DNA from: Chloroflexota bacterium
GTDB lineage: Bacteria; Chloroflexota; Anaerolineae; UBA2200; JACIWT01
Direction of reading: 5' to 3'
DNA: 64,000 nucleotides
Assembly: GCA_014360825.1 (NCBI GenBank)
Contig: JACIWT010000007.1
Coordinates: 62,001-126,000, forward strand
Shown: positions 1 through 64,000 of the stretch, piece by piece
Position numbering within the stretch: the stretch's first letter is position 1
How the letters are laid out: every line of letters begins with the position of its first letter
Position numbers and translations under genes: made by a program
The notes under the pieces: generated by a model
Seen by the model: only the letters and a program-made list of their open reading frames with translations
Told to the model about the DNA's origin: nothing
The model's database searches: none

Positions 1-857
1 GTTCTCCGCAACCAGACAAGTAGCAGAAGCACAAAGAAATAGATCCCGCCAAACAACCCCAGCCACGGGCCACGGCTTTGAGTGAAAAAGGTGCAGATTA
101 ACTGCACGACAAAAATGAAGGCGTAACTACCTGTGAGAATGGCATCAGCCGCCGTTCCAGTTTCCTCATCCAACAGGGCGTTAAAGTGATCTATGAGGCG
201 TGCTAGTGTGATCGGAATCGCCATGATAAGATATGCAGCCACAAAGATCGCATTGCCCATGTTGGAGGCCACGCGAAGCACCGTGTCGCCACTCCATGGC
301 AGCGAGTCCAGTCGGAAATGCTGGAGGATGCCATACAGTGAAATGGGCAGGCTGGTGATGACCACTGCGTTTAGCAAGCGGTCCAATTGCGCTCTCGTGC
401 GCAGATTCTGGAGCACGATGAAAAAGATCACGATGTACGAGAGGGTGGTATAGGTGCCCTGGAGACGCATATAGGATCCCCACAGGCTGATCCGAGGTGC
501 GACGGAGAAGACGGTGCTGAGAAGATAGATGATGATTGTCAGAAAGGTCGGTAAAATCAGAGGAACACGGATGACGCGTTCAAACAGACTGAGTCGCTGG
601 CTGCTTTCCCGGGGGGCCATCTTGCCATTGCCTTCGCTCTCTGGCGCTTTCTCCCCGACCAGACCCAATCCTTGTTCGGCGAATTTGATAACCCAAGCCC
701 CGATCATTACTAAAGCGATGGAGCGCAAGATGGAGAGTTTGTCTGGCTCAAAAACGCGGCTGGAGTACACGTTGAAGTAGAGAGGCACAACAAGCAGGGC
801 CAGCAGCCAGCCGGTTTCCATCACGCTATCACAGAACGCGCCCAACTTCGTTTTCAC
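1..857 (-). CDS. O-antigen ligase/polymerase family membrane protein (3' end outside window)
   Basis: Reading the reverse strand from a GTG at 857 gives an open frame of 285 codons that leaves the window without a stop, so the C-terminus is missing. An AGAGG sits about seven bases before the GTG. The product is strongly hydrophobic with many membrane segments. It carries the stretches PRISLWGSYMRLQGTYT and RVASNMGNAIFVAAYLIM, and later TQSRGPWLGL, which are typical of the O-antigen ligase (WaaL/Wzy) family as seen in Chloroflexota. Such proteins join or polymerise lipid-linked glycans at the outer face of the membrane. It lies just downstream of, and in the same direction as, a sugar epimerase gene, which fits a polysaccharide role. 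Substrate is unknown. Confidence 0.8.
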   Translation of the reverse strand, partial: MKTKLGAFCDSVMETGWLLALLVVPLYFNVYSSRVFEPDKLSILRSIALVMIGAWVIKFAEQGLGLVGEKAPESEGNGKMAPRESSQRLSLFERVIRVPLILPTFLTIIIYLLSTVFSVAPRISLWGSYMRLQGTYTTLSYIVIFFIVLQNLRTRAQLDRLLNAVVITSLPISLYGILQHFRLDSLPWSGDTVLRVASNMGNAIFVAAYLIMAIPITLARLIDHFNALLDEETGTAADAILTGSYAFIFVVQLICTFFTQSRGPWLGLFGGIYFFVLLLLVWLRR

Positions 858-881
858 AGATACGCCTCTATGCTCCAGAAG

Positions 882-1868
882 TTATGTTTTGCACAGCGTT
901 TCACTATACTGACGTCTGAACCAGCGGATCGTTTCTTCGAGACCCTCTCGCAAAGGAACTTGGGCCTGGAATCCCAGCACACGGCGCGCTTTCGATACGT
1001 CCGGCACCCGACGTCTGGGGTCCTCGAAGTTCGGCCCGTACACTTGTTCGTAGGGCAAGTAAGTGAGCCCAGATTTCGCTCCAGTAAGTTCTAAGACCAA
1101 TGCTGCCAGTTCGAGGATAGTGGTCTCCACGCTGCTGCCGATATTGAAGACTTCACCCAATGCTTCTGGATGCTCCGCAGCGAGCACCGTTCCGCGGACG
1201 GTGTCATTCACAAAGGTGAAACACCGAGATTGCTGGCCATCGCCGTGAATGGTTAGAGGCTCCCCGCGCAGGGCCTGCATGATAAAGTTAGCGACAACGC
1301 TGCTATAGCCCTGTGGGTCCATACGTGGCCCATATGAGTTGAAATAGCGCACGATGGACACTGGTAGTCCCTCGGCGTAGTAGGCGAAACAAAGGTGCTC
1401 GCCCAGTGCTTTGGCTGTGGAGTAGGACCAACGCGTGATTTTCGTCGAGCCTAGTACCCGATCGCCATCTTCTTTCAGGGGCATATGCGGGCTGCGACCA
1501 TATACCTCAGAAGTTGAAGCAAAGAGCACACGCCTCTTATGCAGGTGAGCCGCCTTCAGGACATTCGCTGTCCCTTCGACGTTGGTGAAGATGCCCCTAA
1601 GCGGGTTGGACAGGATATGGCGCACTCCAACGGCTGCCGCCAAGTGATACACCAGATCGCTGCTCGCAACTAAGTCTGCCACCAGTCCGGGATTACAAAT
1701 GTCTCCCTCTACAAATCGGAAACGCTCCTCGTCCAGGAGATGGGTGATGTTTTCCCGCCTTCCCGTAGACAGGTCATCCACGACGACAACTTCGTGTCCT
1801 TCGGCGAATAGATGGTCCACGAGATGCGAGCCGATGTACCCTGCCCCACCGGTGACCAGCACCCTCAT
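882..1868 (-). CDS. NAD-dependent sugar epimerase/dehydratase (extended SDR)
   Basis: A 328-residue protein starting at MRVLVTGGAGYIGSHL. The Rossmann glycine motif GGAGYIG is at residues 7-13, followed by the acidic NAD(H)-ribose strand VVVVDDLSTG. The catalytic Ser is in STSEVYG and the YxxxK pair in YSTAKALGEHL. The C-terminal part (NIGSS, RRRVPDVSKARRVLGF) matches UDP-glucose 4-epimerase and UDP-glucuronate decarboxylase relatives, so it makes a nucleotide sugar in the cytoplasm, but which one cannot be told. An upstream in-frame start at 1925 is possible, but the -10 box lies only seven bases before the 1868 ATG and favours the shorter form. It is followed after 24 bases by the O-antigen ligase gene. 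Confidence 0.85.
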   Translation of the reverse strand: MRVLVTGGAGYIGSHLVDHLFAEGHEVVVVDDLSTGRRENITHLLDEERFRFVEGDICNPGLVADLVASSDLVYHLAAAVGVRHILSNPLRGIFTNVEGTANVLKAAHLHKRRVLFASTSEVYGRSPHMPLKEDGDRVLGSTKITRWSYSTAKALGEHLCFAYYAEGLPVSIVRYFNSYGPRMDPQGYSSVVANFIMQALRGEPLTIHGDGQQSRCFTFVNDTVRGTVLAAEHPEALGEVFNIGSSVETTILELAALVLELTGAKSGLTYLPYEQVYGPNFEDPRRRVPDVSKARRVLGFQAQVPLREGLEETIRWFRRQYSETLCKT

Positions 1869-1875
1869 AAGTTCT

Positions 1876-1904
1876 ATCTTACCGCAGATAGGAGGAAATG
1901 ACAA
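1876..1904 (-). promoter_or_regulatory. Sigma-70-type promoter of the epimerase gene, probably leaderless
   Basis: On the minus strand TTGTCA, a 17-base spacer and TAAGAT. Only seven bases separate the -10 box from the ATG at 1868, so transcription would begin at or next to the start codon. Confidence 0.55.
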
Positions 1905-1913
1905 GTGTTGCAA

Positions 1914-1942
1914 TTGACTCCCCACTGATTCTGGTCTAAAAT
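1914..1942 (+). promoter_or_regulatory. Sigma-70-type promoter of the EF-G-like gene
   Basis: TTGACT, 17-base spacer, TAAAAT, followed by a leader of about 60 bases and a strong AGGAGG at 2001-2006 before the ATG at 2011. It is arranged back to back with the epimerase promoter. Confidence 0.7.
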
Positions 1943-2010
1943 ATCGCCAAGATTAGGATAAAGAACAGTACGCCGGACTTGGTGTACCGTTTTATTTTGC
2001 AGGAGGATTC

Positions 2011-4086
2011 ATGAAAGAGTATCAGATCAAGCAACTTCGCAATGTTGCTATTGTGGCCCACAGTGGCACTGGCAAAACCTCACTGACAGAGGCCATGCTC
2101 TTCAACACGGGCGCTCTCACCCGCCTGGGTCGAGTAGAGGAGGGCAACACTGTTTCCGACTATGATCCGGAGGAGATCAGGCGGCATATCTCGGTCAACA
2201 CCTCCGTGGTACCCTGTGAGTGGCAAGAGCACAAAATCAACGTGCTGGATACTCCCGGCTATATGGATTTCGCTGGCGAGGTGAAAGGGGCTGTGCGCGT
2301 TGCCGATGCAGGCGTGGTAGTGGTCTGCGCTGCCTCTGGCGTGGAAGTGGGCACTGAGTTGGTGTGGAGTTATCTCGATGAATATGGCCTACCACGTTTG
2401 GTCTTCATCAACAAAATGGATCGCGAGAACGCCAATTTCCAACGCACCCTGGCACAGTTGCGCGAGAAATTCGAGGCCCAGATAGTACCCCTTCAGATTC
2501 CTATCGGCAGTCAGGCAGCATTTCAGGGTTATGTGGATTTGATTAGCCAGAAAGCGTATCTGGGACCCGAAAACCAGGAGGCTGAGGTGCCGGCAGCCCT
2601 GAAAGATGAAGTGGAATCGCTGCGCGTAGTGGTGATCGAGGCTGCCGCAGAAGCCGACGATGAGTTGATCGTAAAATACTTGGATGGCGTCGAACTTGCA
2701 GAAGAAGAGATTGCCCGGGGTTTGGCTGTGGCGACCCGTACCGGTAAGATAGTCCCCGTGTTTTGTGGCTCAGCAACCCGCAACATCGGTGTCAAAGCGT
2801 TGCAGACCGCCATCATCCGCTACCTGCCTTCGCCTGATGAACACAAGGCCACAGCAACCCATCTGGTCACCAATACTGAGGAGTTGTTGGTGCCGGTCTC
2901 CTCGGAGCCACTCGCCGCCCTGGTTTTCAAAACTATGGCCGACCCCTATGTGGGCAAACTCACCTATTTCCGGGTCTATTCCGGCATGGTAGCATCTGAC
3001 TCGCGTGTGTTCAACTCCACCAAGAGAGAAGAAGAACGCATTGGCCAGGTCTATTTCCTGCGCGGCAAGGAGCAGATCCCGACTAAATCAGTGATCGCCG
3101 GTGATATTGGCGCGGTGGCCAAACTTCAAGTCACGAGCACTGCAGATACCCTCTGCGACAAGAGCCACCCGCTGGTGCTACCAGGCATCACATTCCCGCA
3201 TCCGGTCTACTCCACAGCCATCAGCCCAAAGACCAAAGCAGATTTGGATAAGATGGGTAGTGCATTAGCGCGATTGGTCGAGGAGGATCCCACCCTGAAG
3301 GTCGAACGCGAGCCTGACACTGGCGAGACAGTGCTTTCTGGCATGGGCGAGTCGCATGTGGACATTGCCATACGTCGCTTGCAGCAGAAATTCGGCGTCG
3401 AGGTGGTTTCTTCCTTGCCTAAGGTCCCTTATAAGGAAACCATCACGAAAGTGGCCTCGGCACAGGGCCGGCATAAGAAACAGACGGGCGGTCGTGGTCA
3501 GTTTGGCGATGTATACATACGTTTCGAACCCCTGGAGCGAGGAGCGGGTTTTGAGTTCGCGGACGAAGTGGTTGGTGGCGCCGTGCCCAAGAACTTTATT
3601 CCCGCCGTGGAAAAAGGAATACGCGAGATCATGACTCAGGGAGTACTGGCCGGGTTCCCCACCGTAGATTTTCGGGCGGTGCTGTATGATGGCTCGTATC
3701 ACCCGGTCGATTCTTCCGAAATCGCTTTCAAACTCGCCGCCCACCTGGCTTTTCGGAAGGGCATTCCAGAAGCAGGGCCGGTGCTTCTGGAGCCGATCAT
3801 GAATGTGACCATTACTGTGCCAGAGCAGTTTATGGGCGATGTGTTAGGCGATCTGAACACGAAACGAGCACGGGTGTTGGGCATGGAGCAAAAGAGGGGC
3901 AATAGTATCATCAGTGCTCAGGCACCCCTGGCAGAAATGCAGCGTTATGCTACTGATCTGCGCTCGATGACCCAAGGACGAGGTCTATTCAGCATGACCT
4001 TCTCACACTATGAGCAGGTACCTTCCCATATTGCAGAAAAGATCATTGAGCAACACAGGAAAGCAAAAGAGGAGGAAAAATCATAA
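2011..4086 (+). CDS. EF-G-like translational GTPase (EF-G2/FusA2 type)
   Basis: A 691-residue protein with the full domain set of elongation factor G: GTPase domain (P-loop AHSGTGKT near residue 17, NKMD near 135), then domains II-V (GRGQFGDV, and the ALYDGSYHPVDSSEIAF block of domain IV). Canonical EF-G, which moves tRNAs and mRNA on the ribosome, has DAGKT and DTPGHVDF. Here these read GTGKT and DTPGYMDF, so the histidine that positions the hydrolytic water is replaced by Tyr. That substitution is typical of the secondary EF-G2/FusA2 branch, which in mycobacteria is reported to bind GTP with poor or no hydrolysis. It stands alone, without rpsL/rpsG/tuf, which also argues against the housekeeping fusA. 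Exact role unknown. Confidence 0.85.
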   Translation: MKEYQIKQLRNVAIVAHSGTGKTSLTEAMLFNTGALTRLGRVEEGNTVSDYDPEEIRRHISVNTSVVPCEWQEHKINVLDTPGYMDFAGEVKGAVRVADAGVVVVCAASGVEVGTELVWSYLDEYGLPRLVFINKMDRENANFQRTLAQLREKFEAQIVPLQIPIGSQAAFQGYVDLISQKAYLGPENQEAEVPAALKDEVESLRVVVIEAAAEADDELIVKYLDGVELAEEEIARGLAVATRTGKIVPVFCGSATRNIGVKALQTAIIRYLPSPDEHKATATHLVTNTEELLVPVSSEPLAALVFKTMADPYVGKLTYFRVYSGMVASDSRVFNSTKREEERIGQVYFLRGKEQIPTKSVIAGDIGAVAKLQVTSTADTLCDKSHPLVLPGITFPHPVYSTAISPKTKADLDKMGSALARLVEEDPTLKVEREPDTGETVLSGMGESHVDIAIRRLQQKFGVEVVSSLPKVPYKETITKVASAQGRHKKQTGGRGQFGDVYIRFEPLERGAGFEFADEVVGGAVPKNFIPAVEKGIREIMTQGVLAGFPTVDFRAVLYDGSYHPVDSSEIAFKLAAHLAFRKGIPEAGPVLLEPIMNVTITVPEQFMGDVLGDLNTKRARVLGMEQKRGNSIISAQAPLAEMQRYATDLRSMTQGRGLFSMTFSHYEQVPSHIAEKIIEQHRKAKEEEKS

Positions 4087-4142
4087 TCCCCTCGCGTGTA
4101 AGCCCAAGTGATTCCAGTGGTATAGTAAGAGAGAAACGTTGA

Positions 4143-4164
4143 GCGGCCTGTTCCGACAGGCCGC
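4143..4164 (+). terminator. Hairpin terminator after EF-G-like gene
   Basis: Perfect 8-bp stem GCGGCCTG/CAGGCCGC with a six-base loop, followed by CTTTGT. The following T-run is short, so termination may be partial. Confidence 0.5.
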
Positions 4165-4227
4165 CTTTGTCCTGTGCTAAGGAAAATGCCAATCCCTTCG
4201 GCACGTAGACATTGTAAGCGGAGCCTG

Positions 4228-7119
4228 GTGACAGAGCAGAGAAGCCCCATTGAAATAGAACAACTGGATATTCGAAGCATCTCGGGGTTCTCCATTCCCG
4301 AGGTTTACCTGAGACTGGGGACGGACAAGACGGGACTGACTTCTGAGCAAGTAGCCGAGCGCCGAGCGATTTTTGGCCCCAATGTCATCCCCGAAGTCAA
4401 AGGCCCGCCCCTCTGGCGCAAACTGGCCAGCCATCTTGTACAACTGATGGCCCTACTTTTATGGGCAGGCTCTATCATGGCCTTCGTCGCAGGCATGCCA
4501 GAACTAGGAGCGGCGATCATCGCTGTCATTCTCATCAATGCTGCTTTCTCTTTCTGGCAGGAGTACAAGGCAGAGCGCGCTACCCAGGCCCTCCGACGAT
4601 TGCTGCCCGCCCACGTGCGTGTCATACGCGGTGGCCACGAGAGCAGCATTCTCGCCCAAGATCTTGTGCCCGGGGATGTGATGCTCCTGGCCGAAGGTGA
4701 CAACATCCCTGCCGATGGACGATTGGTGGCAGAGTTTGAATTACGTACCAATAATGCCACTCTGACTGGGGAATCGCTGCCTGTGCGGAAGACCGCCGAG
4801 GCAGTGTTCAGAAAAGATCTGGCGGTAACCGAACTGCCAAACATCGTTTTCGCTGGTACCAGCGTCGCCAGTGGCAACGGGACTGCGGTTGTGATTGCCA
4901 CGGGCATGCATTCCCAGTTCGGGCGCATTGCCGATCTCACCCAGAGCGTAGAAGAGGAACCCAGCCCCTTACAAAAAGAGTTGAGACGAGTCACTACGAT
5001 CATCACCTTACTGGCCGTAGGGCTGGGAGCGCTATTCTTCGCCTTAAGTGTGGCAGTCCTTAGACTCAATACGCTCGATAGTTTCCTCTTCGCTATTGGC
5101 ATCATCGTCGCAAACGTGCCCGAAGGACTATTGCCAACGGTCACATTATCTCTGGCGCTGAGTGTGCAGCGCATGGCCGAGCGCCACGCCCTCATCAAGA
5201 GGCTCTCCAGCGTGGAGACGCTTGGCTGTACGACAGTCATCTGTACAGACAAGACGGGCACGCTTACCCAGAACGAGATGACGGTGCGCGAGATTTGGTT
5301 GCCAGAGGGGCAGGTGGTTGTAACAGGCACCGGTTATGAGCCCGTCGGTGAATTCATCTTTGATGGCAGTTCAGATAGCTCGGTGGCCGGTCCATCGCTA
5401 CAAGGTCTTTTGCGCGCGGCAGTGCTTTGCAGCAATGCCCGACTCTTGCCGCCAGGCAGTGAGAACTTGGGATGGCGAGTCTTGGGTGATCCCACCGAAG
5501 CCGCCCTCCTGGTCGCAGCAACTAAAGCTGGCCTCAGCATCGACGAGATCCGACAGAAGCAGCCACGAGTCTACGAACTGCCCTTTGACAGTCGCCGCAA
5601 ACGCATGAGTGTAGTATGCAGAGTGGAAAGCGCATCGCGGGTTGGTTCATCTTCTGGGCTGGCTGCATACGTCAAGGGGGCGCCCAAAGAAATATTGGAC
5701 CTTTGCACCCACGTGTGGATCCGTGGGCAGAGACAACCCCTGAGCAATGATATCCACCAAGCAGCCCTAGTCGCTAATGACCTCCTTGCTCAAAAAGGCC
5801 TGCGTGTTCTGGCTGTAGCCGAGAGGATCCTGGATGGCCGCCCCCTCGAGGGGTATTCTGTCGAGAACGTGGAGCGTGATCTCACCCTGTTGGGTCTAGT
5901 GGCAATGATGGACCCACCTCGGCCTGAGGTAGCCGAGGCGGTACAGCGTTGCTTTCGCGCCGGCATCCGTGTGCTGATGATCACCGGCGACTATGGCCTC
6001 ACCGCTGAATCCATCGCCCGGCGCGTCGGCATCGTGCGGAGTGCCCATCCTCGCATCATCACTGGTGCGGAATTAGATGCGTTGTCAGAGCGTGAGTTGC
6101 AAACGGCGATACGCGAAGAAACAATCTTTGCCCGTGTGGCTCCAGAACACAAGATGCGCATTGTCTCCGCACTAAAAGAGTCGGGCGAGATTGTGGCAGT
6201 CACAGGCGACGGTGTGAATGATGCCCCAGCCTTAAAAAGGGCCGACATAGGCGTAGCAATGGGCATTGCAGGCACAGATGTGGCCAAAGAAGCAGCTGAT
6301 ATGATTCTCACAGACGATAACTTCGCCAGTATTGTGAACGCTATCGAAGAGGGCCGTGCGGTCTATGCCAACATCCGCAAATTCACCACCTACATCCTAG
6401 CCAGCAATATCCCTGAACTTGTCCCTTTCTTAGCGATGGTTATTTTTCGCATTCCCCTCGCACTGACGGTAATGCAGATACTCTCCGTTGACCTCGGTAC
6501 CGATGTAGTACCAGCCCTTGGACTCAGCACCGAGTTGCCCGAGCCCGGCATTATGGATCGTCCACCGCGCTCCATGAAAGAACATTTGTTAAACCCATCC
6601 CTTCTCATGCGTGCTTACGGGTTCCTGGGGATCATTGAGGCGCTCGCCAGTATGGCTGCTTTCTATTTCGTGCTCCATCGCGGTGGAGGATGGACCTGGA
6701 GGACACTGCCCCAGTTGAACGCACTGATTACCCAGGCCAGGGCTGTCCTGGCACAAGGCGGGACGCTGACGGGGCAGATGGCGCAGGATTATCGCCTCTA
6801 CCTGACGGCAACAACGGCATGTCTGGCCGGCATCATCGCCACACAGGTAGCGAACGTCTTTGCTTGCCGGACGGAGAGGGAAAGCGTATTTCGCATCGGG
6901 CTGTTCACCAATCGCTTGGTGCTGATAGGAATTGTAGTTGAACTCGCGTTGATAATTGCTATCGTCTATTTACCGCCACTGCAGGTCGTTTTCGGTACAG
7001 CACCGCTGAATGCAGCAACCTGGCTGTTCATATTCGCCTGGACTCCGGTACTTTTCACTGCTGAGGAGATTAGGAAGTGGATTTTCCGTCGTATTAAGTT
7101 TGCTCGGGCAAAGTCATGA
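4228..7119 (+). CDS. P-type ATPase resembling Na+/K+-ATPase alpha subunit (type IIC-like)
   Basis: A 963-residue cation pump in the plasma membrane. It has the phosphorylation motif DKTGTLT (Asp at 5248), TGES in the actuator domain, TGD and GDGVNDAPALK, and about ten membrane helices. Helix 4 reads ANVPEGLLPTVT, helix 5 YILASNIPE and helix 6 SVDLGTDVVP. These keep the residues equivalent to Glu327, Ser775, Asn776, Glu779, Asp804 and Asp808 of the animal sodium pump, and the tail EEIRKWIFRR resembles it too. The residue matching Asp926 (Na+ site III) appears to be Asn. The pumped ions are inferred only. Start chosen at GTG 4228 (GGAG just upstream); GTG 4174 and ATG 4186 are alternatives. Two TrkA-type K+ regulators follow. 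Confidence 0.88.
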   Translation: MTEQRSPIEIEQLDIRSISGFSIPEVYLRLGTDKTGLTSEQVAERRAIFGPNVIPEVKGPPLWRKLASHLVQLMALLLWAGSIMAFVAGMPELGAAIIAVILINAAFSFWQEYKAERATQALRRLLPAHVRVIRGGHESSILAQDLVPGDVMLLAEGDNIPADGRLVAEFELRTNNATLTGESLPVRKTAEAVFRKDLAVTELPNIVFAGTSVASGNGTAVVIATGMHSQFGRIADLTQSVEEEPSPLQKELRRVTTIITLLAVGLGALFFALSVAVLRLNTLDSFLFAIGIIVANVPEGLLPTVTLSLALSVQRMAERHALIKRLSSVETLGCTTVICTDKTGTLTQNEMTVREIWLPEGQVVVTGTGYEPVGEFIFDGSSDSSVAGPSLQGLLRAAVLCSNARLLPPGSENLGWRVLGDPTEAALLVAATKAGLSIDEIRQKQPRVYELPFDSRRKRMSVVCRVESASRVGSSSGLAAYVKGAPKEILDLCTHVWIRGQRQPLSNDIHQAALVANDLLAQKGLRVLAVAERILDGRPLEGYSVENVERDLTLLGLVAMMDPPRPEVAEAVQRCFRAGIRVLMITGDYGLTAESIARRVGIVRSAHPRIITGAELDALSERELQTAIREETIFARVAPEHKMRIVSALKESGEIVAVTGDGVNDAPALKRADIGVAMGIAGTDVAKEAADMILTDDNFASIVNAIEEGRAVYANIRKFTTYILASNIPELVPFLAMVIFRIPLALTVMQILSVDLGTDVVPALGLSTELPEPGIMDRPPRSMKEHLLNPSLLMRAYGFLGIIEALASMAAFYFVLHRGGGWTWRTLPQLNALITQARAVLAQGGTLTGQMAQDYRLYLTATTACLAGIIATQVANVFACRTERESVFRIGLFTNRLVLIGIVVELALIIAIVYLPPLQVVFGTAPLNAATWLFIFAWTPVLFTAEEIRKWIFRRIKFARAKS

Positions 7120-7198
7120 AATGGGTTTGGTTTCCACTTGCTGTTCGTCTACGGTCATGGAGAGGATGACCAGGAGACAAGCGTGAGGTGAGAATGTC

Positions 7199-7849
7199 AT
7201 GAAAGTGATCATCATTGGCTGTGGTCGGGTGGGGTCAACACTGGCCCGCGCTTTAGACGCCGAGGGACACGATGTGGTTGTGCTGGAGGAAGACTCTGCC
7301 GCGTTCCAACGGCTTGGCCCGAAGTTCCGTGGGCGCACGGTCGTAGGAGTAGTCTTCGACCGCGATGTACTGCTAAACGCCGGTATCGAAAATGCCGATG
7401 CAGTAGCCGCGGTCACTGCCTCCGATAACGCGAACGCGGTAGTAGCCCGGATCGCACAACAGATCTATCACGTTCCGAAGGTAGTGGCACGTCTATCTGA
7501 TCCGCGCCGGGCTGAACTTTTCCGGCGTCTGGGATTGCCAACCATCTCGCCAACCACCTGGGGCGTGGAACGCATCGCTCAGATTCTCTGCTATCCCCAC
7601 TTCGATCCGGTGTTATCATTCGGCAGTGGGGAGGTCAATGTGATCGACGTGGAGGCCACGCCCGCGCTTGTGGGCCGCACAGTTAACAATATTACTGCGC
7701 CAGGAGAGACTTGCGTTGTGGCCATCACGCGAGGTGGTGCAGCGTTTATCCCCACGCTTGGGACTGTGTTTCAGAAGGGGGACTTAATTCACCTTGCTGT
7801 TCTGAGTTCTGCCAAGGAACGGCTGTCTGGCCTCTTGGGGCTAAAGTGA
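7199..7849 (+). CDS. TrkA/KtrA-type NAD-binding K+ regulatory protein (first of two)
   Basis: A 216-residue protein with an N-terminal RCK/TrkA-N Rossmann domain (GCGRVGSTLA at residues 8-17, acidic ribose-binding Glu in VVLEED) and a C-terminal TrkA-C domain from about residue 135. Such proteins form octameric rings that gate K+ channels of the Ktr/Trk type in response to nucleotides. GAGGTGAG precedes the ATG. It lies 79 bases after the P-type ATPase and 11 bases before a second TrkA-like gene, so all three probably share a transcript. No TrkH/KtrB channel gene is present in the window, so its membrane partner is unknown. Confidence 0.85.
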   Translation: MKVIIIGCGRVGSTLARALDAEGHDVVVLEEDSAAFQRLGPKFRGRTVVGVVFDRDVLLNAGIENADAVAAVTASDNANAVVARIAQQIYHVPKVVARLSDPRRAELFRRLGLPTISPTTWGVERIAQILCYPHFDPVLSFGSGEVNVIDVEATPALVGRTVNNITAPGETCVVAITRGGAAFIPTLGTVFQKGDLIHLAVLSSAKERLSGLLGLK

Positions 7850-7860
7850 GGGCAGTGACT

Positions 7861-8535
7861 ATGCGCGTTATTATTGTAGGTGGTGGAAAGACTGGCTCAT
7901 ACTTGGCCAACTTGCTACTGGAAGGGCACCACGATGTCACCGTCATAGAGCACCGAACCGACGTTCTAGCCAAGTTGCAGCGGGAGTTATCAGCGAAATG
8001 CGTTGTGGCCGGAGACGGGACCGAACCAGCGGTGTTGGAAGAGGCTGGGATCGCGGGCGCTGATGTGTTAGCGGCAGTGACCGGTGATGATGAGACCAAC
8101 CTGGTGGCAACAAACCTGGCCCGTTTCGAGTTCGAAGTCCCACGGGTTATCGCCCGGGTGAACAACCCGCGCAATGCCTGGCTTTTCACGCCGGCGATGG
8201 GTGTAGATGTAGCAGTCAACCAGGCTGACTTAATGGCCCGGCTGATCGCAGAAGAGATGTCACTGGGCGACATGATGATGTTAATGAAACTCCGGCGCGG
8301 GAAAGTGGCCATCGTAGAGGAGAAAATAGACGCAGGGGCCCCAGCCGACGGTCACGTGCTGAGTGATCTCAGCATTCCATCAGGCAGTAATATCATGGCA
8401 GTGATTCGCAAAGATGAGGTTATTGTGCCCGATGGGTCCACACGGCTGCAGGCTGGCGATGAAATCATCGCCATAGTACGCTCAGATATGGCTCCGATGT
8501 TGGCGAGACTCTTTGGGAATCCTTCAGCCAGTTGA
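7861..8535 (+). CDS. TrkA/KtrA-type NAD-binding K+ regulatory protein (second of two)
   Basis: A 224-residue protein starting at MRVIIVGGGKTGSYLA, with GAGGGC upstream; the open frame reaches back to 7711, but that part lies inside the previous gene. It has a TrkA-N domain (residues 1-120, acidic VTVIEH) and a TrkA-C domain (about 140-220). It is a divergent paralogue of the gene before it; paired TrkA subunits are known from Trk systems with two RCK domains. The 3' end overlaps by 12 bases the stop of the convergent regulator gene. Role inferred as K+ homeostasis, possibly acting on the preceding ATPase or a channel elsewhere. Confidence 0.85.
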   Translation: MRVIIVGGGKTGSYLANLLLEGHHDVTVIEHRTDVLAKLQRELSAKCVVAGDGTEPAVLEEAGIAGADVLAAVTGDDETNLVATNLARFEFEVPRVIARVNNPRNAWLFTPAMGVDVAVNQADLMARLIAEEMSLGDMMMLMKLRRGKVAIVEEKIDAGAPADGHVLSDLSIPSGSNIMAVIRKDEVIVPDGSTRLQAGDEIIAIVRSDMAPMLARLFGNPSAS

Positions 8536-9051
8536 GGAAGCGGAGACTTCGTGAAAAGCCATCTCCTGTTCCCTTGATTGGGGAACAACAAAATAGTCTA
8601 TGCCGACGCTAAGGTGGCGAGCCAATGCTTCCAGGTCAGCCAAAGGGATATCTTTTTCGCCATACTCATACTGAGACAACCGACGAGTTGAGATCCCTAC
8701 AGCAGCGGCACATTCTTTCTGTGAGATATTCGCCTCCAGGCGTGCTTGTTTCAGCAGCGCACCGATGATTTTACGGCGCAATTCCATCGCCTTTTCAGAA
8801 GGAACTTTAGAGGGCGTCACTGTCGCCGTTTCATCAAAGAAGTACATCAGAGGGACATTACACAGGATAGCCACCACTTCCAATTCCGGCAACGAAATCT
8901 CTTTCTCACCCAATTCATACTGAGATATGCGTCGTGCCGTAACCCCCAATGCTTTAGCCACATCCTTCTGGCTTTTGCCAGCGTTCTCGCGAGCGCTGCG
9001 AATCAACAAACCGACGATCTTGGAACGGATCTGGCGGGCTTTTTCGCTCAC
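8524..9051 (-). CDS. Tandem double helix-turn-helix (XRE family) regulator
   Basis: A 175-residue protein made of two similar XRE/Cro-type DNA-binding domains, about residues 8-65 and 93-150. Each has the same framework: SQKDVAKALGVTARRISQYELGEKEI in one half and its counterpart ISQKECAAAVGISTRRLSQYEYGEKDI in the other, here quoted only to show the internal duplication. No ligand or oligomerisation domain is visible. It starts at GTG 9051 with GGAGG at spacing seven. It is divergent from the PHP-PrsW-like operon, and its promoter is interleaved with that of the operon, which suggests it controls both. It may bind a long or doubled operator as a monomer. Confidence 0.8.
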   Translation of the reverse strand: MSEKARQIRSKIVGLLIRSARENAGKSQKDVAKALGVTARRISQYELGEKEISLPELEVVAILCNVPLMYFFDETATVTPSKVPSEKAMELRRKIIGALLKQARLEANISQKECAAAVGISTRRLSQYEYGEKDIPLADLEALARHLSVGIDYFVVPQSREQEMAFHEVSASSTG

Positions 9052-9090
9052 TTCTCTGCCTCCGGGATAACCTCTGGCCTGACAAATTAC

Positions 9091-9119
9091 ATTTTATCAA
9101 GAATGGCTCAAACAGGCAA
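9091..9119 (-). promoter_or_regulatory. Promoter of the double-HTH regulator
   Basis: On the minus strand TTGCCT, 17-base spacer, TAAAAT, followed by the GGAGG ribosome site at 9059-9063 and GTG start. It lies only seven bases from the -35 of the divergent promoter. Confidence 0.55.
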
Positions 9120-9126
9120 CTTGTGC

Positions 9127-9155
9127 TGGACAACCTTGTTAATTTCCACTATACT
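9127..9155 (+). promoter_or_regulatory. Promoter of the PHP/PrsW-like operon
   Basis: TGGACA, 17-base spacer, TATACT, then about 17 bases of leader with AAAGG before the ATG at 9179. A repressor bound between this and the divergent promoter could shut both. Confidence 0.55.
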
Positions 9156-9178
9156 CCTTGCCCAAGAAAGGCGCGCAA

Positions 9179-9844
9179 ATGATCAAAGCAGACCTGCACG
9201 TCCACACCAGCGCTTCGCGAGACTCTATGCTCTCACCCGAGGAGTTGATTGCTTTGTGTTTGCGGCGGGGCATTGGCGCGTTGGCTGTTACCGACCATAA
9301 TCATATCGCTGGGGCGCTACGCCTGCGTGAGATAGCGCCCTTCCCAGTAATTGTTGGCGAAGAAATCCAGACTACCTGCGGTGAGATAATGGGGCTGTTT
9401 TTAGAGGAAACAGTCCCCAAGAACTTGTCTCCAGAAGAGACTGTGATCCGCATCAAGGAACAGGGCGGGTTGGTTATAATACCACATCCATTTGACCGAG
9501 TACGTCGCTCTGTATTACGCCGAGATGCATTATATGCTATTCTGGATCAGGTAGACGGTATTGAGGTTTTCAATGCACGCGTGACTCTGCCTAATGATAA
9601 CATCCGCGCACGGGCTTTAGCTGAGGAGCGTGGCCTTTTGCAGACTGCTGGTAGCGATGGACATATCGCCTGTGAGATAGGCAACGCCTGGGTTGAGATG
9701 CCAGAGTTCGAAGACAAAGAAGGTTTCCTTCATGCACTGGCTCAGGGGCGGGTGCATGGTTCGCTGACGAATCCTTTTATCCACGTCATAGGTACGTGGG
9801 TCAAGTGGCACAAGCGCCTTAAAGGAAAGCAATCTGTACTATGA
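9179..9844 (+). CDS. PHP-domain metal-dependent phosphoesterase
   Basis: A 221-residue protein that is a single PHP domain. Visible metal ligands are DLHVHTSAS (residues 4-12), the TDHNH motif near 41, Glu in VGEEIQ, His in IIPHPFDR, and SDGH near the C-terminus. Members of this family hydrolyse phosphate esters (3',5'-bisnucleotides, 5'-3' exonucleolytic products or histidinol phosphate); the substrate here is unknown. The first in-frame ATG at 9179 has AAAGG upstream. The next gene starts inside its stop (ATGA), so the two are translationally coupled. The window holds two more PHP genes (25444 and 32190). Confidence 0.85.
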   Translation: MIKADLHVHTSASRDSMLSPEELIALCLRRGIGALAVTDHNHIAGALRLREIAPFPVIVGEEIQTTCGEIMGLFLEETVPKNLSPEETVIRIKEQGGLVIIPHPFDRVRRSVLRRDALYAILDQVDGIEVFNARVTLPNDNIRARALAEERGLLQTAGSDGHIACEIGNAWVEMPEFEDKEGFLHALAQGRVHGSLTNPFIHVIGTWVKWHKRLKGKQSVL

Positions 9845-10854
9845 ATATCGCGACCTCATTATTGGGCCTCTTCGTCTCGCTGCTTGCGGCTGTTTTCCCC
9901 ACTCTTATCTACGCTGGCATCGTGCATTGGTTCGATCGTTACGAAAAGGAACCGTTCCGGCTGATAGTTTTGGCTTTCTTGTGGGGAGCCATCCCCGCAA
10001 CGGCGCTATCACTGGTGGTCGAGATCCTATTGGATGCACCCTTAGCGGCCCTGGGTACAACATCGGCAGAGTTCGTTTCTTCCACCGCTGTGGCCCCATT
10101 TGTGGAAGAGGCCATCAAGGGGTTGGCGTTGCTCGGGCTTTTCCTTTTCCGCCGATGTGAGTTCGACAATGTTTTGGATGGCATCATATACGGCGCGTTG
10201 GTGGGTCTTGGCTTTGCTATGGCCGAGAATTTCATCTACTTCACCAGCGCTTTCCATGAAGGCGGTTACAGTCAACTCACGTTTGTGATTCTGATGCGCT
10301 CGTTCGTTTTCGGGCTTAACCACGCGCTGTACACTTCGGTGACTGGTGCAGGACTGGGGTATGTGCGCATAGCCCGATCGCGTTGGAGGCGTTGGGGAAT
10401 ACCTCTGATGGCCTTTGGTGCGAGCGTTGGCCTGCATATCTTCCATAACTTCTTCGCTACGTTGGCAGAGCAGCACTTAATTGGTTTACTAATCGGTTTT
10501 GCGGGTGATTGGGCTGCAATCCTCGTGGTGTTCTTTGTCATTGCCTTAGCCTGGCGCGAAGAGAAGAAATGGATTGCAGAAGAACTTAGATCCGAGGTAG
10601 AACTCGGAACACTCTCAGCCGAGGAGTACGCAATGACCATCTCCTATCGAAACCGGCTGCGAGCCCAACTGGGCGCATTGCTGAGTAATAGTCTGCGCCA
10701 CGCTCGCGCACTAAGCCGACTGTCACAGTTGGCTACCGAACTCGCCTTCAAGAAGCACCAGGTCTGGATTCACGGGCCCAGTAGTCCGGAATCGAGACTG
10801 ATAGAAGAACTGCGCGTTCGCATCAAGGAGCACAGGAGAAACGCAACCGTTTGA
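9841..10854 (+). CDS. PrsW-like intramembrane metalloprotease
   Basis: A 337-residue protein with seven or eight hydrophobic segments in the first 230 residues and a charged, probably cytoplasmic tail of about 100 residues. It carries the conserved PrsW signatures: EEAIKG near residue 88, FDNVLDGIIYGALVGLGFAMAEN-type block around 102-124, and His in FGLNHALYT and GLHIFHNF. PrsW in Bacillus cleaves an anti-sigma factor; no such partner is seen next to this gene, so the substrate is unknown. It overlaps the PHP gene by four bases. Family membership is clear, function inferred. Confidence 0.8.
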   Translation: MNIATSLLGLFVSLLAAVFPTLIYAGIVHWFDRYEKEPFRLIVLAFLWGAIPATALSLVVEILLDAPLAALGTTSAEFVSSTAVAPFVEEAIKGLALLGLFLFRRCEFDNVLDGIIYGALVGLGFAMAENFIYFTSAFHEGGYSQLTFVILMRSFVFGLNHALYTSVTGAGLGYVRIARSRWRRWGIPLMAFGASVGLHIFHNFFATLAEQHLIGLLIGFAGDWAAILVVFFVIALAWREEKKWIAEELRSEVELGTLSAEEYAMTISYRNRLRAQLGALLSNSLRHARALSRLSQLATELAFKKHQVWIHGPSSPESRLIEELRVRIKEHRRNATV

Positions 10855-10885
10855 AAAGTGCATTCGAGGAAGGAGTGAGCAATCT

Positions 10886-11377
10886 ATGCGTATCGCGGTC
10901 TTAAGTGACATCCATGACCACATTTGGAACCTGGAGAAAGTCTTAGCCCGAGAGGACGTCCAAGAGGCCGGCGCTCTGATCTTTTGTGGTGATTTCTGCG
11001 CCCCCTTCACTCTCAAGCAAATGGCCGATGGTTTCGTCGGCCCGGTGCATGCGATCTTCGGCAACAACGACGGCGACAAATTCCTGCTCAGCAAGATCGC
11101 CCAGGGGACAAAGAATATCACTTTATACGACGAGATGGGCGAAGTTGAATTCGAGGGAGTGCGCCTCGCCTTCGTGCATTACACCAAACTAGGAAGATAT
11201 CTAGCCGCCTCTGGTCATTTTGCAGCCGTCTTCAGTGGCCACACCCATGAGGCGGGGCAAGAGACCATTGGCAAAACGTTGTGGGCGAATCCTGGCGAGA
11301 TAATGGGTCGGTTCGGGACTCCTTCGTACGGCATTTATGATACCGAAACGGGGGTTTTCACGCACCGATTGCTGTAG
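10886..11377 (+). CDS. YfcE/MJ0936-type calcineurin-like phosphodiesterase
   Basis: A 163-residue protein with the compact metallophosphoesterase fold. Metal ligands appear in order: SDIHDH (residues 7-12), FCGDFC near 33, GNNDGD near 56, HYTK near 94, and SGHTHE near 114. The last is followed by NPGE, the usual family ending. Members show divalent-metal phosphodiesterase activity on artificial substrates; the natural substrate is mostly unknown. The start has AAGGAG upstream. It lies 31 bases after the PrsW-like gene and probably ends the operon. Confidence 0.85.
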   Translation: MRIAVLSDIHDHIWNLEKVLAREDVQEAGALIFCGDFCAPFTLKQMADGFVGPVHAIFGNNDGDKFLLSKIAQGTKNITLYDEMGEVEFEGVRLAFVHYTKLGRYLAASGHFAAVFSGHTHEAGQETIGKTLWANPGEIMGRFGTPSYGIYDTETGVFTHRLL

Positions 11378-11411
11378 GGAAGGTTATCCTACCCCTGCAC
11401 ACGGATATCCT

Positions 11412-12110
11412 TCATTCGCTCTTCTTTGAGAGAGACCGCCGTGGCTTTCGTGAACGGGGTTTTATCTCCAGTTCATCGAAATCCACCACTTCTTTGCCCC
11501 GCAGGCGTTCCACAATCTTGCGAGCGATGAGCTCCATGTGGGCATTGTATTTCACAAAATCTAAGTCATCCGAGGGAACCGTTAACACCGGGCACAGGGA
11601 GAAGCGTTCGATCCACTCTTCGTACAGATTATTGAGTTGTTCCAAATAGGCAGGGGATACGTCACGCTCGAAGTCACGTCCTCGCTGGCGGATACGCTTG
11701 AGCAGGGTGGGGACCGAGGCCCGGAGGTAAATCACTAGGTCAGGAGGGGGCAGAAATTGGGTCAGAACCTCATATAATTCACGGTAACTGCGGTGATCGC
11801 GTTCGGTCATAAGGCCCTGGCGATAAAGGTTTTCGGCGAATATCTCGGCATCTTCGTAGACGCTGCGGTCCTGCACCACCGTGTTGGGATGGTCGAGAAT
11901 CTGGCGATGATGGCGCAAGCGGCGGGTGAGGAAAAAGATTTGGGAATGGAAACTCCATGTTCTCATGTCCTTGTAAAAATCGGCCAGGTAGGGGTTATCA
12001 TCCACCGCCTCATAGAAGGGTTCCCAGCCCAATTTCCGGCTGAGTAGTTCTGTCAACGTGGATTTGCCCACGCCGATATTGCCTGCCACAGCAATGAACT
12101 TCTTAACCAT
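11412..12110 (-). CDS. Deoxynucleoside kinase (deoxyguanosine/deoxyadenosine kinase type)
   Basis: A 232-residue kinase of the dNK/thymidine kinase-2 family, which phosphorylates deoxynucleosides in the cytoplasm for salvage. The P-loop is AGNIGVGKSTL near residues 8-18, the substrate-binding Glu in YEAVDDNPYL, the catalytic-type DRSVYEDAEIF, and the lid Arg cluster LKRIRQRGRDFER. The tail is rich in Arg and Lys. The open frame extends to 12185, but the ATG at 12110 gives the family N-terminus. Only four bases separate it from a second kinase upstream on the same strand. In bacilli such pairs form the Dgk/Dck couple; specificity here is not determined. Confidence 0.88.
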   Translation of the reverse strand: MVKKFIAVAGNIGVGKSTLTELLSRKLGWEPFYEAVDDNPYLADFYKDMRTWSFHSQIFFLTRRLRHHRQILDHPNTVVQDRSVYEDAEIFAENLYRQGLMTERDHRSYRELYEVLTQFLPPPDLVIYLRASVPTLLKRIRQRGRDFERDVSPAYLEQLNNLYEEWIERFSLCPVLTVPSDDLDFVKYNAHMELIARKIVERLRGKEVVDFDELEIKPRSRKPRRSLSKKSE

Positions 12111-12114
12111 GGCT

Positions 12115-13143
12115 TCACTCCTCTCCGTGCTCTCCTTCGCAACGGCTGCGCATCTTTTCCAGATAAGCATCTTCCAGATCCACACCTACCTGATTCGCCA
12201 GGCGAATCAGGTAGGCCAGACTCTCCGCCAGTCTCTGGCGCAAGCCCGGCAAGTTTTGACGCAAAGCCTCTTCACGCGCCTCCTCTTGATTGCCCAGTTG
12301 TTGCTGCAATGCCTCTTGGGTAGCCCACGTCCTTTTGAGCAGACTTGCCAACTCCCCGATCTCCTCCTGAAGACCAATAAAATCGAAGTAGAGGTCGGTA
12401 TAGAAGCCCCTCTCTTCACCCAAGGCGCGGTGCAACCTCTGGAAATCGCCCAGCCTTCGTCGTGAAGTTTGCAGGATAACCTCCGGCTGCTCCACTGATA
12501 TCGTTCCAAGAGGCAACGGGCGTTGATGGGTGCCCTGCCCCAAGGCCGTGCGGATGCGAGCAACCACACTGGCCAAATCATCCGGGTTCCGCACCCAATC
12601 GAGTTCATTAGTGTCTATGGGAAGGACCGGGGTCTGGCGATACTCCGCGAAGAAATTTTCATAAGCCCGGCGTAGGTCGTCAATGTACTGGCGTGACATC
12701 GCCCGCTCATAGGGGCGGTCGCGCACAGCAATACGCTCCAAGAGCACATCGGTGTCAGCACGGAGGTAGACAACTAGATCGGGCAGTGGAATATTCTCGG
12801 CTAGTTCTTGATGTAGCCGTTCGTAGACATCCAATTCATCGCCTTTTAAATTCAGGTGAGCGAAGAGGCGATCTTTGGCAAACATATAATCGCTGATCAG
12901 AGTGGAGCGCCCCACCAAGGGCAAAACTGCGCGGTGTTGTTGGCGATACCGGGAGAGGAGGAAGAATATCTGCGTCTGGAAGGCGTATTTCTCACGGTCG
13001 GCGTAGAAATCGCTCAGGAAAGGATTTTGTTCAAACACTTCGAGAAGCAGTTGAGCCCGGAAATCATCTTTCATCAGGCGAGCCAAGGTGGTCTTGCCCA
13101 CCCCGATTGGGCCCTCAATAGCAATATAGGGGTTGTCCGCCAT
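12115..13143 (-). CDS. Deoxynucleoside kinase fused to a MazG-like C-terminal domain
   Basis: A 342-residue protein. Residues 1-215 are a deoxynucleoside kinase: P-loop EGPIGVGKTTLA, substrate Glu in EVFEQNPFLSDFY, SDYMFAKDRLFA, and lid RIAVRDRPYERAM. The remaining 120 residues look like a MazG/dCTPase-type nucleotide pyrophosphohydrolase helical domain: LQEEIGELASLLKR followed by LAESLAYLIRLANQVG, and VDLEDAYLEKM. The metal-binding Asp of the second helix seems to be Glu. Kinase and pyrophosphatase in one chain would allow salvage and clean-up of odd dNTPs, but this is inferred from weak similarity. ATG at 13143 has GGGAGA upstream. It precedes the shorter kinase in one operon. Confidence 0.8.
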   Translation of the reverse strand: MADNPYIAIEGPIGVGKTTLARLMKDDFRAQLLLEVFEQNPFLSDFYADREKYAFQTQIFFLLSRYRQQHRAVLPLVGRSTLISDYMFAKDRLFAHLNLKGDELDVYERLHQELAENIPLPDLVVYLRADTDVLLERIAVRDRPYERAMSRQYIDDLRRAYENFFAEYRQTPVLPIDTNELDWVRNPDDLASVVARIRTALGQGTHQRPLPLGTISVEQPEVILQTSRRRLGDFQRLHRALGEERGFYTDLYFDFIGLQEEIGELASLLKRTWATQEALQQQLGNQEEAREEALRQNLPGLRQRLAESLAYLIRLANQVGVDLEDAYLEKMRSRCEGEHGEE

Positions 13144-13395
13144 ACACTCATTCTCCCTTACAGACGGCTTCGCCCACCTCAGAGCATGCAGTTTTTCGGA
13201 ACTCTGCATATGGATGGGCTAAGCCGAAGACTATCCTCCCCCGTGTTTGACAAATCCGTTATAGCCCAGACCTTTCCGGGCTCGATCGTTATGAAACAGC
13301 ACCATCTTGCCTCCAAAGGTCCCTATCCTTGTGTTCCCTCGCTTTTGGAAGTGTCCTTTGGTTTCCGTGGAAGAGTCTCTGTGCACCGGCAAGCC

Positions 13396-14619
13396 CTATT
13401 CCACGATCAGGCTCACGTCCGACACCAGACTTTCATAACTCCACCCCGAAGCGTACACTCGTAACGAAACGATTTTGTATGGTACGATGGGCAAGTGGCC
13501 AATCAGGTTACCAGAATCGAAGGGGTACCACATTGCTTGAGGGATCTGCAAGCCATTCTGTGTGGGGTTCCCTGCCAGATTCTGGTAATAGAATCCCTGT
13601 ACCCAATGCGTCTCGCTGCCGTACACATCCCGGTAAGTCATACGAATCATGAGCGGGTACTCCGAACTCTGGTAGCCGCCTCCCGATAGACTCTGGTAAA
13701 CCAGTTTCACGTTAGCGCGGATAATGAGGGTAGTAGGCGGATCGGGAAAGTCGCGATCAATCGTCTGCTCAATGATGGTCTCGCAGTGGTTGTACTCTCC
13801 ACCGGTGCGGTAGAAGCGTACGGCGCGAAATCCTCCATCGGTGACCATAGTAACCGTGCCGTCCACGTTACCGCCGTCGCCACCTTGATCGTTGAAAGCA
13901 CGCCAGCCAGTGCTGAGCGGTTGGCTGAAGTCCCCGTTAATCAAAATATCCCGTGCCGCAGGCAAGGGCACAGTTGGAGCCTCACCAGCGCGTACAGATG
14001 TGCGCTCCCGCTGTGACAAGTACACTGTCTCCTCTGCGGAGCGCACGCCTGGGTTGGTGGAGGTAACTGTGGCCTCTCCGCGATGGGCCACGACCTCGGT
14101 GCGCTCGTTGGTTACGTCAATGGTGTAACTGCCATTTGGCGCTAGAGATGACACTGCTTGAAGGGAATGGACCTCATAGTGGGTCGGTCGCTCCAGTGCC
14201 AACACCGTGACCATGCGCATACGCCCGCCTCGCATTTCAATGCTGATCTCGCTCGGTTTTCTGCTCAGGCTGAAACGCGGGGAACGCATCCGGCTCAATT
14301 CTACTTGACTAGGGTTGAACAACCGGATGAAGGACTGGTCAAAAAACGTGACAATAGCCTGGGCCTTTTCGTCCACGATGATGGTACTGCCCTCGGGTAC
14401 CGAGATGCTATTACCTGCCATAACAGGTTTGGCCGGACCGCCTCGCGGGTCCTCCACCACAACCGTCCCTTCCAAGGACTCCACTAGGGCCTCGCGCGCA
14501 ACAGTGGCGTTAATCAGATACGAACGCACACCCCATGGCACCGCTATTACCAGGAAGCAGAACACGGCAAAACTGACCAAGAGGACGGCCCAGGCCAATC
14601 GTTCGGGGTTGCGTCGCAT
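13396..14619 (-). CDS. FecR-domain membrane-anchored protein
   Basis: A 407-residue protein with one N-terminal membrane helix (about residues 10-30) and a large outer part. Residues 45-175 resemble a FecR domain (SLEGTVVVEDP, AGNSISVPEGSTIIV, RGGRMRMVTV, FDVYTIDVTNERTEVVAHRGEATV-like order of short strands). The C-terminal half (about 220-407) looks like a beta-sandwich, carbohydrate-binding-like module (INGDFSQPLSTGWRAF). FecR proteins usually transmit signals to sigma factors, but no ECF sigma lies nearby, so this is more likely an envelope protein. Its start overlaps by one base the stop of the acylphosphatase gene. Confidence 0.65.
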   Translation of the reverse strand: MRRNPERLAWAVLLVSFAVFCFLVIAVPWGVRSYLINATVAREALVESLEGTVVVEDPRGGPAKPVMAGNSISVPEGSTIIVDEKAQAIVTFFDQSFIRLFNPSQVELSRMRSPRFSLSRKPSEISIEMRGGRMRMVTVLALERPTHYEVHSLQAVSSLAPNGSYTIDVTNERTEVVAHRGEATVTSTNPGVRSAEETVYLSQRERTSVRAGEAPTVPLPAARDILINGDFSQPLSTGWRAFNDQGGDGGNVDGTVTMVTDGGFRAVRFYRTGGEYNHCETIIEQTIDRDFPDPPTTLIIRANVKLVYQSLSGGGYQSSEYPLMIRMTYRDVYGSETHWVQGFYYQNLAGNPTQNGLQIPQAMWYPFDSGNLIGHLPIVPYKIVSLRVYASGWSYESLVSDVSLIVE

Positions 14620-14933
14620 TAGTAGCGCACCTCGAACCCGCGGAATTCACCGCTTGCTTTGTCCCAGGTAACGTCTACCCTCTCCACATGTGCCCCAGGC
14701 GGTCCTTGCCGTAAGTAGGCCAAGAATCTTTCTAAGGTTGCTTCTGGTCCTTCGGCTACTACCTCGACCGTGCCATCCCACTGGTTGCGCACATAGCCGC
14801 GTAAGCCCAGCATGTGAGCACGTTGGTAGGTGGAGTACCGGAAACCTACGCCTTGCACCCAGCCGTGCACTACGGCGTGGAAACGTCGCTCTTCGCTGGA
14901 ATTTGAGGACCCATCTTCAGGCATCGCCACCAC
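14619..14933 (-). CDS. Acylphosphatase
   Basis: A 104-residue protein; residues 18-104 form the acylphosphatase fold. It has [13 protein letters not shown] (catalytic Arg), the catalytic Asn in [17 protein letters not shown], and the family ending [10 protein letters not shown]. It hydrolyses the carboxyl-phosphate bond of acylphosphates in the cytoplasm. The extra 17 residues at the N-terminus (SSNSSEER) are probably disordered. Its stop overlaps the start of the FecR-like gene, so it is translated in the same operon. No link of function to that neighbour is evident. Confidence 0.9.
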
Positions 14934-14962
14934 TTCCTCAACCCAGAAGTTGTTCTACGTAG

Positions 14963-15934
14963 TCACCACATTACGAAAAGACGCGAGGCTCGGTGATCAT
15001 CGAGCCGTGTGAGCCCAGCATCCAGGGCCAATCGAACAGCCTGCTGGTACTCGGCATCCGTGATGCGGCGACGAAGTGCCGGTTCTTTCGCGGCCTGATA
15101 GCAAGGGCGATATTGAGCCATCACGTTGAGATACGTGTTCCGCGAGATCTCCTTGGCCAGGAAGCGCACGATGCCCGGCGTCCCCGCCAACCCTTCAGGC
15201 AACACAAGATGGCGCACCAACAGGCCTCGCTGGGCTACGCCGCGTTCGTCTATCACCAAATCACCAACCTGACGGTGCATCTCTTTCACTGCAGCGCGAT
15301 TGACCGCAGGATAGTCCTTGATTTTCGACAGCCGCAAGGCTATGTCGGGATCATCGTATTTCATGTCGGGCATGTAGATATCCACTACGCCATCGAGTAG
15401 GGCCAAAGTGGACAAAGCATCATAGCCCCCCGTATTGTAGACCAGGGGCAGCCGTAAGCCCCGTTCTGCTGCGATCAGTAACCCGGCCAGGATCTGCGGC
15501 ACCACATGGGTCGGTGAGACCAAATTGATGTTATGACACCCCATCTCTTGGAGACGCAGCATCATCGCAGCCAGTTCCTCGGGTTCGACTGGTTCACCAT
15601 GTCCCTCCTGACTGATATCGCTGTTTTGACAATAAATGCAGCGGAGGTTGCACCAAGTGAAGAAAATGGTGCCCGAGCCGCCCCACCCGACGAGAGGCGC
15701 TTCTTCGCCGAAATGGGGGCCGTAACTGGATACGACAGCCCGCTCACCAGTGCGACAGGCTGCGCCCTTCGTGCCGGCGCGACGGTTGGCCCCACAGGAA
15801 CGCGGGCAAATATCGCAGGCCTCCAATCGCTGATAAGCCTGTGCCACGCGCCGACGCAATTCACCGGTTCGCAAAAGATTCAAGTAGGCAGGTTCAAATA
15901 GTGAGGACACCCTTTCCCTCACTGAAGAAGACAC
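14963..15934 (-). CDS. Radical SAM protein, PflX/COG1313 type
   Basis: A radical SAM enzyme of about 323 residues. The iron-sulfur/SAM motif is CNLRCIYCQN, with the glycine-rich GWGGSGTIFF just before it; an N-terminal cysteine group CDICPRSCGANR is typical of the pyruvate formate-lyase activating enzyme-like COG1313 family, whose substrate is unknown. The frame is open back to a TTG at 16003, which overlaps the preceding gene; the GTG at 15934 is preferred because AGGAAGGAG precedes it at five bases. It sits between the HEAT-repeat and acylphosphatase genes, same strand. Confidence 0.85.
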   Translation of the reverse strand: MSSSVRERVSSLFEPAYLNLLRTGELRRRVAQAYQRLEACDICPRSCGANRRAGTKGAACRTGERAVVSSYGPHFGEEAPLVGWGGSGTIFFTWCNLRCIYCQNSDISQEGHGEPVEPEELAAMMLRLQEMGCHNINLVSPTHVVPQILAGLLIAAERGLRLPLVYNTGGYDALSTLALLDGVVDIYMPDMKYDDPDIALRLSKIKDYPAVNRAAVKEMHRQVGDLVIDERGVAQRGLLVRHLVLPEGLAGTPGIVRFLAKEISRNTYLNVMAQYRPCYQAAKEPALRRRITDAEYQQAVRLALDAGLTRLDDHRASRLFVMW

Positions 15935-15984
15935 AGACGCTCCTTCCTCAAGCTCCCGAAGACGGCTGCTGACCCGCAATTGGA

Positions 15985-16980
15985 CTACCACTCCTCGTCC
16001 CAATACTCATCCTCGTCTGTTTCCTCCGATTCGTTCTCTTCCGCCTCCTGACTCCCATAGACAAGCAGATCGAAAGGTTCACTACCCAGCGTCAGTTCGG
16101 CCAGGGCTTCCTCGGCCGCTTCACGCAGTGCCTCATCTGCTCCTTGGCAACAACGTTCCAGTGCCCTCTGCGCTCGGTTCCCCCCAATCTGTCCGAGTGC
16201 CCATATGGCTGCCTCACGCACCTCCGGATCAGGATCCTCAATCAGCCGTATCAGTACTGTTACCGCAGCTTTCGCCTGTAATTCTCCGGCTGCGCGCGCT
16301 GCCTCGTAGCGCATAGCAGGGCTCTCGGAGTCTAATTCATTCAGGATGATCTCGGTCCAGTATGGATCAGCAGTGCGACCCATAGCAAATACCGCGCTGA
16401 GGCGCATCTGTTCGCTGGTATGGGCGTAAGCCTCGGCGATCACTTCCCGAACCCCCTCTTCGCACAGATAAGCGATGGATTCGATGGCGCGACGGCGAAC
16501 CTCCAGAGTCTCGTTGGGTGAACGCACCACTTGCCACAGAGCCTCACGGGCTATCCTGGCGTACCGCTCGTCTAAGTCCCCCATTTCGGCCATCAGGACA
16601 AAACGAGCCAGCGATATAGCGGCAGCGGCTCGTACCATCTCTGCAGGATCATGTAACATCGCGCTGGCAAGGGGCTGCACCAGTGTGAAGTCCTCATCTT
16701 CCCACAGCCCTTCGATGGAAAGAGCACGGACCTCTGCATCCTCATCCTGCATAGTCGCCCGCAGCAGTACACGATAATCCAACTCGTAGTTCCTCTCCGC
16801 CGCTTCTGCGAGGAGCCGCACTATTTGACGCCGTCGCTCCAAAGCGATACTCGGCCAGCGTTGCACAAAGAGGTCTCTGTTATTGCGACTGAGGTCTGAC
16901 AGCGCGTATAGATCTCCTGTTGCCAGGGGTGCGTTGACATCAGCGAGAACTAATAGTGTTTTCTCAAAATCCGAGACCAT
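15985..16980 (-). CDS. HEAT-repeat protein
   Basis: A 331-residue, all-helical protein made of HEAT-like repeats (for example DPDPEVREAAIWALGQIGG near 255, ESPAMRYEAARAAGELQ and DAEVRALSIEGLWEDED). It ends with a very acidic tail (about residues 308-331, mostly Glu and Asp). Such PBS-lyase-type repeats mediate protein-protein binding; no catalytic residues are seen. It is the first gene of a minus-strand group with the radical SAM gene. Partner unknown. Confidence 0.8.
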   Translation of the reverse strand: MVSDFEKTLLVLADVNAPLATGDLYALSDLSRNNRDLFVQRWPSIALERRRQIVRLLAEAAERNYELDYRVLLRATMQDEDAEVRALSIEGLWEDEDFTLVQPLASAMLHDPAEMVRAAAAISLARFVLMAEMGDLDERYARIAREALWQVVRSPNETLEVRRRAIESIAYLCEEGVREVIAEAYAHTSEQMRLSAVFAMGRTADPYWTEIILNELDSESPAMRYEAARAAGELQAKAAVTVLIRLIEDPDPEVREAAIWALGQIGGNRAQRALERCCQGADEALREAAEEALAELTLGSEPFDLLVYGSQEAEENESEETDEDEYWDEEW

Positions 16981-17059
16981 ATTTACTCTCTACACAAGGG
17001 CCTGAAAAATGCAGCGATCGCAGGGTGCTTTTCAAATTCCTTTTGACCAGAGATCACCT

Positions 17060-17884
17060 CTACTGCCAAACGAAGCTACGTATCTCACTCGGCGGGCTAA
17101 TGGGTACTCCCTCGCGCTCGCCATCGGCCCGTGTGCCTGTCTGGCGCATTACAATAACGCTCCACTCGAAACGGCGTTCGGTCTGTCCTGCCTGGTAATA
17201 TAGCTCTCGCCATACCCGCCAGGACGTTTCTTTGATCCACGTACCTGAGTAACGAGGCTCGCCTCCCGCCGTGAAACGAATATTGACACTATACCACTCA
17301 TCGTCAGCCAGTGTGCCAACCGGCTGCCACGCCAGGATAATGGTCGCCCCACTGCCATCGAACTGTTGGCCATCCGCTGGACTTAGGAGCGTTGGCGCGA
17401 CGAAGGATAGAGTAGGAGTAGATGTAGCCTGTGGACGAACCGTAGCAGTCGGCGGAGCGGGCGTGGATGTCTCAGTAGGTGGCAAGGGCGTCGGTGTAGG
17501 CGTACGGGTACGGGTTCGCGTTGGTGTGGCAGTTGGCGTATCTGTGAATGTAGGCAATGGCGCGGAAGTGGGTGTGGATAGGAAAGCGAAGGAAGGTAGA
17601 TGTACCTCTGAGAACAGCGCTCGGAATCTATCCCGGGCCACATTGCGACCCACGTACCACCCCACCAACAAAATCAGTGCTATGGCCATACCGCGCAGCC
17701 TATTGCGAATGCCAGGACGCAGCGGTGCCCCACAGTTTGAGCAAGCAAACAACCCCGCTGGCACAACCGCATGACAGTGGCTGCACTCGATCCTTCGTTG
17801 TGCACGGGTATTTATATTGGCCCCACATTCCGGGCAGATATACAGGCCCGATGGGACTTTGCTACCGCAATTTGGACAACGCAT
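17060..17884 (-). CDS. Membrane protein with two zinc ribbons and an extracytoplasmic domain
   Basis: A 274-residue protein. The N-terminus has two zinc ribbons, CPNCGSKVP...CPEC and CSHCHAVVP...CSNC (residues 3-53). One membrane helix follows (about 65-82), then a Thr/Pro-rich linker (about 105-155), and a C-terminal beta-rich domain beginning LLSPADGQQF, where Trp-rich strands suggest a fibronectin-like or binding module. The layout places the zinc ribbons inside and the domain outside the cell. No enzyme motif is seen. It is eight bases from the site-2 protease gene in the same direction, so it could be associated with it, but nothing shows this. Confidence 0.7.
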   Translation of the reverse strand: MRCPNCGSKVPSGLYICPECGANINTRAQRRIECSHCHAVVPAGLFACSNCGAPLRPGIRNRLRGMAIALILLVGWYVGRNVARDRFRALFSEVHLPSFAFLSTPTSAPLPTFTDTPTATPTRTRTRTPTPTPLPPTETSTPAPPTATVRPQATSTPTLSFVAPTLLSPADGQQFDGSGATIILAWQPVGTLADDEWYSVNIRFTAGGEPRYSGTWIKETSWRVWRELYYQAGQTERRFEWSVIVMRQTGTRADGEREGVPISPPSEIRSFVWQ

Positions 17885-17891
17885 TGGTCTC

Positions 17892-18953
17892 TCAGGGCAA
17901 GGGCGACCCGCCCTGCAAGAAACGCATCACATCGAAATAGGAGATCAGTAGCATAAGCGCTACCAGTGCTAACAGGCCTATGAAGTGTACGAAACCTTCT
18001 TTTTCTGGCGCGATGCGCTTGCCGCCGCGCAATCCCTCAACGATAATAAACAACACCCGTCCGCCGTCCAACCCAGGAATAGGCAGCAGATTGAAGACGA
18101 AAAAGTTGACGCTCAAAAAGGCAGCAAACCGAATCAGGCTGATGATTCCAGAACGGGCTACAATACCGGTCATCTGCATGATACCCACCGGCCCCGCAAA
18201 GTCCTGTGGGCTCACCTGTCCCTGAAACAGATATTCAAACGTCGTGGCAATTAGTCCCACCATAGATCCAACGTCCGCGAATCCTTTCGATATCGCCGTC
18301 CAAATCGGTTGGCGACGCGGCTCGAACACGTAATCCTTCATGCCAAGGCTCACTCCAAGCGCCCCTTGACCTGGCGGAGGGTTCACTCTCGGCGTGACAC
18401 GCACGATCAGCGTCTCTGTACCCCGCTCGATGGTCAAAGAGATCTCTTGCCCAGCCAATTCCTTGATACGATTTACCATGTCCACATACGTATGGAAAGG
18501 TGTACCTTCCACCGCCACGATCACATCATCAGGACGCAAGCCAGCGGCCTCGGCTGGCGACGCTGGTGCTACTTCGTGAATCACTACTTTGCCAACTGCT
18601 ACCGGTTCGCCAATTAGATAGACTGAAGTCGCTAATAAGATTGCAAGCAGCAGGTTCATAAGTGGGCCCGCGGAGAGAGTAAGCAATCGGGTAGTGAGAC
18701 TCTGGCGGGCAAAACTGTCGGGTGCGGAAGGATCTTCTTCTCCCAACATCCGCACGAACCCGCCCAACGGCAACGCATTCAGCGTGTACCTCGTTCCATC
18801 GCGCACGGCAATGGTCGCCAGGCGCGGCGGGAATCCTAAGCCAAATTCCTCCACTCTAATACCAGCACGTTTGGCAGCGATAAAATGCCCAGTCTCGTGA
18901 GCCAATACCAGCACACTAAAGACAACCACAAACGATGCTATCGTGAATAGCAT
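17892..18953 (-). CDS. rseP: Site-2 intramembrane metalloprotease (RseP/MucP family)
   Basis: A 353-residue M50 protease. The zinc site HETGH is in the first membrane helix (residues 22-26). A PDZ domain follows (about 115-190, VAPASPAEAAGLRPDDVIVAV). The third active-site element LLPIPGLDGGRV is near 290, in the later membrane part. It cleaves membrane-spanning substrates such as anti-sigma factors after a first cut. The start at ATG 18953 follows AAGGGGA; the upstream M at 18980 is less likely. The 5' untranslated region holds a hairpin and a promoter. Confidence 0.9.
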   Translation of the reverse strand: MLFTIASFVVVFSVLVLAHETGHFIAAKRAGIRVEEFGLGFPPRLATIAVRDGTRYTLNALPLGGFVRMLGEEDPSAPDSFARQSLTTRLLTLSAGPLMNLLLAILLATSVYLIGEPVAVGKVVIHEVAPASPAEAAGLRPDDVIVAVEGTPFHTYVDMVNRIKELAGQEISLTIERGTETLIVRVTPRVNPPPGQGALGVSLGMKDYVFEPRRQPIWTAISKGFADVGSMVGLIATTFEYLFQGQVSPQDFAGPVGIMQMTGIVARSGIISLIRFAAFLSVNFFVFNLLPIPGLDGGRVLFIIVEGLRGGKRIAPEKEGFVHFIGLLALVALMLLISYFDVMRFLQGGSPLP

Positions 18954-18980
18954 TGATCGTCCCCTTCCCGTTTGGAGCAC

Positions 18981-19009
18981 AATCGCCGGGACACATTCCT
19001 CCGGCGATT
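18981..19009 (-). promoter_or_regulatory. Hairpin in the rseP 5' leader
   Basis: Perfect 9-bp stem AATCGCCGG/CCGGCGATT with an 11-base loop, ahead of the start codon and downstream of the promoter. No T-run follows, so it is not a typical terminator. It could be a regulatory structure. Confidence 0.35.
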
Positions 19010-19012
19010 CAT

Positions 19013-19042
19013 ATTTTACATTAATTGCTGATATTAGGACAA
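19013..19042 (-). promoter_or_regulatory. Putative promoter of rseP
   Basis: On the minus strand TTGTCC, 18-base spacer, TAAAAT, lying between the isopentenyl phosphate kinase stop and the protease gene. Confidence 0.4.
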
Positions 19043-19136
19043 GTCGCGATGGTGGGTACGCATTGGGATCTGGGCGGGCCTGGGCATGCCGAGGACTCCG
19101 AGGTGACTGCGAGCGCGCTGATTAAATTCCAAGTGG

Positions 19137-19937
19137 CTAGGGGTGGATGACCGTGCCACGCACTGGCTCGCCCAGCAATGCAGCGCGCACGCGCCCCGGA
19201 TGTATCCCTGATAGGAGAGCAACGCGCAGATCCCCCAGTTCCCGCACTAAAGCCAACATTAGCATCACCTTCGATGCCATGCCGCCAGTTACATCCACGC
19301 CGTGCGAGCCCGAAAGCACTTGGATGACTTGAGCGGCGTTGGCTCTCGAAATCTCTGGTATCGGTTGTGCGCGGGGGTCTTTGTTGGGATCAGAGGTGAA
19401 CACACCATTCACCTCTCCGGCCAAAATAATGCGTGAGGGATGCAATGCTCGTGCCAAATAGGCGAAGATCATCTCTGTGGAGATAATAGTGGTGCCCCAC
19501 TCGGTGTCAAGCGCCACGTCGCCGTATACCAGCGGCACCAGTCCGTGCCTCAACAGTTCTTCCACAGGCCACTCGGCCATACTTACCAACCGTCCAGCCG
19601 TTGCTTGTGCTGAGGCCGATGGCTGAACTGAGACGACTGGGACACCCTCCGTCAAGAAAATGCCAGCCACGAGTCGGTTCAAATGGTTGGCCATAGCAGA
19701 GGTTTCCGCGTAACCCATCCAATTCGTAACACCTGTCTGCACGTGATACTTGTGGGCCACAATGTGGCCGAAGGAGCCAGCGCCATGCCCCAGCACCAAC
19801 TGCAAATCAGGCCGGTTTTTCAGGGCCTCGCGTACCTCTCGCGCAAGCCGACGAGTGAGGCGACGGCGAAAAACTCCCGGCCGCCGCTTATCAGTGATAA
19901 GAGATCCGCCCAGTTTCAGAAAAACCAACTCAGTCAA
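19137..19937 (-). CDS. Isopentenyl phosphate kinase
   Basis: A 266-residue amino acid kinase-fold enzyme that makes isopentenyl diphosphate from isopentenyl phosphate and ATP. It shows KLGGSLITDK (residues 8-17), GHGAGSFGH (50-58) in which the last His matches the substrate-phosphate His of archaeal IPK, VYGDVALD near 147, and GGMASK near 221. This is the last step of the archaeal mevalonate routes. It overlaps by eight bases the stop of the gene for the small phosphomevalonate dehydratase subunit, in an operon with the large subunit and the decarboxylase. That context strongly supports IPK over a glutamate or uridylate kinase. Confidence 0.92.
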   Translation of the reverse strand: MTELVFLKLGGSLITDKRRPGVFRRRLTRRLAREVREALKNRPDLQLVLGHGAGSFGHIVAHKYHVQTGVTNWMGYAETSAMANHLNRLVAGIFLTEGVPVVSVQPSASAQATAGRLVSMAEWPVEELLRHGLVPLVYGDVALDTEWGTTIISTEMIFAYLARALHPSRIILAGEVNGVFTSDPNKDPRAQPIPEISRANAAQVIQVLSGSHGVDVTGGMASKVMLMLALVRELGDLRVALLSGIHPGRVRAALLGEPVRGTVIHP

Positions 19938-20328
19938 TGATCACCGTTTCTCCGTCTATTGTCACCCTGTCGCCGGTAACGATTTGTGAAATGTCCACTT
20001 GATCTACCATCGGGATGCCAGCAATAATCGCACCGACAGCAACGATGGGCTCGCTCTCGCTATTGATGATGGCGGCCGGGGCCACCCCATTGCGGGCTAG
20101 TCGGTAGATAATGTACGAGCCCACGGTGCTGCCTTTCCCAGAGGGAAAGACGAGTATACGCCCAGCGATGCTCTGGCCCTCCAGATCATGCCCAACTTCG
20201 ATCACACAGGCCGTCTCTGGGTCCACGCCACCCAGAAAACTTATGGGTTCGCGACTCACCAACGCCAGGCCGGATGCCCGACCGGCCTTAATCACACGTC
20301 CCTTCAAGCGTCGTTCCACAGTGCTCAT
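19930..20328 (-). CDS. Phosphomevalonate dehydratase small subunit (aconitase X swivel domain, DUF126)
   Basis: A 132-residue swivel domain of aconitase X. The conserved core is GRVIKAGRASGLALVS, FLGGVDPETA, RILVFPSGKGSTVGSY and APAAIINSESEPIVAVGAI. With the large subunit it forms an iron-sulfur dehydratase. In archaea this enzyme turns mevalonate 5-phosphate into trans-anhydromevalonate 5-phosphate; other aconitase-X enzymes act on hydroxyproline-derived substrates. The neighbours (IPK on one side, UbiD-type decarboxylase on the other) point to the mevalonate function. There are 97 bases between it and the large subunit gene. Confidence 0.9.
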   Translation of the reverse strand: MSTVERRLKGRVIKAGRASGLALVSREPISFLGGVDPETACVIEVGHDLEGQSIAGRILVFPSGKGSTVGSYIIYRLARNGVAPAAIINSESEPIVAVGAIIAGIPMVDQVDISQIVTGDRVTIDGETVIID

Positions 20329-20425
20329 GACTTCTACCTTCGCCGATAGAGTGCAACCGCCAACGGGACACTATGGTCGCAGGAAATGGATGCCGACCGA
20401 TGTGGCAGTGTGCTTGTCCTTCCCG

Positions 20426-21718
20426 TCACGGCCTTCGACCGGTCCCTCTCCATTGGCCAGTCAGCGCTGCGGCGATGCACCTCTCGAGCGGCCCGAAACG
20501 CACGTTTAAACCCAGCTGGCTCGGCGCGTAAAACGCAGTTTTCGCTGAGTTCGTGGCTAGACTTTGGAACCCCAATTCGGCCACTGGTGCAACGATAGGG
20601 CAAGTGTCTGCGACCACTTTCCCTCCTGCGTTCTCGATAGTGGCAACATAGCCACGCTGCTGGGCTTCCTCTTTCGTCTCGCGGGCAGTTGTTATCCACA
20701 GAGTTGCCCGTACGCGTTGACCAGTCAACGAGTCTGCGATGCGATGGAGAGTAGCAAGTGTGGCATGTGGACAGCCTATGTGCACGAAATCAATCTGGTC
20801 CAGGGGCCCATTCAACGCCGCGTAGCCCTCAGACAAACTACTCACCCGGACAACTCGGGCGTCAGAGCGGATGATTTCCGGCTGTGCTTCCGGGGTGACA
20901 CCTTCCACGTGGTAGAGAGCCACGGCCCCGCTCGCAGCCATTGCTGCACCTAACGCCATCAGCCTATCCAACCCGCTTTCTTCTCCGGCCACAAGCGCAT
21001 CAATCGCCCGGACTGGGTCGCCTGCCAAATCGCTCACATCGGGCACGTTTAAGTCCCGGAAATATGGCACCCCTGCGCCCACCAGCCGACCCACCAAATA
21101 ACCCAGCGCACCGAAATCCGCTTCGGATTCCACGGCGCAGTCAACTTCGATGACGTAATCCGCCTGGCGATTCCTCTCGAGATGATAACCATAGCGTGCT
21201 GTCCGACCAGTAATGGCTGCTGCCAATGCGCTCGGACCACCTTCACGGTTGGTACGGGCACCCAAAACGCTGTTGGCAAAACAGACCGCGGAAGACTCGC
21301 TCCAAGCCACATGCGCGCCTGGTTTGGGCACATTCCCAACCAGATAGGGCGTACAGGTACAAGTACATCGCACACCCATAGTCGAAAAAGTTTCGATAAC
21401 GGCGATCTGCTTTTCAGCAAAATCTTTGGAGAAACCCAACGTTTCCCAATCGCTCAGGTCCATACCCGCTGGGTTTAGCGTAGCGGGGACATGAACTCTT
21501 GCCCCCTCCGCAGCCCACTGGCGCAAGAATTCCAACCCAGCATCTCCCAGGTTCTTATAACTCACCCCAGAGATCTGGGCACTCTCGATGGGCACCAAGC
21601 CTTCCGCGCCGTATATTTTCCCCAGGGCCAGCACGATTTCCAGTGCCCGCTGAACTGCGGGCCCCTCTGCACCGGAGAGCATAGCCTGTTCTTCAGGATT
21701 TAGTCGTACGTCGCGCAT
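20426..21718 (-). CDS. Phosphomevalonate dehydratase large subunit (aconitase X catalytic)
   Basis: A 430-residue aconitase X catalytic subunit. Cysteines likely to hold the iron-sulfur cluster are in the CTCTCTPYL segment (residues 118-122), Cys146 (SSAVCFANSVLGARTNREGG) and the DTCPIV motif near 370. GRTARYGYH and the N-terminal LNPEEQAMLSGAEG match the family. It would dehydrate mevalonate 5-phosphate in the cytoplasm together with the DUF126 subunit. It starts directly after the decarboxylase stop (one base apart). Substrate is inferred from the gene context, not from the sequence alone. Confidence 0.9.
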   Translation of the reverse strand: MRDVRLNPEEQAMLSGAEGPAVQRALEIVLALGKIYGAEGLVPIESAQISGVSYKNLGDAGLEFLRQWAAEGARVHVPATLNPAGMDLSDWETLGFSKDFAEKQIAVIETFSTMGVRCTCTCTPYLVGNVPKPGAHVAWSESSAVCFANSVLGARTNREGGPSALAAAITGRTARYGYHLERNRQADYVIEVDCAVESEADFGALGYLVGRLVGAGVPYFRDLNVPDVSDLAGDPVRAIDALVAGEESGLDRLMALGAAMAASGAVALYHVEGVTPEAQPEIIRSDARVVRVSSLSEGYAALNGPLDQIDFVHIGCPHATLATLHRIADSLTGQRVRATLWITTARETKEEAQQRGYVATIENAGGKVVADTCPIVAPVAELGFQSLATNSAKTAFYAPSQLGLNVRFGPLERCIAAALTGQWRGTGRRP

Positions 21719-21719
21719 T

Positions 21720-23054
21720 TCAGAGGTACTTCGCCAGATCTACTGGCGGATAGCGAACTTTCTTAAAACGTGCTCGTTCTTTGTCCGAGAGACGCCGACC
21801 TGCTGCATCTGTCCAAGGTATAGTCGCGTCCAGACCCATTTTGCTGGTGCGTGATTTTTCCCCTGCCACATGTGTTGCCGAAGGGTCGAGTGAACTGCCA
21901 GGTTGGTTGTCGAGTACCAGCAAATCGCGGTCGGCTTGGAAACGCACCGAGAGCGCCCATTCCACATCTGCCGGGTCATGGATGTTCACATCCTCATCCA
22001 CTACTATCACGTGTTTGAGTGATGGGTGGCCACGGAAAGCGGCCTCAATGGCCCGCCGCCCATCTTCTGGCCCATGAGAACGGATTTGCACGACGGCGTG
22101 CAGCCATGAGCCGCCCCCAGGCGTCAAAAGCACATCTACGACATCGCAAACCTTGCTAACTTCCTGGAAAATAGTGGGTTCACGAGGCATGCCCATCAGT
22201 AATTTGTGTTCCTCGCCACCAGGCAATAGGGCTTGATAAATGGGAGCCCGCCGATGGGTAATGCAGGTCACTTCGAAGATAGGCTGTTGTCGCACAATGT
22301 CCCGTGTCAATGTCAGGTCGAAAAATGGACCTTCATCGGCCATTTCGCGGGTCAGGCGGCCCTCAAGCACGAACTCTGCATCGGCAGGCACTTCCAAATC
22401 CACTTTCTGACATTTCACCAAGGGCGTGGGTTCTAACGCGTTTGCGATGCCTAATTCATCTACGCCGGGGGCAGGCGACATCGCGGCTGCCAGCAAGACC
22501 GCCGTGCTGTTCCCAATGCAGAAGGCGATCTCAATCTCACCACCCGCTGCACGGAGTGCCGAGTCTGTGCCGCGTCCCTCGACAATCCGTGCTGCGAAAC
22601 GCCTCTCATCCAAGCGAAGGAGTCGGTGATAGCTCATGTTGCGCCCCAGGGTGGGATGTTTCACAATAGCAACTCCCGCTGTGACATAGGGGCCCGGATC
22701 ATCGGCAAAATGGGTCAGGATGGGCAACCGAGTCAAATCCACTTCGTGTTCGATTATCTCTTGGCAGGGACCTGAGGGGATGATTTCAGGCTCGATGGTA
22801 TTGCACAGCGCGTTCTGCATGATCCGTGGCAATTGCTCTGGCGACACGCCCAACCCCAGGGCAAAGAACTCGCGACGGGCACAAAGCCCTGCCACCACCG
22901 GGTAGTCAAAGCCTGCCACGTGCTCAAAGAGCACTGGCCGATTGTGCAAAGCATTGATAACCTGTGCCATTTCGACGTACGGGTCCACTGGTACACCGAT
23001 CCGGACCAATAGGCCCTGTTTCTCCATTTCAGTCAATAATGTTCGCAGGTTCAT
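21720..23054 (-). CDS. UbiD-family decarboxylase, probably anhydromevalonate phosphate decarboxylase
   Basis: A 444-residue UbiD-fold enzyme that needs prenylated FMN. Family marks are LTHFADDPGPYVTAGVAIVK, the RxxE-E type active-site group around LEGRLTREMADEGPFFD (near residue 225), YQALLPGGEEHKLLMG, and DEDVNIHDPADVEWAL. Ubiquinone-type UbiD enzymes are about 490 residues; this shorter form lies in an operon with IPK and aconitase X, so decarboxylation of anhydromevalonate phosphate to isopentenyl phosphate is the best inference. It overlaps the RNase Z gene by 26 bases. The flavin prenyltransferase (UbiX) is not in the window. Confidence 0.88.
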   Translation of the reverse strand: MNLRTLLTEMEKQGLLVRIGVPVDPYVEMAQVINALHNRPVLFEHVAGFDYPVVAGLCARREFFALGLGVSPEQLPRIMQNALCNTIEPEIIPSGPCQEIIEHEVDLTRLPILTHFADDPGPYVTAGVAIVKHPTLGRNMSYHRLLRLDERRFAARIVEGRGTDSALRAAGGEIEIAFCIGNSTAVLLAAAMSPAPGVDELGIANALEPTPLVKCQKVDLEVPADAEFVLEGRLTREMADEGPFFDLTLTRDIVRQQPIFEVTCITHRRAPIYQALLPGGEEHKLLMGMPREPTIFQEVSKVCDVVDVLLTPGGGSWLHAVVQIRSHGPEDGRRAIEAAFRGHPSLKHVIVVDEDVNIHDPADVEWALSVRFQADRDLLVLDNQPGSSLDPSATHVAGEKSRTSKMGLDATIPWTDAAGRRLSDKERARFKKVRYPPVDLAKYL

Positions 23055-23979
23055 CTTTTTCGTTTTTCTTGCGCATTACGCGTATCACATCAAAGTCACG
23101 CACTACCACGGTGTCTGGGAAGATGGCGCGAGCCTCTTCCTCAACCGCACGGCTTGAGTATCGCCGTGAGAGATGCGTCAGATAAAGGCGCCCCACCTCC
23201 GCCTTACGAGCCAATGTTGCAGCCTCGGCTGCCGTCAGGTGAGCGAATTTGGCGGCCATCTCAGCCTCTTCACGCAGATAGGTAGCCTCAATGACCAAAG
23301 CGTCAACCCCTCGCACCACAGGGACCAGATCATCCACCCGTCCAGCATCGCCCACCCAAGCCAATCGCACTCCAGGGACTTCCGGCCCCAATACCTGATC
23401 TGGTGTGATCGTTCGGCCATCAGGCAGAACAACATTCTCGCCCGCTACCAATCTTCTGCGCTCTGGGCCTGGAGGCACACCCAAGCGTTCGGCCTCCTCG
23501 GCCAAGAAGGGGCGATGGCCCTCTTCTTCAAATAGGTAACCGAAACACCCTGGCCCACGGTGGCTCACCGGGAAGGCATAGATGCTCAGCCGCCCGCTGT
23601 TCCAGATGAGGCCCGGCTTGACCTCCACGTATTTGATATCTAACTCCACTTCACCGCCACGTAATACCACAGCCATAAGGTCGCGAACGCGTTCCAAAGC
23701 CCAGGTTCCGCCATAGATAGTCAGTTCCGTGATCGCCTCCCACCGAGCGAAAGTGGATACCAATCCTCCCAGCCCCAAGATATGATCGAGGTGACCGTGG
23801 GTCAAGAGCACCTTGTCAAGCCTTTTGAAACCGAGACCACTGCGCAGTAATTGGCGTTGCGTACCCTCACCACAATCTATCAGGAAGCGTTGGTCTTGAT
23901 AGATCACCACGGCTGCTGATAACCCGCGCTCTACAGACGGTGCAGAGGCCGATGTCCCTAGGAAGATGATTTCAATCAT
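23029..23979 (-). CDS. rnz: Ribonuclease Z (tRNA 3' processing)
   Basis: A 316-residue metallo-beta-lactamase-fold nuclease. Residues 7-20 hold the family start LGTSASAPSVERG. The zinc motif is THGHLDH (near 60), then His in PVSHRGPG, Asp in WVGDAGR, and His-Leu-Thr in KFAHLTAAEAA, with LYLTHLSRRYS at the end. It removes the 3' trailer from tRNA precursors, a relevant point since both tRNA genes of the window lack an encoded CCA. It overlaps genes on both sides (26 bases with the decarboxylase gene, eight with the unknown gene), so all may be one operon. Confidence 0.9.
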   Translation of the reverse strand: MIEIIFLGTSASAPSVERGLSAAVVIYQDQRFLIDCGEGTQRQLLRSGLGFKRLDKVLLTHGHLDHILGLGGLVSTFARWEAITELTIYGGTWALERVRDLMAVVLRGGEVELDIKYVEVKPGLIWNSGRLSIYAFPVSHRGPGCFGYLFEEEGHRPFLAEEAERLGVPPGPERRRLVAGENVVLPDGRTITPDQVLGPEVPGVRLAWVGDAGRVDDLVPVVRGVDALVIEATYLREEAEMAAKFAHLTAAEAATLARKAEVGRLYLTHLSRRYSSRAVEEEARAIFPDTVVVRDFDVIRVMRKKNEKDEPANIID

Positions 23980-25333
23980 GTGTGCCCCTTTGTATCAGTT
24001 GTGTCAATTCCTCCACGGTCAGATGCGCTCGTACTGGGTCTGGGTGGGCCTGACACCAGCTTTCGATCTCTCGCCGGAAGCGTAGTAAGCCGAGGATATC
24101 GGTTGGATAGAGACGCGGGTTAATGCCCAGCCAGTTTACCTTATGGTTCGACAAGGTGGTCTGCCATTCGGCCATAGGCACAGTATCAAACGCGGGTGCG
24201 AAGTTGGGTAGCGGAGCAAAGAGCACCGGCATCTCCGTCGGTATTTCCGGTAACATGCGGCGTAGGAAATCCAGGCTGTCCCTGCAATTGAATGGTAGCC
24301 ACAATGGCAATAGACGGCTGATTCGGCTGGCCACTGGGTTCACTAGAGTGAAACAATCAAAGAAGACACCTCGTGGCTGGCGACCCTCTTTCTCGCTCAA
24401 TTTGCGATGGGCGCGATAGGCGAGTACAGAGAAAGCCTCAGGAGTGTTGCCCTCTAACGCCAGGAATTGGTAACCGTTTTGACGAGCGAATGCCTCACAC
24501 GCCGCCCGAAACTCCGGTAGCGTCCCCCACTCCGACTCGGGCTCAACCGAGAGCGGCAGATCCAATCGCCACCCACCAACGAATGGCGAACCCTCTGCCC
24601 GCTGCATAGCCTCGATCTCCGGTGTGCCGGTCATAAATTGCTCATCTGAGACACCGCCGAGTCCGCCCACTTGGAACGTATGTCGTTCAGCCACGCGATA
24701 TTGCCGCCACAGATAGCGGCAATCAATGAAGATGATGGTGCCACCGGGCTGCAGTCGGATGCGAATGAAATCGCGGTAGGCCTGGGGTAGGGCCAATAAC
24801 TTCATGCGGATGTGGTTAACGTATTTGACCAGAAAACGATCGTGCAACGGGTCATAATGATTCACGACCGCTAGATCGGGGTTATTCGCCAAGATGGGTT
24901 GGGCCAACGCATCGCCATGGGCTTTGTAGGTAGCAATATCATCCGGGTGGGCAGGGTCTCGGTAACTGGTTAGAAAATGCTCGGACAGGAAAGGCACCCC
25001 CAGTGCCGTTGCCAGATGGGCTACGCCGCCATTAGGCGCACCCAGGATAACCGCTGAATAGGGTCCTTTGCAATCGTGATACAACGAAACCGCATACTGG
25101 GCCAGGTTCTCCGTCCGGACTGCATGGGCGAATCGTGGATTGATACCAGAGGTAGCGACAACGCGTTCCACAGCCCAAGTAATCGCACGCGGACCGAGTA
25201 GCGAGATGAACCTCGCCGCCAACTCGGCCAGCGGCCCCCTGTCCTGTGAGGCAAAAAACTCGCCACGCAATGCAGCCGCCACAGAGCGCATAGCAATGGC
25301 TGAAGAATCGGTGTTTTCAATGTAAGCAGGCAT
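23972..25333 (-). CDS. Uncharacterised 453-residue protein in the isoprenoid operon
   Basis: I do not recognise this protein. It is soluble by appearance, with no signal peptide or long hydrophobic run. The middle shows a possible Rossmann-like strand and glycine turn (RLQPGGTIIFIDCRYLWRQYRV, residues about 205-226) followed by FQVGGLGGVSDEQFM. A segment near 90-100, VILGAPNGGVAHLATALGVPF, also looks like a nucleotide- or sugar-binding turn. The C-terminus has many Trp and Pro residues. It starts the group rnz-decarboxylase-dehydratase-IPK and overlaps rnz by eight bases. A methyltransferase-like fold is only a guess. Confidence 0.6.
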   Translation of the reverse strand: MPAYIENTDSSAIAMRSVAAALRGEFFASQDRGPLAELAARFISLLGPRAITWAVERVVATSGINPRFAHAVRTENLAQYAVSLYHDCKGPYSAVILGAPNGGVAHLATALGVPFLSEHFLTSYRDPAHPDDIATYKAHGDALAQPILANNPDLAVVNHYDPLHDRFLVKYVNHIRMKLLALPQAYRDFIRIRLQPGGTIIFIDCRYLWRQYRVAERHTFQVGGLGGVSDEQFMTGTPEIEAMQRAEGSPFVGGWRLDLPLSVEPESEWGTLPEFRAACEAFARQNGYQFLALEGNTPEAFSVLAYRAHRKLSEKEGRQPRGVFFDCFTLVNPVASRISRLLPLWLPFNCRDSLDFLRRMLPEIPTEMPVLFAPLPNFAPAFDTVPMAEWQTTLSNHKVNWLGINPRLYPTDILGLLRFRREIESWCQAHPDPVRAHLTVEELTQLIQRGTHD

Positions 25334-25443
25334 GGGCTATTCCGTCGCAAAAGCAACCGCTACTGCTAAATGGTGTCCTGGTTTGACACCCTGGTTAGAA
25401 CGACCCCCGTTCTCGTTACTTTCTCCCGTCTTCAGGTGCCTGA

Positions 25444-27117
25444 TCACTCCCCCTTCATGAATTCCCGCCACTCTCCGTGCACACCCTCCTCCGTGACGCC
25501 ATAGTAAACATGCAGAGTGCCATTGGCACCGCGTTGCACGAAATCATAACGTGTCCGTCCGGCGCGACGATACGATTTCCAGAGCCCGATGTCACCCCGC
25601 CAGGTAACCTTGTCCTCCGTTACGGGGTTCGTTTCTTTTTCTACAATAGCATATTGCCACAGTTTCCGTGCTGAGGTACGGGTTACATCGCGGACCACAT
25701 TGCCGTTTCGGAGGTCTTTCATGGTATGGTACAGCGTACCCTCCCGCTCCACCGTCTCGATGATCTCCACGCCAGTCTTGGGCGGCTCGATGCGGTGTGC
25801 CACCTCATGTGCTTCGACTGCCTCTGGTGGGGCTATCTGAGGACCCAAAGCCTCTTTCACCAATTGCACAATCTCATCGCGCACAGCCTCGCTGGTCTCC
25901 GACTCCTGACGGATGTAGATGCGGGTTCCTTCCAAAGCGTAGGGCGGGTCATCTCCCTCAGGCACGTTTAGGCGGATGATGTTACGGCCCCGGCTCTTCA
26001 GTACATCCGCATCGACCTCAAGTGGTGGGGTGATGGCGCGCTTGATTTCGGTGAGTAACGTGGCGATTGCCTGTTCAGGCGCATCTACACCCTTGGGTGG
26101 AGTCTTTAGGTTCGGTCCTACGCCGACAAAAATCGTGCCGCCCTTTGTATTCGCAAAAGCCACTACATCACATAGGATAGCGCGCAGATGACCACCTTTT
26201 CTTTCCATGGAGTCGTGAAAAGATTGGACAATGTTGGGCCCTTGGGCACGGGCAGCCTCAACATAATCAAACGGGGCTTGGGCACGACGGTAAGGTCGCG
26301 TGCGAGTGAAATCATCGCCTAAGAAAACGGCTTTGATGGCTTCGAAAGTGGGTTCGGGCAGCAAGATCTCCGTAGCCCGGTCACCGATGCCAAGTTTGTT
26401 CCGATCCAGCGGGTCGGCACGTAAGCGATGAGCATCCGAGCCTTGGATACAATGCATCCGGCGAGGATACTCGGGTTTGGAGCCGTTATAGAAGGCAGCG
26501 ATAGTGCGTCGTCCTTTTGTTTCCAAATCAGTGGTCTCTAAGGCGTGCAAGTGGGGGTCCTGAGTGTAGGCAATTTTCGTCTGGCCGCCGTAGCCGAAGC
26601 CGCGCATCGCAACGCCATGGGCAGAATTGACGTGGGCAGCGATAACGAGACCTCCCGCCGCGTCTACCACCCGATATGCGGTGAGCACGTCTGTAGTAGC
26701 ACCCACTTCTGTAGAGCCCTCATCGAGTTTGTCCGGTGGCACACGCAACTCCAGGAGAAGGTGCTCTAACAGACGCACAGGTGTCTTTTCCGAGAAAATA
26801 CCGAGAATGTGAAAACCCAAGGTGGCCGTGAATTCAAATCCGGGCAGTACCAGGATTTTCCTCAAGAGCCGCCGGTATTCTTCCAACATCTCCTTCTCAG
26901 AGGGATTCAGGCGCCCCAGGCGCTCGAGCAACTCGAGTGCCTCGATCTGGCGTTGCATGCTGGCATAGCCCGCCACCGAATTGTGATCAGTGAAGGCGAT
27001 GATATCCAGTTCCTGCTCCTCTGCCACCTCCAGCATTTGCAAGTAAGTAACATCTGGCTCCTCGTATTCACGAGACGCGGCGGTGTGTAGATGCAGATCA
27101 ACACGGTACCATCGCAT
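25444..27117 (-). CDS. PHP phosphoesterase fused to an AlbA_2 (Schlafen-like) domain
   Basis: A 557-residue protein. Residues 1-265 form a PHP domain with metal ligands DLHLHTAAS (6-14), FTDHNS near 42, PGFEF near 91, AAHVNS near 163 and GSDAH near 227. Residues 300-430 resemble AlbA_2 (AAA_4, Schlafen-type): ILCDVVAFANTKGGTIFVGV and the IYIRQESET ending. A C-terminal extension of about 120 residues is unassigned. AlbA_2 domains bind nucleic acid or act as nucleases. The frame opens back to 27192 inside lon; ATG 27117, seven bases past the lon stop, is preferred. Function unknown. Confidence 0.8.
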   Translation of the reverse strand: MRWYRVDLHLHTAASREYEEPDVTYLQMLEVAEEQELDIIAFTDHNSVAGYASMQRQIEALELLERLGRLNPSEKEMLEEYRRLLRKILVLPGFEFTATLGFHILGIFSEKTPVRLLEHLLLELRVPPDKLDEGSTEVGATTDVLTAYRVVDAAGGLVIAAHVNSAHGVAMRGFGYGGQTKIAYTQDPHLHALETTDLETKGRRTIAAFYNGSKPEYPRRMHCIQGSDAHRLRADPLDRNKLGIGDRATEILLPEPTFEAIKAVFLGDDFTRTRPYRRAQAPFDYVEAARAQGPNIVQSFHDSMERKGGHLRAILCDVVAFANTKGGTIFVGVGPNLKTPPKGVDAPEQAIATLLTEIKRAITPPLEVDADVLKSRGRNIIRLNVPEGDDPPYALEGTRIYIRQESETSEAVRDEIVQLVKEALGPQIAPPEAVEAHEVAHRIEPPKTGVEIIETVEREGTLYHTMKDLRNGNVVRDVTRTSARKLWQYAIVEKETNPVTEDKVTWRGDIGLWKSYRRAGRTRYDFVQRGANGTLHVYYGVTEEGVHGEWREFMKGE

Positions 27118-27124
27118 TGCTTTA

Positions 27125-29641
27125 CTAGGTTTGTCTTTTGGCACTTTTTGACCTGCTCGCTCTCTTGCTTTGTGCTTTTGGGCCCGTGCCATCCGTCAGC
27201 GCGGCCGCTAGCACCTCATCCACTGTGTCTACGAGCACAAAGTTCATTTCTTTGCGGATATCTTCGGGCAATTCCTCCAGATCGGGCGCGTTACGTTTTG
27301 GCAAGATAACCGTGGTTAACCCTGCTCGCCTGGCGGCCAATACCTTCTCTTTCACACCGCCAACTGGCAACACCTGCCCGCGCAAGGTAATTTCACCGGT
27401 CATCCCTACATCCGAGCGCACAGGCCGGTTACTCAGGAGAGAAACCAATGCGGTGGCCATTGTGACGCCTGCTGATGGACCGTCTTTGGGAATGGCCCCT
27501 GCTGGGATGTGCAGGTGGAGATCGTTGTGCTCAAAAAAGGTCTTATCAATGCCCAGCGTTTCTGCCTTGGAGCGCACGTAACTTAGGGCTGCTTCAGCGG
27601 ACTCTTTCATCACGTCGCCCAGTTGCCCGGTGATGGTAAACGCCTTCTTTCCGGGCATCTTGGTGGCTTCGACGAAAAGGATGTCTCCGCCAGTCTCAGT
27701 CCAGGCCAATCCAGTGGCCACGCCCGGTATCTCCGTGCGTTCAGCTGCCTCGAAGAAAAAGCGCGGCCGACCCAGATATTCTGCGACCAATTCTGGGGTG
27801 ACGATTACCTTCTCTTGTATCTCACCTGCTGCGATTTTGGTGGCCACTTTGCGACAGATAGCACCGATCTGCCGTTCCAAGTTGCGCACACCGGCCTCTC
27901 GAGTGTAGTCGCGGATGATCTTGCGCAGGGCCTCGACGGTGAATTCAATCTCGCTCTCTTTCAGCACGTTCTCCTTGCGCTGGCGGGGGATGAGGTAGCC
28001 CTGGGCGATTTTAATCTTCTCTTCCTCGGTATACCCGGAGAGTTGCAGGATCTCCATCCGATCTCGCAACGCAGGTGGGATAGGGTCGAGCAGGTTCGCC
28101 GTGCAGATAAACATCACCTCCGAGAGATCGAATGGCACGTCTAGATAATGATCGCGGAACTCGCGGTTCTGCTCCGGGTCTAACACTTCCAGCAGAGCAG
28201 ACGACGGGTCACCTCGCCAGTCTGTGCCGATTTTGTCCACTTCGTCCAACATGAAGACAGGATTTTTGGATTCCACGCGCTTGAGAGCCTGGATGATGCG
28301 GCCTGGCATAGCACCGATATAAGTGCGTCGGTGACCACGGATCTCGGCCTCGTCTCGCATCCCACCCAACGACTGGCGCACGAACTTGCGCCCCAGCGCC
28401 CTGGCGATGGACAGGCCCAGCGAAGTCTTACCGGTGCCAGGCGGCCCCACAAAGCATAAGATTACACCCTCGCGCTGCCGGCGGATGTAGTCCTCGCGCA
28501 CGTCCTCCTCCACCGTCTCCCCTTCGACAGCGAGGCGCTCTTTCTTGAGTTTGCGCACAGCCAGGTATTCCAAAATGCGGTCTTTGATTTTCTCGAGGTT
28601 GTAGTGATCCTCGTCGAGCACCTGACGTGCCCGGTTGATATCCAGGTTATCCGGCGTGGATTTGTTCCAGGGCAGACTCACCAACCAGTCCAAATAAGTC
28701 TTGATCACGGAGTATTCGGCCGCGGCGGGCGGCATTTTGGATAGCCGGTCTAATTCGCGCCGTGCCTCCTTATCCGCCTCAGGAGGCATGCCCGCTTCCT
28801 CTATGCGCCGGCGTAGTTCGTTTATTTCCGCCTGCTGCTCATCAGCCTCCCCCAGCTCCTTCTGAATGGCTTTCATCTGCTCGCGCAGGATGTACTCGCG
28901 TTGAGCTTTTTCCAACTCCGATTGGGCTCGTTCCTGGATTTTTTTACCGAGTTCCAACACCTCCAACTCGCGGTTCATCACGCCGGTCAATTTTTCCAAT
29001 TTGGCTTTAACGCTATCCATTTCGAGTATTTGCTGGGCATCGTTCATTTCCATGCGCACGTAGGAGGCCAACAAATAGACGAGTTGCCGCGGATCCGTGA
29101 TGCTCAACGTAGCCATAGTTAATTCTTCAGGCATATAAGGCATGAGTTGAGCCATGCGTCGGAACAGTTCTACTGCATTGCGCATAAGGGCTTCGACTTC
29201 GACGCCCTCTTCCGCGCGGTCTGGAATGACCTCGATACGCGCCTTGAAGTAAGGCTCGGACTGGACAAATTCCGTAAGGCGAATCCGTTCGATGCCCTGG
29301 ATAAACAAGCGGATAGTTCCATCGGGCGCTTTGGCATAGCGATTGATGACCGCGACGGAGCCCACGTGGTACATATCATCTGGGCCCGGTTCCTCTTTGT
29401 TGGGATCCTTGAGGGCCACTAATCCTACCAATCGGTCTCCAACCACTACGTCGTCCACCAGACGTACTGAACGAGGCTGCCCAACGATGAGGGGCAGCAA
29501 AATGGGTATTGGATACACAACGGTATTCTTTAAAGGCAGAATAGGCAAAACGGACGGGATACTAGGTATCTCGCTCGTGCCTTCCGGCGCTGAAGATTTC
29601 ACCTGTTCCTGTGGGTTATCGCTTAATGCGAACAACTTCAT
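27125..29641 (-). CDS. lon: ATP-dependent Lon protease
   Basis: An 838-residue LonA: N-terminal substrate-binding domain ([14 protein letters not shown] near the start), a coiled region, the AAA+ module with Walker [12 protein letters not shown] and Walker [13 protein letters not shown], and the protease domain with the Ser-Lys pair ([15 protein letters not shown] and, near the end, [11 protein letters not shown]). It degrades damaged proteins in the cytoplasm. The ATG at 29641 has GGAGG eight bases upstream, better than the ATG at 29656, which the ribosome site itself overlaps. It lies 67 bases after hsp20 on the same strand, so the two are probably co-transcribed in a stress operon. Confidence 0.95.
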
Positions 29642-29708
29642 ACCAGGAACCTCCATAGCAAAGTTTTTGTCAGTATGGGCTTGTCACCCGTTTTCCTTGA
29701 GGTGAGAC

Positions 29709-30146
29709 TCATTCCCCCTGGTCCCCCAGTGTAATGGGCACCTTTGTGGGGCGCCTCTGCTTGGGGATGGCGATGGTCAGGAAGCCATTATCGTAGGTGG
29801 CGACGGCATCTTCCGGCTCTTGGTCCCAGGGCAGATACACCTCAATATGAAACGGACCGTATGGTATCTCCATTCGCTGATATGTGAGTTTAGCCTCAGG
29901 GTCCTCTCGGTAGCCCTCAACCGTAAGCACGCGCTTGTCCAACGAGATGGCGAAATCCTCCTCATGCATACCAGCCACTTCGATGCGGACCATCAGATGA
30001 CTATCGGTCTCGTAAACATCCGTAGGAGGATGCCAGATACGCGGTCTCCGTCTCGAGCGCCACTCATGAGGCGTACTAAACCCAAATGTCCAGCGGATGA
30101 CTGAGAATTCATCCTCGCTCTGAAGCAATAATTTTTCCGTCTCCAT
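29709..30146 (-). CDS. Small heat-shock protein (Hsp20/alpha-crystallin)
   Basis: A 145-residue holdase chaperone. The alpha-crystallin domain spans about residues 35-125 (PPTDVYETDSHLMVRIEVAG, DKRVLTVEGYRED, YGPFHIEVYLP, and the A-T-Y-D-NGFLTIAIPK end of the domain), with a short tail. It binds unfolding proteins without ATP. The start at ATG 30146 follows AAGGGG; the frame is open to 30224. A clear promoter lies upstream, and no CIRCE element is seen there, so control differs from the dnaK group. Confidence 0.9.
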   Translation of the reverse strand: METEKLLLQSEDEFSVIRWTFGFSTPHEWRSRRRPRIWHPPTDVYETDSHLMVRIEVAGMHEEDFAISLDKRVLTVEGYREDPEAKLTYQRMEIPYGPFHIEVYLPWDQEPEDAVATYDNGFLTIAIPKQRRPTKVPITLGDQGE

Positions 30147-30183
30147 CTTTGTCTGCGCACCCCTTTGTTCACGACTCAATAAT

Positions 30184-30212
30184 ATTGTAGCACAAGTATG
30201 CATCTCCCTCAA
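30184..30212 (-). promoter_or_regulatory. Promoter of hsp20-lon
   Basis: On the minus strand TTGAGG, 17-base spacer, TACAAT, about 40 bases before the hsp20 start. It resembles the housekeeping consensus rather than a dedicated heat-shock type. Confidence 0.55.
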
Positions 30213-30290
30213 ACCACCAGGCACTACTTGTATTAGAATTTTATTAGTTTCTCCAGTGCGAAAAGAGTAAATAGGGTAGGTTCGAGAAGT

Positions 30291-30319
30291 TTGACAGGCC
30301 TCATCTTTGAGGATAATAT
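30291..30319 (+). promoter_or_regulatory. Promoter of the glycolipid operon
   Basis: TTGACA, 17-base spacer, TAATAT, near consensus. The likely start of transcription is about 15 bases before the GTG at 30341. Confidence 0.75.
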
Positions 30320-30340
30320 AGCTATACTTTCCCCAAAGGG

Positions 30341-31279
30341 GTGTGGCGCGAACTAGTGTCTAGGAGAACAAAAGACCAGCAAAGCCTGATATCCAACAAT
30401 TTGGGACAACAACTCCTTTACCGATTGGTCGTGATCGTTGCTTCTATCGCTCGCTCTCTTCCACCTTCGTTCTGCTATGCGGTGGCTACGCTTTTGGCAG
30501 ATGCTGCTTTCGCGATATGGCATTCTAAAAGAGTCATTACGATTGAAAACATGCGTCACGTCTTGGGCGCCGATGCATCCGAAGAGAAGGTTCGGCGCAC
30601 CGCGCGCAGAGCCTATCGCAACTATACCCGCCTGATCGCCGACATGTTGCTTATGCCCGGCATGAGCAGCGAAGACCTAGAAGCGAGACTGAAAACCAAT
30701 GCCTGGGAGATAGTCGAGAGCGCACTGGCGAGCGGCAAGGGTGTTCTTTTGGTCAGCGGCCATTTTGGACACCCTATGATAGCAGGGCTTCTCCTGGCCA
30801 GTCGGGGCTATAAGGTCAACGTCATTGCAGAGATGCACAGTATCCTCGGCATCAATGCCGTCGTTCGAAGATACCATGCCAACTGGGGGCTGTGCCCCAT
30901 TCCGATGGAATATGGCCTGAAACAGGTATATAGGGCATTGCGAAACAACGAACTGGTTGCCGTTATCATCGATCGACCTGTTCTCGATGAACCCAACGGC
31001 GTGCCGATAATGCTGTTTGGCCAGCAAACCTACTGGCCTGCCGGGTGTGCTACGCTCTCCCTCCGCACGGGTGCGAAGATCCTGGTAGGCTATGTGGCGC
31101 GGGAGCCGGATGATGCTTTTCAGTGCACCGTACGATTGCTTGATAGGCCATCAACAACAGGCAATCCAGAGACTGATGTACAGGCGATCACCCAAGAAAT
31201 TGCCAATATCCTGGAAGAAGGCATCCGTCGCTACCCTGATCAATGGTTTATGTTCCGCCGCACTTGGCACGGCGGGTGA
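30341..31279 (+). CDS. LpxL/HtrB-family acyltransferase paralogue 1 (atypical active site)
   Basis: A 312-residue lysophospholipid acyltransferase-family protein, membrane-associated through its N-terminal helix. The family HX4(D/E) motif is HFGHPM (His141-Met146), so the acidic partner is missing. Otherwise it has the usual blocks (SGHFG, DRPVLDEPNGVPIMLFG, ARTGAKILVGYV-like, PDQWFMFRRTW ending). The start is uncertain: GTG 30341 or GTG 30356, with AAGGGG before both. It is followed after 12 bases by a second family member that keeps the motif. In actinobacteria the PatA member acylates PI mannosides; here one copy may be inactive or act differently. Confidence 0.78.
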   Translation: MWRELVSRRTKDQQSLISNNLGQQLLYRLVVIVASIARSLPPSFCYAVATLLADAAFAIWHSKRVITIENMRHVLGADASEEKVRRTARRAYRNYTRLIADMLLMPGMSSEDLEARLKTNAWEIVESALASGKGVLLVSGHFGHPMIAGLLLASRGYKVNVIAEMHSILGINAVVRRYHANWGLCPIPMEYGLKQVYRALRNNELVAVIIDRPVLDEPNGVPIMLFGQQTYWPAGCATLSLRTGAKILVGYVAREPDDAFQCTVRLLDRPSTTGNPETDVQAITQEIANILEEGIRRYPDQWFMFRRTWHGG

Positions 31280-31291
31280 GGTGCAGTATCT

Positions 31292-32200
31292 GTGGGTCAA
31301 TCCAAGGCCGTTTACTATATCTACCGACTGGCAGGATTTTTAGTCCCCCACATCCCTCCACGCGTAGGATACTGGCTCTTTGCTCGACTGGGAGACCTCT
31401 GTTATTATTTCAGCAGAAATGCACGGGCCAATGTGGTGGACAACCTACATCACGTCCTGGGACCTGAAGCAAGTCGCCAGCACATCCAGCAAGTGGCACG
31501 GGAAATCTTTCGTAACCAAGGCCGCAATTACTACGATTTATTTCGCCTGCCCACCCTTTCTCTCTCTAAGATACAATCGCTAGTCGCTGTCCACGGCATC
31601 GAACACGTTACGAAAGCACTGGATGCAAAGCAGGGTGTGATATTGGTGACACTCCATTTCGGCAACCTGGATGTAGTAGGACAGATACTCGGCATCTATG
31701 GGATAAAGGTTACCGCTCCGGCGGAGCATCTATATCCTCCCGAACTTTTCCGATATGTTTGTGAATTGCGCTCTTTCTTCGGGCTCAAATTGGTGCCTGC
31801 AGATTCCTACATGCGGCCGCTGCTGCGTGCGTTGCGCAACAGTGAAGTGGTCGGCATAGCCGCAGACCGCAACCTAAACCAGAGGGGGACTTGGGTGGAG
31901 TTTTTTGGCGAGCCCGCCCTCTTGCCCGATGGCCATGTTCGGCTGGCGATGCGCACTGGTGCAAAGATCGTGGTGGCCCTGAGCCGACGCAAATCCGACA
32001 ATACCTTCGATGCCACAATCGAGCCGTTGACCGACTGGGTGCAGACTGGCAATTTGGAAGAGGATATACAGGCGAACATAAAGGGTATGGTTACTATCCT
32101 GGAGCGCTACCTTCGCCGAGACCCCGACCAATGGGTTATGTTCCAGCCGGTATGGAAAGTTGGCAAAAACCCAACTAAGGAGCCGAACAATGGAGGCTGA
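31292..32200 (+). CDS. LpxL/PatA-family acyltransferase paralogue 2
   Basis: A 302-residue acyltransferase with the complete catalytic motif HFGNLD (His122, Asp127). Other family blocks are ADRNLNQRGTWVEFFG and the ending RRDPDQWVMFQPVW. It transfers an acyl chain to a glycolipid at the inner face of the membrane. The GTG start at 31292 is preceded by a GAGGTG. It overlaps the next gene by 11 bases. The PimA-like glycosyltransferase and a PI-phosphate synthase-like enzyme nearby suggest it is a PatA-type acyltransferase of phosphatidylinositol mannoside synthesis, though lipid A-like acylation cannot be excluded. Confidence 0.82.
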   Translation: MGQSKAVYYIYRLAGFLVPHIPPRVGYWLFARLGDLCYYFSRNARANVVDNLHHVLGPEASRQHIQQVAREIFRNQGRNYYDLFRLPTLSLSKIQSLVAVHGIEHVTKALDAKQGVILVTLHFGNLDVVGQILGIYGIKVTAPAEHLYPPELFRYVCELRSFFGLKLVPADSYMRPLLRALRNSEVVGIAADRNLNQRGTWVEFFGEPALLPDGHVRLAMRTGAKIVVALSRRKSDNTFDATIEPLTDWVQTGNLEEDIQANIKGMVTILERYLRRDPDQWVMFQPVWKVGKNPTKEPNNGG

Positions 32201-32957
32201 ACGCTGGGGCAAGGCTGACCTGCATATCCATAGCGCTGCCGGTGACGGCATAGCGAGCCCCGCCGAGATATTGGAATATGTTGAATATCACACCGATCTC
32301 GATTTGATTGCCATCACCGACCATGACAACCTCTCTGGCAGCATGGAGGCGCGTGAGCTCGCGGCGCGCAAGGGTTATCGCGTCCAAGTCGTTATCGGCA
32401 GTGAAGTCACCACCACTGGCGGCCATCTGCTTTGCTATGGCATAGAAGAACGTATTCCGATGCTGCGCTCACTCTCCTATGTAGTCAAACTAGTACACGA
32501 GCGTGGGGGTTTCGTGATCGTTCCCCATCCGATGAGTTGGCTCACCATCAGCGTGGGCGAGAGGGCCCTCAGAAAGGCCCAGGCGAGCGAGACAGACGGC
32601 CTCTACTTTGATGGGCTGGAAGTGATCAATCCTGCTCTTGCTGGGCGCGTTACTTACTCGCGGCTGCTCCAACTCAACCGCCAGGTGTTGCGCTTAGCCG
32701 AATGCGCAGGCAGTGACAGCCACAGCCTCGATTTCCTGGGCACAGTCTACACTCGTTTTCCTGGTTGCACCGTTGAGGATTTCCGCCATGCGCTTCACAA
32801 CCGCACTACCAAGGCTATGGGCGATTTCTGGGGATTGGAAGAATACCGACAACTATCCAAGATAGCCGGTCGTCAGATGTTCCGTAGTTTAATCCTTGTG
32901 CCTGGACAGCATGTACAGCGCGCTTTATACTCCCTCCTTCACAGGCGGGCCCAATGA
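32190..32957 (+). CDS. PHP-domain phosphoesterase within the glycolipid operon
   Basis: A 255-residue PHP enzyme. Metal ligands: DLHIHSAAGDG (residues 10-20), ITDHDN near 42, GSEV near 70, VPHPMSW near 114, AGSDSHS near 180. The start at ATG 32190 has AAGGAG eight bases before it. It overlaps the acyltransferase stop by 11 bases and the glycosyltransferase start by four (ATGA). PHP proteins here could hydrolyse a sugar or inositol phosphate, such as an inositol-1-phosphate intermediate, but that is only a guess from context. Confidence 0.85.
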   Translation: MEAERWGKADLHIHSAAGDGIASPAEILEYVEYHTDLDLIAITDHDNLSGSMEARELAARKGYRVQVVIGSEVTTTGGHLLCYGIEERIPMLRSLSYVVKLVHERGGFVIVPHPMSWLTISVGERALRKAQASETDGLYFDGLEVINPALAGRVTYSRLLQLNRQVLRLAECAGSDSHSLDFLGTVYTRFPGCTVEDFRHALHNRTTKAMGDFWGLEEYRQLSKIAGRQMFRSLILVPGQHVQRALYSLLHRRAQ

Positions 32958-34099
32958 AAATCGCTCTGGTCTCCCCTTATGATTACCCGTATCCCGGTGG
33001 CGTTACGGAGCACATATCTCACCTGGATCGGATCTTCCGTAACTGGGGTCACGAGGTGAAGATCATCGCCCCTTGCACCGCTGAGGCTGGTGAAGGAAGC
33101 GAAGACCTTATTAAGATAAGCGATAACGTTGTTCGCTTGCCATTTAGCGGGTCTATTTCGCGGGTGTCGCTTTCACCAAGCGTTTACCGACGGGTCAAGA
33201 AGATTCTGCAGCGCGAGAGGTTCGATATCGTGCATTTGCATGAGCCCATGATGCCCGCGGTACCCCTAATGACCTTATATCACTCGAAAAGTATCAACGT
33301 TGGCACGTTCCACGCCTATCGGGAGTCGCATTTTATCTTCGAGGCTGCGCAGCCGATTTTACAACGGCTGATGGACAAACTGCATGGAAAGATCGCCGTC
33401 TCGATGGCTTCATTGGAGTATATCAGCCGATATTTCCCCGGCGACTATGTGATTATTCCCAATGGCGTTGATGTACAGCGCTTCGGTGCCCCCGATATTC
33501 AACCCATTGAGCGTTTTAACGATGGGCGGCCTAACATCCTCTTCGTGGGCCGGCTGGAGAAACGCAAGGGATTCCGCTACTTACTGCAAGCCTATCCCTA
33601 TGTCAAACAGGCTGTCCCAGAAGTGCGCCTGCTGGTCGTGGGCGCGTACACCAAAGAGGATAAAGAACCCTTCGTTCGTGAGGCCCGGCGGCTTAACTTG
33701 CGAGGTATCCATTTCATAGGGCGGGTCTCGGCGGCAGAACTACCTCGCTGGTACCGCTCTTGCGACATCTTCTGTGCTCCTTCCACCGGCTTCGAAAGTT
33801 TCGGCATCGTTTTACTGGAGGCGATGGCTGCGGGGAAGCCTATCGTCGCCTCCAGTATTGCAGGCTACCGCACGGTTATGGAAGATGAGGTGGAGGGCCT
33901 GTTTGTCGAGCCGGAGAACGAGCGCGATTTAGCCGATAAATTGATTGCCTTGTTAAAAGACCCCGCTCGGAGAAGGCTTATGGGCGAGCGCGGCCGACAG
34001 AAAGCCGCAGCCTATTCGTGGGAGCGAGTGGGTGCGCAGGTAATGGACTATTACAATTCGCTTTTAGATAGATGGGGGAAAAGCGCGCATGCTGAGTGA
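32954..34099 (+). CDS. PimA-like GT4 glycosyltransferase
   Basis: A 381-residue GT-B glycosyltransferase of family GT4. The N-terminal PYPGGVTEH glycine loop, HLHEPMMPAV, GTFHAYRES (acceptor His), IIPNGVDV, GRLEKRKG (nucleotide-sugar Arg and Lys) and FESFGIVLLEAMAAG (catalytic Glu) match the mycobacterial PimA, which adds mannose from GDP-mannose to phosphatidylinositol. It works at the cytoplasmic face of the membrane. Neighbouring PI-type synthase and acyltransferase genes mirror the actinobacterial PIM cluster, which makes this the best assignment, though sugar and acceptor are inferred. Confidence 0.85.
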   Translation: MKIALVSPYDYPYPGGVTEHISHLDRIFRNWGHEVKIIAPCTAEAGEGSEDLIKISDNVVRLPFSGSISRVSLSPSVYRRVKKILQRERFDIVHLHEPMMPAVPLMTLYHSKSINVGTFHAYRESHFIFEAAQPILQRLMDKLHGKIAVSMASLEYISRYFPGDYVIIPNGVDVQRFGAPDIQPIERFNDGRPNILFVGRLEKRKGFRYLLQAYPYVKQAVPEVRLLVVGAYTKEDKEPFVREARRLNLRGIHFIGRVSAAELPRWYRSCDIFCAPSTGFESFGIVLLEAMAAGKPIVASSIAGYRTVMEDEVEGLFVEPENERDLADKLIALLKDPARRRLMGERGRQKAAAYSWERVGAQVMDYYNSLLDRWGKSAHAE

Positions 34100-34676
34100 G
34101 AGACTACGACGCTGGAGCCAGCGGTTCATCACTCCAATGGCAGTGACAATTGGCAAACTGGGCCTTTCCCCGAACATGTTAACAATCCTGGGGTTCCTCC
34201 TGAATATGGCAGTAGCCAGCGTGCTGGCCAGTGGTACATTGCGCGCGGGTGGGGTCTTGGTTATATTGGCGAGCCTGTTCGATACTTTGGATGGCGCGGT
34301 GGCGCGTGCGACCAACCGCGTGTCGGTATTCGGGGCCTTTTTCGATTCGGTACTGGATCGGTACTCTGAAGCAGCCTTATACTTTGGCCTGCTAGTATGG
34401 TATATCAGACTTGGCTTCACAGAAGGGATATTTCTAGTTTACGCGACCCTCATTGGCTCATTCCTCGTCAGTTACACCCGTGCACGTGCCGAGGGTGTGG
34501 GCATTGAGTGCCGCGAGGGCTGGTTCACGCGTTTCGAGCGACTGACCGTGCTTATCCTAGGATTGCTCACACTCCAGTTACGTCTGGCTCTCTGGGTACT
34601 GGCCATTTGCTCTAATCTGACGGCAGTGCAACGGATATGGCATGTCTGGCAGGCCACTCGTCAGACACAGCAGTAA
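34089..34676 (+). CDS. CDP-alcohol phosphatidyltransferase, PI-phosphate synthase-like
   Basis: A 195-residue membrane enzyme with about six helices. The CDP-alcohol signature reads DTLDGAVARATNR...GAFFDSVLDR (residues 60-88), keeping all four Asp. Later SYTRARAEGVG...RFERL matches the SYxKARAEG...RPERL block of phosphatidylinositol-phosphate and archaetidylinositol-phosphate synthases, not of PgsA/PssA. It would join inositol 1-phosphate to CDP-diacylglycerol. It overlaps the PimA-like gene by 11 bases, in the order expected for PIM synthesis. Confidence 0.82.
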   Translation: MLSERLRRWSQRFITPMAVTIGKLGLSPNMLTILGFLLNMAVASVLASGTLRAGGVLVILASLFDTLDGAVARATNRVSVFGAFFDSVLDRYSEAALYFGLLVWYIRLGFTEGIFLVYATLIGSFLVSYTRARAEGVGIECREGWFTRFERLTVLILGLLTLQLRLALWVLAICSNLTAVQRIWHVWQATRQTQQ

Positions 34677-34682
34677 GGCACT

Positions 34683-35444
34683 ATGGCAACTCTCACGCTC
34701 TTGGGTACTGCGGCGGCCATCCCAACTGTTGGCCACGACACCACATTTATGCTGGTGGCTGGCGACGAATCCACAGTGTTGATTGATTGCGGTGGCAGCC
34801 CGGCACAGAAACTGGAGGTGGCTGGGCTTGACATTGAGGAACTGGATTACCTGCTATTCACCCATCGCCACACTGACCACGTCTACGGCGTTCCCTTACT
34901 ATTGCTCAACTTAAGTCTGTTAGGGCGGACGCGACCGCTGCATTTGGCAGGAAGTGCGGAAACCCTGGACGTCGTTCGACAGTTGCTTAGCACGCTTCAT
35001 TGGGAAGATTGGCCCACGCCGGTGCCTTTGGTTTGGCATGAGGTATTGATGCGTTATGAAGCGCTGATAGCCGACTTGCCTGATCTACGCCTGAGTGCAT
35101 GCCCAGTACCTCACTTTGATCTTCAAGCCATCGCTATCAAGGTTCTAGACAAGAAATCGGGCGGAGTAATGGTGTACTCCGGCGACACAGGCTTGGCTTC
35201 TCGGTTGGCCCGTTTCGCCCGGGGCGCAGACGTCCTAGTCCATGAGGCAACTGGGCATGTAGATGGTGGGCATTCCTCCGCTGCAGAGGCTGGCCAGGTC
35301 GCGCAACAGGCAGGGGCAGGTTTATTGGTTCTTGTGCACTACGATGCGCGAGATCAGGACTTGCGCACCCTAGTCCGCGAAGCCGAGGAGGTTTTCGGCG
35401 GACGGGTGGAATTGGGGCGCGATTTCGCGGTATATGAATGGTGA
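34683..35444 (+). CDS. RNase Z-like metallo-beta-lactamase fold protein
   Basis: A 253-residue metallo-beta-lactamase-fold hydrolase. It has GTAAAIP, the zinc motif FTHRHTDHVYG (residues 58-68), a later His in VPHFDLQ, YSGDTGL with an Asp ligand, and HEATGH, GGHSSAAEAGQVAQQ at the C-terminus. The layout is like RNase Z and arylsulfatase-like enzymes, but it lacks the long flexible arm. A true RNase Z gene is at 23029, so this one probably has another ester substrate. It lies between two CDP-alcohol phosphotransferases in the glycolipid operon. Confidence 0.78.
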   Translation: MATLTLLGTAAAIPTVGHDTTFMLVAGDESTVLIDCGGSPAQKLEVAGLDIEELDYLLFTHRHTDHVYGVPLLLLNLSLLGRTRPLHLAGSAETLDVVRQLLSTLHWEDWPTPVPLVWHEVLMRYEALIADLPDLRLSACPVPHFDLQAIAIKVLDKKSGGVMVYSGDTGLASRLARFARGADVLVHEATGHVDGGHSSAAEAGQVAQQAGAGLLVLVHYDARDQDLRTLVREAEEVFGGRVELGRDFAVYEW

Positions 35445-35515
35445 TATGCGATGGAAGCGATGAATGTTTTGGGGAACACCATAAGGGTCATCAGGGGATT
35501 CCCCTTCATGGCAGG

Positions 35516-36139
35516 ATGAAGAAGTGGGTTACAGAGATGGCATATCAGGGCGACTCTTACTCCTCTCTCGAGCGACGCTTGCTCTGGCCAATACGCAGCG
35601 AATTGATGCGCTTCTGGCATCCCTTGGTACGCATTTTGGCTCGCCTCGGTATATCACCCAATGTGGTTTCGTTGTCTCAGATCCCTGCCGGTTTGAGCGT
35701 AGTGTGGCTCATCCCAAAACACCCTCGCCTGGCGCTTGCCCTATATGTGATTACCCTCGCGATGGATGGATTGGACGGCGCACTGGCACGACACACAGGC
35801 CAGGTCTCCCCGTTCGGTGCACTGATAGACCAATTTTCGGACCATGTCCGCGAGATGATCGTCGTCCTGGGTTTGGTCTGGCTGGGAGCATTACACCCGC
35901 TTTTGGGCGGGCTCTTCCCATTCCTGTTGCTCTGTTTTAACCTAACCATTGCCCTCTGCAATCTCTATCAGGTGCCTATCCCACTGGCATTGAAACATTA
36001 CCTGACCATGTACCCCGGGCTGTTCCTTTATCTGTGGTTCGATATCAATGTGATGAACATTGCTGTGAGCATTAGCGTGTTATTGATGTGCGTAGTAATC
36101 ATTCAGGGCCTACTGCATTTGCGCGGTGCTCTGACCTAA
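35516..36139 (+). CDS. Second CDP-alcohol phosphatidyltransferase
   Basis: A membrane enzyme of about 207 residues with the CDP-alcohol motif DGLDGALARHTGQVSPFGALIDQFSD (residues about 69-94; only the pattern matters: D-x2-DG-x2-AR-x8-G-x3-D-x3-D). It has several hydrophobic segments and transfers a phosphoalcohol to CDP-diacylglycerol. The alcohol is unknown. Starts at 35438, 35516 and 35537 are possible and none has a strong ribosome site; 35516 is chosen. A short palindrome GGGGATTCCCC lies just upstream near 35495. Last gene of the glycolipid operon. Confidence 0.75.
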   Translation: MKKWVTEMAYQGDSYSSLERRLLWPIRSELMRFWHPLVRILARLGISPNVVSLSQIPAGLSVVWLIPKHPRLALALYVITLAMDGLDGALARHTGQVSPFGALIDQFSDHVREMIVVLGLVWLGALHPLLGGLFPFLLLCFNLTIALCNLYQVPIPLALKHYLTMYPGLFLYLWFDINVMNIAVSISVLLMCVVIIQGLLHLRGALT

Positions 36140-36251
36140 GCGCGACTATGGCTCGTCGCACCTATAAGCAGGGGACAGAAGCGGGATAGAGTTGCCAAGG
36201 TCTATCAATATCTCGAGAACTATTTGCCTGGTCTCTCCCGTCGTTTTCAGA

Positions 36252-36257
36252 TATAAT
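36252..36257 (+). promoter_or_regulatory. -10 box for the acetyltransferase gene, probably leaderless
   Basis: Perfect TATAAT with only eight bases to the ATG at 36266. No good -35 is seen at 16-18 bases. Transcription would begin next to the start codon. Confidence 0.45.
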
Positions 36258-36265
36258 AAGCGTTG

Positions 36266-36868
36266 ATGAAACACTGTGATTTCTGCGACCAGCCTGCTAT
36301 TTACCGCTGTGCTCAGAGCGGACGCTACCTCTGTGTGAGCCATGCTCGTATTGACGTCGTCGCCCCAGAGGACGGAGACAAAGCACGTCCTCTACCAGTG
36401 CGACCGGCTGAACCTGGCGATCGCGAGGCATTGTATGCGCTGGCCATGCACTTCTGGGGGGAAACCGAGGTAGATGCCCTTGGGCAGCGATACGACTTGC
36501 TTTCCTTGCCAGCCTTTGTTGCGTGCGTGGGCGATAACGTGGTAGGAGCCCTCTCTTATGCAGTGGAAGATGACCGGCTGCACATTGTTGCCCTTCACAT
36601 CCTGCCCGACTATCAGGGCTCCGGCACAGGCCACGCCTTAGTTCAAGAAGCCATTGCACAGGCTAAGCGTGAGGGCTTAGCACGGGTTGTGCTCGTTACC
36701 ACGAATGACAACCTGCCGGCGCTATACTTTTATCAACGCTTGGGCTTCCTTCTCGTTGGTTTGGTACCAGGCGCATTGGTGCACCTACACGGTAGGGAAG
36801 AGCCGGGCATGGCAGGCATCCCTGTCCGCGATGAAGTTCAATTGGAACTACCTTTGCGCACGGAGTAA
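36266..36868 (+). CDS. GNAT acetyltransferase with N-terminal zinc finger
   Basis: A 200-residue protein. Residues 3-27 hold a B-box-like zinc-binding set, CDFCDQPAIYRCAQSGRYLC plus His. A GNAT domain covers about 44-175: the acetyl-CoA loop appears as LPDYQGSGTGHALVQEAI, then TNDNLPALYFYQRLGF. It transfers an acetyl group from acetyl-CoA to an amine; the substrate is unknown. The TTG at 36263 would add one residue, but ATG 36266 is preferred. Three bases separate it from the amidohydrolase gene. Confidence 0.82.
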   Translation: MKHCDFCDQPAIYRCAQSGRYLCVSHARIDVVAPEDGDKARPLPVRPAEPGDREALYALAMHFWGETEVDALGQRYDLLSLPAFVACVGDNVVGALSYAVEDDRLHIVALHILPDYQGSGTGHALVQEAIAQAKREGLARVVLVTTNDNLPALYFYQRLGFLLVGLVPGALVHLHGREEPGMAGIPVRDEVQLELPLRTE

Positions 36869-36870
36869 AC

Positions 36871-38460
36871 ATGGCAGCGGATCTGATCTTGCGCCGCGGA
36901 CACATCTACACGATGGATCATAAGCTGCCTTACGCTGAGGCTGTGGCCATCGCAAGGAATCGCATTTTGGCTGTCGGGACGGAAGCGGAGATAGGAGCCT
37001 TGTCTGCTCCCGGCACACGAATCATAGATTTGACTGGGCGTGCGGTTATCCCCGGCCTGATTGATGCCCACGTCCATTTTGGCTGGTGGGCTCAAAGATG
37101 CCAACGCATAGATCTGCGCAATGCATCCTCAATGCAGGAGTGTCTGGGACGTGTGGCAGCACGGGTAGCGATAACACCAAGCGGTGAATGGCTGCGAGGG
37201 GATGGCTGGGATCGTAATCTCTGGTCAGATAGTCCCTTTCCAGATCGTTTTGCATTGGACAAAGTGGCTCCAGAACACCCCGTAGCCCTCTGCAGCAAAG
37301 ATGGGCATTGCTTATGGGTGAACACGCAGGCTCTTGCTATCCTGGGCATCGGTCCCGATACTCCTGACCCGGCCGGTGGCGAGATCGTCCGCGACCCGCA
37401 GACCGGCATGCCCACTGGCATTTTGAAAGAAACGGCACAAAACCTAGTAACCGATCATCTGCCCAAACCAGATTTGCCCACCTACGAGGCTATCCTACGC
37501 CAGGCCATCTCTGAGGTCCACCGTCTGGGTATCACTTCGGTGCATGTTCCTGAGGGAACCGAAGAGTTCGCAGCATACCAGTCGCTACGAAACAAGGGCG
37601 GACTTCGCCTCCGCATTTATATGATGCTCCCTGTCCAGTCGCTTGAGCAGGCTATCGGAGTGGGTCTGCGCACTGGTTTCGGTGATGAAATGTTGCGCGT
37701 GGGTCCAATCAAAATCTTTGCTGACGGGGCTCTCGGATCGCGCACTGCGGATATGTTGGAACCTTATAGCAATGAACCCTACAACTGTGGTATAGAGGTC
37801 ACCGCCACTGAAGAACTGCGCCAACTCGTTCGGCGTGCCAATGCCGCTGGTTTGACCGTCGCGATTCATGCTATTGGCGATCGCGCCAACCGCCGCGCGA
37901 TAGACGTGCTATCGGAAATCCATGCCGAGGGATTGGACAAAGGTCTGCGTAACCGCATTGAGCACTTGCAATTGCTCACTCCCGAGGATTTGCCCCGGCT
38001 GGCTACATGCGGTGCCATTGCCTCGATGCAGCCTATCCATGCCACATCTGATATGGAGATAGCGGACCGCTATTGGGGAAAGCGGGCGCGCTATGCTTAT
38101 GCCTGGCGCAGCGTGCTCGACGCCGGGGGGCGGCTGGCCTTTGGATCCGATAGCCCTGTCGAGAGCATCAATCCTTTTCTGGGCATCTACGCGGCGGTTA
38201 CACGACGCCGTGCCGATGGCACACCGAGGGATGGCTGGTACCCCCAGGAATGTATCAGTGTCGAGGAAGCAGTTCGCGCTTACACGTTAGGAGCAGCCTT
38301 TGCCTCAGGCGAAGAACAGATAAAGGGGTCTATCACACCAGGAAAGTTAGCCGATTTGGTGGTTCTCTCCGATAATATTTTCGTCTCTAAACCAGATCGG
38401 ATGCTCGAAACGTTGCCAGTACTGACGATTTTCGATGGCTGCGTGGTGTTTGAACAATAA
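36871..38460 (+). CDS. YtcJ-like amidohydrolase
   Basis: A 529-residue TIM-barrel amidohydrolase of the YtcJ (amidohydrolase 3) family. It has the start ILRRGHIYTMD, metal motif DAHVHFGWWAQR (residues 65-76), LKETAQNLV, KIFADGALGSRTADM with the metal-bridging Lys equivalent, AIHAIGDRANRRA, RIEHLQLL and a C-terminal GSDSPVESINPFLGIYAAV. Family members hydrolyse amides or cyclic ureas; the substrate is unknown. It follows the acetyltransferase gene at three bases. Confidence 0.85.
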   Translation: MAADLILRRGHIYTMDHKLPYAEAVAIARNRILAVGTEAEIGALSAPGTRIIDLTGRAVIPGLIDAHVHFGWWAQRCQRIDLRNASSMQECLGRVAARVAITPSGEWLRGDGWDRNLWSDSPFPDRFALDKVAPEHPVALCSKDGHCLWVNTQALAILGIGPDTPDPAGGEIVRDPQTGMPTGILKETAQNLVTDHLPKPDLPTYEAILRQAISEVHRLGITSVHVPEGTEEFAAYQSLRNKGGLRLRIYMMLPVQSLEQAIGVGLRTGFGDEMLRVGPIKIFADGALGSRTADMLEPYSNEPYNCGIEVTATEELRQLVRRANAAGLTVAIHAIGDRANRRAIDVLSEIHAEGLDKGLRNRIEHLQLLTPEDLPRLATCGAIASMQPIHATSDMEIADRYWGKRARYAYAWRSVLDAGGRLAFGSDSPVESINPFLGIYAAVTRRRADGTPRDGWYPQECISVEEAVRAYTLGAAFASGEEQIKGSITPGKLADLVVLSDNIFVSKPDRMLETLPVLTIFDGCVVFEQ

Positions 38461-38481
38461 AAATACAGTGGGGAGGAAGCG

Positions 38482-39339
38482 ATGGATTTCCTAAATCTAT
38501 TGTGGCTATTCTTTATCTTGTCGGCGTTAGTACCGGCCATACAGCGCTGGATACTCGTCACCAAGCGCCAGATGGCCATCCACGCCCTGGAACGAAAGCG
38601 CAAGTCCCGCGTGATTACGATGATTCACCGGCAGGAGACTATGAGTATCCTGGGGATTCCCATCAGCCGATACATTGACATCGAAGACTCAGAGCAAGTA
38701 TTACGCGCTATCCGGCTGACTGACGAAAACGTGCCCATTGATCTGGTATTGCACACGCCAGGTGGTCTGGTCCTGGCTGCGGAGCAGATCGCCTGTGCCC
38801 TGAACCGTCATAAGGCCAAGGTGACGGTTTTCGTCCCCCACTACGCTATGTCTGGTGGCACATTAGTGGCCTTGGCCGCTGACGAGATTGTGATGGACCC
38901 CAACGCTGTACTGGGGCCGGTGGATCCCCAATTAGGCACGCCTGGTGGCGCATATTACCCAGCCGCCTCGGTGCTCGCTGCACTGAAACAGGAGAACCCC
39001 AACCGCGATGACCAGACCCTCATCCTAGGTGATGTGGCGAAAAAGGCTATCCAGCAGGTGTACAATACTGTCTTCAATTTACTCCGAGATAACTTGCCCG
39101 AAGAAACTGCCAAGAAAATCGCTGGATTGTTGAGCGATGGCACCTGGACTCATGACTACCCCATCTCTGTAGAGGAAGCACGGGGCATGGGCTTGCCTGT
39201 TACTGAGGATATGCCCAGGGAGATCTACGAACTGATGGATCTCTATCCGCAGGCCGGTCCACGGCGACCATCGGTCGAGTTCATTCCCCAACCATATCGA
39301 CCCGTACCCCCTGCACGCAGAAACGGAGAGTCTGTGTAG
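38482..39339 (+). CDS. Membrane-anchored ClpP-like serine protease (SDH family, PF01972)
   Basis: A 285-residue protein with one N-terminal membrane helix (residues 3-22) followed by a ClpP/crotonase-fold serine protease domain. HTPGGLVLAAEQIA (about 92-105) is the oxyanion glycine motif and YAMSGGTLVALAADEIVMDP (about 121-140) carries the nucleophile Ser. The next Lys or His partner is not obvious. Known members are called serine dehydrogenase proteinases or SppA-like. Strong GGGAGGA upstream of the ATG. Confidence 0.85.
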   Translation: MDFLNLLWLFFILSALVPAIQRWILVTKRQMAIHALERKRKSRVITMIHRQETMSILGIPISRYIDIEDSEQVLRAIRLTDENVPIDLVLHTPGGLVLAAEQIACALNRHKAKVTVFVPHYAMSGGTLVALAADEIVMDPNAVLGPVDPQLGTPGGAYYPAASVLAALKQENPNRDDQTLILGDVAKKAIQQVYNTVFNLLRDNLPEETAKKIAGLLSDGTWTHDYPISVEEARGMGLPVTEDMPREIYELMDLYPQAGPRRPSVEFIPQPYRPVPPARRNGESV

Positions 39340-39352
39340 TATGGTTGGCGGA

Positions 39353-39400
39353 AAGTACCCTAGCGCACATTTGCGCACCAGTGCGGATTCTGCGCAACAA
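39353..39400. repeat. Short TGCGCA-rich repeat stretch
   Basis: Within about 50 bases are GCGCAC, TTGCGCACC, GTGCGG and TGCGCAAC: several imperfect copies of TGCGCA in both orientations between the protease gene and a bidirectional terminator. Could form alternative hairpins. Nothing more can be said. Confidence 0.3.
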
Positions 39401-39404
39401 GAAA

Positions 39405-39433
39405 GAGGCCCTGGGCGCCATGCCCAGGGCCTC
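39405..39433. terminator. Bidirectional terminator between the ClpP-like protease gene and infA
   Basis: Perfect 12-bp stem GAGGCCCTGGGC/GCCCAGGGCCTC with a five-base loop, a T-rich stretch CTCCTTTTTC downstream on the plus strand and TTTCTTG on the minus strand. It serves both convergent genes. Confidence 0.8.
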
Positions 39434-39446
39434 TCGTACTCCTTTT

Positions 39447-39695
39447 TCAGTCTAATTCGGATGCGCGTTTTTTGAAGCGATAAGTGATACGGCCGCGCAT
39501 CGGATCATAGGGCGAAAGTTCTACCAGGACCCGATCGCCGAGCAACACCTTGATGTAGTTCTTCCGCATCCGGCCGGAAATATAGGCCAACACCTGTTGA
39601 CCGTTGTCCAACTCCACACGGAAGGTAGCGTTGGGCAAAGCCTCGGTGATAGTGCCCTGAACCTCTATTTTTTCTTGACTCTCTTTCTTGACCAA
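39447..39695 (-). CDS. infA: Translation initiation factor IF-1
   Basis: An 82-residue S1-like OB-fold protein that binds the ribosomal A site during initiation. The core is [24 protein letters not shown], quoted in part: [16 protein letters not shown], then [21 protein letters not shown] and [15 protein letters not shown]. It is slightly longer than the usual 72 residues because of extra N- and C-terminal residues. The start codon is TTG at 39695 with AGAGGAG ten bases upstream. It follows rpoD on the minus strand (37 bases), an unusual place, since infA normally sits in ribosomal protein operons. Confidence 0.95.
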
Positions 39696-39732
39696 AACTC
39701 TGCTACTCCTCTTTGATATCGATGCTTGAAGG

Positions 39733-40941
39733 TTAGGATAGATAATCCCTCAACTGGCGGCTACGGCTAGGGTGTCTGAGCCGGTTCAACGCTTCGCGTT
39801 CAATCTGGCGGATACGCTCGCGTGTCAGGCCAAATTTCTCCCCTACCTCTTTTAGGGTATACGAGCGCCCATCCTGAAGCCCGAACCGCAGTCGCAAAAT
39901 GCGCGCTTCGCGAGGGCTTAAGGTGCTCAACACCTCTTCTAGTTTCTCGGCCAGTAGGTTCTGTGTGGCCATATCGGTGGGTGTAGGCGAATCCTCATCC
40001 TCGATGAACTCACCCAGTTCGCTATCTTCCTCCTCGCCAACTGGTTTCTCCAAAGAGAGTGGCCGACGCGAGACCCTCAAGAGCCATCGCACTTTCGTGG
40101 GTTCGATGCCCATTTCCTCTGCTATCTCGACCGGCGTAGGCCGTCGTCCTGCATCCTGCTCCAATTGTTGTGCGGTGCGATATACCTTGCGGATACGGTC
40201 ACCTACGTGGGAGGGCAAACGGATGATACGCCCCTGTTCGGCCAATGCGCGGGTGATGGACTGGCGAATCCACCACGTGGCGTAAGTACTGAATTTGCAG
40301 CCGCGGTGGTAGTCAAATTTCTCCACCGCTTTCATCAGGCCAAGGTTGCCTTCTTGGATCAAATCGAGGAAAGGCACACCCTGGCCCATATATCGTTTGG
40401 CAATACTGACCACCAAGCGGGTGTTAGCCTTGATGAGATGCGCCCGAGCCGCTTCACCCAACTCAACTTCGCGTTGCAATCTTTCCCGCGTTTGCGGATC
40501 CAGGCTGGAAATTCCCTTGGAAGCACGCAGTTGGTTATCGCGGTTCAGGCGCCGAGCAGCACTTCTACCCCGCTCTAGTTGCTTGGCTAACCGGATTTCC
40601 TCTTCAGGCGTCAGCAAAGGAACGCTGGCCATTTCCTTCAAGTAGAGACTGATCGTGTCGTCGCTGCCGATGCTACTGAGATCGAAGGCTTCCTCCTGCA
40701 ACTCTACCTCGGCAGACTCCATCTCCTCGGTTAACTCTTCCTCTTTTTGCTCGCCATCATCGAAGATAATCTCAATGCCTTCGCTATACAAATACATGAA
40801 CAAGTCTTCTAACTGGGGCAGATTCTTTTCCGCCTCAGGGAAAGCCTCCAAGACATCTTCGAAGGTCAGGTAACCCTGCTCTTCGGCTTTGTCGAGGAGT
40901 TCGCGTGTAGGGTTAAGGGTTTTTTCCTTCTCCGTTGTCAT
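39733..40941 (-). CDS. rpoD: Primary sigma factor (RpoD/SigA)
   Basis: A 402-residue sigma-70 family protein: region 1.1-like N-terminus ([20 protein letters not shown]), acidic linker, region 2 with [31 protein letters not shown] (part of it) and [13 protein letters not shown], region 3 and region 4 ([20 protein letters not shown]). It directs RNA polymerase to the TTGACA/TATAAT promoters seen across the window. ATG 40941 is preceded by AGGTGGTGAT, one base from the ideal Shine-Dalgarno, so it is preferred to the ATG/GTG near 41091 that extends the frame by 50 residues. A 370-base leader with a terminator-like hairpin lies upstream. Confidence 0.95.
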
Positions 40942-41179
40942 GTTGGCAATATCACCACCTAACGTGCGTTTGCGTCTTAGTTGAACGGCAGAGGGCGAAA
41001 CTGTGGGTTGAGGACTACAGTCCCGCGAAACATGCCCTGCGCTGTTCTCTTGTAGATTCAGCCAAAGTTCTCGTATCTTATCTCTCATCACAGCAGTGTT
41101 AATGCCATCCTCTCTTCCTGATTCTCTCGCACGGCTTGCTTTGTCGAAACACGTCGGCTACCGGCTAAAATTGATACGC

Positions 41180-41312
41180 AAAAATAAACCGCCGCGGTTC
41201 GGCGGAGGCGTATACTTAGGTAAGATCGCGCTAAAACAATGAATAGCTTGTATCGCTATCGCGTCATCCTCCTTAACGTAATACTGCCTAACACCGCCAA
41301 ACCTCGTTTCCT
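41180..41312 (-). promoter_or_regulatory. rpoD leader RNA with terminator-like hairpin (candidate attenuator or small RNA)
   Basis: Transcription from the perfect promoter at 41319-41347 gives about 107 bases of leader and then a hairpin CCGCCG/CGGCGG (41189-41205) followed by TTTATTTTT. A hairpin of this kind would end transcription well before rpoD. A GGCGG at the 5' end of the leader (around 41294-41298) could pair with the first arm of the hairpin, and AAGGAGG (41268-41274) could pair with CCTCC in the same arm, giving mutually exclusive structures. This resembles an attenuator, or a small RNA of about 130 bases. The rest of the stretch 41092-41486 holds only this leader and two promoters. 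Confidence 0.45.
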
Positions 41313-41318
41313 ATACTA

Positions 41319-41347
41319 ATTATATCACATTTTCAATCCTATGTCAA
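41319..41347 (-). promoter_or_regulatory. Consensus promoter of rpoD
   Basis: On the minus strand TTGACA, 17-base spacer, TATAAT: a perfect consensus for the housekeeping sigma factor, so the sigma factor gene is probably self-driven. Confidence 0.85.
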
Positions 41348-41413
41348 CCCCCCGCGTCAAGTCAAATGATAATGTCACCGGGAGGCGCATTCTTTCACCC
41401 AGGGCAGACCCAG

Positions 41414-41442
41414 TTGACGCTTTGGCTGGCTAATGGTAGAAT
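41414..41442 (+). promoter_or_regulatory. Promoter of the sugar-phosphate transferase gene
   Basis: TTGACG, 17-base spacer, TAGAAT, with a leader of about 38 bases that includes GGAGG at 41470-41474. Confidence 0.65.
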
Positions 41443-41486
41443 GAAAATGCCTATTGCTCTCTGATTTTCGGAGGTCTGGCTCTCGT

Positions 41487-42881
41487 ATGAACGGGAAACG
41501 CGCGGTTCTTTTTGGGTTACTTACCGTCCTTATGGACGTGGCGATGATCATCCTGGGCTTTCTCCTGGCCTACTGGATGCGCCTACTCACCGAGTATCCT
41601 GCACCTGTGAACCCTTATCCCTTCCGTTACTACAGTGGCATGTTAGTTGTTCAGATATTCACTTTGCTCGCCACTTTCTTTTTCTATCGCCTTTATCACC
41701 CCAAGCGCAGTATGTCCCGCATTGACAAGTTCACCTCCATCTTTTCGGCAGTGTCCATTGGCACTATTATGGCCATGGCCTTCACATCCTTTATCTACAA
41801 AAATGAACTGGACTACCCTCGTGCTATGATTCTCTATGCCTGGATACTGACTGTGGTCACTGTCGCCATCGGTCGCCTCACCACCGACCATCTTTGGCAA
41901 CGTTGGCGCAGGGACAATCCGAGCCGTGTGTTGATCGTGGGCGCTGGTGATGTGGGGCGAATGATCTTGCAGAAGATTCATCAGTCTCCCAATTTGGGCT
42001 ATGTCTGCGTGGGTTTCGCCGACGATACTCCAGGCCGCACAGAAGTGGCGGGTGTGCCAATCCTGGGGCGTACCAGAGAGGTAGGACTCATCATTCGTCA
42101 GCACGATGTGCACGACGTCATTATAGGCCTGCCCGAGGCCAGCCATGAAGATATCCTCGAAATCATCTCTCAATGCGAAGGGGCCCGCGTTGGCGTCCGT
42201 GTGTTTCCCGACTTATTCCAGATCATGGCCTCCGAAGTGAGCATTGACGATATGAGTGGGTTACCCCTATTGTCGGTGCGCGATGTGGCCATGCGTGGCT
42301 GGCGGCTGACTATCAAACGGGCGATGGATGTCATCATCAGCGGGCTCTTTCTTATTTTCGCTTCTCCGCTTATGCTGTTTTTGGCTCTATTGATCAAACT
42401 GGATTCACCCGGTCCAGTTTTTTATAGCCAAGAACGCATGGGGTTGGATGCAAAGCCTTTTCCTATGCTCAAGTTCCGTTCCATGCGTGTGGGCGCGGAA
42501 GACGAGACCGGTCCAGTATGGGCCACAAAAGACGATCCACGCCGTACACGAGTGGGCTCCTTTTTGCGCCGTTATTCCCTCGATGAGTTGCCGCAGTTCA
42601 TCAATGTGCTTCTGGGTGACATGAGTTTGGTTGGTCCTCGGCCCGAGCGTCCTATTTTCGTGGAACAATTCCGCCAAGTGGTACCGCGTTACATGGAGCG
42701 ACACAAGGAAAAGGCCGGTCTGACCGGGTGGGCCCAGGTCAATGGGTTGCGCGGAGATACCTCCATCATCGAGCGTACCAAGTACGACCTCTGGTACATC
42801 GAGAACTGGTCCCTAGCCCTCGACATCAAGATCATGTTGAAGACACTCGCTGCCCTCTTCCGAGGCAAGAATGCCTACTAA
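41487..42881 (+). CDS. Polyprenyl-phosphate sugar-1-phosphate transferase (WbaP/WcaJ family)
   Basis: A 464-residue membrane protein. The N-terminal part has four or five membrane helices (about 8-130), then a Rossmann-like domain (VLIVGAGDVGRMI near 145). The C-terminal catalytic domain from about 275 has KRAMDVIISGLFLI, LDSPGPVFYSQERMG, FRSMRVGAEDETGPVWA, the DELPQFINVLLGDMSLVGPRPERP region (partial) and WAQVNGLRGDT. It loads the first sugar phosphate on undecaprenyl phosphate to start glycan assembly. GGAGG lies 12 bases before the ATG. Confidence 0.9.
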   Translation: MNGKRAVLFGLLTVLMDVAMIILGFLLAYWMRLLTEYPAPVNPYPFRYYSGMLVVQIFTLLATFFFYRLYHPKRSMSRIDKFTSIFSAVSIGTIMAMAFTSFIYKNELDYPRAMILYAWILTVVTVAIGRLTTDHLWQRWRRDNPSRVLIVGAGDVGRMILQKIHQSPNLGYVCVGFADDTPGRTEVAGVPILGRTREVGLIIRQHDVHDVIIGLPEASHEDILEIISQCEGARVGVRVFPDLFQIMASEVSIDDMSGLPLLSVRDVAMRGWRLTIKRAMDVIISGLFLIFASPLMLFLALLIKLDSPGPVFYSQERMGLDAKPFPMLKFRSMRVGAEDETGPVWATKDDPRRTRVGSFLRRYSLDELPQFINVLLGDMSLVGPRPERPIFVEQFRQVVPRYMERHKEKAGLTGWAQVNGLRGDTSIIERTKYDLWYIENWSLALDIKIMLKTLAALFRGKNAY

Positions 42882-42967
42882 ACTTATTCTCTCTAGTTAT
42901 TAGGTCTTAAGGAGAGGGCCGCATTCGCGGCTGTGTTAGACTTTCGCTAGAGTTTATTCTCACCCTC

Positions 42968-42996
42968 TTGACTTAGTGGTTAGTTCGTGGTATGAT
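42968..42996 (+). promoter_or_regulatory. Promoter of hrcA-grpE-dnaK
   Basis: TTGACT, 17-base spacer, TATGAT, directly followed by the CIRCE operator, so HrcA bound there would block early transcription. Confidence 0.7.
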
Positions 42997-42997
42997 T

Positions 42998-43024
42998 TTA
43001 GCACTCGATACAATTGAGTGCCAA
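42998..43024 (+). promoter_or_regulatory. CIRCE operator (HrcA binding site)
   Basis: TTAGCACTC, nine bases, GAGTGCCAA: the CIRCE inverted repeat with one mismatch in the second arm (consensus GAGTGCTAA). It lies right after the -10 box and before hrcA. Confidence 0.9.
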
Positions 43025-43053
43025 TGAACTTTCGAAATGTTATCTGATATATT

Positions 43054-44103
43054 ATGGACGAGTTGACGGCCCGAAGAGAAAAGATCCTGTGCATTGTGAT
43101 CAGCGAGTACGTGGAGACGGCCAAGCCGGTAGGCTCTGCCACCATCGTTGAGAACTACGATCTGGGAGTGAGTCCCGCTACGGTGCGTAATGAACTATCC
43201 TATCTCACCGAGCAGGGCTATCTCTCCCAACCTCACACATCTGCAGGCCGCGTGCCCACTGAGAAGGGCTATCGCTACTTTGTCGAGAGGCTGATGGAGG
43301 ATGCTCAATTGCCTCCAGCGGAACAATTAATGATCCGCCATCAGTTCTATCAGGTGGGCATGGACCTAGAACAGTGGATGAAACTGGCTGCGGCGGTATT
43401 GGCTCGCACGGGCCGAGGAGCAGCACTGGTCACCACACCTCGTGCGCCCTATTCCCGCTTGCGCCACATTGAACTGATCTCCGTCAGCGAGAACGCGGGG
43501 CTGATGGTGTTGGTGCTACAAGGCGGCATTGTACGCCAGCAGGTGTTATTGCTCACCGACCCCGTTAGCCAGGAAGAACTCAGCCGTTTGTCAAATCGCT
43601 TGAATATGGCTCTGGTGAATCAGACTGTCAGTGGTGTAGAGACCTACCTGGAACGATTGTCAACGACGGCATTCAGTCGGCTTGAGGTAGAGGTTCTGCA
43701 ACGCGTGGCAGAGATCATGAGGGCTGCTGATTCACGCCCTGCTTATGAGGTTTACCATGACGGTTTGGTGCAGACTTTGCAGGAGCCAGAGTTTTCTGAG
43801 ATTACCCGTGCTCGTCAATTTGTAGAGATCGTTGAGGGTGGGTGGCTCTTGGATGCGATCATGGCCCAGATGGTTCGCCAGAACGGTGTGCACGTGATCA
43901 TTGGAGGCGAGGGCCGCTGGGCTGAGGTTGGCGATTACAGCATGGTCTTCTCTACTTACGGCCCTGCTGAGGCCAGTGGTATCCTGGGGTTGTTGGGGCC
44001 GATGCGCATGTCCTACGGGCGGGCCATTTCTACTGTCCGTTACGTGGCCCGATTGATGAGCGATTTGCTACAGAGCCTGTATGGAGAAACGAAAGCGGAG
44101 TAA
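43054..44103 (+). CDS. hrcA: Heat-inducible transcription repressor HrcA
   Basis: A 349-residue HrcA. The N-terminal winged helix spans about 1-75 (IVISEYVETAKPVGSATIVE, LGVSPATVRNELSYLTEQGYL, PHTSAGRVPTEKGYRYFV), followed by a GAF-like domain and the C-terminal part ending with a stretch that includes GIIGPMRM-like LGLLGPMRMSYGRA and VRYVARLMSDLL. It represses chaperone genes through CIRCE and is released on stress. The gene follows its own operator, so it is autoregulated. The next gene, grpE, begins 16 bases after it. Confidence 0.95.
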   Translation: MDELTARREKILCIVISEYVETAKPVGSATIVENYDLGVSPATVRNELSYLTEQGYLSQPHTSAGRVPTEKGYRYFVERLMEDAQLPPAEQLMIRHQFYQVGMDLEQWMKLAAAVLARTGRGAALVTTPRAPYSRLRHIELISVSENAGLMVLVLQGGIVRQQVLLLTDPVSQEELSRLSNRLNMALVNQTVSGVETYLERLSTTAFSRLEVEVLQRVAEIMRAADSRPAYEVYHDGLVQTLQEPEFSEITRARQFVEIVEGGWLLDAIMAQMVRQNGVHVIIGGEGRWAEVGDYSMVFSTYGPAEASGILGLLGPMRMSYGRAISTVRYVARLMSDLLQSLYGETKAE

Positions 44104-44119
44104 GGAGGGCTTTGGTACT

Positions 44120-44794
44120 ATGGCCGATCGGGGGAATGGAGGAGACGTTAGCGAGACTGCAGTACCGAAAACTCCCGAGACGGGAGTTTCTGATGCAGAC
44201 GCTGAAGTTCAGGTGGATCTCAATGCGGCTCTCAAAGCGGCCAAGGAAAAAGCGGATGAATACTTGGACCAGTTACGTCGCACGGCCGCTGATTTCGCCA
44301 ATTATCGTAAGCGGGTCGAAAAAGAGCGTGAAGAAATCATCCGTTTTGGCAACGTTCTTCTGATGACCAAGTTGTTGCCAGTCCTGGACGATTTGGATCG
44401 CGCTTTTGCTACTTTGCCGTCGGATCTGCGCCGATTGACTTGGTTCGATGGCGTCGCCCTGATTGACCGCCGATTGCGGTTGATACTGGAACAAGAAGGT
44501 TTGCAGGCAATAGAGTGTTTGGGAAAGCAATTCGATCCTACGGAGCACGAAGCGGTTCTCTATGAGGAGACAACTGAAGTGCCCGATGGCCAGATATTGG
44601 CCGAACTGCAAAGAGGCTACAAAGCGGGCGATCGGGTGATTCGACCAGCATTGGTCAAGGTCGCGAAAGCACCTGCAGCGTCCCAAAGGGACTCTGCTGT
44701 TGCAGGGCCGGACGCCACCATCGCGGAGACTGAACCAGCGAAGGGCTCCAATGAAAGAAAAGCGGGAGGCCCTGCAGAAGATAATGAAAGTTAG
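44120..44794 (+). CDS. grpE: GrpE nucleotide exchange factor
   Basis: A 224-residue cochaperone of DnaK. A long coiled-coil spans about residues 33-90 (AALKAAKEKADEYLDQLRRTAADFANYRKRVEKERE is a part of it), followed by the beta-domain FDPTEHEAVLYEE, and VVRPALVKVAKA-like VIRPALVKVAKA. Both ends are low-complexity and longer than usual. AGGAGGG is ten bases before the ATG at 44120. It lies between hrcA and dnaK in the CIRCE operon. Confidence 0.92.
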   Translation: MADRGNGGDVSETAVPKTPETGVSDADAEVQVDLNAALKAAKEKADEYLDQLRRTAADFANYRKRVEKEREEIIRFGNVLLMTKLLPVLDDLDRAFATLPSDLRRLTWFDGVALIDRRLRLILEQEGLQAIECLGKQFDPTEHEAVLYEETTEVPDGQILAELQRGYKAGDRVIRPALVKVAKAPAASQRDSAVAGPDATIAETEPAKGSNERKAGGPAEDNES

Positions 44795-44828
44795 AACTGA
44801 TCTTCACAGGTAGGTAAAGGAGGGTAGT

Positions 44829-46724
44829 ATGGGTAAGATTATTGGTATAGATTTGGGCACCACCTTTTCCGTGATGGCTGTCATGGAGGGTGGTGAACCG
44901 GTTGTCATACCGAACTCGGAGGGTGGGCGCTTGACTCCCTCGGTCGTCGCCGTGAACTCGAAAACGGGCGAGCGATTGGTGGGACAAGTGGCGCGGCGTC
45001 AAGCTATTACCAACCCAGAGAACACCATTTTTTCTATCAAGCGTTTTATGGGACGTAAGTACGACGATCCCGAAGTACAGCGCGCCATCAAGCGATTGCC
45101 GTACAAGGTGACCGCTGCACCCAATGGCGACGTGCGCGTTTGGATGGGCGGCAGAGAGTATTCCCCACCTGAGATATCGGCTATGATCCTGCAAAAACTG
45201 AAGGCCGACGCCGAGGCCTATCTAGGCGAGCCCGTAACGCAGGCAGTTATCACGGTACCTGCCTACTTCAATGATAGCCAGCGTCAGGCTACCAAAGATG
45301 CCGGTAAGATCGCGGGGCTCGAAGTCCTACGCATCATTAATGAACCTACGGCATCGTCATTGGCCTACGGCCTTGACAAAAAGAAAGACGAGCAAATCGC
45401 CGTTTATGATCTAGGCGGTGGCACGTTTGATATATCCATTCTCGATATCGGCGAAGGCGTATTCGAAGTCAAATCAACGAATGGCGATACGTTCCTAGGA
45501 GGTGATGACTTCGACCAACGCATCATCGATTACGTTGCTGATGAGTTCAAGAAAGAACAGGGCATTGATCTGCGTCAGGATCGTATGGCCCTGCAACGAC
45601 TCAAAGAGGCGGCGGAGAAGGCGAAGATTGAACTCTCCACCATGATGGAGACTGAGATCAATCTGCCTTTCATCACCGCCGACGCCTCGGGCCCTAAGCA
45701 CCTGCAAATGAAACTCACGCGAGCCAAGTTAGAACAACTGGTAGATGACCTAATCCAGAGGACCATTGAGCCTGTTCGACTCGCGCTACAGGACGCCGGG
45801 TACAGTGTGGAGGACATTGATGAGGTCGTACTTGTCGGTGGTCAAACCCGGATGCCCAAGGTACAGGAAGTGGTACGCAACTTCTTCAAACGCGAGCCAC
45901 ACAAGGGTGTGAACCCGGACGAGGTGGTGGCGATTGGCGCAGCCATCCAAGCCGGTGTGCTGGGCGGCGAAGTCAAGGACATTCTCCTCCTAGACGTGAC
46001 ACCACTGACACTGGGTATCGAGACCTTGGGCGGTGTCGCCACACCGCTTATAGAGCGCAACACTACCATTCCAACTCGCAAGAGTCAGATTTTCTCGACG
46101 GCCGCCGATGGTCAGACCAGCGTGGAGATCCACGTGGTGCAGGGCGAGCGCCCGATGGCTGCCGACAACAAGACACTGGGGCGTTTTATCCTGGATGGCA
46201 TTCCTCCTGCTCCACGCGGCATCCCACAAATCGAAGTGACCTTTGACATAGACGCCGACGGCATCCTGCATGTCACCGCCCAGGACAAAGCCACCGGGCG
46301 CGCTCAAAACATCACCATCACCGCTTCCAGTGGCTTGTCCAAGGAAGAGGTAGAGCGCATGATCAAGGAAGCCGAGCAACACGCTGCACAGGACCGCAAG
46401 CGCAAGGAAGAGGCCGAGGCGCGAAATAATGCGGACGCGATGATCTATCAGGCCGAGAAAACGCTTCGTGAGCTAGGCGATAAGGTGCCCGGGAATTTGA
46501 AGAGCGAAGTCGAGGGGAAAGTAGCTGCCGTGCGTTCCGCGTTGCAGGGGCAGGATGTGGATCGCATCCGTTCCACCACCCGCGAACTCAGCGAAACCCT
46601 CCAGCGTGTGGGCGCTGTGATGTATCAACAGCCAGGCGGGGGTACTCCACCACCGGGTGGCACGGAGACCCGCGGCAAGCCCAGCGACGAGGGAACAGTG
46701 GAAGGCGAGTTCCGCGAAGTATAA
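44829..46724 (+). CDS. dnaK: Chaperone DnaK (Hsp70)
   Basis: A 631-residue Hsp70. It starts [20 protein letters not shown], and the nucleotide-binding domain shows [44 protein letters not shown] and [12 protein letters not shown]. The substrate-binding domain has [18 protein letters not shown] and [14 protein letters not shown]. The tail ends in a Gly/Pro-rich and acidic stretch (VEGEFREV) rather than the EEVD of eukaryotes. It folds proteins with GrpE and DnaJ in the cytoplasm. AAAGGAGGG precedes the ATG. Confidence 0.97.
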
Positions 46725-46758
46725 ATGGCGATCAAGACCCTATAGTTAGAGCTCTTGT

Positions 46759-46790
46759 AGAGGGATAGGGAGAAAGTCCCCTATCCCTCT
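46759..46790 (+). terminator. Terminator after dnaK
   Basis: Perfect 12-bp stem AGAGGGATAGGG/CCCTATCCCTCT with an eight-base loop, then TTCCGCTTTG. It separates hrcA-grpE-dnaK from dnaJ. Confidence 0.7.
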
Positions 46791-46795
46791 TCCGC

Positions 46796-46824
46796 TTTGC
46801 AGCGGCCTACACTTGCGGTATACT
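46796..46824 (+). promoter_or_regulatory. Putative promoter of dnaJ
   Basis: TTTGCA, 17-base spacer, TATACT, just after the dnaK terminator. No CIRCE element is seen here, so dnaJ seems to be under separate control. Confidence 0.45.
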
Positions 46825-46865
46825 AAATATAAGATCGAAGACTGGTCGAGCAACAGGCTGTGAGA

Positions 46866-47978
46866 ATGAGCGGCAAACGCGATTATTACGAAGTTTTAGG
46901 GGTGGACCGCCGAGCCAGCACTGATGAGATCAAGCGAGCGTACCGCCGTCTGGCCCTGCAATACCATCCCGACAGAAACAAGAACCCCGAGGCAGAGGAA
47001 ATCTTTAAGGAGATAGCCGAGGCATACGAGGTGCTCAGCAATCCGGAGAAACGCGCTGTCTATGACCGCTACGGACATAGCGGCCCACTGGACGTATGGG
47101 GCGGCTTCGGCGACTTTCGGGACCCGTTCGAGATATTCGAAGAAATCTTTGGCTTTGGCACACGACCTCGGACTGGCCGCCGCGCTGTAGCCGGTGAAGA
47201 CCGCCGTTACAATCTGACTATTTCCTTCGAAGAGGCTGCCTTCGGAACGGAGAAAGAACTGGAGATCGAGCGCCTCGAACTTTGCGATGAGTGTGGCGGC
47301 AGCGGGGCGAAGCCGGGGACACACCCAATCCGCTGTCCCGACTGTAATGGTTCTGGCCAAACGCGCCGCGTACAGCAAACCATTCTGGGTTCTTTTGTCA
47401 GCGTGACCACTTGTTCTCGCTGTCAAGGGGAAGGCGAGGTCGTGAGTTCGCCCTGCGATAAATGTCATGGACAGCGGCGTGTGCGCGTTACCCGGCGTAT
47501 TAGCGTGAAGATTCCGGCTGGAGTGGAGGACGGGACTCGTGTCCGTCTTGCGGGCGAGGGTGATGCAGGTATGTGGGGTGGGCCAGCAGGAGATCTGTAC
47601 ATCTTCCTCCGGGTCAAACCTCACCGCTTCTTCCAACGGCAAAACAACGACATCCTTGTGGAACTGGTCATCAATGTGGCCCAGGCCGCTCTTGGTGATG
47701 AGGTGATGGTGCCGACGCTCGACGGGGACCAACCCCTGGTGATCCCAGCTGGCACCCAGAATGGCCAAGTCTTCCGACTGAAAGGTAAGGGCGTGCCCTA
47801 TCTCCGCCGGAGTGGGCGTGGTGACCAGTTGGTAAGCATACGAGTGGCTACTCCCACTAACTTGACTGATGAGCAGAAGAGGCTTTTCCGAGAACTTTCC
47901 AAAACGCTTGGGCGCGAGGTGATCCCTCAGGAGCCAAAAGGCTTCTTCGAGAGGGTGCGCGATGCCTTTGGAGTGTGA
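46866..47978 (+). CDS. dnaJ: Chaperone DnaJ (Hsp40)
   Basis: A 370-residue type I Hsp40. The J domain (residues 5-70) has the essential HPD in YHPDRNKN. A short Gly/Phe region follows, then the zinc-finger region with four CxxCxGxG-type repeats ([32 protein letters not shown]), and the C-terminal substrate-binding domain. It delivers substrates to DnaK. ATG 46866 is chosen over the GTG at 46860. It overlaps by 17 bases the start of prmA. Confidence 0.95.
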
Positions 47979-48900
47979 TCTTTCCGAGTGGCTTGAGATC
48001 AGCGTGTCGGTTGACGGTGAAGCAGCAGAGGCTGTCTCACAGGTATTCAACCGCTATGGAGTCGGTGGCGCAGTACTAGAGTTGCGTGTGCTGGATGCGC
48101 CCGACGACACTTATTACAGCGTTGCGCCGAAGGGCTCAGTCAAAACATACATACCAGTCGAGGATGAGGACACTCGGCAAAAGATAGAGCGGGCGCTCTG
48201 GCTCTTGGGACGCCTTTATCCCCTGCCTGAGCCGCAATTCAAAGTCCTGGCAGCCAGAGATTGGGCAGAGGCTTGGCGGCAGAATTTTGGCCTCCAACGT
48301 GTGGGGTGCTCATTTGTTATCAAACCGCCCTGGGAGGCTTACACGCCAGCACCAGGTGAACGCATTATTGAACTGGAACCGGGAATGGCCTTTGGCACAG
48401 GCTTGCATCCCTCCACACGCCTTTGCCTGATGGCTCTCGAAGATTACCTATCGCCCGGTGATAGCGCGCTCGACCTGGGCACAGGTTCTGGTATTTTGGC
48501 AATCGCTGCGGCACGGCTTGGGGCAAATTCGGTCCTGGCGCTGGATATTGACCCTGTGGCCGTGAATGAGGCTCGTAGTAATATTGAACGTAACGGCGTT
48601 AGTCAGCAAGTGAGGCTTTATGTGGGCTCATTAATTCCGCCCGCGAACGCAAAACCTGGCTTTTATGTACCGCAAGGCCAACGCTTCGACTGCGTGGTTG
48701 TGAACATCCTTGCGGAGATTATCGCCTCGTTGGCTCCTCGCTTGACTGGCTCTCTGAAGCCTACTGGGCGGATCATCGCTTCCGGCATCATTGAGGAGCG
48801 GCTTGACATTGTACTTGACGCCTTTGCAAAATTCGGACTGGCCATTCGAGAGGAGAAACGCGAGCAGGATTGGGTGGCCTTGATCGCCACTCTGCGGTGA
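47962..48900 (+). CDS. prmA: Ribosomal protein L11 methyltransferase
   Basis: A 312-residue SAM methyltransferase that methylates L11. The N-terminal domain (1-95) recognises L11. The catalytic domain shows [20 protein letters not shown] (near 140), SAM site [27 protein letters not shown] and [14 protein letters not shown] (family motif NILA). It overlaps dnaJ and is followed after nine bases by rsmE, a common bacterial order (dnaJ-prmA-rsmE). Confidence 0.93.
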
Positions 48901-48909
48901 GAGAAGAGA

Positions 48910-49668
48910 TTGACCGTGCACCGTTTTTTTGTTCCTCCAGAAAGCCTGCGTGGCGGAAAAGCAGAGATCACCGGACCGCAAGTCCACCAGATACGCAGTG
49001 TACTGCGCATGGGTCCGGGCGATCAATTCACGGTGCTCGATGATTCTGGCTGGGAATACCAGGTCGAGATCGAGGGTGTAGATCGAGAGCGTCTTGAGGC
49101 CCGTATCCTGAACAAGAAACTGGCCACTTCTGAGCCACGCACGAAGATCACCCTCTATCAAGCAGTGCTGAGGGCGCAGAATTTCGAGTGGGTGTTGCAG
49201 AAAGGTACAGAGCTCGGCGTGGTGGAGTTTGTACCCATTATCACGGAGCGTTGCGTGATCTCCGCATTGGATGACGTGAGCGAGTCCAAACTACAACGGT
49301 GGCGGCGCATTATCCAAGAGGCTGCCGAACAATCGGGCCGAGGACGTCTGCCCAGGCTGCGGCCCGTGCTCCTTTTTCCCCAAGGGTGTGAACGGGCGCG
49401 TCACTCAGATTTGGCACTGATTCCATGGGAAGAGGAGCACAGAACCACATTGCATTCAGTTCTCTCTTCGTACTCCGCCAATTGGCGACCTTTTTCGGTG
49501 AGCGTTTTCGTCGGTCCTGAAGGTGGTTTTACCAGAAAAGAGATGGATCATGCCCGGCGTTATGGCATCATCCCGGTGACTATGGGCCCACGTGTGTTGC
49601 GGGCCGAGACGGCGGCGATGGCCATGACTGCGGCACTCTTCTACGAGTTCGGCGATTGGGGATGGTAG
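48910..49668 (+). CDS. rsmE: 16S rRNA m3U1498 methyltransferase RsmE
   Basis: A 252-residue SPOUT-type methyltransferase. The start (RFFVPPESL) is a PUA-like domain; HQIRSVLRMGPGDQF follows, and the knot domain shows QKGTELGVVEFVPIITERCV, QEAAEQSGRGRLP and FVGPEGGFTRKEMDHARRYG with LGPRVLRAETAAMA-like MGPRVLRAETAAMA. It methylates U1498 of 16S rRNA. The TTG at 48910 is the likely start (GTG 48916 possible), after GAGAAGAGA. It overlaps the DinG-type gene by seven bases. Confidence 0.93.
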   Translation: MTVHRFFVPPESLRGGKAEITGPQVHQIRSVLRMGPGDQFTVLDDSGWEYQVEIEGVDRERLEARILNKKLATSEPRTKITLYQAVLRAQNFEWVLQKGTELGVVEFVPIITERCVISALDDVSESKLQRWRRIIQEAAEQSGRGRLPRLRPVLLFPQGCERARHSDLALIPWEEEHRTTLHSVLSSYSANWRPFSVSVFVGPEGGFTRKEMDHARRYGIIPVTMGPRVLRAETAAMAMTAALFYEFGDWGW

Positions 49669-52559
49669 GCGTGGACAGGATTTATGTGGCGTTTGACATT
49701 GAGACGACCGGGCTCGATCCTGACCGCGACGCCATTATCGAAATCGGTGCAGTCCGCTTTAAAGACCACACTCCTCTTGCTACTTGGGAAAGCCTTGTCA
49801 ATCCGCAGCGCCCTATCCCTTATAAGATCACCTTATTGACTGGCATCACTCAGGAAGATGCGAACTCCGCGCCTTCTTTGACTGCGCTACTGAGTCCCCT
49901 GTGCGATTTCGTCCGTGATTACCCGGTGGTAGGTCACAACATTGGCTTTGACCTGTCCTTTCTGCGCAGGCACGGAGTCCTGACGCATAACTTGGCACTG
50001 GATACGTTTGAATTGGCGAGCATCCTCGTTCCCAAGGCATCGCGCTACAACCTCGATGTGCTTGCCTCAAAATTGGGTATCACTCTCCCCGTCCGGCATC
50101 GCGCCTTGGCTGATGCATTGGCAGCGAAGGATCTTTTTCTGGCTTTGCGCGACCTGGCGATGGAAATGGATTTCGATGCTCTGCAAGAGATCAATCGAAT
50201 AGGCGTTCGTGCCGATTGGCCGCTGCGATTCTTTTTCAGTGATATTGCTCGTGAACGCGCGCGAGGAGCCTTCTCCGGAGCCAGTATCCGTCGCCAATTG
50301 GTGGCCAAAGGCGAACTCGATGATGCGGCGATGGGTCTGGTTCTTGGTGATAGGATCCGCGAGCGGCCACTGGAACCACGAGTGCCCCCGGAGCCTGTGG
50401 ATGTGGAAGCGTTAGCGTCTATGCTGTCGCCGGGTGGCCTCATGGAGCGCGAATTCCCAGGCTACGAGCACCGTGAACAACAGGTGGAAATGCTGCGCCT
50501 CGTCGGGAGGGCATTCAATGAAGGCCAGCAACTTTTGGTCGAAGCGGGCACTGGCACAGGTAAATCAATCGCCTATCTAATTCCAGCCATTTACTTTGCC
50601 GTGCAGAATAACGAGCATGTGGTTATCTCCACGAATACCATCAATCTCCAAGATCAACTCTACAACAAGGATATCCCTGATCTCCAGCGCATCCTACCGT
50701 TAGATTTCAGAGCAACCCTGCTCAAAGGCCGCGGTAATTATCTTTGTCTGCGTCGTTTCGCCCTCTTTCGACGCCAGGCTACTCTCTCGCCGACCGAGAT
50801 CCAAGTACTAGCCAAGGTGCTGGCTTGGCTGCCCACCACAGATACGGGGGATCGCGCTGAACTGATGCTTGTCAAAGATGAGCCTGTCGTGTGGAACCAG
50901 TTGCAGGCTGAGGCAGACCTTTGTCTAGGCGACCACTGTCCTCATCGCATCGAAGGGCGGTGCTTCTTCGCTCGCGCCCGCCGCCGTGCGGAGGCAGCGC
51001 ATCTCATTATTGTCAACCACGCCCTCTTACTTTCGGATATGGTGACCGAAAACCGGGTGCTACCCGAATATCGCTACCTGATCGTGGATGAGGCCCATCA
51101 TCTGGAGGACCAGGCCACAGAGCAACTCAGTTTTTCGGTAGACGAAGTTGGTCTGCGCGCCCTCCTGAGCGCCCTGAGTTCCGATGCTGGGCGGCACGGT
51201 TTTTTCGCGGAGATACCGGTGCATTTCCGGGCCAGTTCTGTCGAACCCGCGGTCCAACGTCAATTGGGTTCTCTTCTGGACCAGATGCGAGGTGAAGTGG
51301 ATCGTGCCAGTACAGCCTTGACTGAACTTTTCGAGCACTTAGGTCTTTTCTTGGATGAGCAGACCGAGAAGAGCGAGGGCGAGACCTACGATCGCCAAAT
51401 CCGTCTGAACAGTGCCATTCGCATCCAACCCGACTGGTCAGATGTAGAGATGCTATGGGGTAACTTGGATGTGCCACTTTCCAGACTAGAGCGAGGATTG
51501 AGCAACCTTTATGAGGGTTTCACCAGCCTGGCGGATGCAGATATACTGGATTATGATGTGCTCTTGCAGGACACCCTTTCTTACCTCCGGCGGATCACTG
51601 AGATCCGTGAATCCATGAACGCTATCCTGGCTGAGCCGGATGAGCAGGGTATTTATTGGGCCTCAATCTCGACCACGGATAATTCGATCACCCTCCACGC
51701 TGCACCGTTACATGTGGGCGAAGTATTGCGCAAGAACCTTTTTGATAAACGGCGCTGTGTGATACTCACCTCGGCTACGCTGCGCACCGGCGAAGATTTC
51801 CGCTATCTACGGGAACGTCTGTCCTTGCAGGAAGCAGAAGAGGCGGCAGTGGGCTCGCCCTTTGATTATCTTTCCTCAACTCTGCTTTATTTACCTACTG
51901 ACATTCCCGAACCAGGCCAGCAGTATTACCAGAAAAAAGTCGAACAAACATTGATCGAACTCTGCCGCGCCATAGGCGGACGCACGTTGGTACTGTTCAC
52001 TTCCTATGGGCAATTGAACGAGTGTTATCGGGCCATCAGCCGTCCTCTGGAGGAAGCGGGCATCGTAGTGTATGCTCAGGGCATTGATGGGTCACGCCGG
52101 CAATTACTCGATAATTTCAAATCCACGCCAAAGGCTGTGCTCTTGGGCACGCGTAGTTTCTGGGAGGGCATTGATGTAGTAGGTGAGGCCTTGAGTTGCC
52201 TGGTTATCGTGCGACTACCGTTCTCTGTGCCCACAGACCCCATTTTCGCTGCCCGCAGCGAAGGTTTCGAGGACCCATTTAGAGAATATTCCGTGCCCGA
52301 AACTGTTCTGCGTTTTCGACAAGGTTTCGGCCGGCTGATCCGCAGCCGCACCGACCGTGGCGTAGTGGTAGTGCTGGACAAGCGCTTGCAGAGTAAATCC
52401 TACGGCCCGACATTCCTCAAATCGCTCCCCGAATGCACCTTGCGTCGCGGGACGTTAGCCGAACTGCCGTCACTGGCGGCAGAGTGGATCAATAATCGCG
52501 ACTTGGTGCTCCCTTCAGAAAAAATCTTCGCTGAAGAAGATGATCGGTGGATGTATTGA
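49662..52559 (+). CDS. dinG: DinG-type helicase with N-terminal DEDDh exonuclease domain
   Basis: A 965-residue protein. Residues 1-170 are a DNA polymerase III epsilon-like 3'-5' exonuclease (FDIETTGLDPDRDAIIEIGA, GHNIGFDLSFL, HRALADALAAKDLF). The helicase part begins near 260: Walker A EAGTGTGKSIAYL, iron-sulfur cysteines (CLGDHCPHRIEGRC), DEAHH Walker B, and the C-terminal motifs LFTSYGQLNE, GTRSFWEGIDV and QGFGRLIRSRTDRG. This architecture is the Gram-positive DinG type, an XPD-like DNA helicase or exonuclease in repair. It follows rsmE with an overlap; start ATG 49662. Confidence 0.9.
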   Translation: MVGVDRIYVAFDIETTGLDPDRDAIIEIGAVRFKDHTPLATWESLVNPQRPIPYKITLLTGITQEDANSAPSLTALLSPLCDFVRDYPVVGHNIGFDLSFLRRHGVLTHNLALDTFELASILVPKASRYNLDVLASKLGITLPVRHRALADALAAKDLFLALRDLAMEMDFDALQEINRIGVRADWPLRFFFSDIARERARGAFSGASIRRQLVAKGELDDAAMGLVLGDRIRERPLEPRVPPEPVDVEALASMLSPGGLMEREFPGYEHREQQVEMLRLVGRAFNEGQQLLVEAGTGTGKSIAYLIPAIYFAVQNNEHVVISTNTINLQDQLYNKDIPDLQRILPLDFRATLLKGRGNYLCLRRFALFRRQATLSPTEIQVLAKVLAWLPTTDTGDRAELMLVKDEPVVWNQLQAEADLCLGDHCPHRIEGRCFFARARRRAEAAHLIIVNHALLLSDMVTENRVLPEYRYLIVDEAHHLEDQATEQLSFSVDEVGLRALLSALSSDAGRHGFFAEIPVHFRASSVEPAVQRQLGSLLDQMRGEVDRASTALTELFEHLGLFLDEQTEKSEGETYDRQIRLNSAIRIQPDWSDVEMLWGNLDVPLSRLERGLSNLYEGFTSLADADILDYDVLLQDTLSYLRRITEIRESMNAILAEPDEQGIYWASISTTDNSITLHAAPLHVGEVLRKNLFDKRRCVILTSATLRTGEDFRYLRERLSLQEAEEAAVGSPFDYLSSTLLYLPTDIPEPGQQYYQKKVEQTLIELCRAIGGRTLVLFTSYGQLNECYRAISRPLEEAGIVVYAQGIDGSRRQLLDNFKSTPKAVLLGTRSFWEGIDVVGEALSCLVIVRLPFSVPTDPIFAARSEGFEDPFREYSVPETVLRFRQGFGRLIRSRTDRGVVVVLDKRLQSKSYGPTFLKSLPECTLRRGTLAELPSLAAEWINNRDLVLPSEKIFAEEDDRWMY

Positions 52560-53282
52560 ATGGAGTCACCTTTTGCCAATGTGCCAGGGTTGTTGCGGTA
52601 TGTGGGTTTGCTCCTCAGCGGAGTGTGTCACCAGATTCCCGAGCGCACATACTTCATCGGCACTCAGCAGTTGCCTCTCTGTGCTCGCTGCACTGGGACT
52701 TATCTCAGTGCGCTTTGGACGCTTGGTGTAATGGCGGTATTAGGCCGTGCACGAGCCGCCCGGCTACCACCAGCCCGCGTTTTGGTAGCGCTCATTCTCT
52801 TTTTTCTGGTCTGGGGAATTGACGGTTTCAATTCGTATTTGAGTGCCATTGAAGGGCTGCCCCATTTCTGCACGCCGCATAACATTTTTCGCTTGGCAAC
52901 AGGGATGCTAAATGGCCTCGCGCTGATGCTGATCCTTCTGCCCGTGTTTAATTTTGTTATCTGGCAGAATAGTCTTGATCGCCCAGTTGTAGATGGGTTT
53001 GGGGAATTGGTCGGTCTTATTATAGTTGTTGCGGTCGCCAATTCAGTAGTTATCTGGGCTCCGCCTGCCTTCTTCTATCCCTTGGCATTGCTGGAGGCCG
53101 TCTCGGTGCTCGTCCTGCTGGGCATGGTAAACAGCGTCCTCTTTGTCATTCTGCGGCGGCTGGAGAACACTATCTCGGGCTGGAGAGAGTTAGCCGTGCC
53201 CCTGGCTTTGGGGCTAATGGCTGCAGTGGTGGAATTGTGTGCTATTGCAGCGTTGCGGGCATGGCTGGCCAGCCTGTTGTGA
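52560..53282 (+). CDS. DUF2085 membrane protein
   Basis: A 240-residue integral membrane protein with about six hydrophobic helices. The N-terminal part holds the conserved DUF2085 stretch CHQIPERTYFIG...QLPLCARCTGTYL (residues 22-48), with three Cys and one His that could bind a metal or heme. Function unknown in the family. The ATG follows the stop of the helicase gene directly (TGAATG), so it is translationally coupled. The next gene is 176 bases away with its own promoter. Confidence 0.8.
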   Translation: MESPFANVPGLLRYVGLLLSGVCHQIPERTYFIGTQQLPLCARCTGTYLSALWTLGVMAVLGRARAARLPPARVLVALILFFLVWGIDGFNSYLSAIEGLPHFCTPHNIFRLATGMLNGLALMLILLPVFNFVIWQNSLDRPVVDGFGELVGLIIVVAVANSVVIWAPPAFFYPLALLEAVSVLVLLGMVNSVLFVILRRLENTISGWRELAVPLALGLMAAVVELCAIAALRAWLASLL

Positions 53283-53320
53283 CCCGGTCTCGGATACCCA
53301 GGCTCTCCATTTCACATCCT

Positions 53321-53349
53321 TTGCTACCAAACCGAAAATACGGTATAAT
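53321..53349 (+). promoter_or_regulatory. Promoter of the DUF4013 gene
   Basis: TTGCTA, 17-base spacer, TATAAT, about 110 bases before the AAGGAGG ribosome site at 53447-53453. Confidence 0.6.
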
Positions 53350-53458
53350 TTCAGTGGAAACTAGCGGTAGTTTGGAGAAGTTCTTGGGAAGGGGGTGGGT
53401 ATCCGGACAGAAGTTCGTTTGGCATTGAAAGACAGAGATTCCGATTAAGGAGGCTAAA

Positions 53459-54099
53459 ATGGACTACGGCAAATCGTTTACCTTTTTTACCGAAGATGAG
53501 CAGTGGTTAACCAAAATTTGGTCGGTGGTATCCTGACCATCATTCCCATCGTCAATTTTGTGGTGATCGGCTATGTGCTCCAACTGCTCAAGAACGTGCG
53601 CGATGGAGTGGAGCGCCCCATGCCCAATTGGGATAACTTCGGCGACTACTTTATGAAGGGCCTGATGGTGGTCATCGCTGTTATCATCTATGCAATCCCC
53701 ATCATTCTTCTATCTTGCGTAAGTGGGGCTTTCAGTGCTGCCCTCGGAGGCCGTGGCCAAGAAGGGGTTCGTGGCCTGGCTGCTCTGTTTACTTCCGCAG
53801 TGGGTTGTCTATCCAGTCTGTGGGGGCTCCTTCTGGCGGTTGTTTTGCCCGCTGCTGTGGTGAAATACGCTGAGGCCGACGAGTTGAGCGCGTTCTTCCG
53901 CTTCGGCGATATCTTCTCTTTTATCACCAAAGACCTGGGCACGTACATCATCGTCATCATCCTGAGTTATCTTGCCCATTTCGTCGCTGGCTTTGGCGTT
54001 ATCCTCTGCTTCGTTGGTGTTATTTTCACCGCTTTCTGGGCGTCATTGGTGCAGGGACATCTCTTGGGGCAACTGGCTCGCCAACACAAAATGGTATGA
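53459..54099 (+). pseudogene. DUF4013 membrane protein, frameshifted near its N-terminus
   Basis: Two frames together give a typical DUF4013 protein of about 213 residues. Frame one (ATG 53459, AAGGAGG at spacing five) reads MDYGKSFTFFTEDEQWLTKI and then stops; the next frame continues with LVGGILTIIPIVNFVVIGY and several membrane helices to 54099. One T seems to be missing in the AAAATTT run at about 53513-53519. The rest of the frame is intact to the stop, and the strong ribosome site remains, so a sequencing error or a very recent mutation is likely. Function of DUF4013 is unknown. Confidence 0.75.
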
Positions 54100-54123
54100 T
54101 GTAGTAGAAAGCGAGGTTCCTTT

Positions 54124-54150
54124 CAGGCGAGGAATGTGCATCCTCGCCTG
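54124..54150 (+). terminator. Terminator after the DUF4013 gene
   Basis: Perfect 10-bp stem CAGGCGAGGA/TCCTCGCCTG with a seven-base loop, then AACTTTGTATT. Confidence 0.65.
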
Positions 54151-54181
54151 AACTTTGTATTATTAGAAGGGGGGTGTGGAC

Positions 54182-54694
54182 ATGGAACAACAACTGAAGA
54201 TGGTTGCACAACTCATGGTCATTGCTGCCCGGACTGCCCCTAAGTCAGCTGGTCAGGACTTTGTGGTGACTAAGATCATAGAGGGAGAGGCCTGCCAAGA
54301 ACTTGGCGAGGCGATGATCCGATTCGGGGAACGAACGGGCAAGCGCAATTTTGACCGAGATGGGAACAACGTGAAGAATTCACCCGTTGTGGTCCTCATC
54401 GGGATCAAAGATGCCAAGGCCATGGGGCTCAATTGCAGTGCCTGCGGTGCCGAGAAATGCATCAAGCCCAACACTTTTGAGGGCGAGTTTCAGGGACCGC
54501 AATGCGCTTTCCGCCTGTTAGATATGGGCATTGCTCTGGGTTCGGCAGTGAAAACCGCCTCACTACTCAATGTGGACAATCGCATCATGTACCGCGCCGG
54601 GGTAGTGGCTCGCGAGATGGGCCTGATTGACGCTGACTACGTGATGGGTATCCCGCTCTCAGCGACGGGTAAGAGCATCTATTTCGACCGTTAG
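54182..54694 (+). CDS. DUF2148 ferredoxin-like protein
   Basis: A 170-residue protein of the DUF2148 family, described as having a ferredoxin domain. Cysteines that may bind an iron-sulfur cluster are in CSACGAEKC (about residues 82-90) and PQCAFRLLDMGIALGSA near 105; an N-terminal Cys (EACQEL) is near 37. The end (DADYVMGIPLSATGKSIYFDR, in part) is family-typical. Function unknown. GTG 54176 would add two residues; ATG 54182 is chosen. It lies 115 bases upstream of HMG-CoA reductase, in the same direction. Confidence 0.78.
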   Translation: MEQQLKMVAQLMVIAARTAPKSAGQDFVVTKIIEGEACQELGEAMIRFGERTGKRNFDRDGNNVKNSPVVVLIGIKDAKAMGLNCSACGAEKCIKPNTFEGEFQGPQCAFRLLDMGIALGSAVKTASLLNVDNRIMYRAGVVAREMGLIDADYVMGIPLSATGKSIYFDR

Positions 54695-54712
54695 ACGCAA
54701 AGTTGATAGTTT

Positions 54713-54785
54713 TTGACAGCCTCTTTGTGTTATAAAAATTACAAAAGCAGTGAATATACGCCTGCAGTGAAGCCCGCCTGCAGGC
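54713..54785 (+). promoter_or_regulatory. Upstream region of the HMG-CoA reductase operon: possible extended -10 promoter and hairpin
   Basis: TTGACA at 54713 is too near TGTTATAAA (54728-54736) for a normal spacer, but the latter is a good extended -10. Downstream, GCCTGCAG/CTGCAGGC (54760-54785) forms a perfect 8-bp hairpin with a 10-base loop in the leader, 24 bases before the GTG start. No T-run follows, so control of translation or RNA stability is more likely than termination. Confidence 0.35.
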
Positions 54786-54809
54786 TGTTGCTATTCCTGA
54801 GGGGGTTAG

Positions 54810-56099
54810 GTGAGCAGAACATCGCGCATTCCCGGCTTCTTTCGGCTCAGCATCGAGGAGCGGCTTGCGAAAGTCCGCGAATTCGCAGATCTCTCCTCAG
54901 ATGAGGTGGCTCTTTTGGCCACCGGTATGGGCCTGAGCCTCGACCAAGCCGATCACATGATCGAAAACGTCATGGGGACATTTCCCCTCCCTTTGGGCAT
55001 TGCGGTCAATTTCCTGATTAACGGTCGGGATGTCTTGGTGCCTATGGCGATTGAAGAGCCATCTGTGGTGGCGGGGGCCAGTTACGCCGCCCGATTGGTG
55101 CGCGAGGGAGGCGGTTTCCAAACCTCCAGTGACGAGGCCCTCATGATCGGCCAGATCCAGGTCCTGGATTTGACAGATCCTTGGGTTGCTCGCTTCCAGG
55201 TGCTTAGGGAAAAAAGTCGCATCCTGGCGTTAGCAAACCAACAGGATCCGATCATCGTCGGGCTTGGCGGTGGGGCGCGGGACCTAGAAGCGCGGGTGCT
55301 CTCTGAATCACCGGTAGGCCCCATGCTCATCCTTCACATCCTCTATGATACCCGCGACGCGATGGGTGCCAACACAGTCAATACGGCAGTGGAGGCTGTC
55401 GCACCACTGGTGGAAGAAATTACCGGTGGGCGGGTGAACCTGCGCATTCTCTCTAACTTGGCAGACCGACGCCTGGCACGCGCCAAATGCATTGTGCCGG
55501 CCAGTTCTCTGGCCCAGGAAGGTTTCAGTGGGACCGAAGTGGTGCGGGGCATCGTGGAGGCTTGGGCATTTGCCGCAACAGACCCTTATCGGGCTGCGAC
55601 GCACAATAAAGGCATCATGAACGGTATAGATGCTGTGGTCGTCGCCACTGGTAATGATTGGCGGGCTGTTGAGGCCGGAGCGCACGCCTATGCTGCGCGG
55701 GGTGGACGTTATACCTCGCTCAGCCACTGGAGCGAGAATTCAGACGGAGACCTGGTAGGCACGCTGGAATTGCCTATGGCTGTGGGTATTGTCGGCGGAG
55801 CCACGAGGGTTCACCCCCTGGCTCGCCTGGCGCTCAAGATCATGGGTGTGCAGTCGGCCCGTGACCTGGCCGAGATCATCACCGCTGTGGGCCTGGCTCA
55901 AAACTTGGCGGCGCTGCGTGCTCTGGCCACAGAGGGCATACAGCGGGGGCACATGGAGTTACATGCTCGCAATGTGGCCGTCTCGGCTGGTGCTAAAGGT
56001 GATCTAATTGACAAAGTGGTGGAGCGCCTGGTCAAAGAGCGAGTCATCCGCTTGGATCGGGCCCAGGAAATCATCCAAGAACTGCAGGGACAACTATGA
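54810..56099 (+). CDS. mvaA: HMG-CoA reductase, class II
   Basis: A 429-residue class II enzyme (bacterial/Pseudomonas mevalonii type) that makes mevalonate from HMG-CoA. It shows [21 protein letters not shown] (in part), [13 protein letters not shown] with the catalytic Glu83, [12 protein letters not shown] near 186, [10 protein letters not shown] with catalytic Lys, [18 protein letters not shown] with catalytic Asp, and [10 protein letters not shown] with catalytic His near 380. The start is GTG 54810 after a G-run. Its stop overlaps the HMG-CoA synthase start by ATGA. This begins the mevalonate operon. Confidence 0.95.
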
Positions 56100-57142
56100 A
56101 GCCCTTACGCGATGTCGGAATTATCGGATACGGAGCCTACGTGCCCCGCTATCGCCTGCCTGCAGCAGAGGTGGCACGCGTGTGGGCAGGCGGTGACGGT
56201 GGGTTGCCTGTCCGAGAGAAAGCAGTGACGGGACTCGATGAGGACACGACGACCATGGCTGTCGAGGCGGCGCGAAATGCGTTGCGCCGGGCCGGTATCG
56301 CACCTTCGCAGTTGCGAGCGGTATGGGTGGGCACGGAGTCCAAGTCTTATGCGGTCAAGCCGACCTCTACGATTGTCGCCGAGGCTATCGGGGCGACACC
56401 CGAGGTGTTGGCTGCTGATTGGGAGTTCGCCTGCAAGGCTGGCACTGAGGCTATGCAGGCGGCCATAGGGTTGGTGGGCTCGGGCATGGCCGATTACGCC
56501 ATGGTCATCGGCATGGACACGGCGCAGGCTCGCCCCGGCGATGCGCTCGAATACACGGCGGCAGCAGGTGGTGCGGCATATATTCTTGGTCCTAAGGAAG
56601 AAAGCCTGGCATATCTTGAGGCATCGTATTCCTACGTCTCCGACACACCAGACTTTTTCCGTAAGCCATACGATCGTTATCCGCAGCACGGGGGCCGGTT
56701 CACGGGTGAACCGGCGTATTTCAGACACATTACTGCTGCTGCTCAGGGCCTCATGGAATTGCTGGGCTACAAACCACAGGATTTCGCGGCTGCTGTCTTT
56801 CATCAGCCCAACACGAAATTCCCGCAACGAGTGGCTAAGATGCTCGGTTTCTCGGACGATCAGATCAAAACCGGGCTACTTGCGCCTGAAATTGGCAATA
56901 CTTATGCTGGGTCCGCGTTGATCGGGCTGACGGCTGTGCTGGATGTCGCCGAGCCTGGACAGCGTATCCTGCTCGTATCCTTCGGTTCTGGGGCGGGGAG
57001 CGATGCTTTTTCCTGGGTGGTTACGGACGCTATCCACGCCCGACGACATTGCGCGCCACAGACTCGTGATTACATTGACCGACGCCAGGAAATAGATTAC
57101 GCCGTTTACGCGCGATATCGAAGAAAGTTGCATTTGGTATGA
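56096..57142 (+). CDS. HMG-CoA synthase, archaeal type
   Basis: A 348-residue thiolase-fold enzyme that joins acetyl-CoA and acetoacetyl-CoA. The nucleophile is Cys113 in [30 protein letters not shown] carries the active-site His, and [15 protein letters not shown] closes the fold. Length and order match archaeal HMG-CoA synthases, which work in a complex with thiolase and a DUF35 protein. All three partners are encoded here in sequence. It overlaps both neighbours by four bases. Confidence 0.92.
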
Positions 57143-58320
57143 TACTGCCCTCGGGGGACGTTTCGTTGCGTGACGTCAGCATTGTTGGCATCGGACAAAC
57201 GAAAGTTGCAGAGCACTGGGAGAAATCCATTCGCGATCTAGGTGTGGAAGCCATCCGAGCAGCATTACGTGACGCTGAGTTCGAGACCGCAGACGCTTTA
57301 TACGTTGGCAATGCCCTGGCAGGTGAATTGGTCGGTCAAGAGCATCTGGCGGCCTTGTTGGCTGACTGGGCTGGATTGCGGGGCATCGAGGCACTCCGCG
57401 TCGAGGCGGCAGCAGCATCGGGTGCGGCGGCATTGCACATGGCCTACCTAGCGGTGGCGAGCGGCCTGCATGATATCGTCGTTGTCTGCGGCGTTGAGAA
57501 GACTACTGATGTTAGTCCAGAGGCTGTAACCGCCGCCTTGGCTAGTGGGGGGGATAGCGACCATGAAGCCCTCCATGGGGCCACCTTGGAGGCCACAAAC
57601 GCTCTCATTATGCGCCGCTATATGTACGAATACCGCATCGAGCACAGCGAGTTCGCGCCGTTTGTGGTAAACGCACATCGTAACGCGTTGAACAATCCTA
57701 ACGCTATGTTTCGTTTCTCGGTGACAGCGGATGCTTATGAGAGAGCGAATGTCGTGGCCGACCCGATCAATGTGCTGGACTGTGCACCCATGTCAGACGG
57801 AGCAGCAGCGCTGGTGCTTTGCCCAAGTGAGCGGGCAAAGAAGTCGAAGAGTATGCCCATCCGCATTGCTGCGTCAGCGGTGGCCACAGATCGGATTGCT
57901 CTCCACGATCGACATGATCCGTTGTTCTTGCAGGCGGCCTGGGAATCGGCAACCCGCGCCTATCATCAGGCCGGCGTTGGCCCAGAGGACATTGATTTTT
58001 TCGAGTTACATGATGGTTTCACCATTATGACTGCGCTCTCTCTGGAGGCCTGTGATTTCGCCGAGCGTGGTCAGGCCGTGCGACTCGCTCAGGAAGGTGA
58101 AATCGGGCTTACAGGACGTATACCCATTTGTACGATGGGTGGGCTGAAGGCGCGCGGTCATCCCTTGGGGGCCACGGGAGTTTATCAGGTGGTAGAGGCG
58201 GTGCTCCAGTTGCGCGGGCAGGCGGGCGATAATCAGGTGAAAGACTGCCGGCTGGCGATGACTCAGAGTTTGGGTGGCAGCGGAGCGACGGCTATCACCC
58301 ATATTCTGGGGTACCTGTAA
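57139..58320 (+). CDS. Archaeal-type acetoacetyl-CoA thiolase lacking the nucleophilic Cys
   Basis: A 393-residue thiolase of the archaeal/SCP-x type. Usual blocks are [34 protein letters not shown] (in part), [33 protein letters not shown] (active-site His) and the ending [13 protein letters not shown]. In archaeal relatives the nucleophile lies in VEAACASG; here the same stretch is VEAAAASG, so the Cys is Ala92 (codon gca at 57412). Without it, normal thiolysis or condensation through an acyl-enzyme would be lost. It may be a structural partner, use another mechanism, or rely on a thiolase elsewhere. The neighbours are HMG-CoA synthase and DUF35. Confidence 0.9.
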
Positions 58321-58440
58321 CATTCATCCCCCAGTCGGGCATCCATGATTAAGGATATATCATCTGAATCTAAGTTACGGGAAAATGCCAACTTGCGGTT
58401 AAGAGATCTATAGTAGTTTGGAAGGAGGATAGGATAGACC

Positions 58441-58845
58441 ATGGAAACACCACGTCATTGGAGATTACGGGGCCAGCGATACGGGCTCGTTGGCGAGGTT
58501 TGTGAGCACTGCGGGGCCAAGATCTTTCCTGCCCGCGATGTCTGCCCCAATTGCGAAGATATGGCGTACAAGCCCTTTCGGTTCAGTGGCCGCGGGGAGG
58601 TTTATTCCTTCTCTACAATCTATCAAGCGCCACAGGGATATGAAGAATACGCGCCTTACACAGTCGCACTGGTGAAACTCGAGGAGGGTCCTCTAGTTAC
58701 TGGTCAACTGACTGACATGGAAGCCACAGATGCACACATTGGCATGCCCGTCGAAATGGTCACGCGCAAGATCCGTGAAGAAAGCGGAAACGGCGCGATT
58801 ATCTACGGATACAAATTCCGCCCGGCGCTGTCATCTGTGCGGTAA
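58441..58845 (+). CDS. DUF35 zinc-ribbon/OB-fold protein
   Basis: A 134-residue protein. The N-terminus has a zinc ribbon CEHCGAKIFPARDVCPNC (residues 22-39), followed by an OB-fold (SGRGEVYSFSTIYQAP, APYTVALVKLEEGPLVTGQL). In archaea DUF35 proteins bridge thiolase and HMG-CoA synthase and channel the intermediate. It comes 120 bases after the thiolase-like gene with a GGAAGGAGG ribosome site, in the same direction, so it belongs to the mevalonate locus. Other DUF35 proteins pair with steroid thiolases and retro-aldolases. Confidence 0.88.
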   Translation: METPRHWRLRGQRYGLVGEVCEHCGAKIFPARDVCPNCEDMAYKPFRFSGRGEVYSFSTIYQAPQGYEEYAPYTVALVKLEEGPLVTGQLTDMEATDAHIGMPVEMVTRKIREESGNGAIIYGYKFRPALSSVR

Positions 58846-58873
58846 CCAAACCTCGCTTTCGAGCGCGGAAGGA

Positions 58874-59248
58874 TCAGGGGGCATTGTTTTGATAGGCTCC
58901 GAGCAGGATTTCCAACAAAAACGCAATGGCAAACAGCAAGGATGCGTTGACCCAGTTGAGCGCGTGTAGGATGTGCAGCCCTATGCCCACGGTTAGAAAC
59001 ATGGCGAACAGGGTCGAACGGCGTATGGCGTTCCCCAAGAGCCTTTCGGTTGATGCATGGGGTCGCAGCCAGCGCCCCAAATAGAATAAGACTGGGAGGG
59101 ACGAGAATAATAGCCCCAAGCAGAAAACGATCAGGACAAGTAAGACATTGAGTCCTTCTGGTGGCTGAGTGTAGGTGAAGTAAGCAATGCCAGACCAGCA
59201 AGCAAGTGCGAAGAGAACCGAGATGGCAATTTTGGGTCGGTGGGTCAT
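58874..59248 (-). CDS. Small hydrophobic membrane protein of unknown function
   Basis: A 124-residue protein with four hydrophobic segments (residues about 8-25, 33-55, 78-96, 100-118). The ATG at 59248 is chosen because GGAGG lies six bases upstream; the ATG at 59254 is right against it. It is convergent with DUF35 and divergent from the rRNA promoter region. No family is recognised. Confidence 0.6.
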   Translation of the reverse strand: MTHRPKIAISVLFALACWSGIAYFTYTQPPEGLNVLLVLIVFCLGLLFSSLPVLFYLGRWLRPHASTERLLGNAIRRSTLFAMFLTVGIGLHILHALNWVNASLLFAIAFLLEILLGAYQNNAP

Positions 59249-59295
59249 GGGCATCCTCCAATGAAGGTCATGCGCTCCCGCAGATTTCACGCAAC

Positions 59296-59324
59296 TTGAC
59301 AAGGAACAGTCTTTGTGCTACAAT
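59296..59324 (+). promoter_or_regulatory. rRNA promoter P1
   Basis: TTGACA, 17-base spacer, TACAAT. The 143-base transcript from here would end at a terminator-like hairpin before P2. Confidence 0.8.
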
Positions 59325-59330
59325 ATAAGT

Positions 59331-59472
59331 GAAAGTGATATACGGACTGATCTCATTCGCACTGGGTGCGAAAAGATCTAACAATTGAAAGTGGGGGTGA
59401 CAGGCAAAGATTAGTGCGATGAAATCTTACATTGTGCTTGTCTCCCAACCGACGGATTACCGCCGGTTTTTC
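59331..59472 (+). promoter_or_regulatory. Structured P1 leader with terminator-like hairpin
   Basis: Begins with GATCT...AGATC (59349-59378) enclosing TTCGCAC/GTGCGAA, a perfect 7-bp stem with a three-base loop. It ends with AACCGACGG/CCGCCGGTT (59447-59468, one A-C mismatch) followed by TTTTT. A small RNA or a read-through-controlled leader is likely. The nearby stretch 59249-59616 otherwise holds only promoters and leader structures. Confidence 0.5.
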
Positions 59473-59486
59473 GCATTTAGTGTGAT

Positions 59487-59515
59487 TTGACAACAGGGCT
59501 TTCTTTGTGTATATT
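59487..59515 (+). promoter_or_regulatory. rRNA promoter P2
   Basis: TTGACA, 17-base spacer, TATATT (a TATACT five bases further is an alternative), about 100 bases ahead of 16S. Confidence 0.75.
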
Positions 59516-59531
59516 ATACTTGGAGTGGCAG

Positions 59532-59546
59532 GCACCTTAACAACTG
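59532..59546 (+). promoter_or_regulatory. BoxA-like antitermination element in the 16S leader
   Basis: GCACCTTAACAACTG; the same 15-mer with one change is at 63327-63341 before 23S, and TGCTCTTAACA at 61319-61329 lies in the spacer. It resembles the BoxA bound by NusB/S10. Confidence 0.45.
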
Positions 59547-59595
59547 GAGAGTGATAGGAAGGATAAGGCGCGTTTTGGGCCCAACGTCGAAACTC

Positions 59596-59611
59596 AGTGG
59601 CTTCGGCCACT
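59596..59611 (+). other. UUCG-capped hairpin just before 16S
   Basis: AGTGGC-TTCG-GCCACT: perfect 6-bp stem with a stable UUCG loop. Probably part of the 16S precursor structure. Confidence 0.5.
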
Positions 59612-59616
59612 TAGTT

Positions 59617-61181
<1,565 letters not shown>

Positions 61182-61239
61182 CTAGGGAGACCCCTGGCGA
61201 TGGGTTTCGCAACCGCATGGCCAGAACTCCTAGGTCAAT

Positions 61240-61259
61240 CACCTCACCGAAGTGAGGTG
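61240..61259 (+). other. Tetraloop hairpin after 16S
   Basis: CACCTCAC-CGAA-GTGAGGTG: perfect 8-bp stem with a four-base loop, 58 bases past the 16S end. A CTAGG/CCTAG pair flanks the preceding stretch. Possibly a processing structure; no T-run follows. Confidence 0.4.
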
Positions 61260-61318
61260 CCTGTGAATAACCCGAAACGATGCCCCCTTCCTGTCACTCT
61301 TCAGAGGTTGAGGTGCTT

Positions 61319-61329
61319 TGCTCTTAACA
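61319..61329 (+). promoter_or_regulatory. BoxA-like element in the 16S-23S spacer
   Basis: TGCTCTTAACA, close to the E. coli BoxA TGCTCTTTAACA, ahead of the protein genes of the spacer. Confidence 0.45.
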
Positions 61330-61402
61330 ATTCCATACCGCTGGCCAACGGCGTGCCCACCGTATTGACGCACTCGATGGGTTAACGAAGGGAGGAATTA
61401 TC

Positions 61403-61732
61403 ATGAAATACAAGGCGCTGCGATTGACTGCCACCATTTTCAAAGCCCTTGCCGTCCTTATCGTCATCTTGGGCTTGGGTTTTGGGTGTTTCTTGACCCT
61501 GGCTTATGCGGGAATTGTGGGTAGTGGTATATTCGAGCAATACGGTGGCTATGAAATGGGTGCCGGGATCGGCGCGATGGTTGTTATGTGGGTTGCCATC
61601 ATCTTTTATGTTGGCATCATCGCCCTATCACTCTTTGTGTACGCCGAAATGATCCATCTGGCTATGGATGTAGAAGAAAACACCCGTTTGACCGCCGAGG
61701 CGGTTCGCCGTTTGGCCGCTGGGAGGAACTGA
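61403..61732 (+). CDS. Small two-helix membrane protein in the rRNA spacer
   Basis: A 109-residue protein with two or three hydrophobic stretches (about 12-38, 50-82) and a charged tail with EENTRLTAEAVRRLAAGR. A strong GGGAGG lies seven bases before ATG 61403. It is the first of four small genes between 16S and tRNA-Ile. I see no promoter upstream in the spacer, so it is probably made from rRNA operon transcripts. The tail reminds me of small membrane proteins common in Chloroflexota; function unknown. Confidence 0.65.
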   Translation: MKYKALRLTATIFKALAVLIVILGLGFGCFLTLAYAGIVGSGIFEQYGGYEMGAGIGAMVVMWVAIIFYVGIIALSLFVYAEMIHLAMDVEENTRLTAEAVRRLAAGRN

Positions 61733-61780
61733 GTTCGTTCTCGGTTTTGCGTCTTCGCATAAACCTGCACTAGGTGGGCG

Positions 61781-62095
61781 ATGTATAAACTAGGTCCTGT
61801 GTTTAATTATCTTCTTATCTACTCCCCAGTGATCATAGTCTTGTTTATCGGCACCGTGGTTAGCACGCTGGTATACCAGGCGAACCCGAGTCGACCACGA
61901 GCTATTGGCATAGCCGGATTCGCCATATCAATCTTGGTGAGAGTTGTGGCTGCTATAGGGATGGGCCTGCTACCCCAATTGGGCTTTTTTGTAAGCCCTC
62001 TTGCACTTCGAGGTTTCTATTTTACTATTGAGATCTGCATAGCGGTAAGCTTGGCTTGTATTATTTATGCCTACTGGAAGTTGTCACGTGGTTAA
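61781..62095 (+). CDS. Small three-helix membrane protein in the rRNA spacer
   Basis: A 104-residue protein with three hydrophobic helices (about 9-32, 42-65, 78-98) and few charged residues. GGTGGG precedes ATG 61781. It lies 48 bases after the first spacer gene and 36 bases before the first cysteine-rich one. Family not recognised. Base composition appears lower in GC than in the genes outside the rRNA region, which would fit horizontal origin or simply small-gene bias. Confidence 0.6.
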   Translation: MYKLGPVFNYLLIYSPVIIVLFIGTVVSTLVYQANPSRPRAIGIAGFAISILVRVVAAIGMGLLPQLGFFVSPLALRGFYFTIEICIAVSLACIIYAYWKLSRG

Positions 62096-62131
62096 GCAAC
62101 TTTTACTCATAGATTACGAGAGGTGTCGGCA

Positions 62132-62548
62132 ATGAAAGCGGGAATGGTTTTAGGCCTGTTCGCTTCTGTAATCATACTGACCACTTTGGTCACCCCAGTG
62201 AAAGCTGAACTTCTTTTACCTACTGGCTACTGTTTACCACACTACGAGTGCAGAGAGTGGCGATGGGTTCAATGGGGTTGTGACTGTGACGGGAACCCAT
62301 GCTATTTCTGGTATAGAGAATGGGCCAAGAAGTACTATATTGACCGTAACTGCAATGAGACACTCGTTGGTTCCTGCACATATAAGGGGTGCATTCACGA
62401 TTGGACTATGTGCTGCCCACCCCCCAAACCCCCTGCAAGAGGGGAAGAACTCCGAAAATATACATGTGCTTTGATGTCAACGTCTAATGAATTCGCCCTG
62501 TGGAGACTCTCACGAATTCAGGCTGCCAATGATGAGGTGTCGAGATGA
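62132..62548 (+). CDS. Secreted cysteine-rich protein in the rRNA spacer (first paralogue)
   Basis: A 138-residue protein. Residues 1-25 form a signal peptide (hydrophobic core VLGLFASVIILTTLV, cleavage after VKA). The mature part has 11 Cys (34, 40, 50, 52, 57, 74, 82, 87, 94, 95, 112) and motifs PHYECR, CDCDG, KKYYIDRNC and CC. Disulfide-rich secreted proteins of this kind are often toxins, inhibitors or envelope proteins, but nothing proves a role. AGAGGTG precedes ATG 62132. Its stop overlaps the start of the second paralogue (ATGA). Confidence 0.65.
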   Translation: MKAGMVLGLFASVIILTTLVTPVKAELLLPTGYCLPHYECREWRWVQWGCDCDGNPCYFWYREWAKKYYIDRNCNETLVGSCTYKGCIHDWTMCCPPPKPPARGEELRKYTCALMSTSNEFALWRLSRIQAANDEVSR

Positions 62549-62845
62549 AATTGGTGCAACGATTGATCTGGCCCCCTATTTACCATATTGGCTATATTGA
62601 CATTAATGACAGTGGTGGCTACAATCGCACATAGCGAACAGCCATCCCCGGCTAGCCTTTGCCAGCCCCACTATGAAGTTCGCTGCAGTGCGTGGGATTG
62701 TGACTGTTGCGGCCCCCCTTGGATATGCTGTCGCCAATGCTTCAGGGAGTGCAGGAAGTACTACGTCGATCGCAATTGCTTCGAACATCTAGTGGATATC
62801 TGGCCGGAAACGAAAACAGAATGGAGTTGGGCTTGCTGCTTTTAA
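62545..62845 (+). pseudogene. Secreted cysteine-rich protein in the rRNA spacer (second paralogue, frameshifted)
   Basis: The ATG at 62545 overlaps the previous stop and reads MKLVQRLIW before the frame is lost. The frame one base away continues LFTILAILTLMTVVATIAHS, a normal signal peptide core, and then the Cys-rich part (LCQPHYEVRC, CDCC, CRKYYVDRNC, WACC). Removing one C from the CCCCC run at 62572-62576 restores one protein of about 99 residues. So there is a one-base insertion, either real or a sequencing error. The mature part has 12 Cys and repeats motifs of the first paralogue. Confidence 0.6.
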
Positions 62846-62919
62846 ACACCCAAATCTGGATCTAATTGTTTGTGGAGAAATAGTGGCTGCGGCAACATTG
62901 TAACTTGTAAGCTTTGTGT

Positions 62920-62993
62920 GGGCCATTAGCTCAGTCGGCTAGAGCATCCCTCTGATAAGGGGAAGGTCTCTGGTTCAAGTCCAGAATGGCCCA
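62920..62993 (+). tRNA. tRNA-Ile (GAT)
   Basis: 74 bases with acceptor GGGCCAT/ATGGCCC, D-loop AGCTCAGTCGG, anticodon stem/loop CTGATAAGG (anticodon GAT), and T-arm GGTTCAAGTCC. CCA is not encoded. Confidence 0.97.
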
Positions 62994-63006
62994 CTTGTCG
63001 GTGTCA

Positions 63007-63079
63007 GGGGATGTAGCTCAGTTGGGAGAGCGCCTCCCTTGCACGGAGGAGGCCAGGGGTTCGAATCCCCTCATCTCCA
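63007..63079 (+). tRNA. tRNA-Ala (TGC)
   Basis: 73 bases with acceptor GGGGATG/CATCTCC, D-loop AGCTCAGTTGGGAGAGC, anticodon loop CTTGCAC (TGC), and T-arm GGGGTTCGAATCCCC. CCA is not encoded. One base after it a consensus promoter begins. Confidence 0.97.
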
Positions 63080-63080
63080 C

Positions 63081-63109
63081 TTGACAAACCAACAGGGATG
63101 TGCTATAAT
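63081..63109 (+). promoter_or_regulatory. Consensus promoter in the spacer, upstream of 23S
   Basis: TTGACA, 17-base spacer, TATAAT: perfect. The -35 box starts two bases after tRNA-Ala, so 23S can be transcribed without 16S. Confidence 0.85.
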
Positions 63110-63194
63110 AAAAATACGGGAGGGAGAAGAGACGAACTGTAGACCCGAGGAGAAGGAACCGGATACTTGAACGCTGGTCATATTCCCGAGCCGA

Positions 63195-63221
63195 AACGGC
63201 TTGGCGATATGCCAGGCCGTT
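63195..63221 (+). terminator. Terminator-like hairpin in the 23S leader
   Basis: AACGGCTTGGC/GCCAGGCCGTT, 11 pairs with one G-U and a five-base loop, followed by TTTGTGTG. It mirrors the structure before 16S P2; it may be an attenuator or a processing stem. Confidence 0.4.
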
Positions 63222-63326
63222 TTGTGTGTCTATAGAGATTGGGCGTTTGCGAATTGAGGGTCAGGGAACCTGGCCAGCAATGGCTAGCGACCAATCGCTA
63301 GGTTGGAGAAAGATCCAACAGAGTTA

Positions 63327-63341
63327 GCACCTTAAAAACTG
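63327..63341 (+). promoter_or_regulatory. BoxA-like element in the 23S leader
   Basis: GCACCTTAAAAACTG, 14 of 15 bases identical to the element before 16S (59532-59546), suggesting the same antitermination system acts on both rRNAs. Confidence 0.4.
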
Positions 63342-63377
63342 AACAGGATGCGAGTTTCAATTCCGCCGCATCACGTG

Positions 63378-64000
<623 letters not shown>

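Follow-up and report, generated by a model that had tools for sequence, protein, structure and literature searches.

Four adjacent genes on the minus strand of a Chloroflexota genome (class Anaerolineae, order UBA2200) were assigned to the back half of the archaeal mevalonate pathway: a UbiD-family decarboxylase, the large and small subunits of an aconitase-X (AcnX) dehydratase, and an isopentenyl phosphate kinase (IPK). The genes lie in a stretch of 64,000 nucleotides of contig JACIWT010000007.1 that was analysed as a whole and is called the window below. With a probability of about 93%, in our estimate, the four genes work as this back half in the bacterium, were imported from archaea and constitute its sole IPP route. 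In the proposed route, thiolase, HMG-CoA synthase (HMGS), HMG-CoA reductase (HMGR) and mevalonate kinase (MVK) would supply mevalonate 5-phosphate, which the two-subunit Fe-S AcnX would dehydrate to trans-anhydromevalonate phosphate. The UbiD-family enzyme, as trans-anhydromevalonate 5-phosphate decarboxylase (AMPD), would decarboxylate this intermediate to isopentenyl phosphate, IPK would convert isopentenyl phosphate to IPP, and IDI2 would provide DMAPP. We infer the reactions themselves, and the direction of gene transfer, from sequence. A preliminary description of this DNA had read the four genes as an archaeal back half, and that interpretation is supported by gene content, active-site residues, gene order and trees, and by searches in which the alternatives were not found.

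Gene content and other routes to IPP

All four genes named in the preliminary description were recovered at its coordinates and strand with strong family matches (Table 1). The order on the minus strand is UbiD, AcnX large subunit, AcnX small subunit, IPK. The junctions had been described as overlaps of a few bases; this holds for AcnX small subunit and IPK (8 bp), and the other two junctions are gaps, of 1 bp between UbiD and AcnX large subunit and 97 bp between the AcnX subunits. The UbiD was the only one detected in the genome by family search. IPK carries the GHGAGSFGH motif at residue 50 and matched IPK structures, 3ll9 among them. RNase Z, which has no known role in the pathway, shares 26 bp with UbiD and adjoins it in other genomes as well (L092-L096, L099, L104, L106 and L107); rseP lies 156 bp downstream of IPK, and this neighbourhood is kept in relatives. 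The cluster is not a chance arrangement, since the same gene order is seen again in archaea and in further genomes of this order and class. In many bacteria with the MEP pathway, rseP lies between dxr and ispG. IPK is directly upstream of rseP here, and the operon may have replaced dxr/ispG in place.

Table 1. Pathway genes and conserved neighbours in the window, with supporting family matches.
Feature	Coordinates	Strand	Family matches
RseP site-2 protease, conserved neighbour	17892..18980	-	TIGR00054
Isopentenyl phosphate kinase (IPK)	19137..19937	-	NF040647, 194 bits vs cut-off 120
AcnX small (swivel) subunit, predicted phosphomevalonate dehydratase (PMDh) small	19930..20328	-	PF01989, NF003046
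AcnX large subunit, predicted PMDh large	20426..21718	-	PF04412, 487 bits
UbiD-family decarboxylase, predicted AMPD	21720..23054	-	PF01977/PF20695/PF20696, TIGR00148
RNase Z, conserved neighbour of UbiD	23029..23979	-	NF000801 above cut-off
HMG-CoA reductase (HMGR)	54810..56099	+	TIGR00532; PF00368 at G000:C7:116852-117967
HMG-CoA synthase (HMGS), archaeal type	56096..57142	+	NF003274 / TIGR00748 above cut-off
Thiolase, predicted acetoacetyl-CoA thiolase of pathway	57139..58320	+	NF004720 above cut-off
DUF35-type OB-fold/zinc-ribbon protein	58441..58845	+	PF01796, PF12172

The front half of the route, which the preliminary description did not mention, was found on the plus strand of the same window (54810-58845). 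Complexes of thiolase, HMGS and a DUF35 protein are known from archaea, and by analogy the DUF35-type protein is a predicted partner of the thiolase and HMGS. The source genome (G000), a draft assembly 97.9% complete, comprises 2.89 Mb on 64 contigs. MVK and an IPP isomerase, for which a genome-wide search had been suggested, were both located, MVK on contig C15 and IDI2 next to a polyprenyl synthase on contig C23. HMGS, HMGR, MVK, PMDh, AMPD, IPK and IDI2 are thus all encoded by one genome.

Two GHMP kinases only were found in the genome, MVK (C15) and a galactokinase (C9), in agreement with the earlier statement that the window contains none; it follows that the genome shows neither a phosphomevalonate kinase of the GHMP family nor ispE. 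The search for the MEP pathway covered ispG and, through the GHMP kinases, ispE. ispG was detected in 0 of 150 genomes of the class, and the same family search was positive in 9 of 14 control genomes. The TIGR01240 decarboxylase had no match in G000 or in the other genomes of the order. Of the alternatives raised by the preliminary description, the two MEP genes covered and both parts of a classical phosphomevalonate kinase/decarboxylase set were accordingly not found in the genome, and the archaeal mevalonate route is very probably the only IPP and isoprenoid route of the cell.

Active sites and the supply of prenylated FMN

The crystal structure of Thermococcus kodakarensis AcnX with mevalonate 5-phosphate has been reported (PMC8184944), and the best structure match of the large subunit was 7cnr. 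Compared with the T. kodakarensis complex, the large subunit retains the three cluster cysteines (Cys122, Cys316 and Cys373) and the mevalonate-5-phosphate contacts Gly51, Val52, Ser53, Asn56, Asn82, Glu141, Ser142, Lys393 and Tyr397; one selectivity position differs, Ser50 where T. kodakarensis has Ala47. Site C holds Ile and no Cys (DTCPIV), the pattern of AcnX type IIb (cluster site positions from PMC10040528). The small subunit retains SFLGG and GSTVGS relative to the TK1248 chain of 7cnr, from which the small-subunit numbering in PMC8184944 seems to be one off. The two subunits are separate proteins encoded side by side, and the pair is predicted to be a phosphomevalonate dehydratase of type IIb.

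A second two-subunit AcnX, 39% identical, is encoded in the genome (L109:9018-10744, G000:C2) next to an aminotransferase and an IlvD-like gene (both named from sequence). Its phosphate loop is different and Asn53 is absent; it was rejected as the real dehydratase on account of this loop, whose residues point to another substrate. The presence of this second pair, and the fact that AcnX and UbiD are multi-substrate families, would fit a reading in which the AcnX and UbiD of the window act on some other compound (e.g., hydroxyproline or an aromatic acid) and IPP is made in a different way. We consider this highly improbable, since the substrate contacts agree with the mevalonate-5-phosphate complex, both proteins cluster with archaeal PMDh and AMPD in trees, their genes are joined to IPK, and the search for other IPP routes was negative.

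The UbiD retains the positions that serve prFMN catalysis and metal binding (N139, R144, E200, E241 and D246; for the Arg/Glu/Glu-or-Asp network of prFMN enzymes see PMC5818171). It also carries the EGPFxD motif common to archaeal AMPDs, groups in the tree with archaeal AMPDs whose genes adjoin AcnX, and is predicted to be an AMPD.

UbiD enzymes require prFMN, which is made by UbiX. The preliminary description expected a UbiX in this genome, and in this it was not borne out: none was found in G000 or in six other genomes of the order with TIGR00421, PF02441 or a custom profile built from 22 archaeal and class UbiX sequences, many of them adjoining AMPD, and searched at E up to 10. One 10-bit match to the custom profile in G002 (E 0.7) was regarded as noise. 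Among AMPD-bearing genomes of the class, 24 of 71 had no UbiX above cut-off; these belong to several families and include G041 (99% complete) and G033 (98%). The AMPDs of UbiX-lacking lineages keep the prFMN residues, and the missing UbiX bears on cofactor supply, not on placement in the UbiD family.

Three accounts of this absence were weighed. All genomes concerned are drafts, and UbiX could sit in assembly gaps; this is improbable, as UbiX is missing from each of the seven genomes of the order (82-98% complete) and also from G041 and G033 of other families.

The second account involves CoaBC, which belongs to the same fold family as UbiX and is needed for coenzyme A. PF02441 proteins were not detected in G000-G006 (the whole order), G008 or G013, leaving neither UbiX nor CoaBC visible in these genomes. 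With no PF02441 protein found in the order, a divergent member of the fold competes seriously with a new kind of enzyme as the explanation: UbiX may exist in the order as a very divergent UbiX/CoaC-fold protein missed by the profiles, with the pathway otherwise ordinary. The undetected CoaBC of the whole order points to family-wide divergence or replacement; we give this account a little under an even chance. It is countered by the 22-sequence profile, blank in the window's genome even at its permissive threshold yet able to pick up distant CoaBC in most other genomes, and by families f29 and f37 (G033, G041), in which a normal CoaBC is kept and UbiX is still absent.

Under the third account the order would use an unrelated flavin prenyltransferase, import prFMN or a precursor, or have a prFMN-independent AMPD. 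The UbiX-lacking share of AMPD-bearing genomes, near-complete ones among them, speaks for it; cofactor independence is at odds with the retained prFMN residues, and no other flavin prenyltransferase family was found in the literature searched. We regard this account as rather unlikely. Only tentatively, then, can it be proposed that in this order, and in several further families with AMPD, an essential UbiD-type decarboxylase operates without a UbiX homologue, through another prenyltransferase, another source of prFMN or a prFMN-free AMPD. The absence of UbiX from whole lineages that keep AMPD poses a directly testable question, namely the source of prenylated FMN.

A 453-aa protein (23972-25333) that overlaps RNase Z had no Pfam or NCBIfam match. 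Its gene is not in the same operon of other genomes of the order, and it was rejected as a UbiX replacement because the operon occurs elsewhere without it.

Distribution in the class and relationship to archaea

A census was taken in 150 genomes of the class. AMPD was present in 71, a two-subunit or fused PMDh in 68 (66 of these also with AMPD), and mevalonate decarboxylase (MDC) in 78, nine of them below the curated cut-off. IPK above cut-off was found in 130 genomes and HMGR in 141. Within the class, AMPD and MDC are almost mutually exclusive: 61 genomes had AMPD only, 68 MDC only, 10 both and 11 neither (Fisher p-values for this pattern are too small owing to the relatedness of the genomes). 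These counts suggest that about half of the class probably relies on the archaeal mevalonate route.

The ten genomes with both enzymes (G007, G008, G019, G026, G045, G067, G076, G094, G130 and G144) are possibly in the middle of a swap between pathways, or contaminated. Two genomes of the window's order (G005 and G006, 82-84% complete) encode HMGR, with no PMDh, clear AMPD or decarboxylase and with IPK far below cut-off, a pattern that may be due to gaps in the assemblies or to still another route.

In family f36, most genomes have a single AcnX of ~600 aa with the large domain followed by the small (L123:7520-9310, L250-L279), 34-38% identical to the window's enzyme. The three cysteines are kept and Asn53 is replaced by Thr; in at least 10 of 30 loci, with short flanks, the gene adjoins AMPD. 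AMPD is present in the f36 genomes of the class sample, where neither a TIGR01240 decarboxylase nor a usual PMDh was found, for which reason the fused protein is probably a replacement, single-chain PMDh.

Trees were quick ones computed without bootstrap, and the relatives named in them are MAGs of Anaerolineae, Anaerolineales and Caldilineales. In the AcnX tree, the window's sequence fell in a 29-member clade (SH-aLRT 100) beside archaeal clades, composed of 28 Chloroflexota or same-class members and one long-branched Lokiarchaeota sequence. In the UbiD tree, it fell in a 26-member clade (95) of same-class sequences that also contains one Methanomicrobia MAG; Thermoplasmatota adjoin this clade, followed by Bathyarchaeota. 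Both trees have a further, smaller group of Chloroflexota at another place among the archaea. With all Chloroflexota UbiDs held together, a group named after the tree was seen, an AU test gave p 1.7e-6 and thereby rejected one single import of the pathway for the class. These results suggest that the pathway genes entered the class from archaea, and did so at least twice. The Methanomicrobia UbiD and the Lokiarchaeota AcnX inside Chloroflexota clades (L230 and L231) may represent transfer back, a binning error or a long-branch effect.

Archaeal and bacterial loci were sampled by a motif-pattern scan of genome contigs, which yields examples among the matches listed and not a count. Among the matches listed, Bathyarchaeota loci L160 and L245 have the order MVK-UbiD-AcnX large-AcnX small-IPK, which is also found in class genomes L102, L105 and L111. 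Bacterial MAGs outside the phylum with a PMDh-like AcnX were seen as well. One, from Deltaproteobacteria (L162), has a single cluster HMGR-MVK-UbiD-AcnX-AcnX-IPK; with it stand L132 and L156, and these MAGs include one from Syntrophobacteria and one from Bacillota, the AcnX of the latter branching outside the archaeal clade. Since the archaeal route is likely in about half of the class, was imported at least twice by this reading and largely excludes the other route known in Chloroflexota, the class is a good place to study the swapping of an essential pathway.

Comparison with known systems

The alternative pathway of the Roseiflexus type combines mevalonate phosphate decarboxylase with IPK (PMC3857490). 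It shares the front half and the last kinase with the route described here and occurs in the other half of the class; it differs in having a GHMP-type decarboxylase, the TIGR01240 family unmatched in G000, in place of AcnX and UbiD. The AcnX enzyme of structure 7cnq shares the AcnX fold with that of the window (E 2e-92 to its profile), which scores 310 bits (cut-off 700), is made of separate subunits and, unlike the 7cnq enzyme, has substrate contacts that follow the mevalonate-5-phosphate enzyme.

The archaeal, or modified, mevalonate pathway is known from Aeropyrum pernix, Methanosarcina and most archaea (PMC10040528, PMC11052028), and a 2023 paper calls it unique to archaea (PMC10040528). 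The route described here agrees with it in MVK, the two-subunit AcnX dehydratase, the UbiD decarboxylase, IPK and IDI2, in active-site residues, and in a gene order like that of several archaea. It differs in its bacterial host and in the lack of a detectable UbiX in genome and order; archaeal operons often include UbiX.

A literature search combining the archaeal mevalonate pathway with Anaerolineae returned no report. Through the reference list of a 2026 review (PMC13001223), which attributes an archaeal-type pathway to some Chloroflexota and cites Kanno et al. 2024 and Dellas et al. 2013 for it, we found a study that deals with Ca. Promineifilum breve, a member of the Chloroflexota, and its archaeal mevalonate pathway (Kanno et al. 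2024, 10.1128/aem.01106-24). Going by its title, that organism has the same pathway in the same phylum. The proposal of an archaeal-type route in a bacterium stands, with a precedent in Chloroflexota of which the preliminary description was unaware. As far as the title and the review indicate, the archaeal route in Chloroflexota is already known, with one relative reported, and is a rare setup for bacteria. To this the present analysis adds the class-wide census, the evidence for two imports from archaea, the fused AcnX of one family and the UbiX puzzle.
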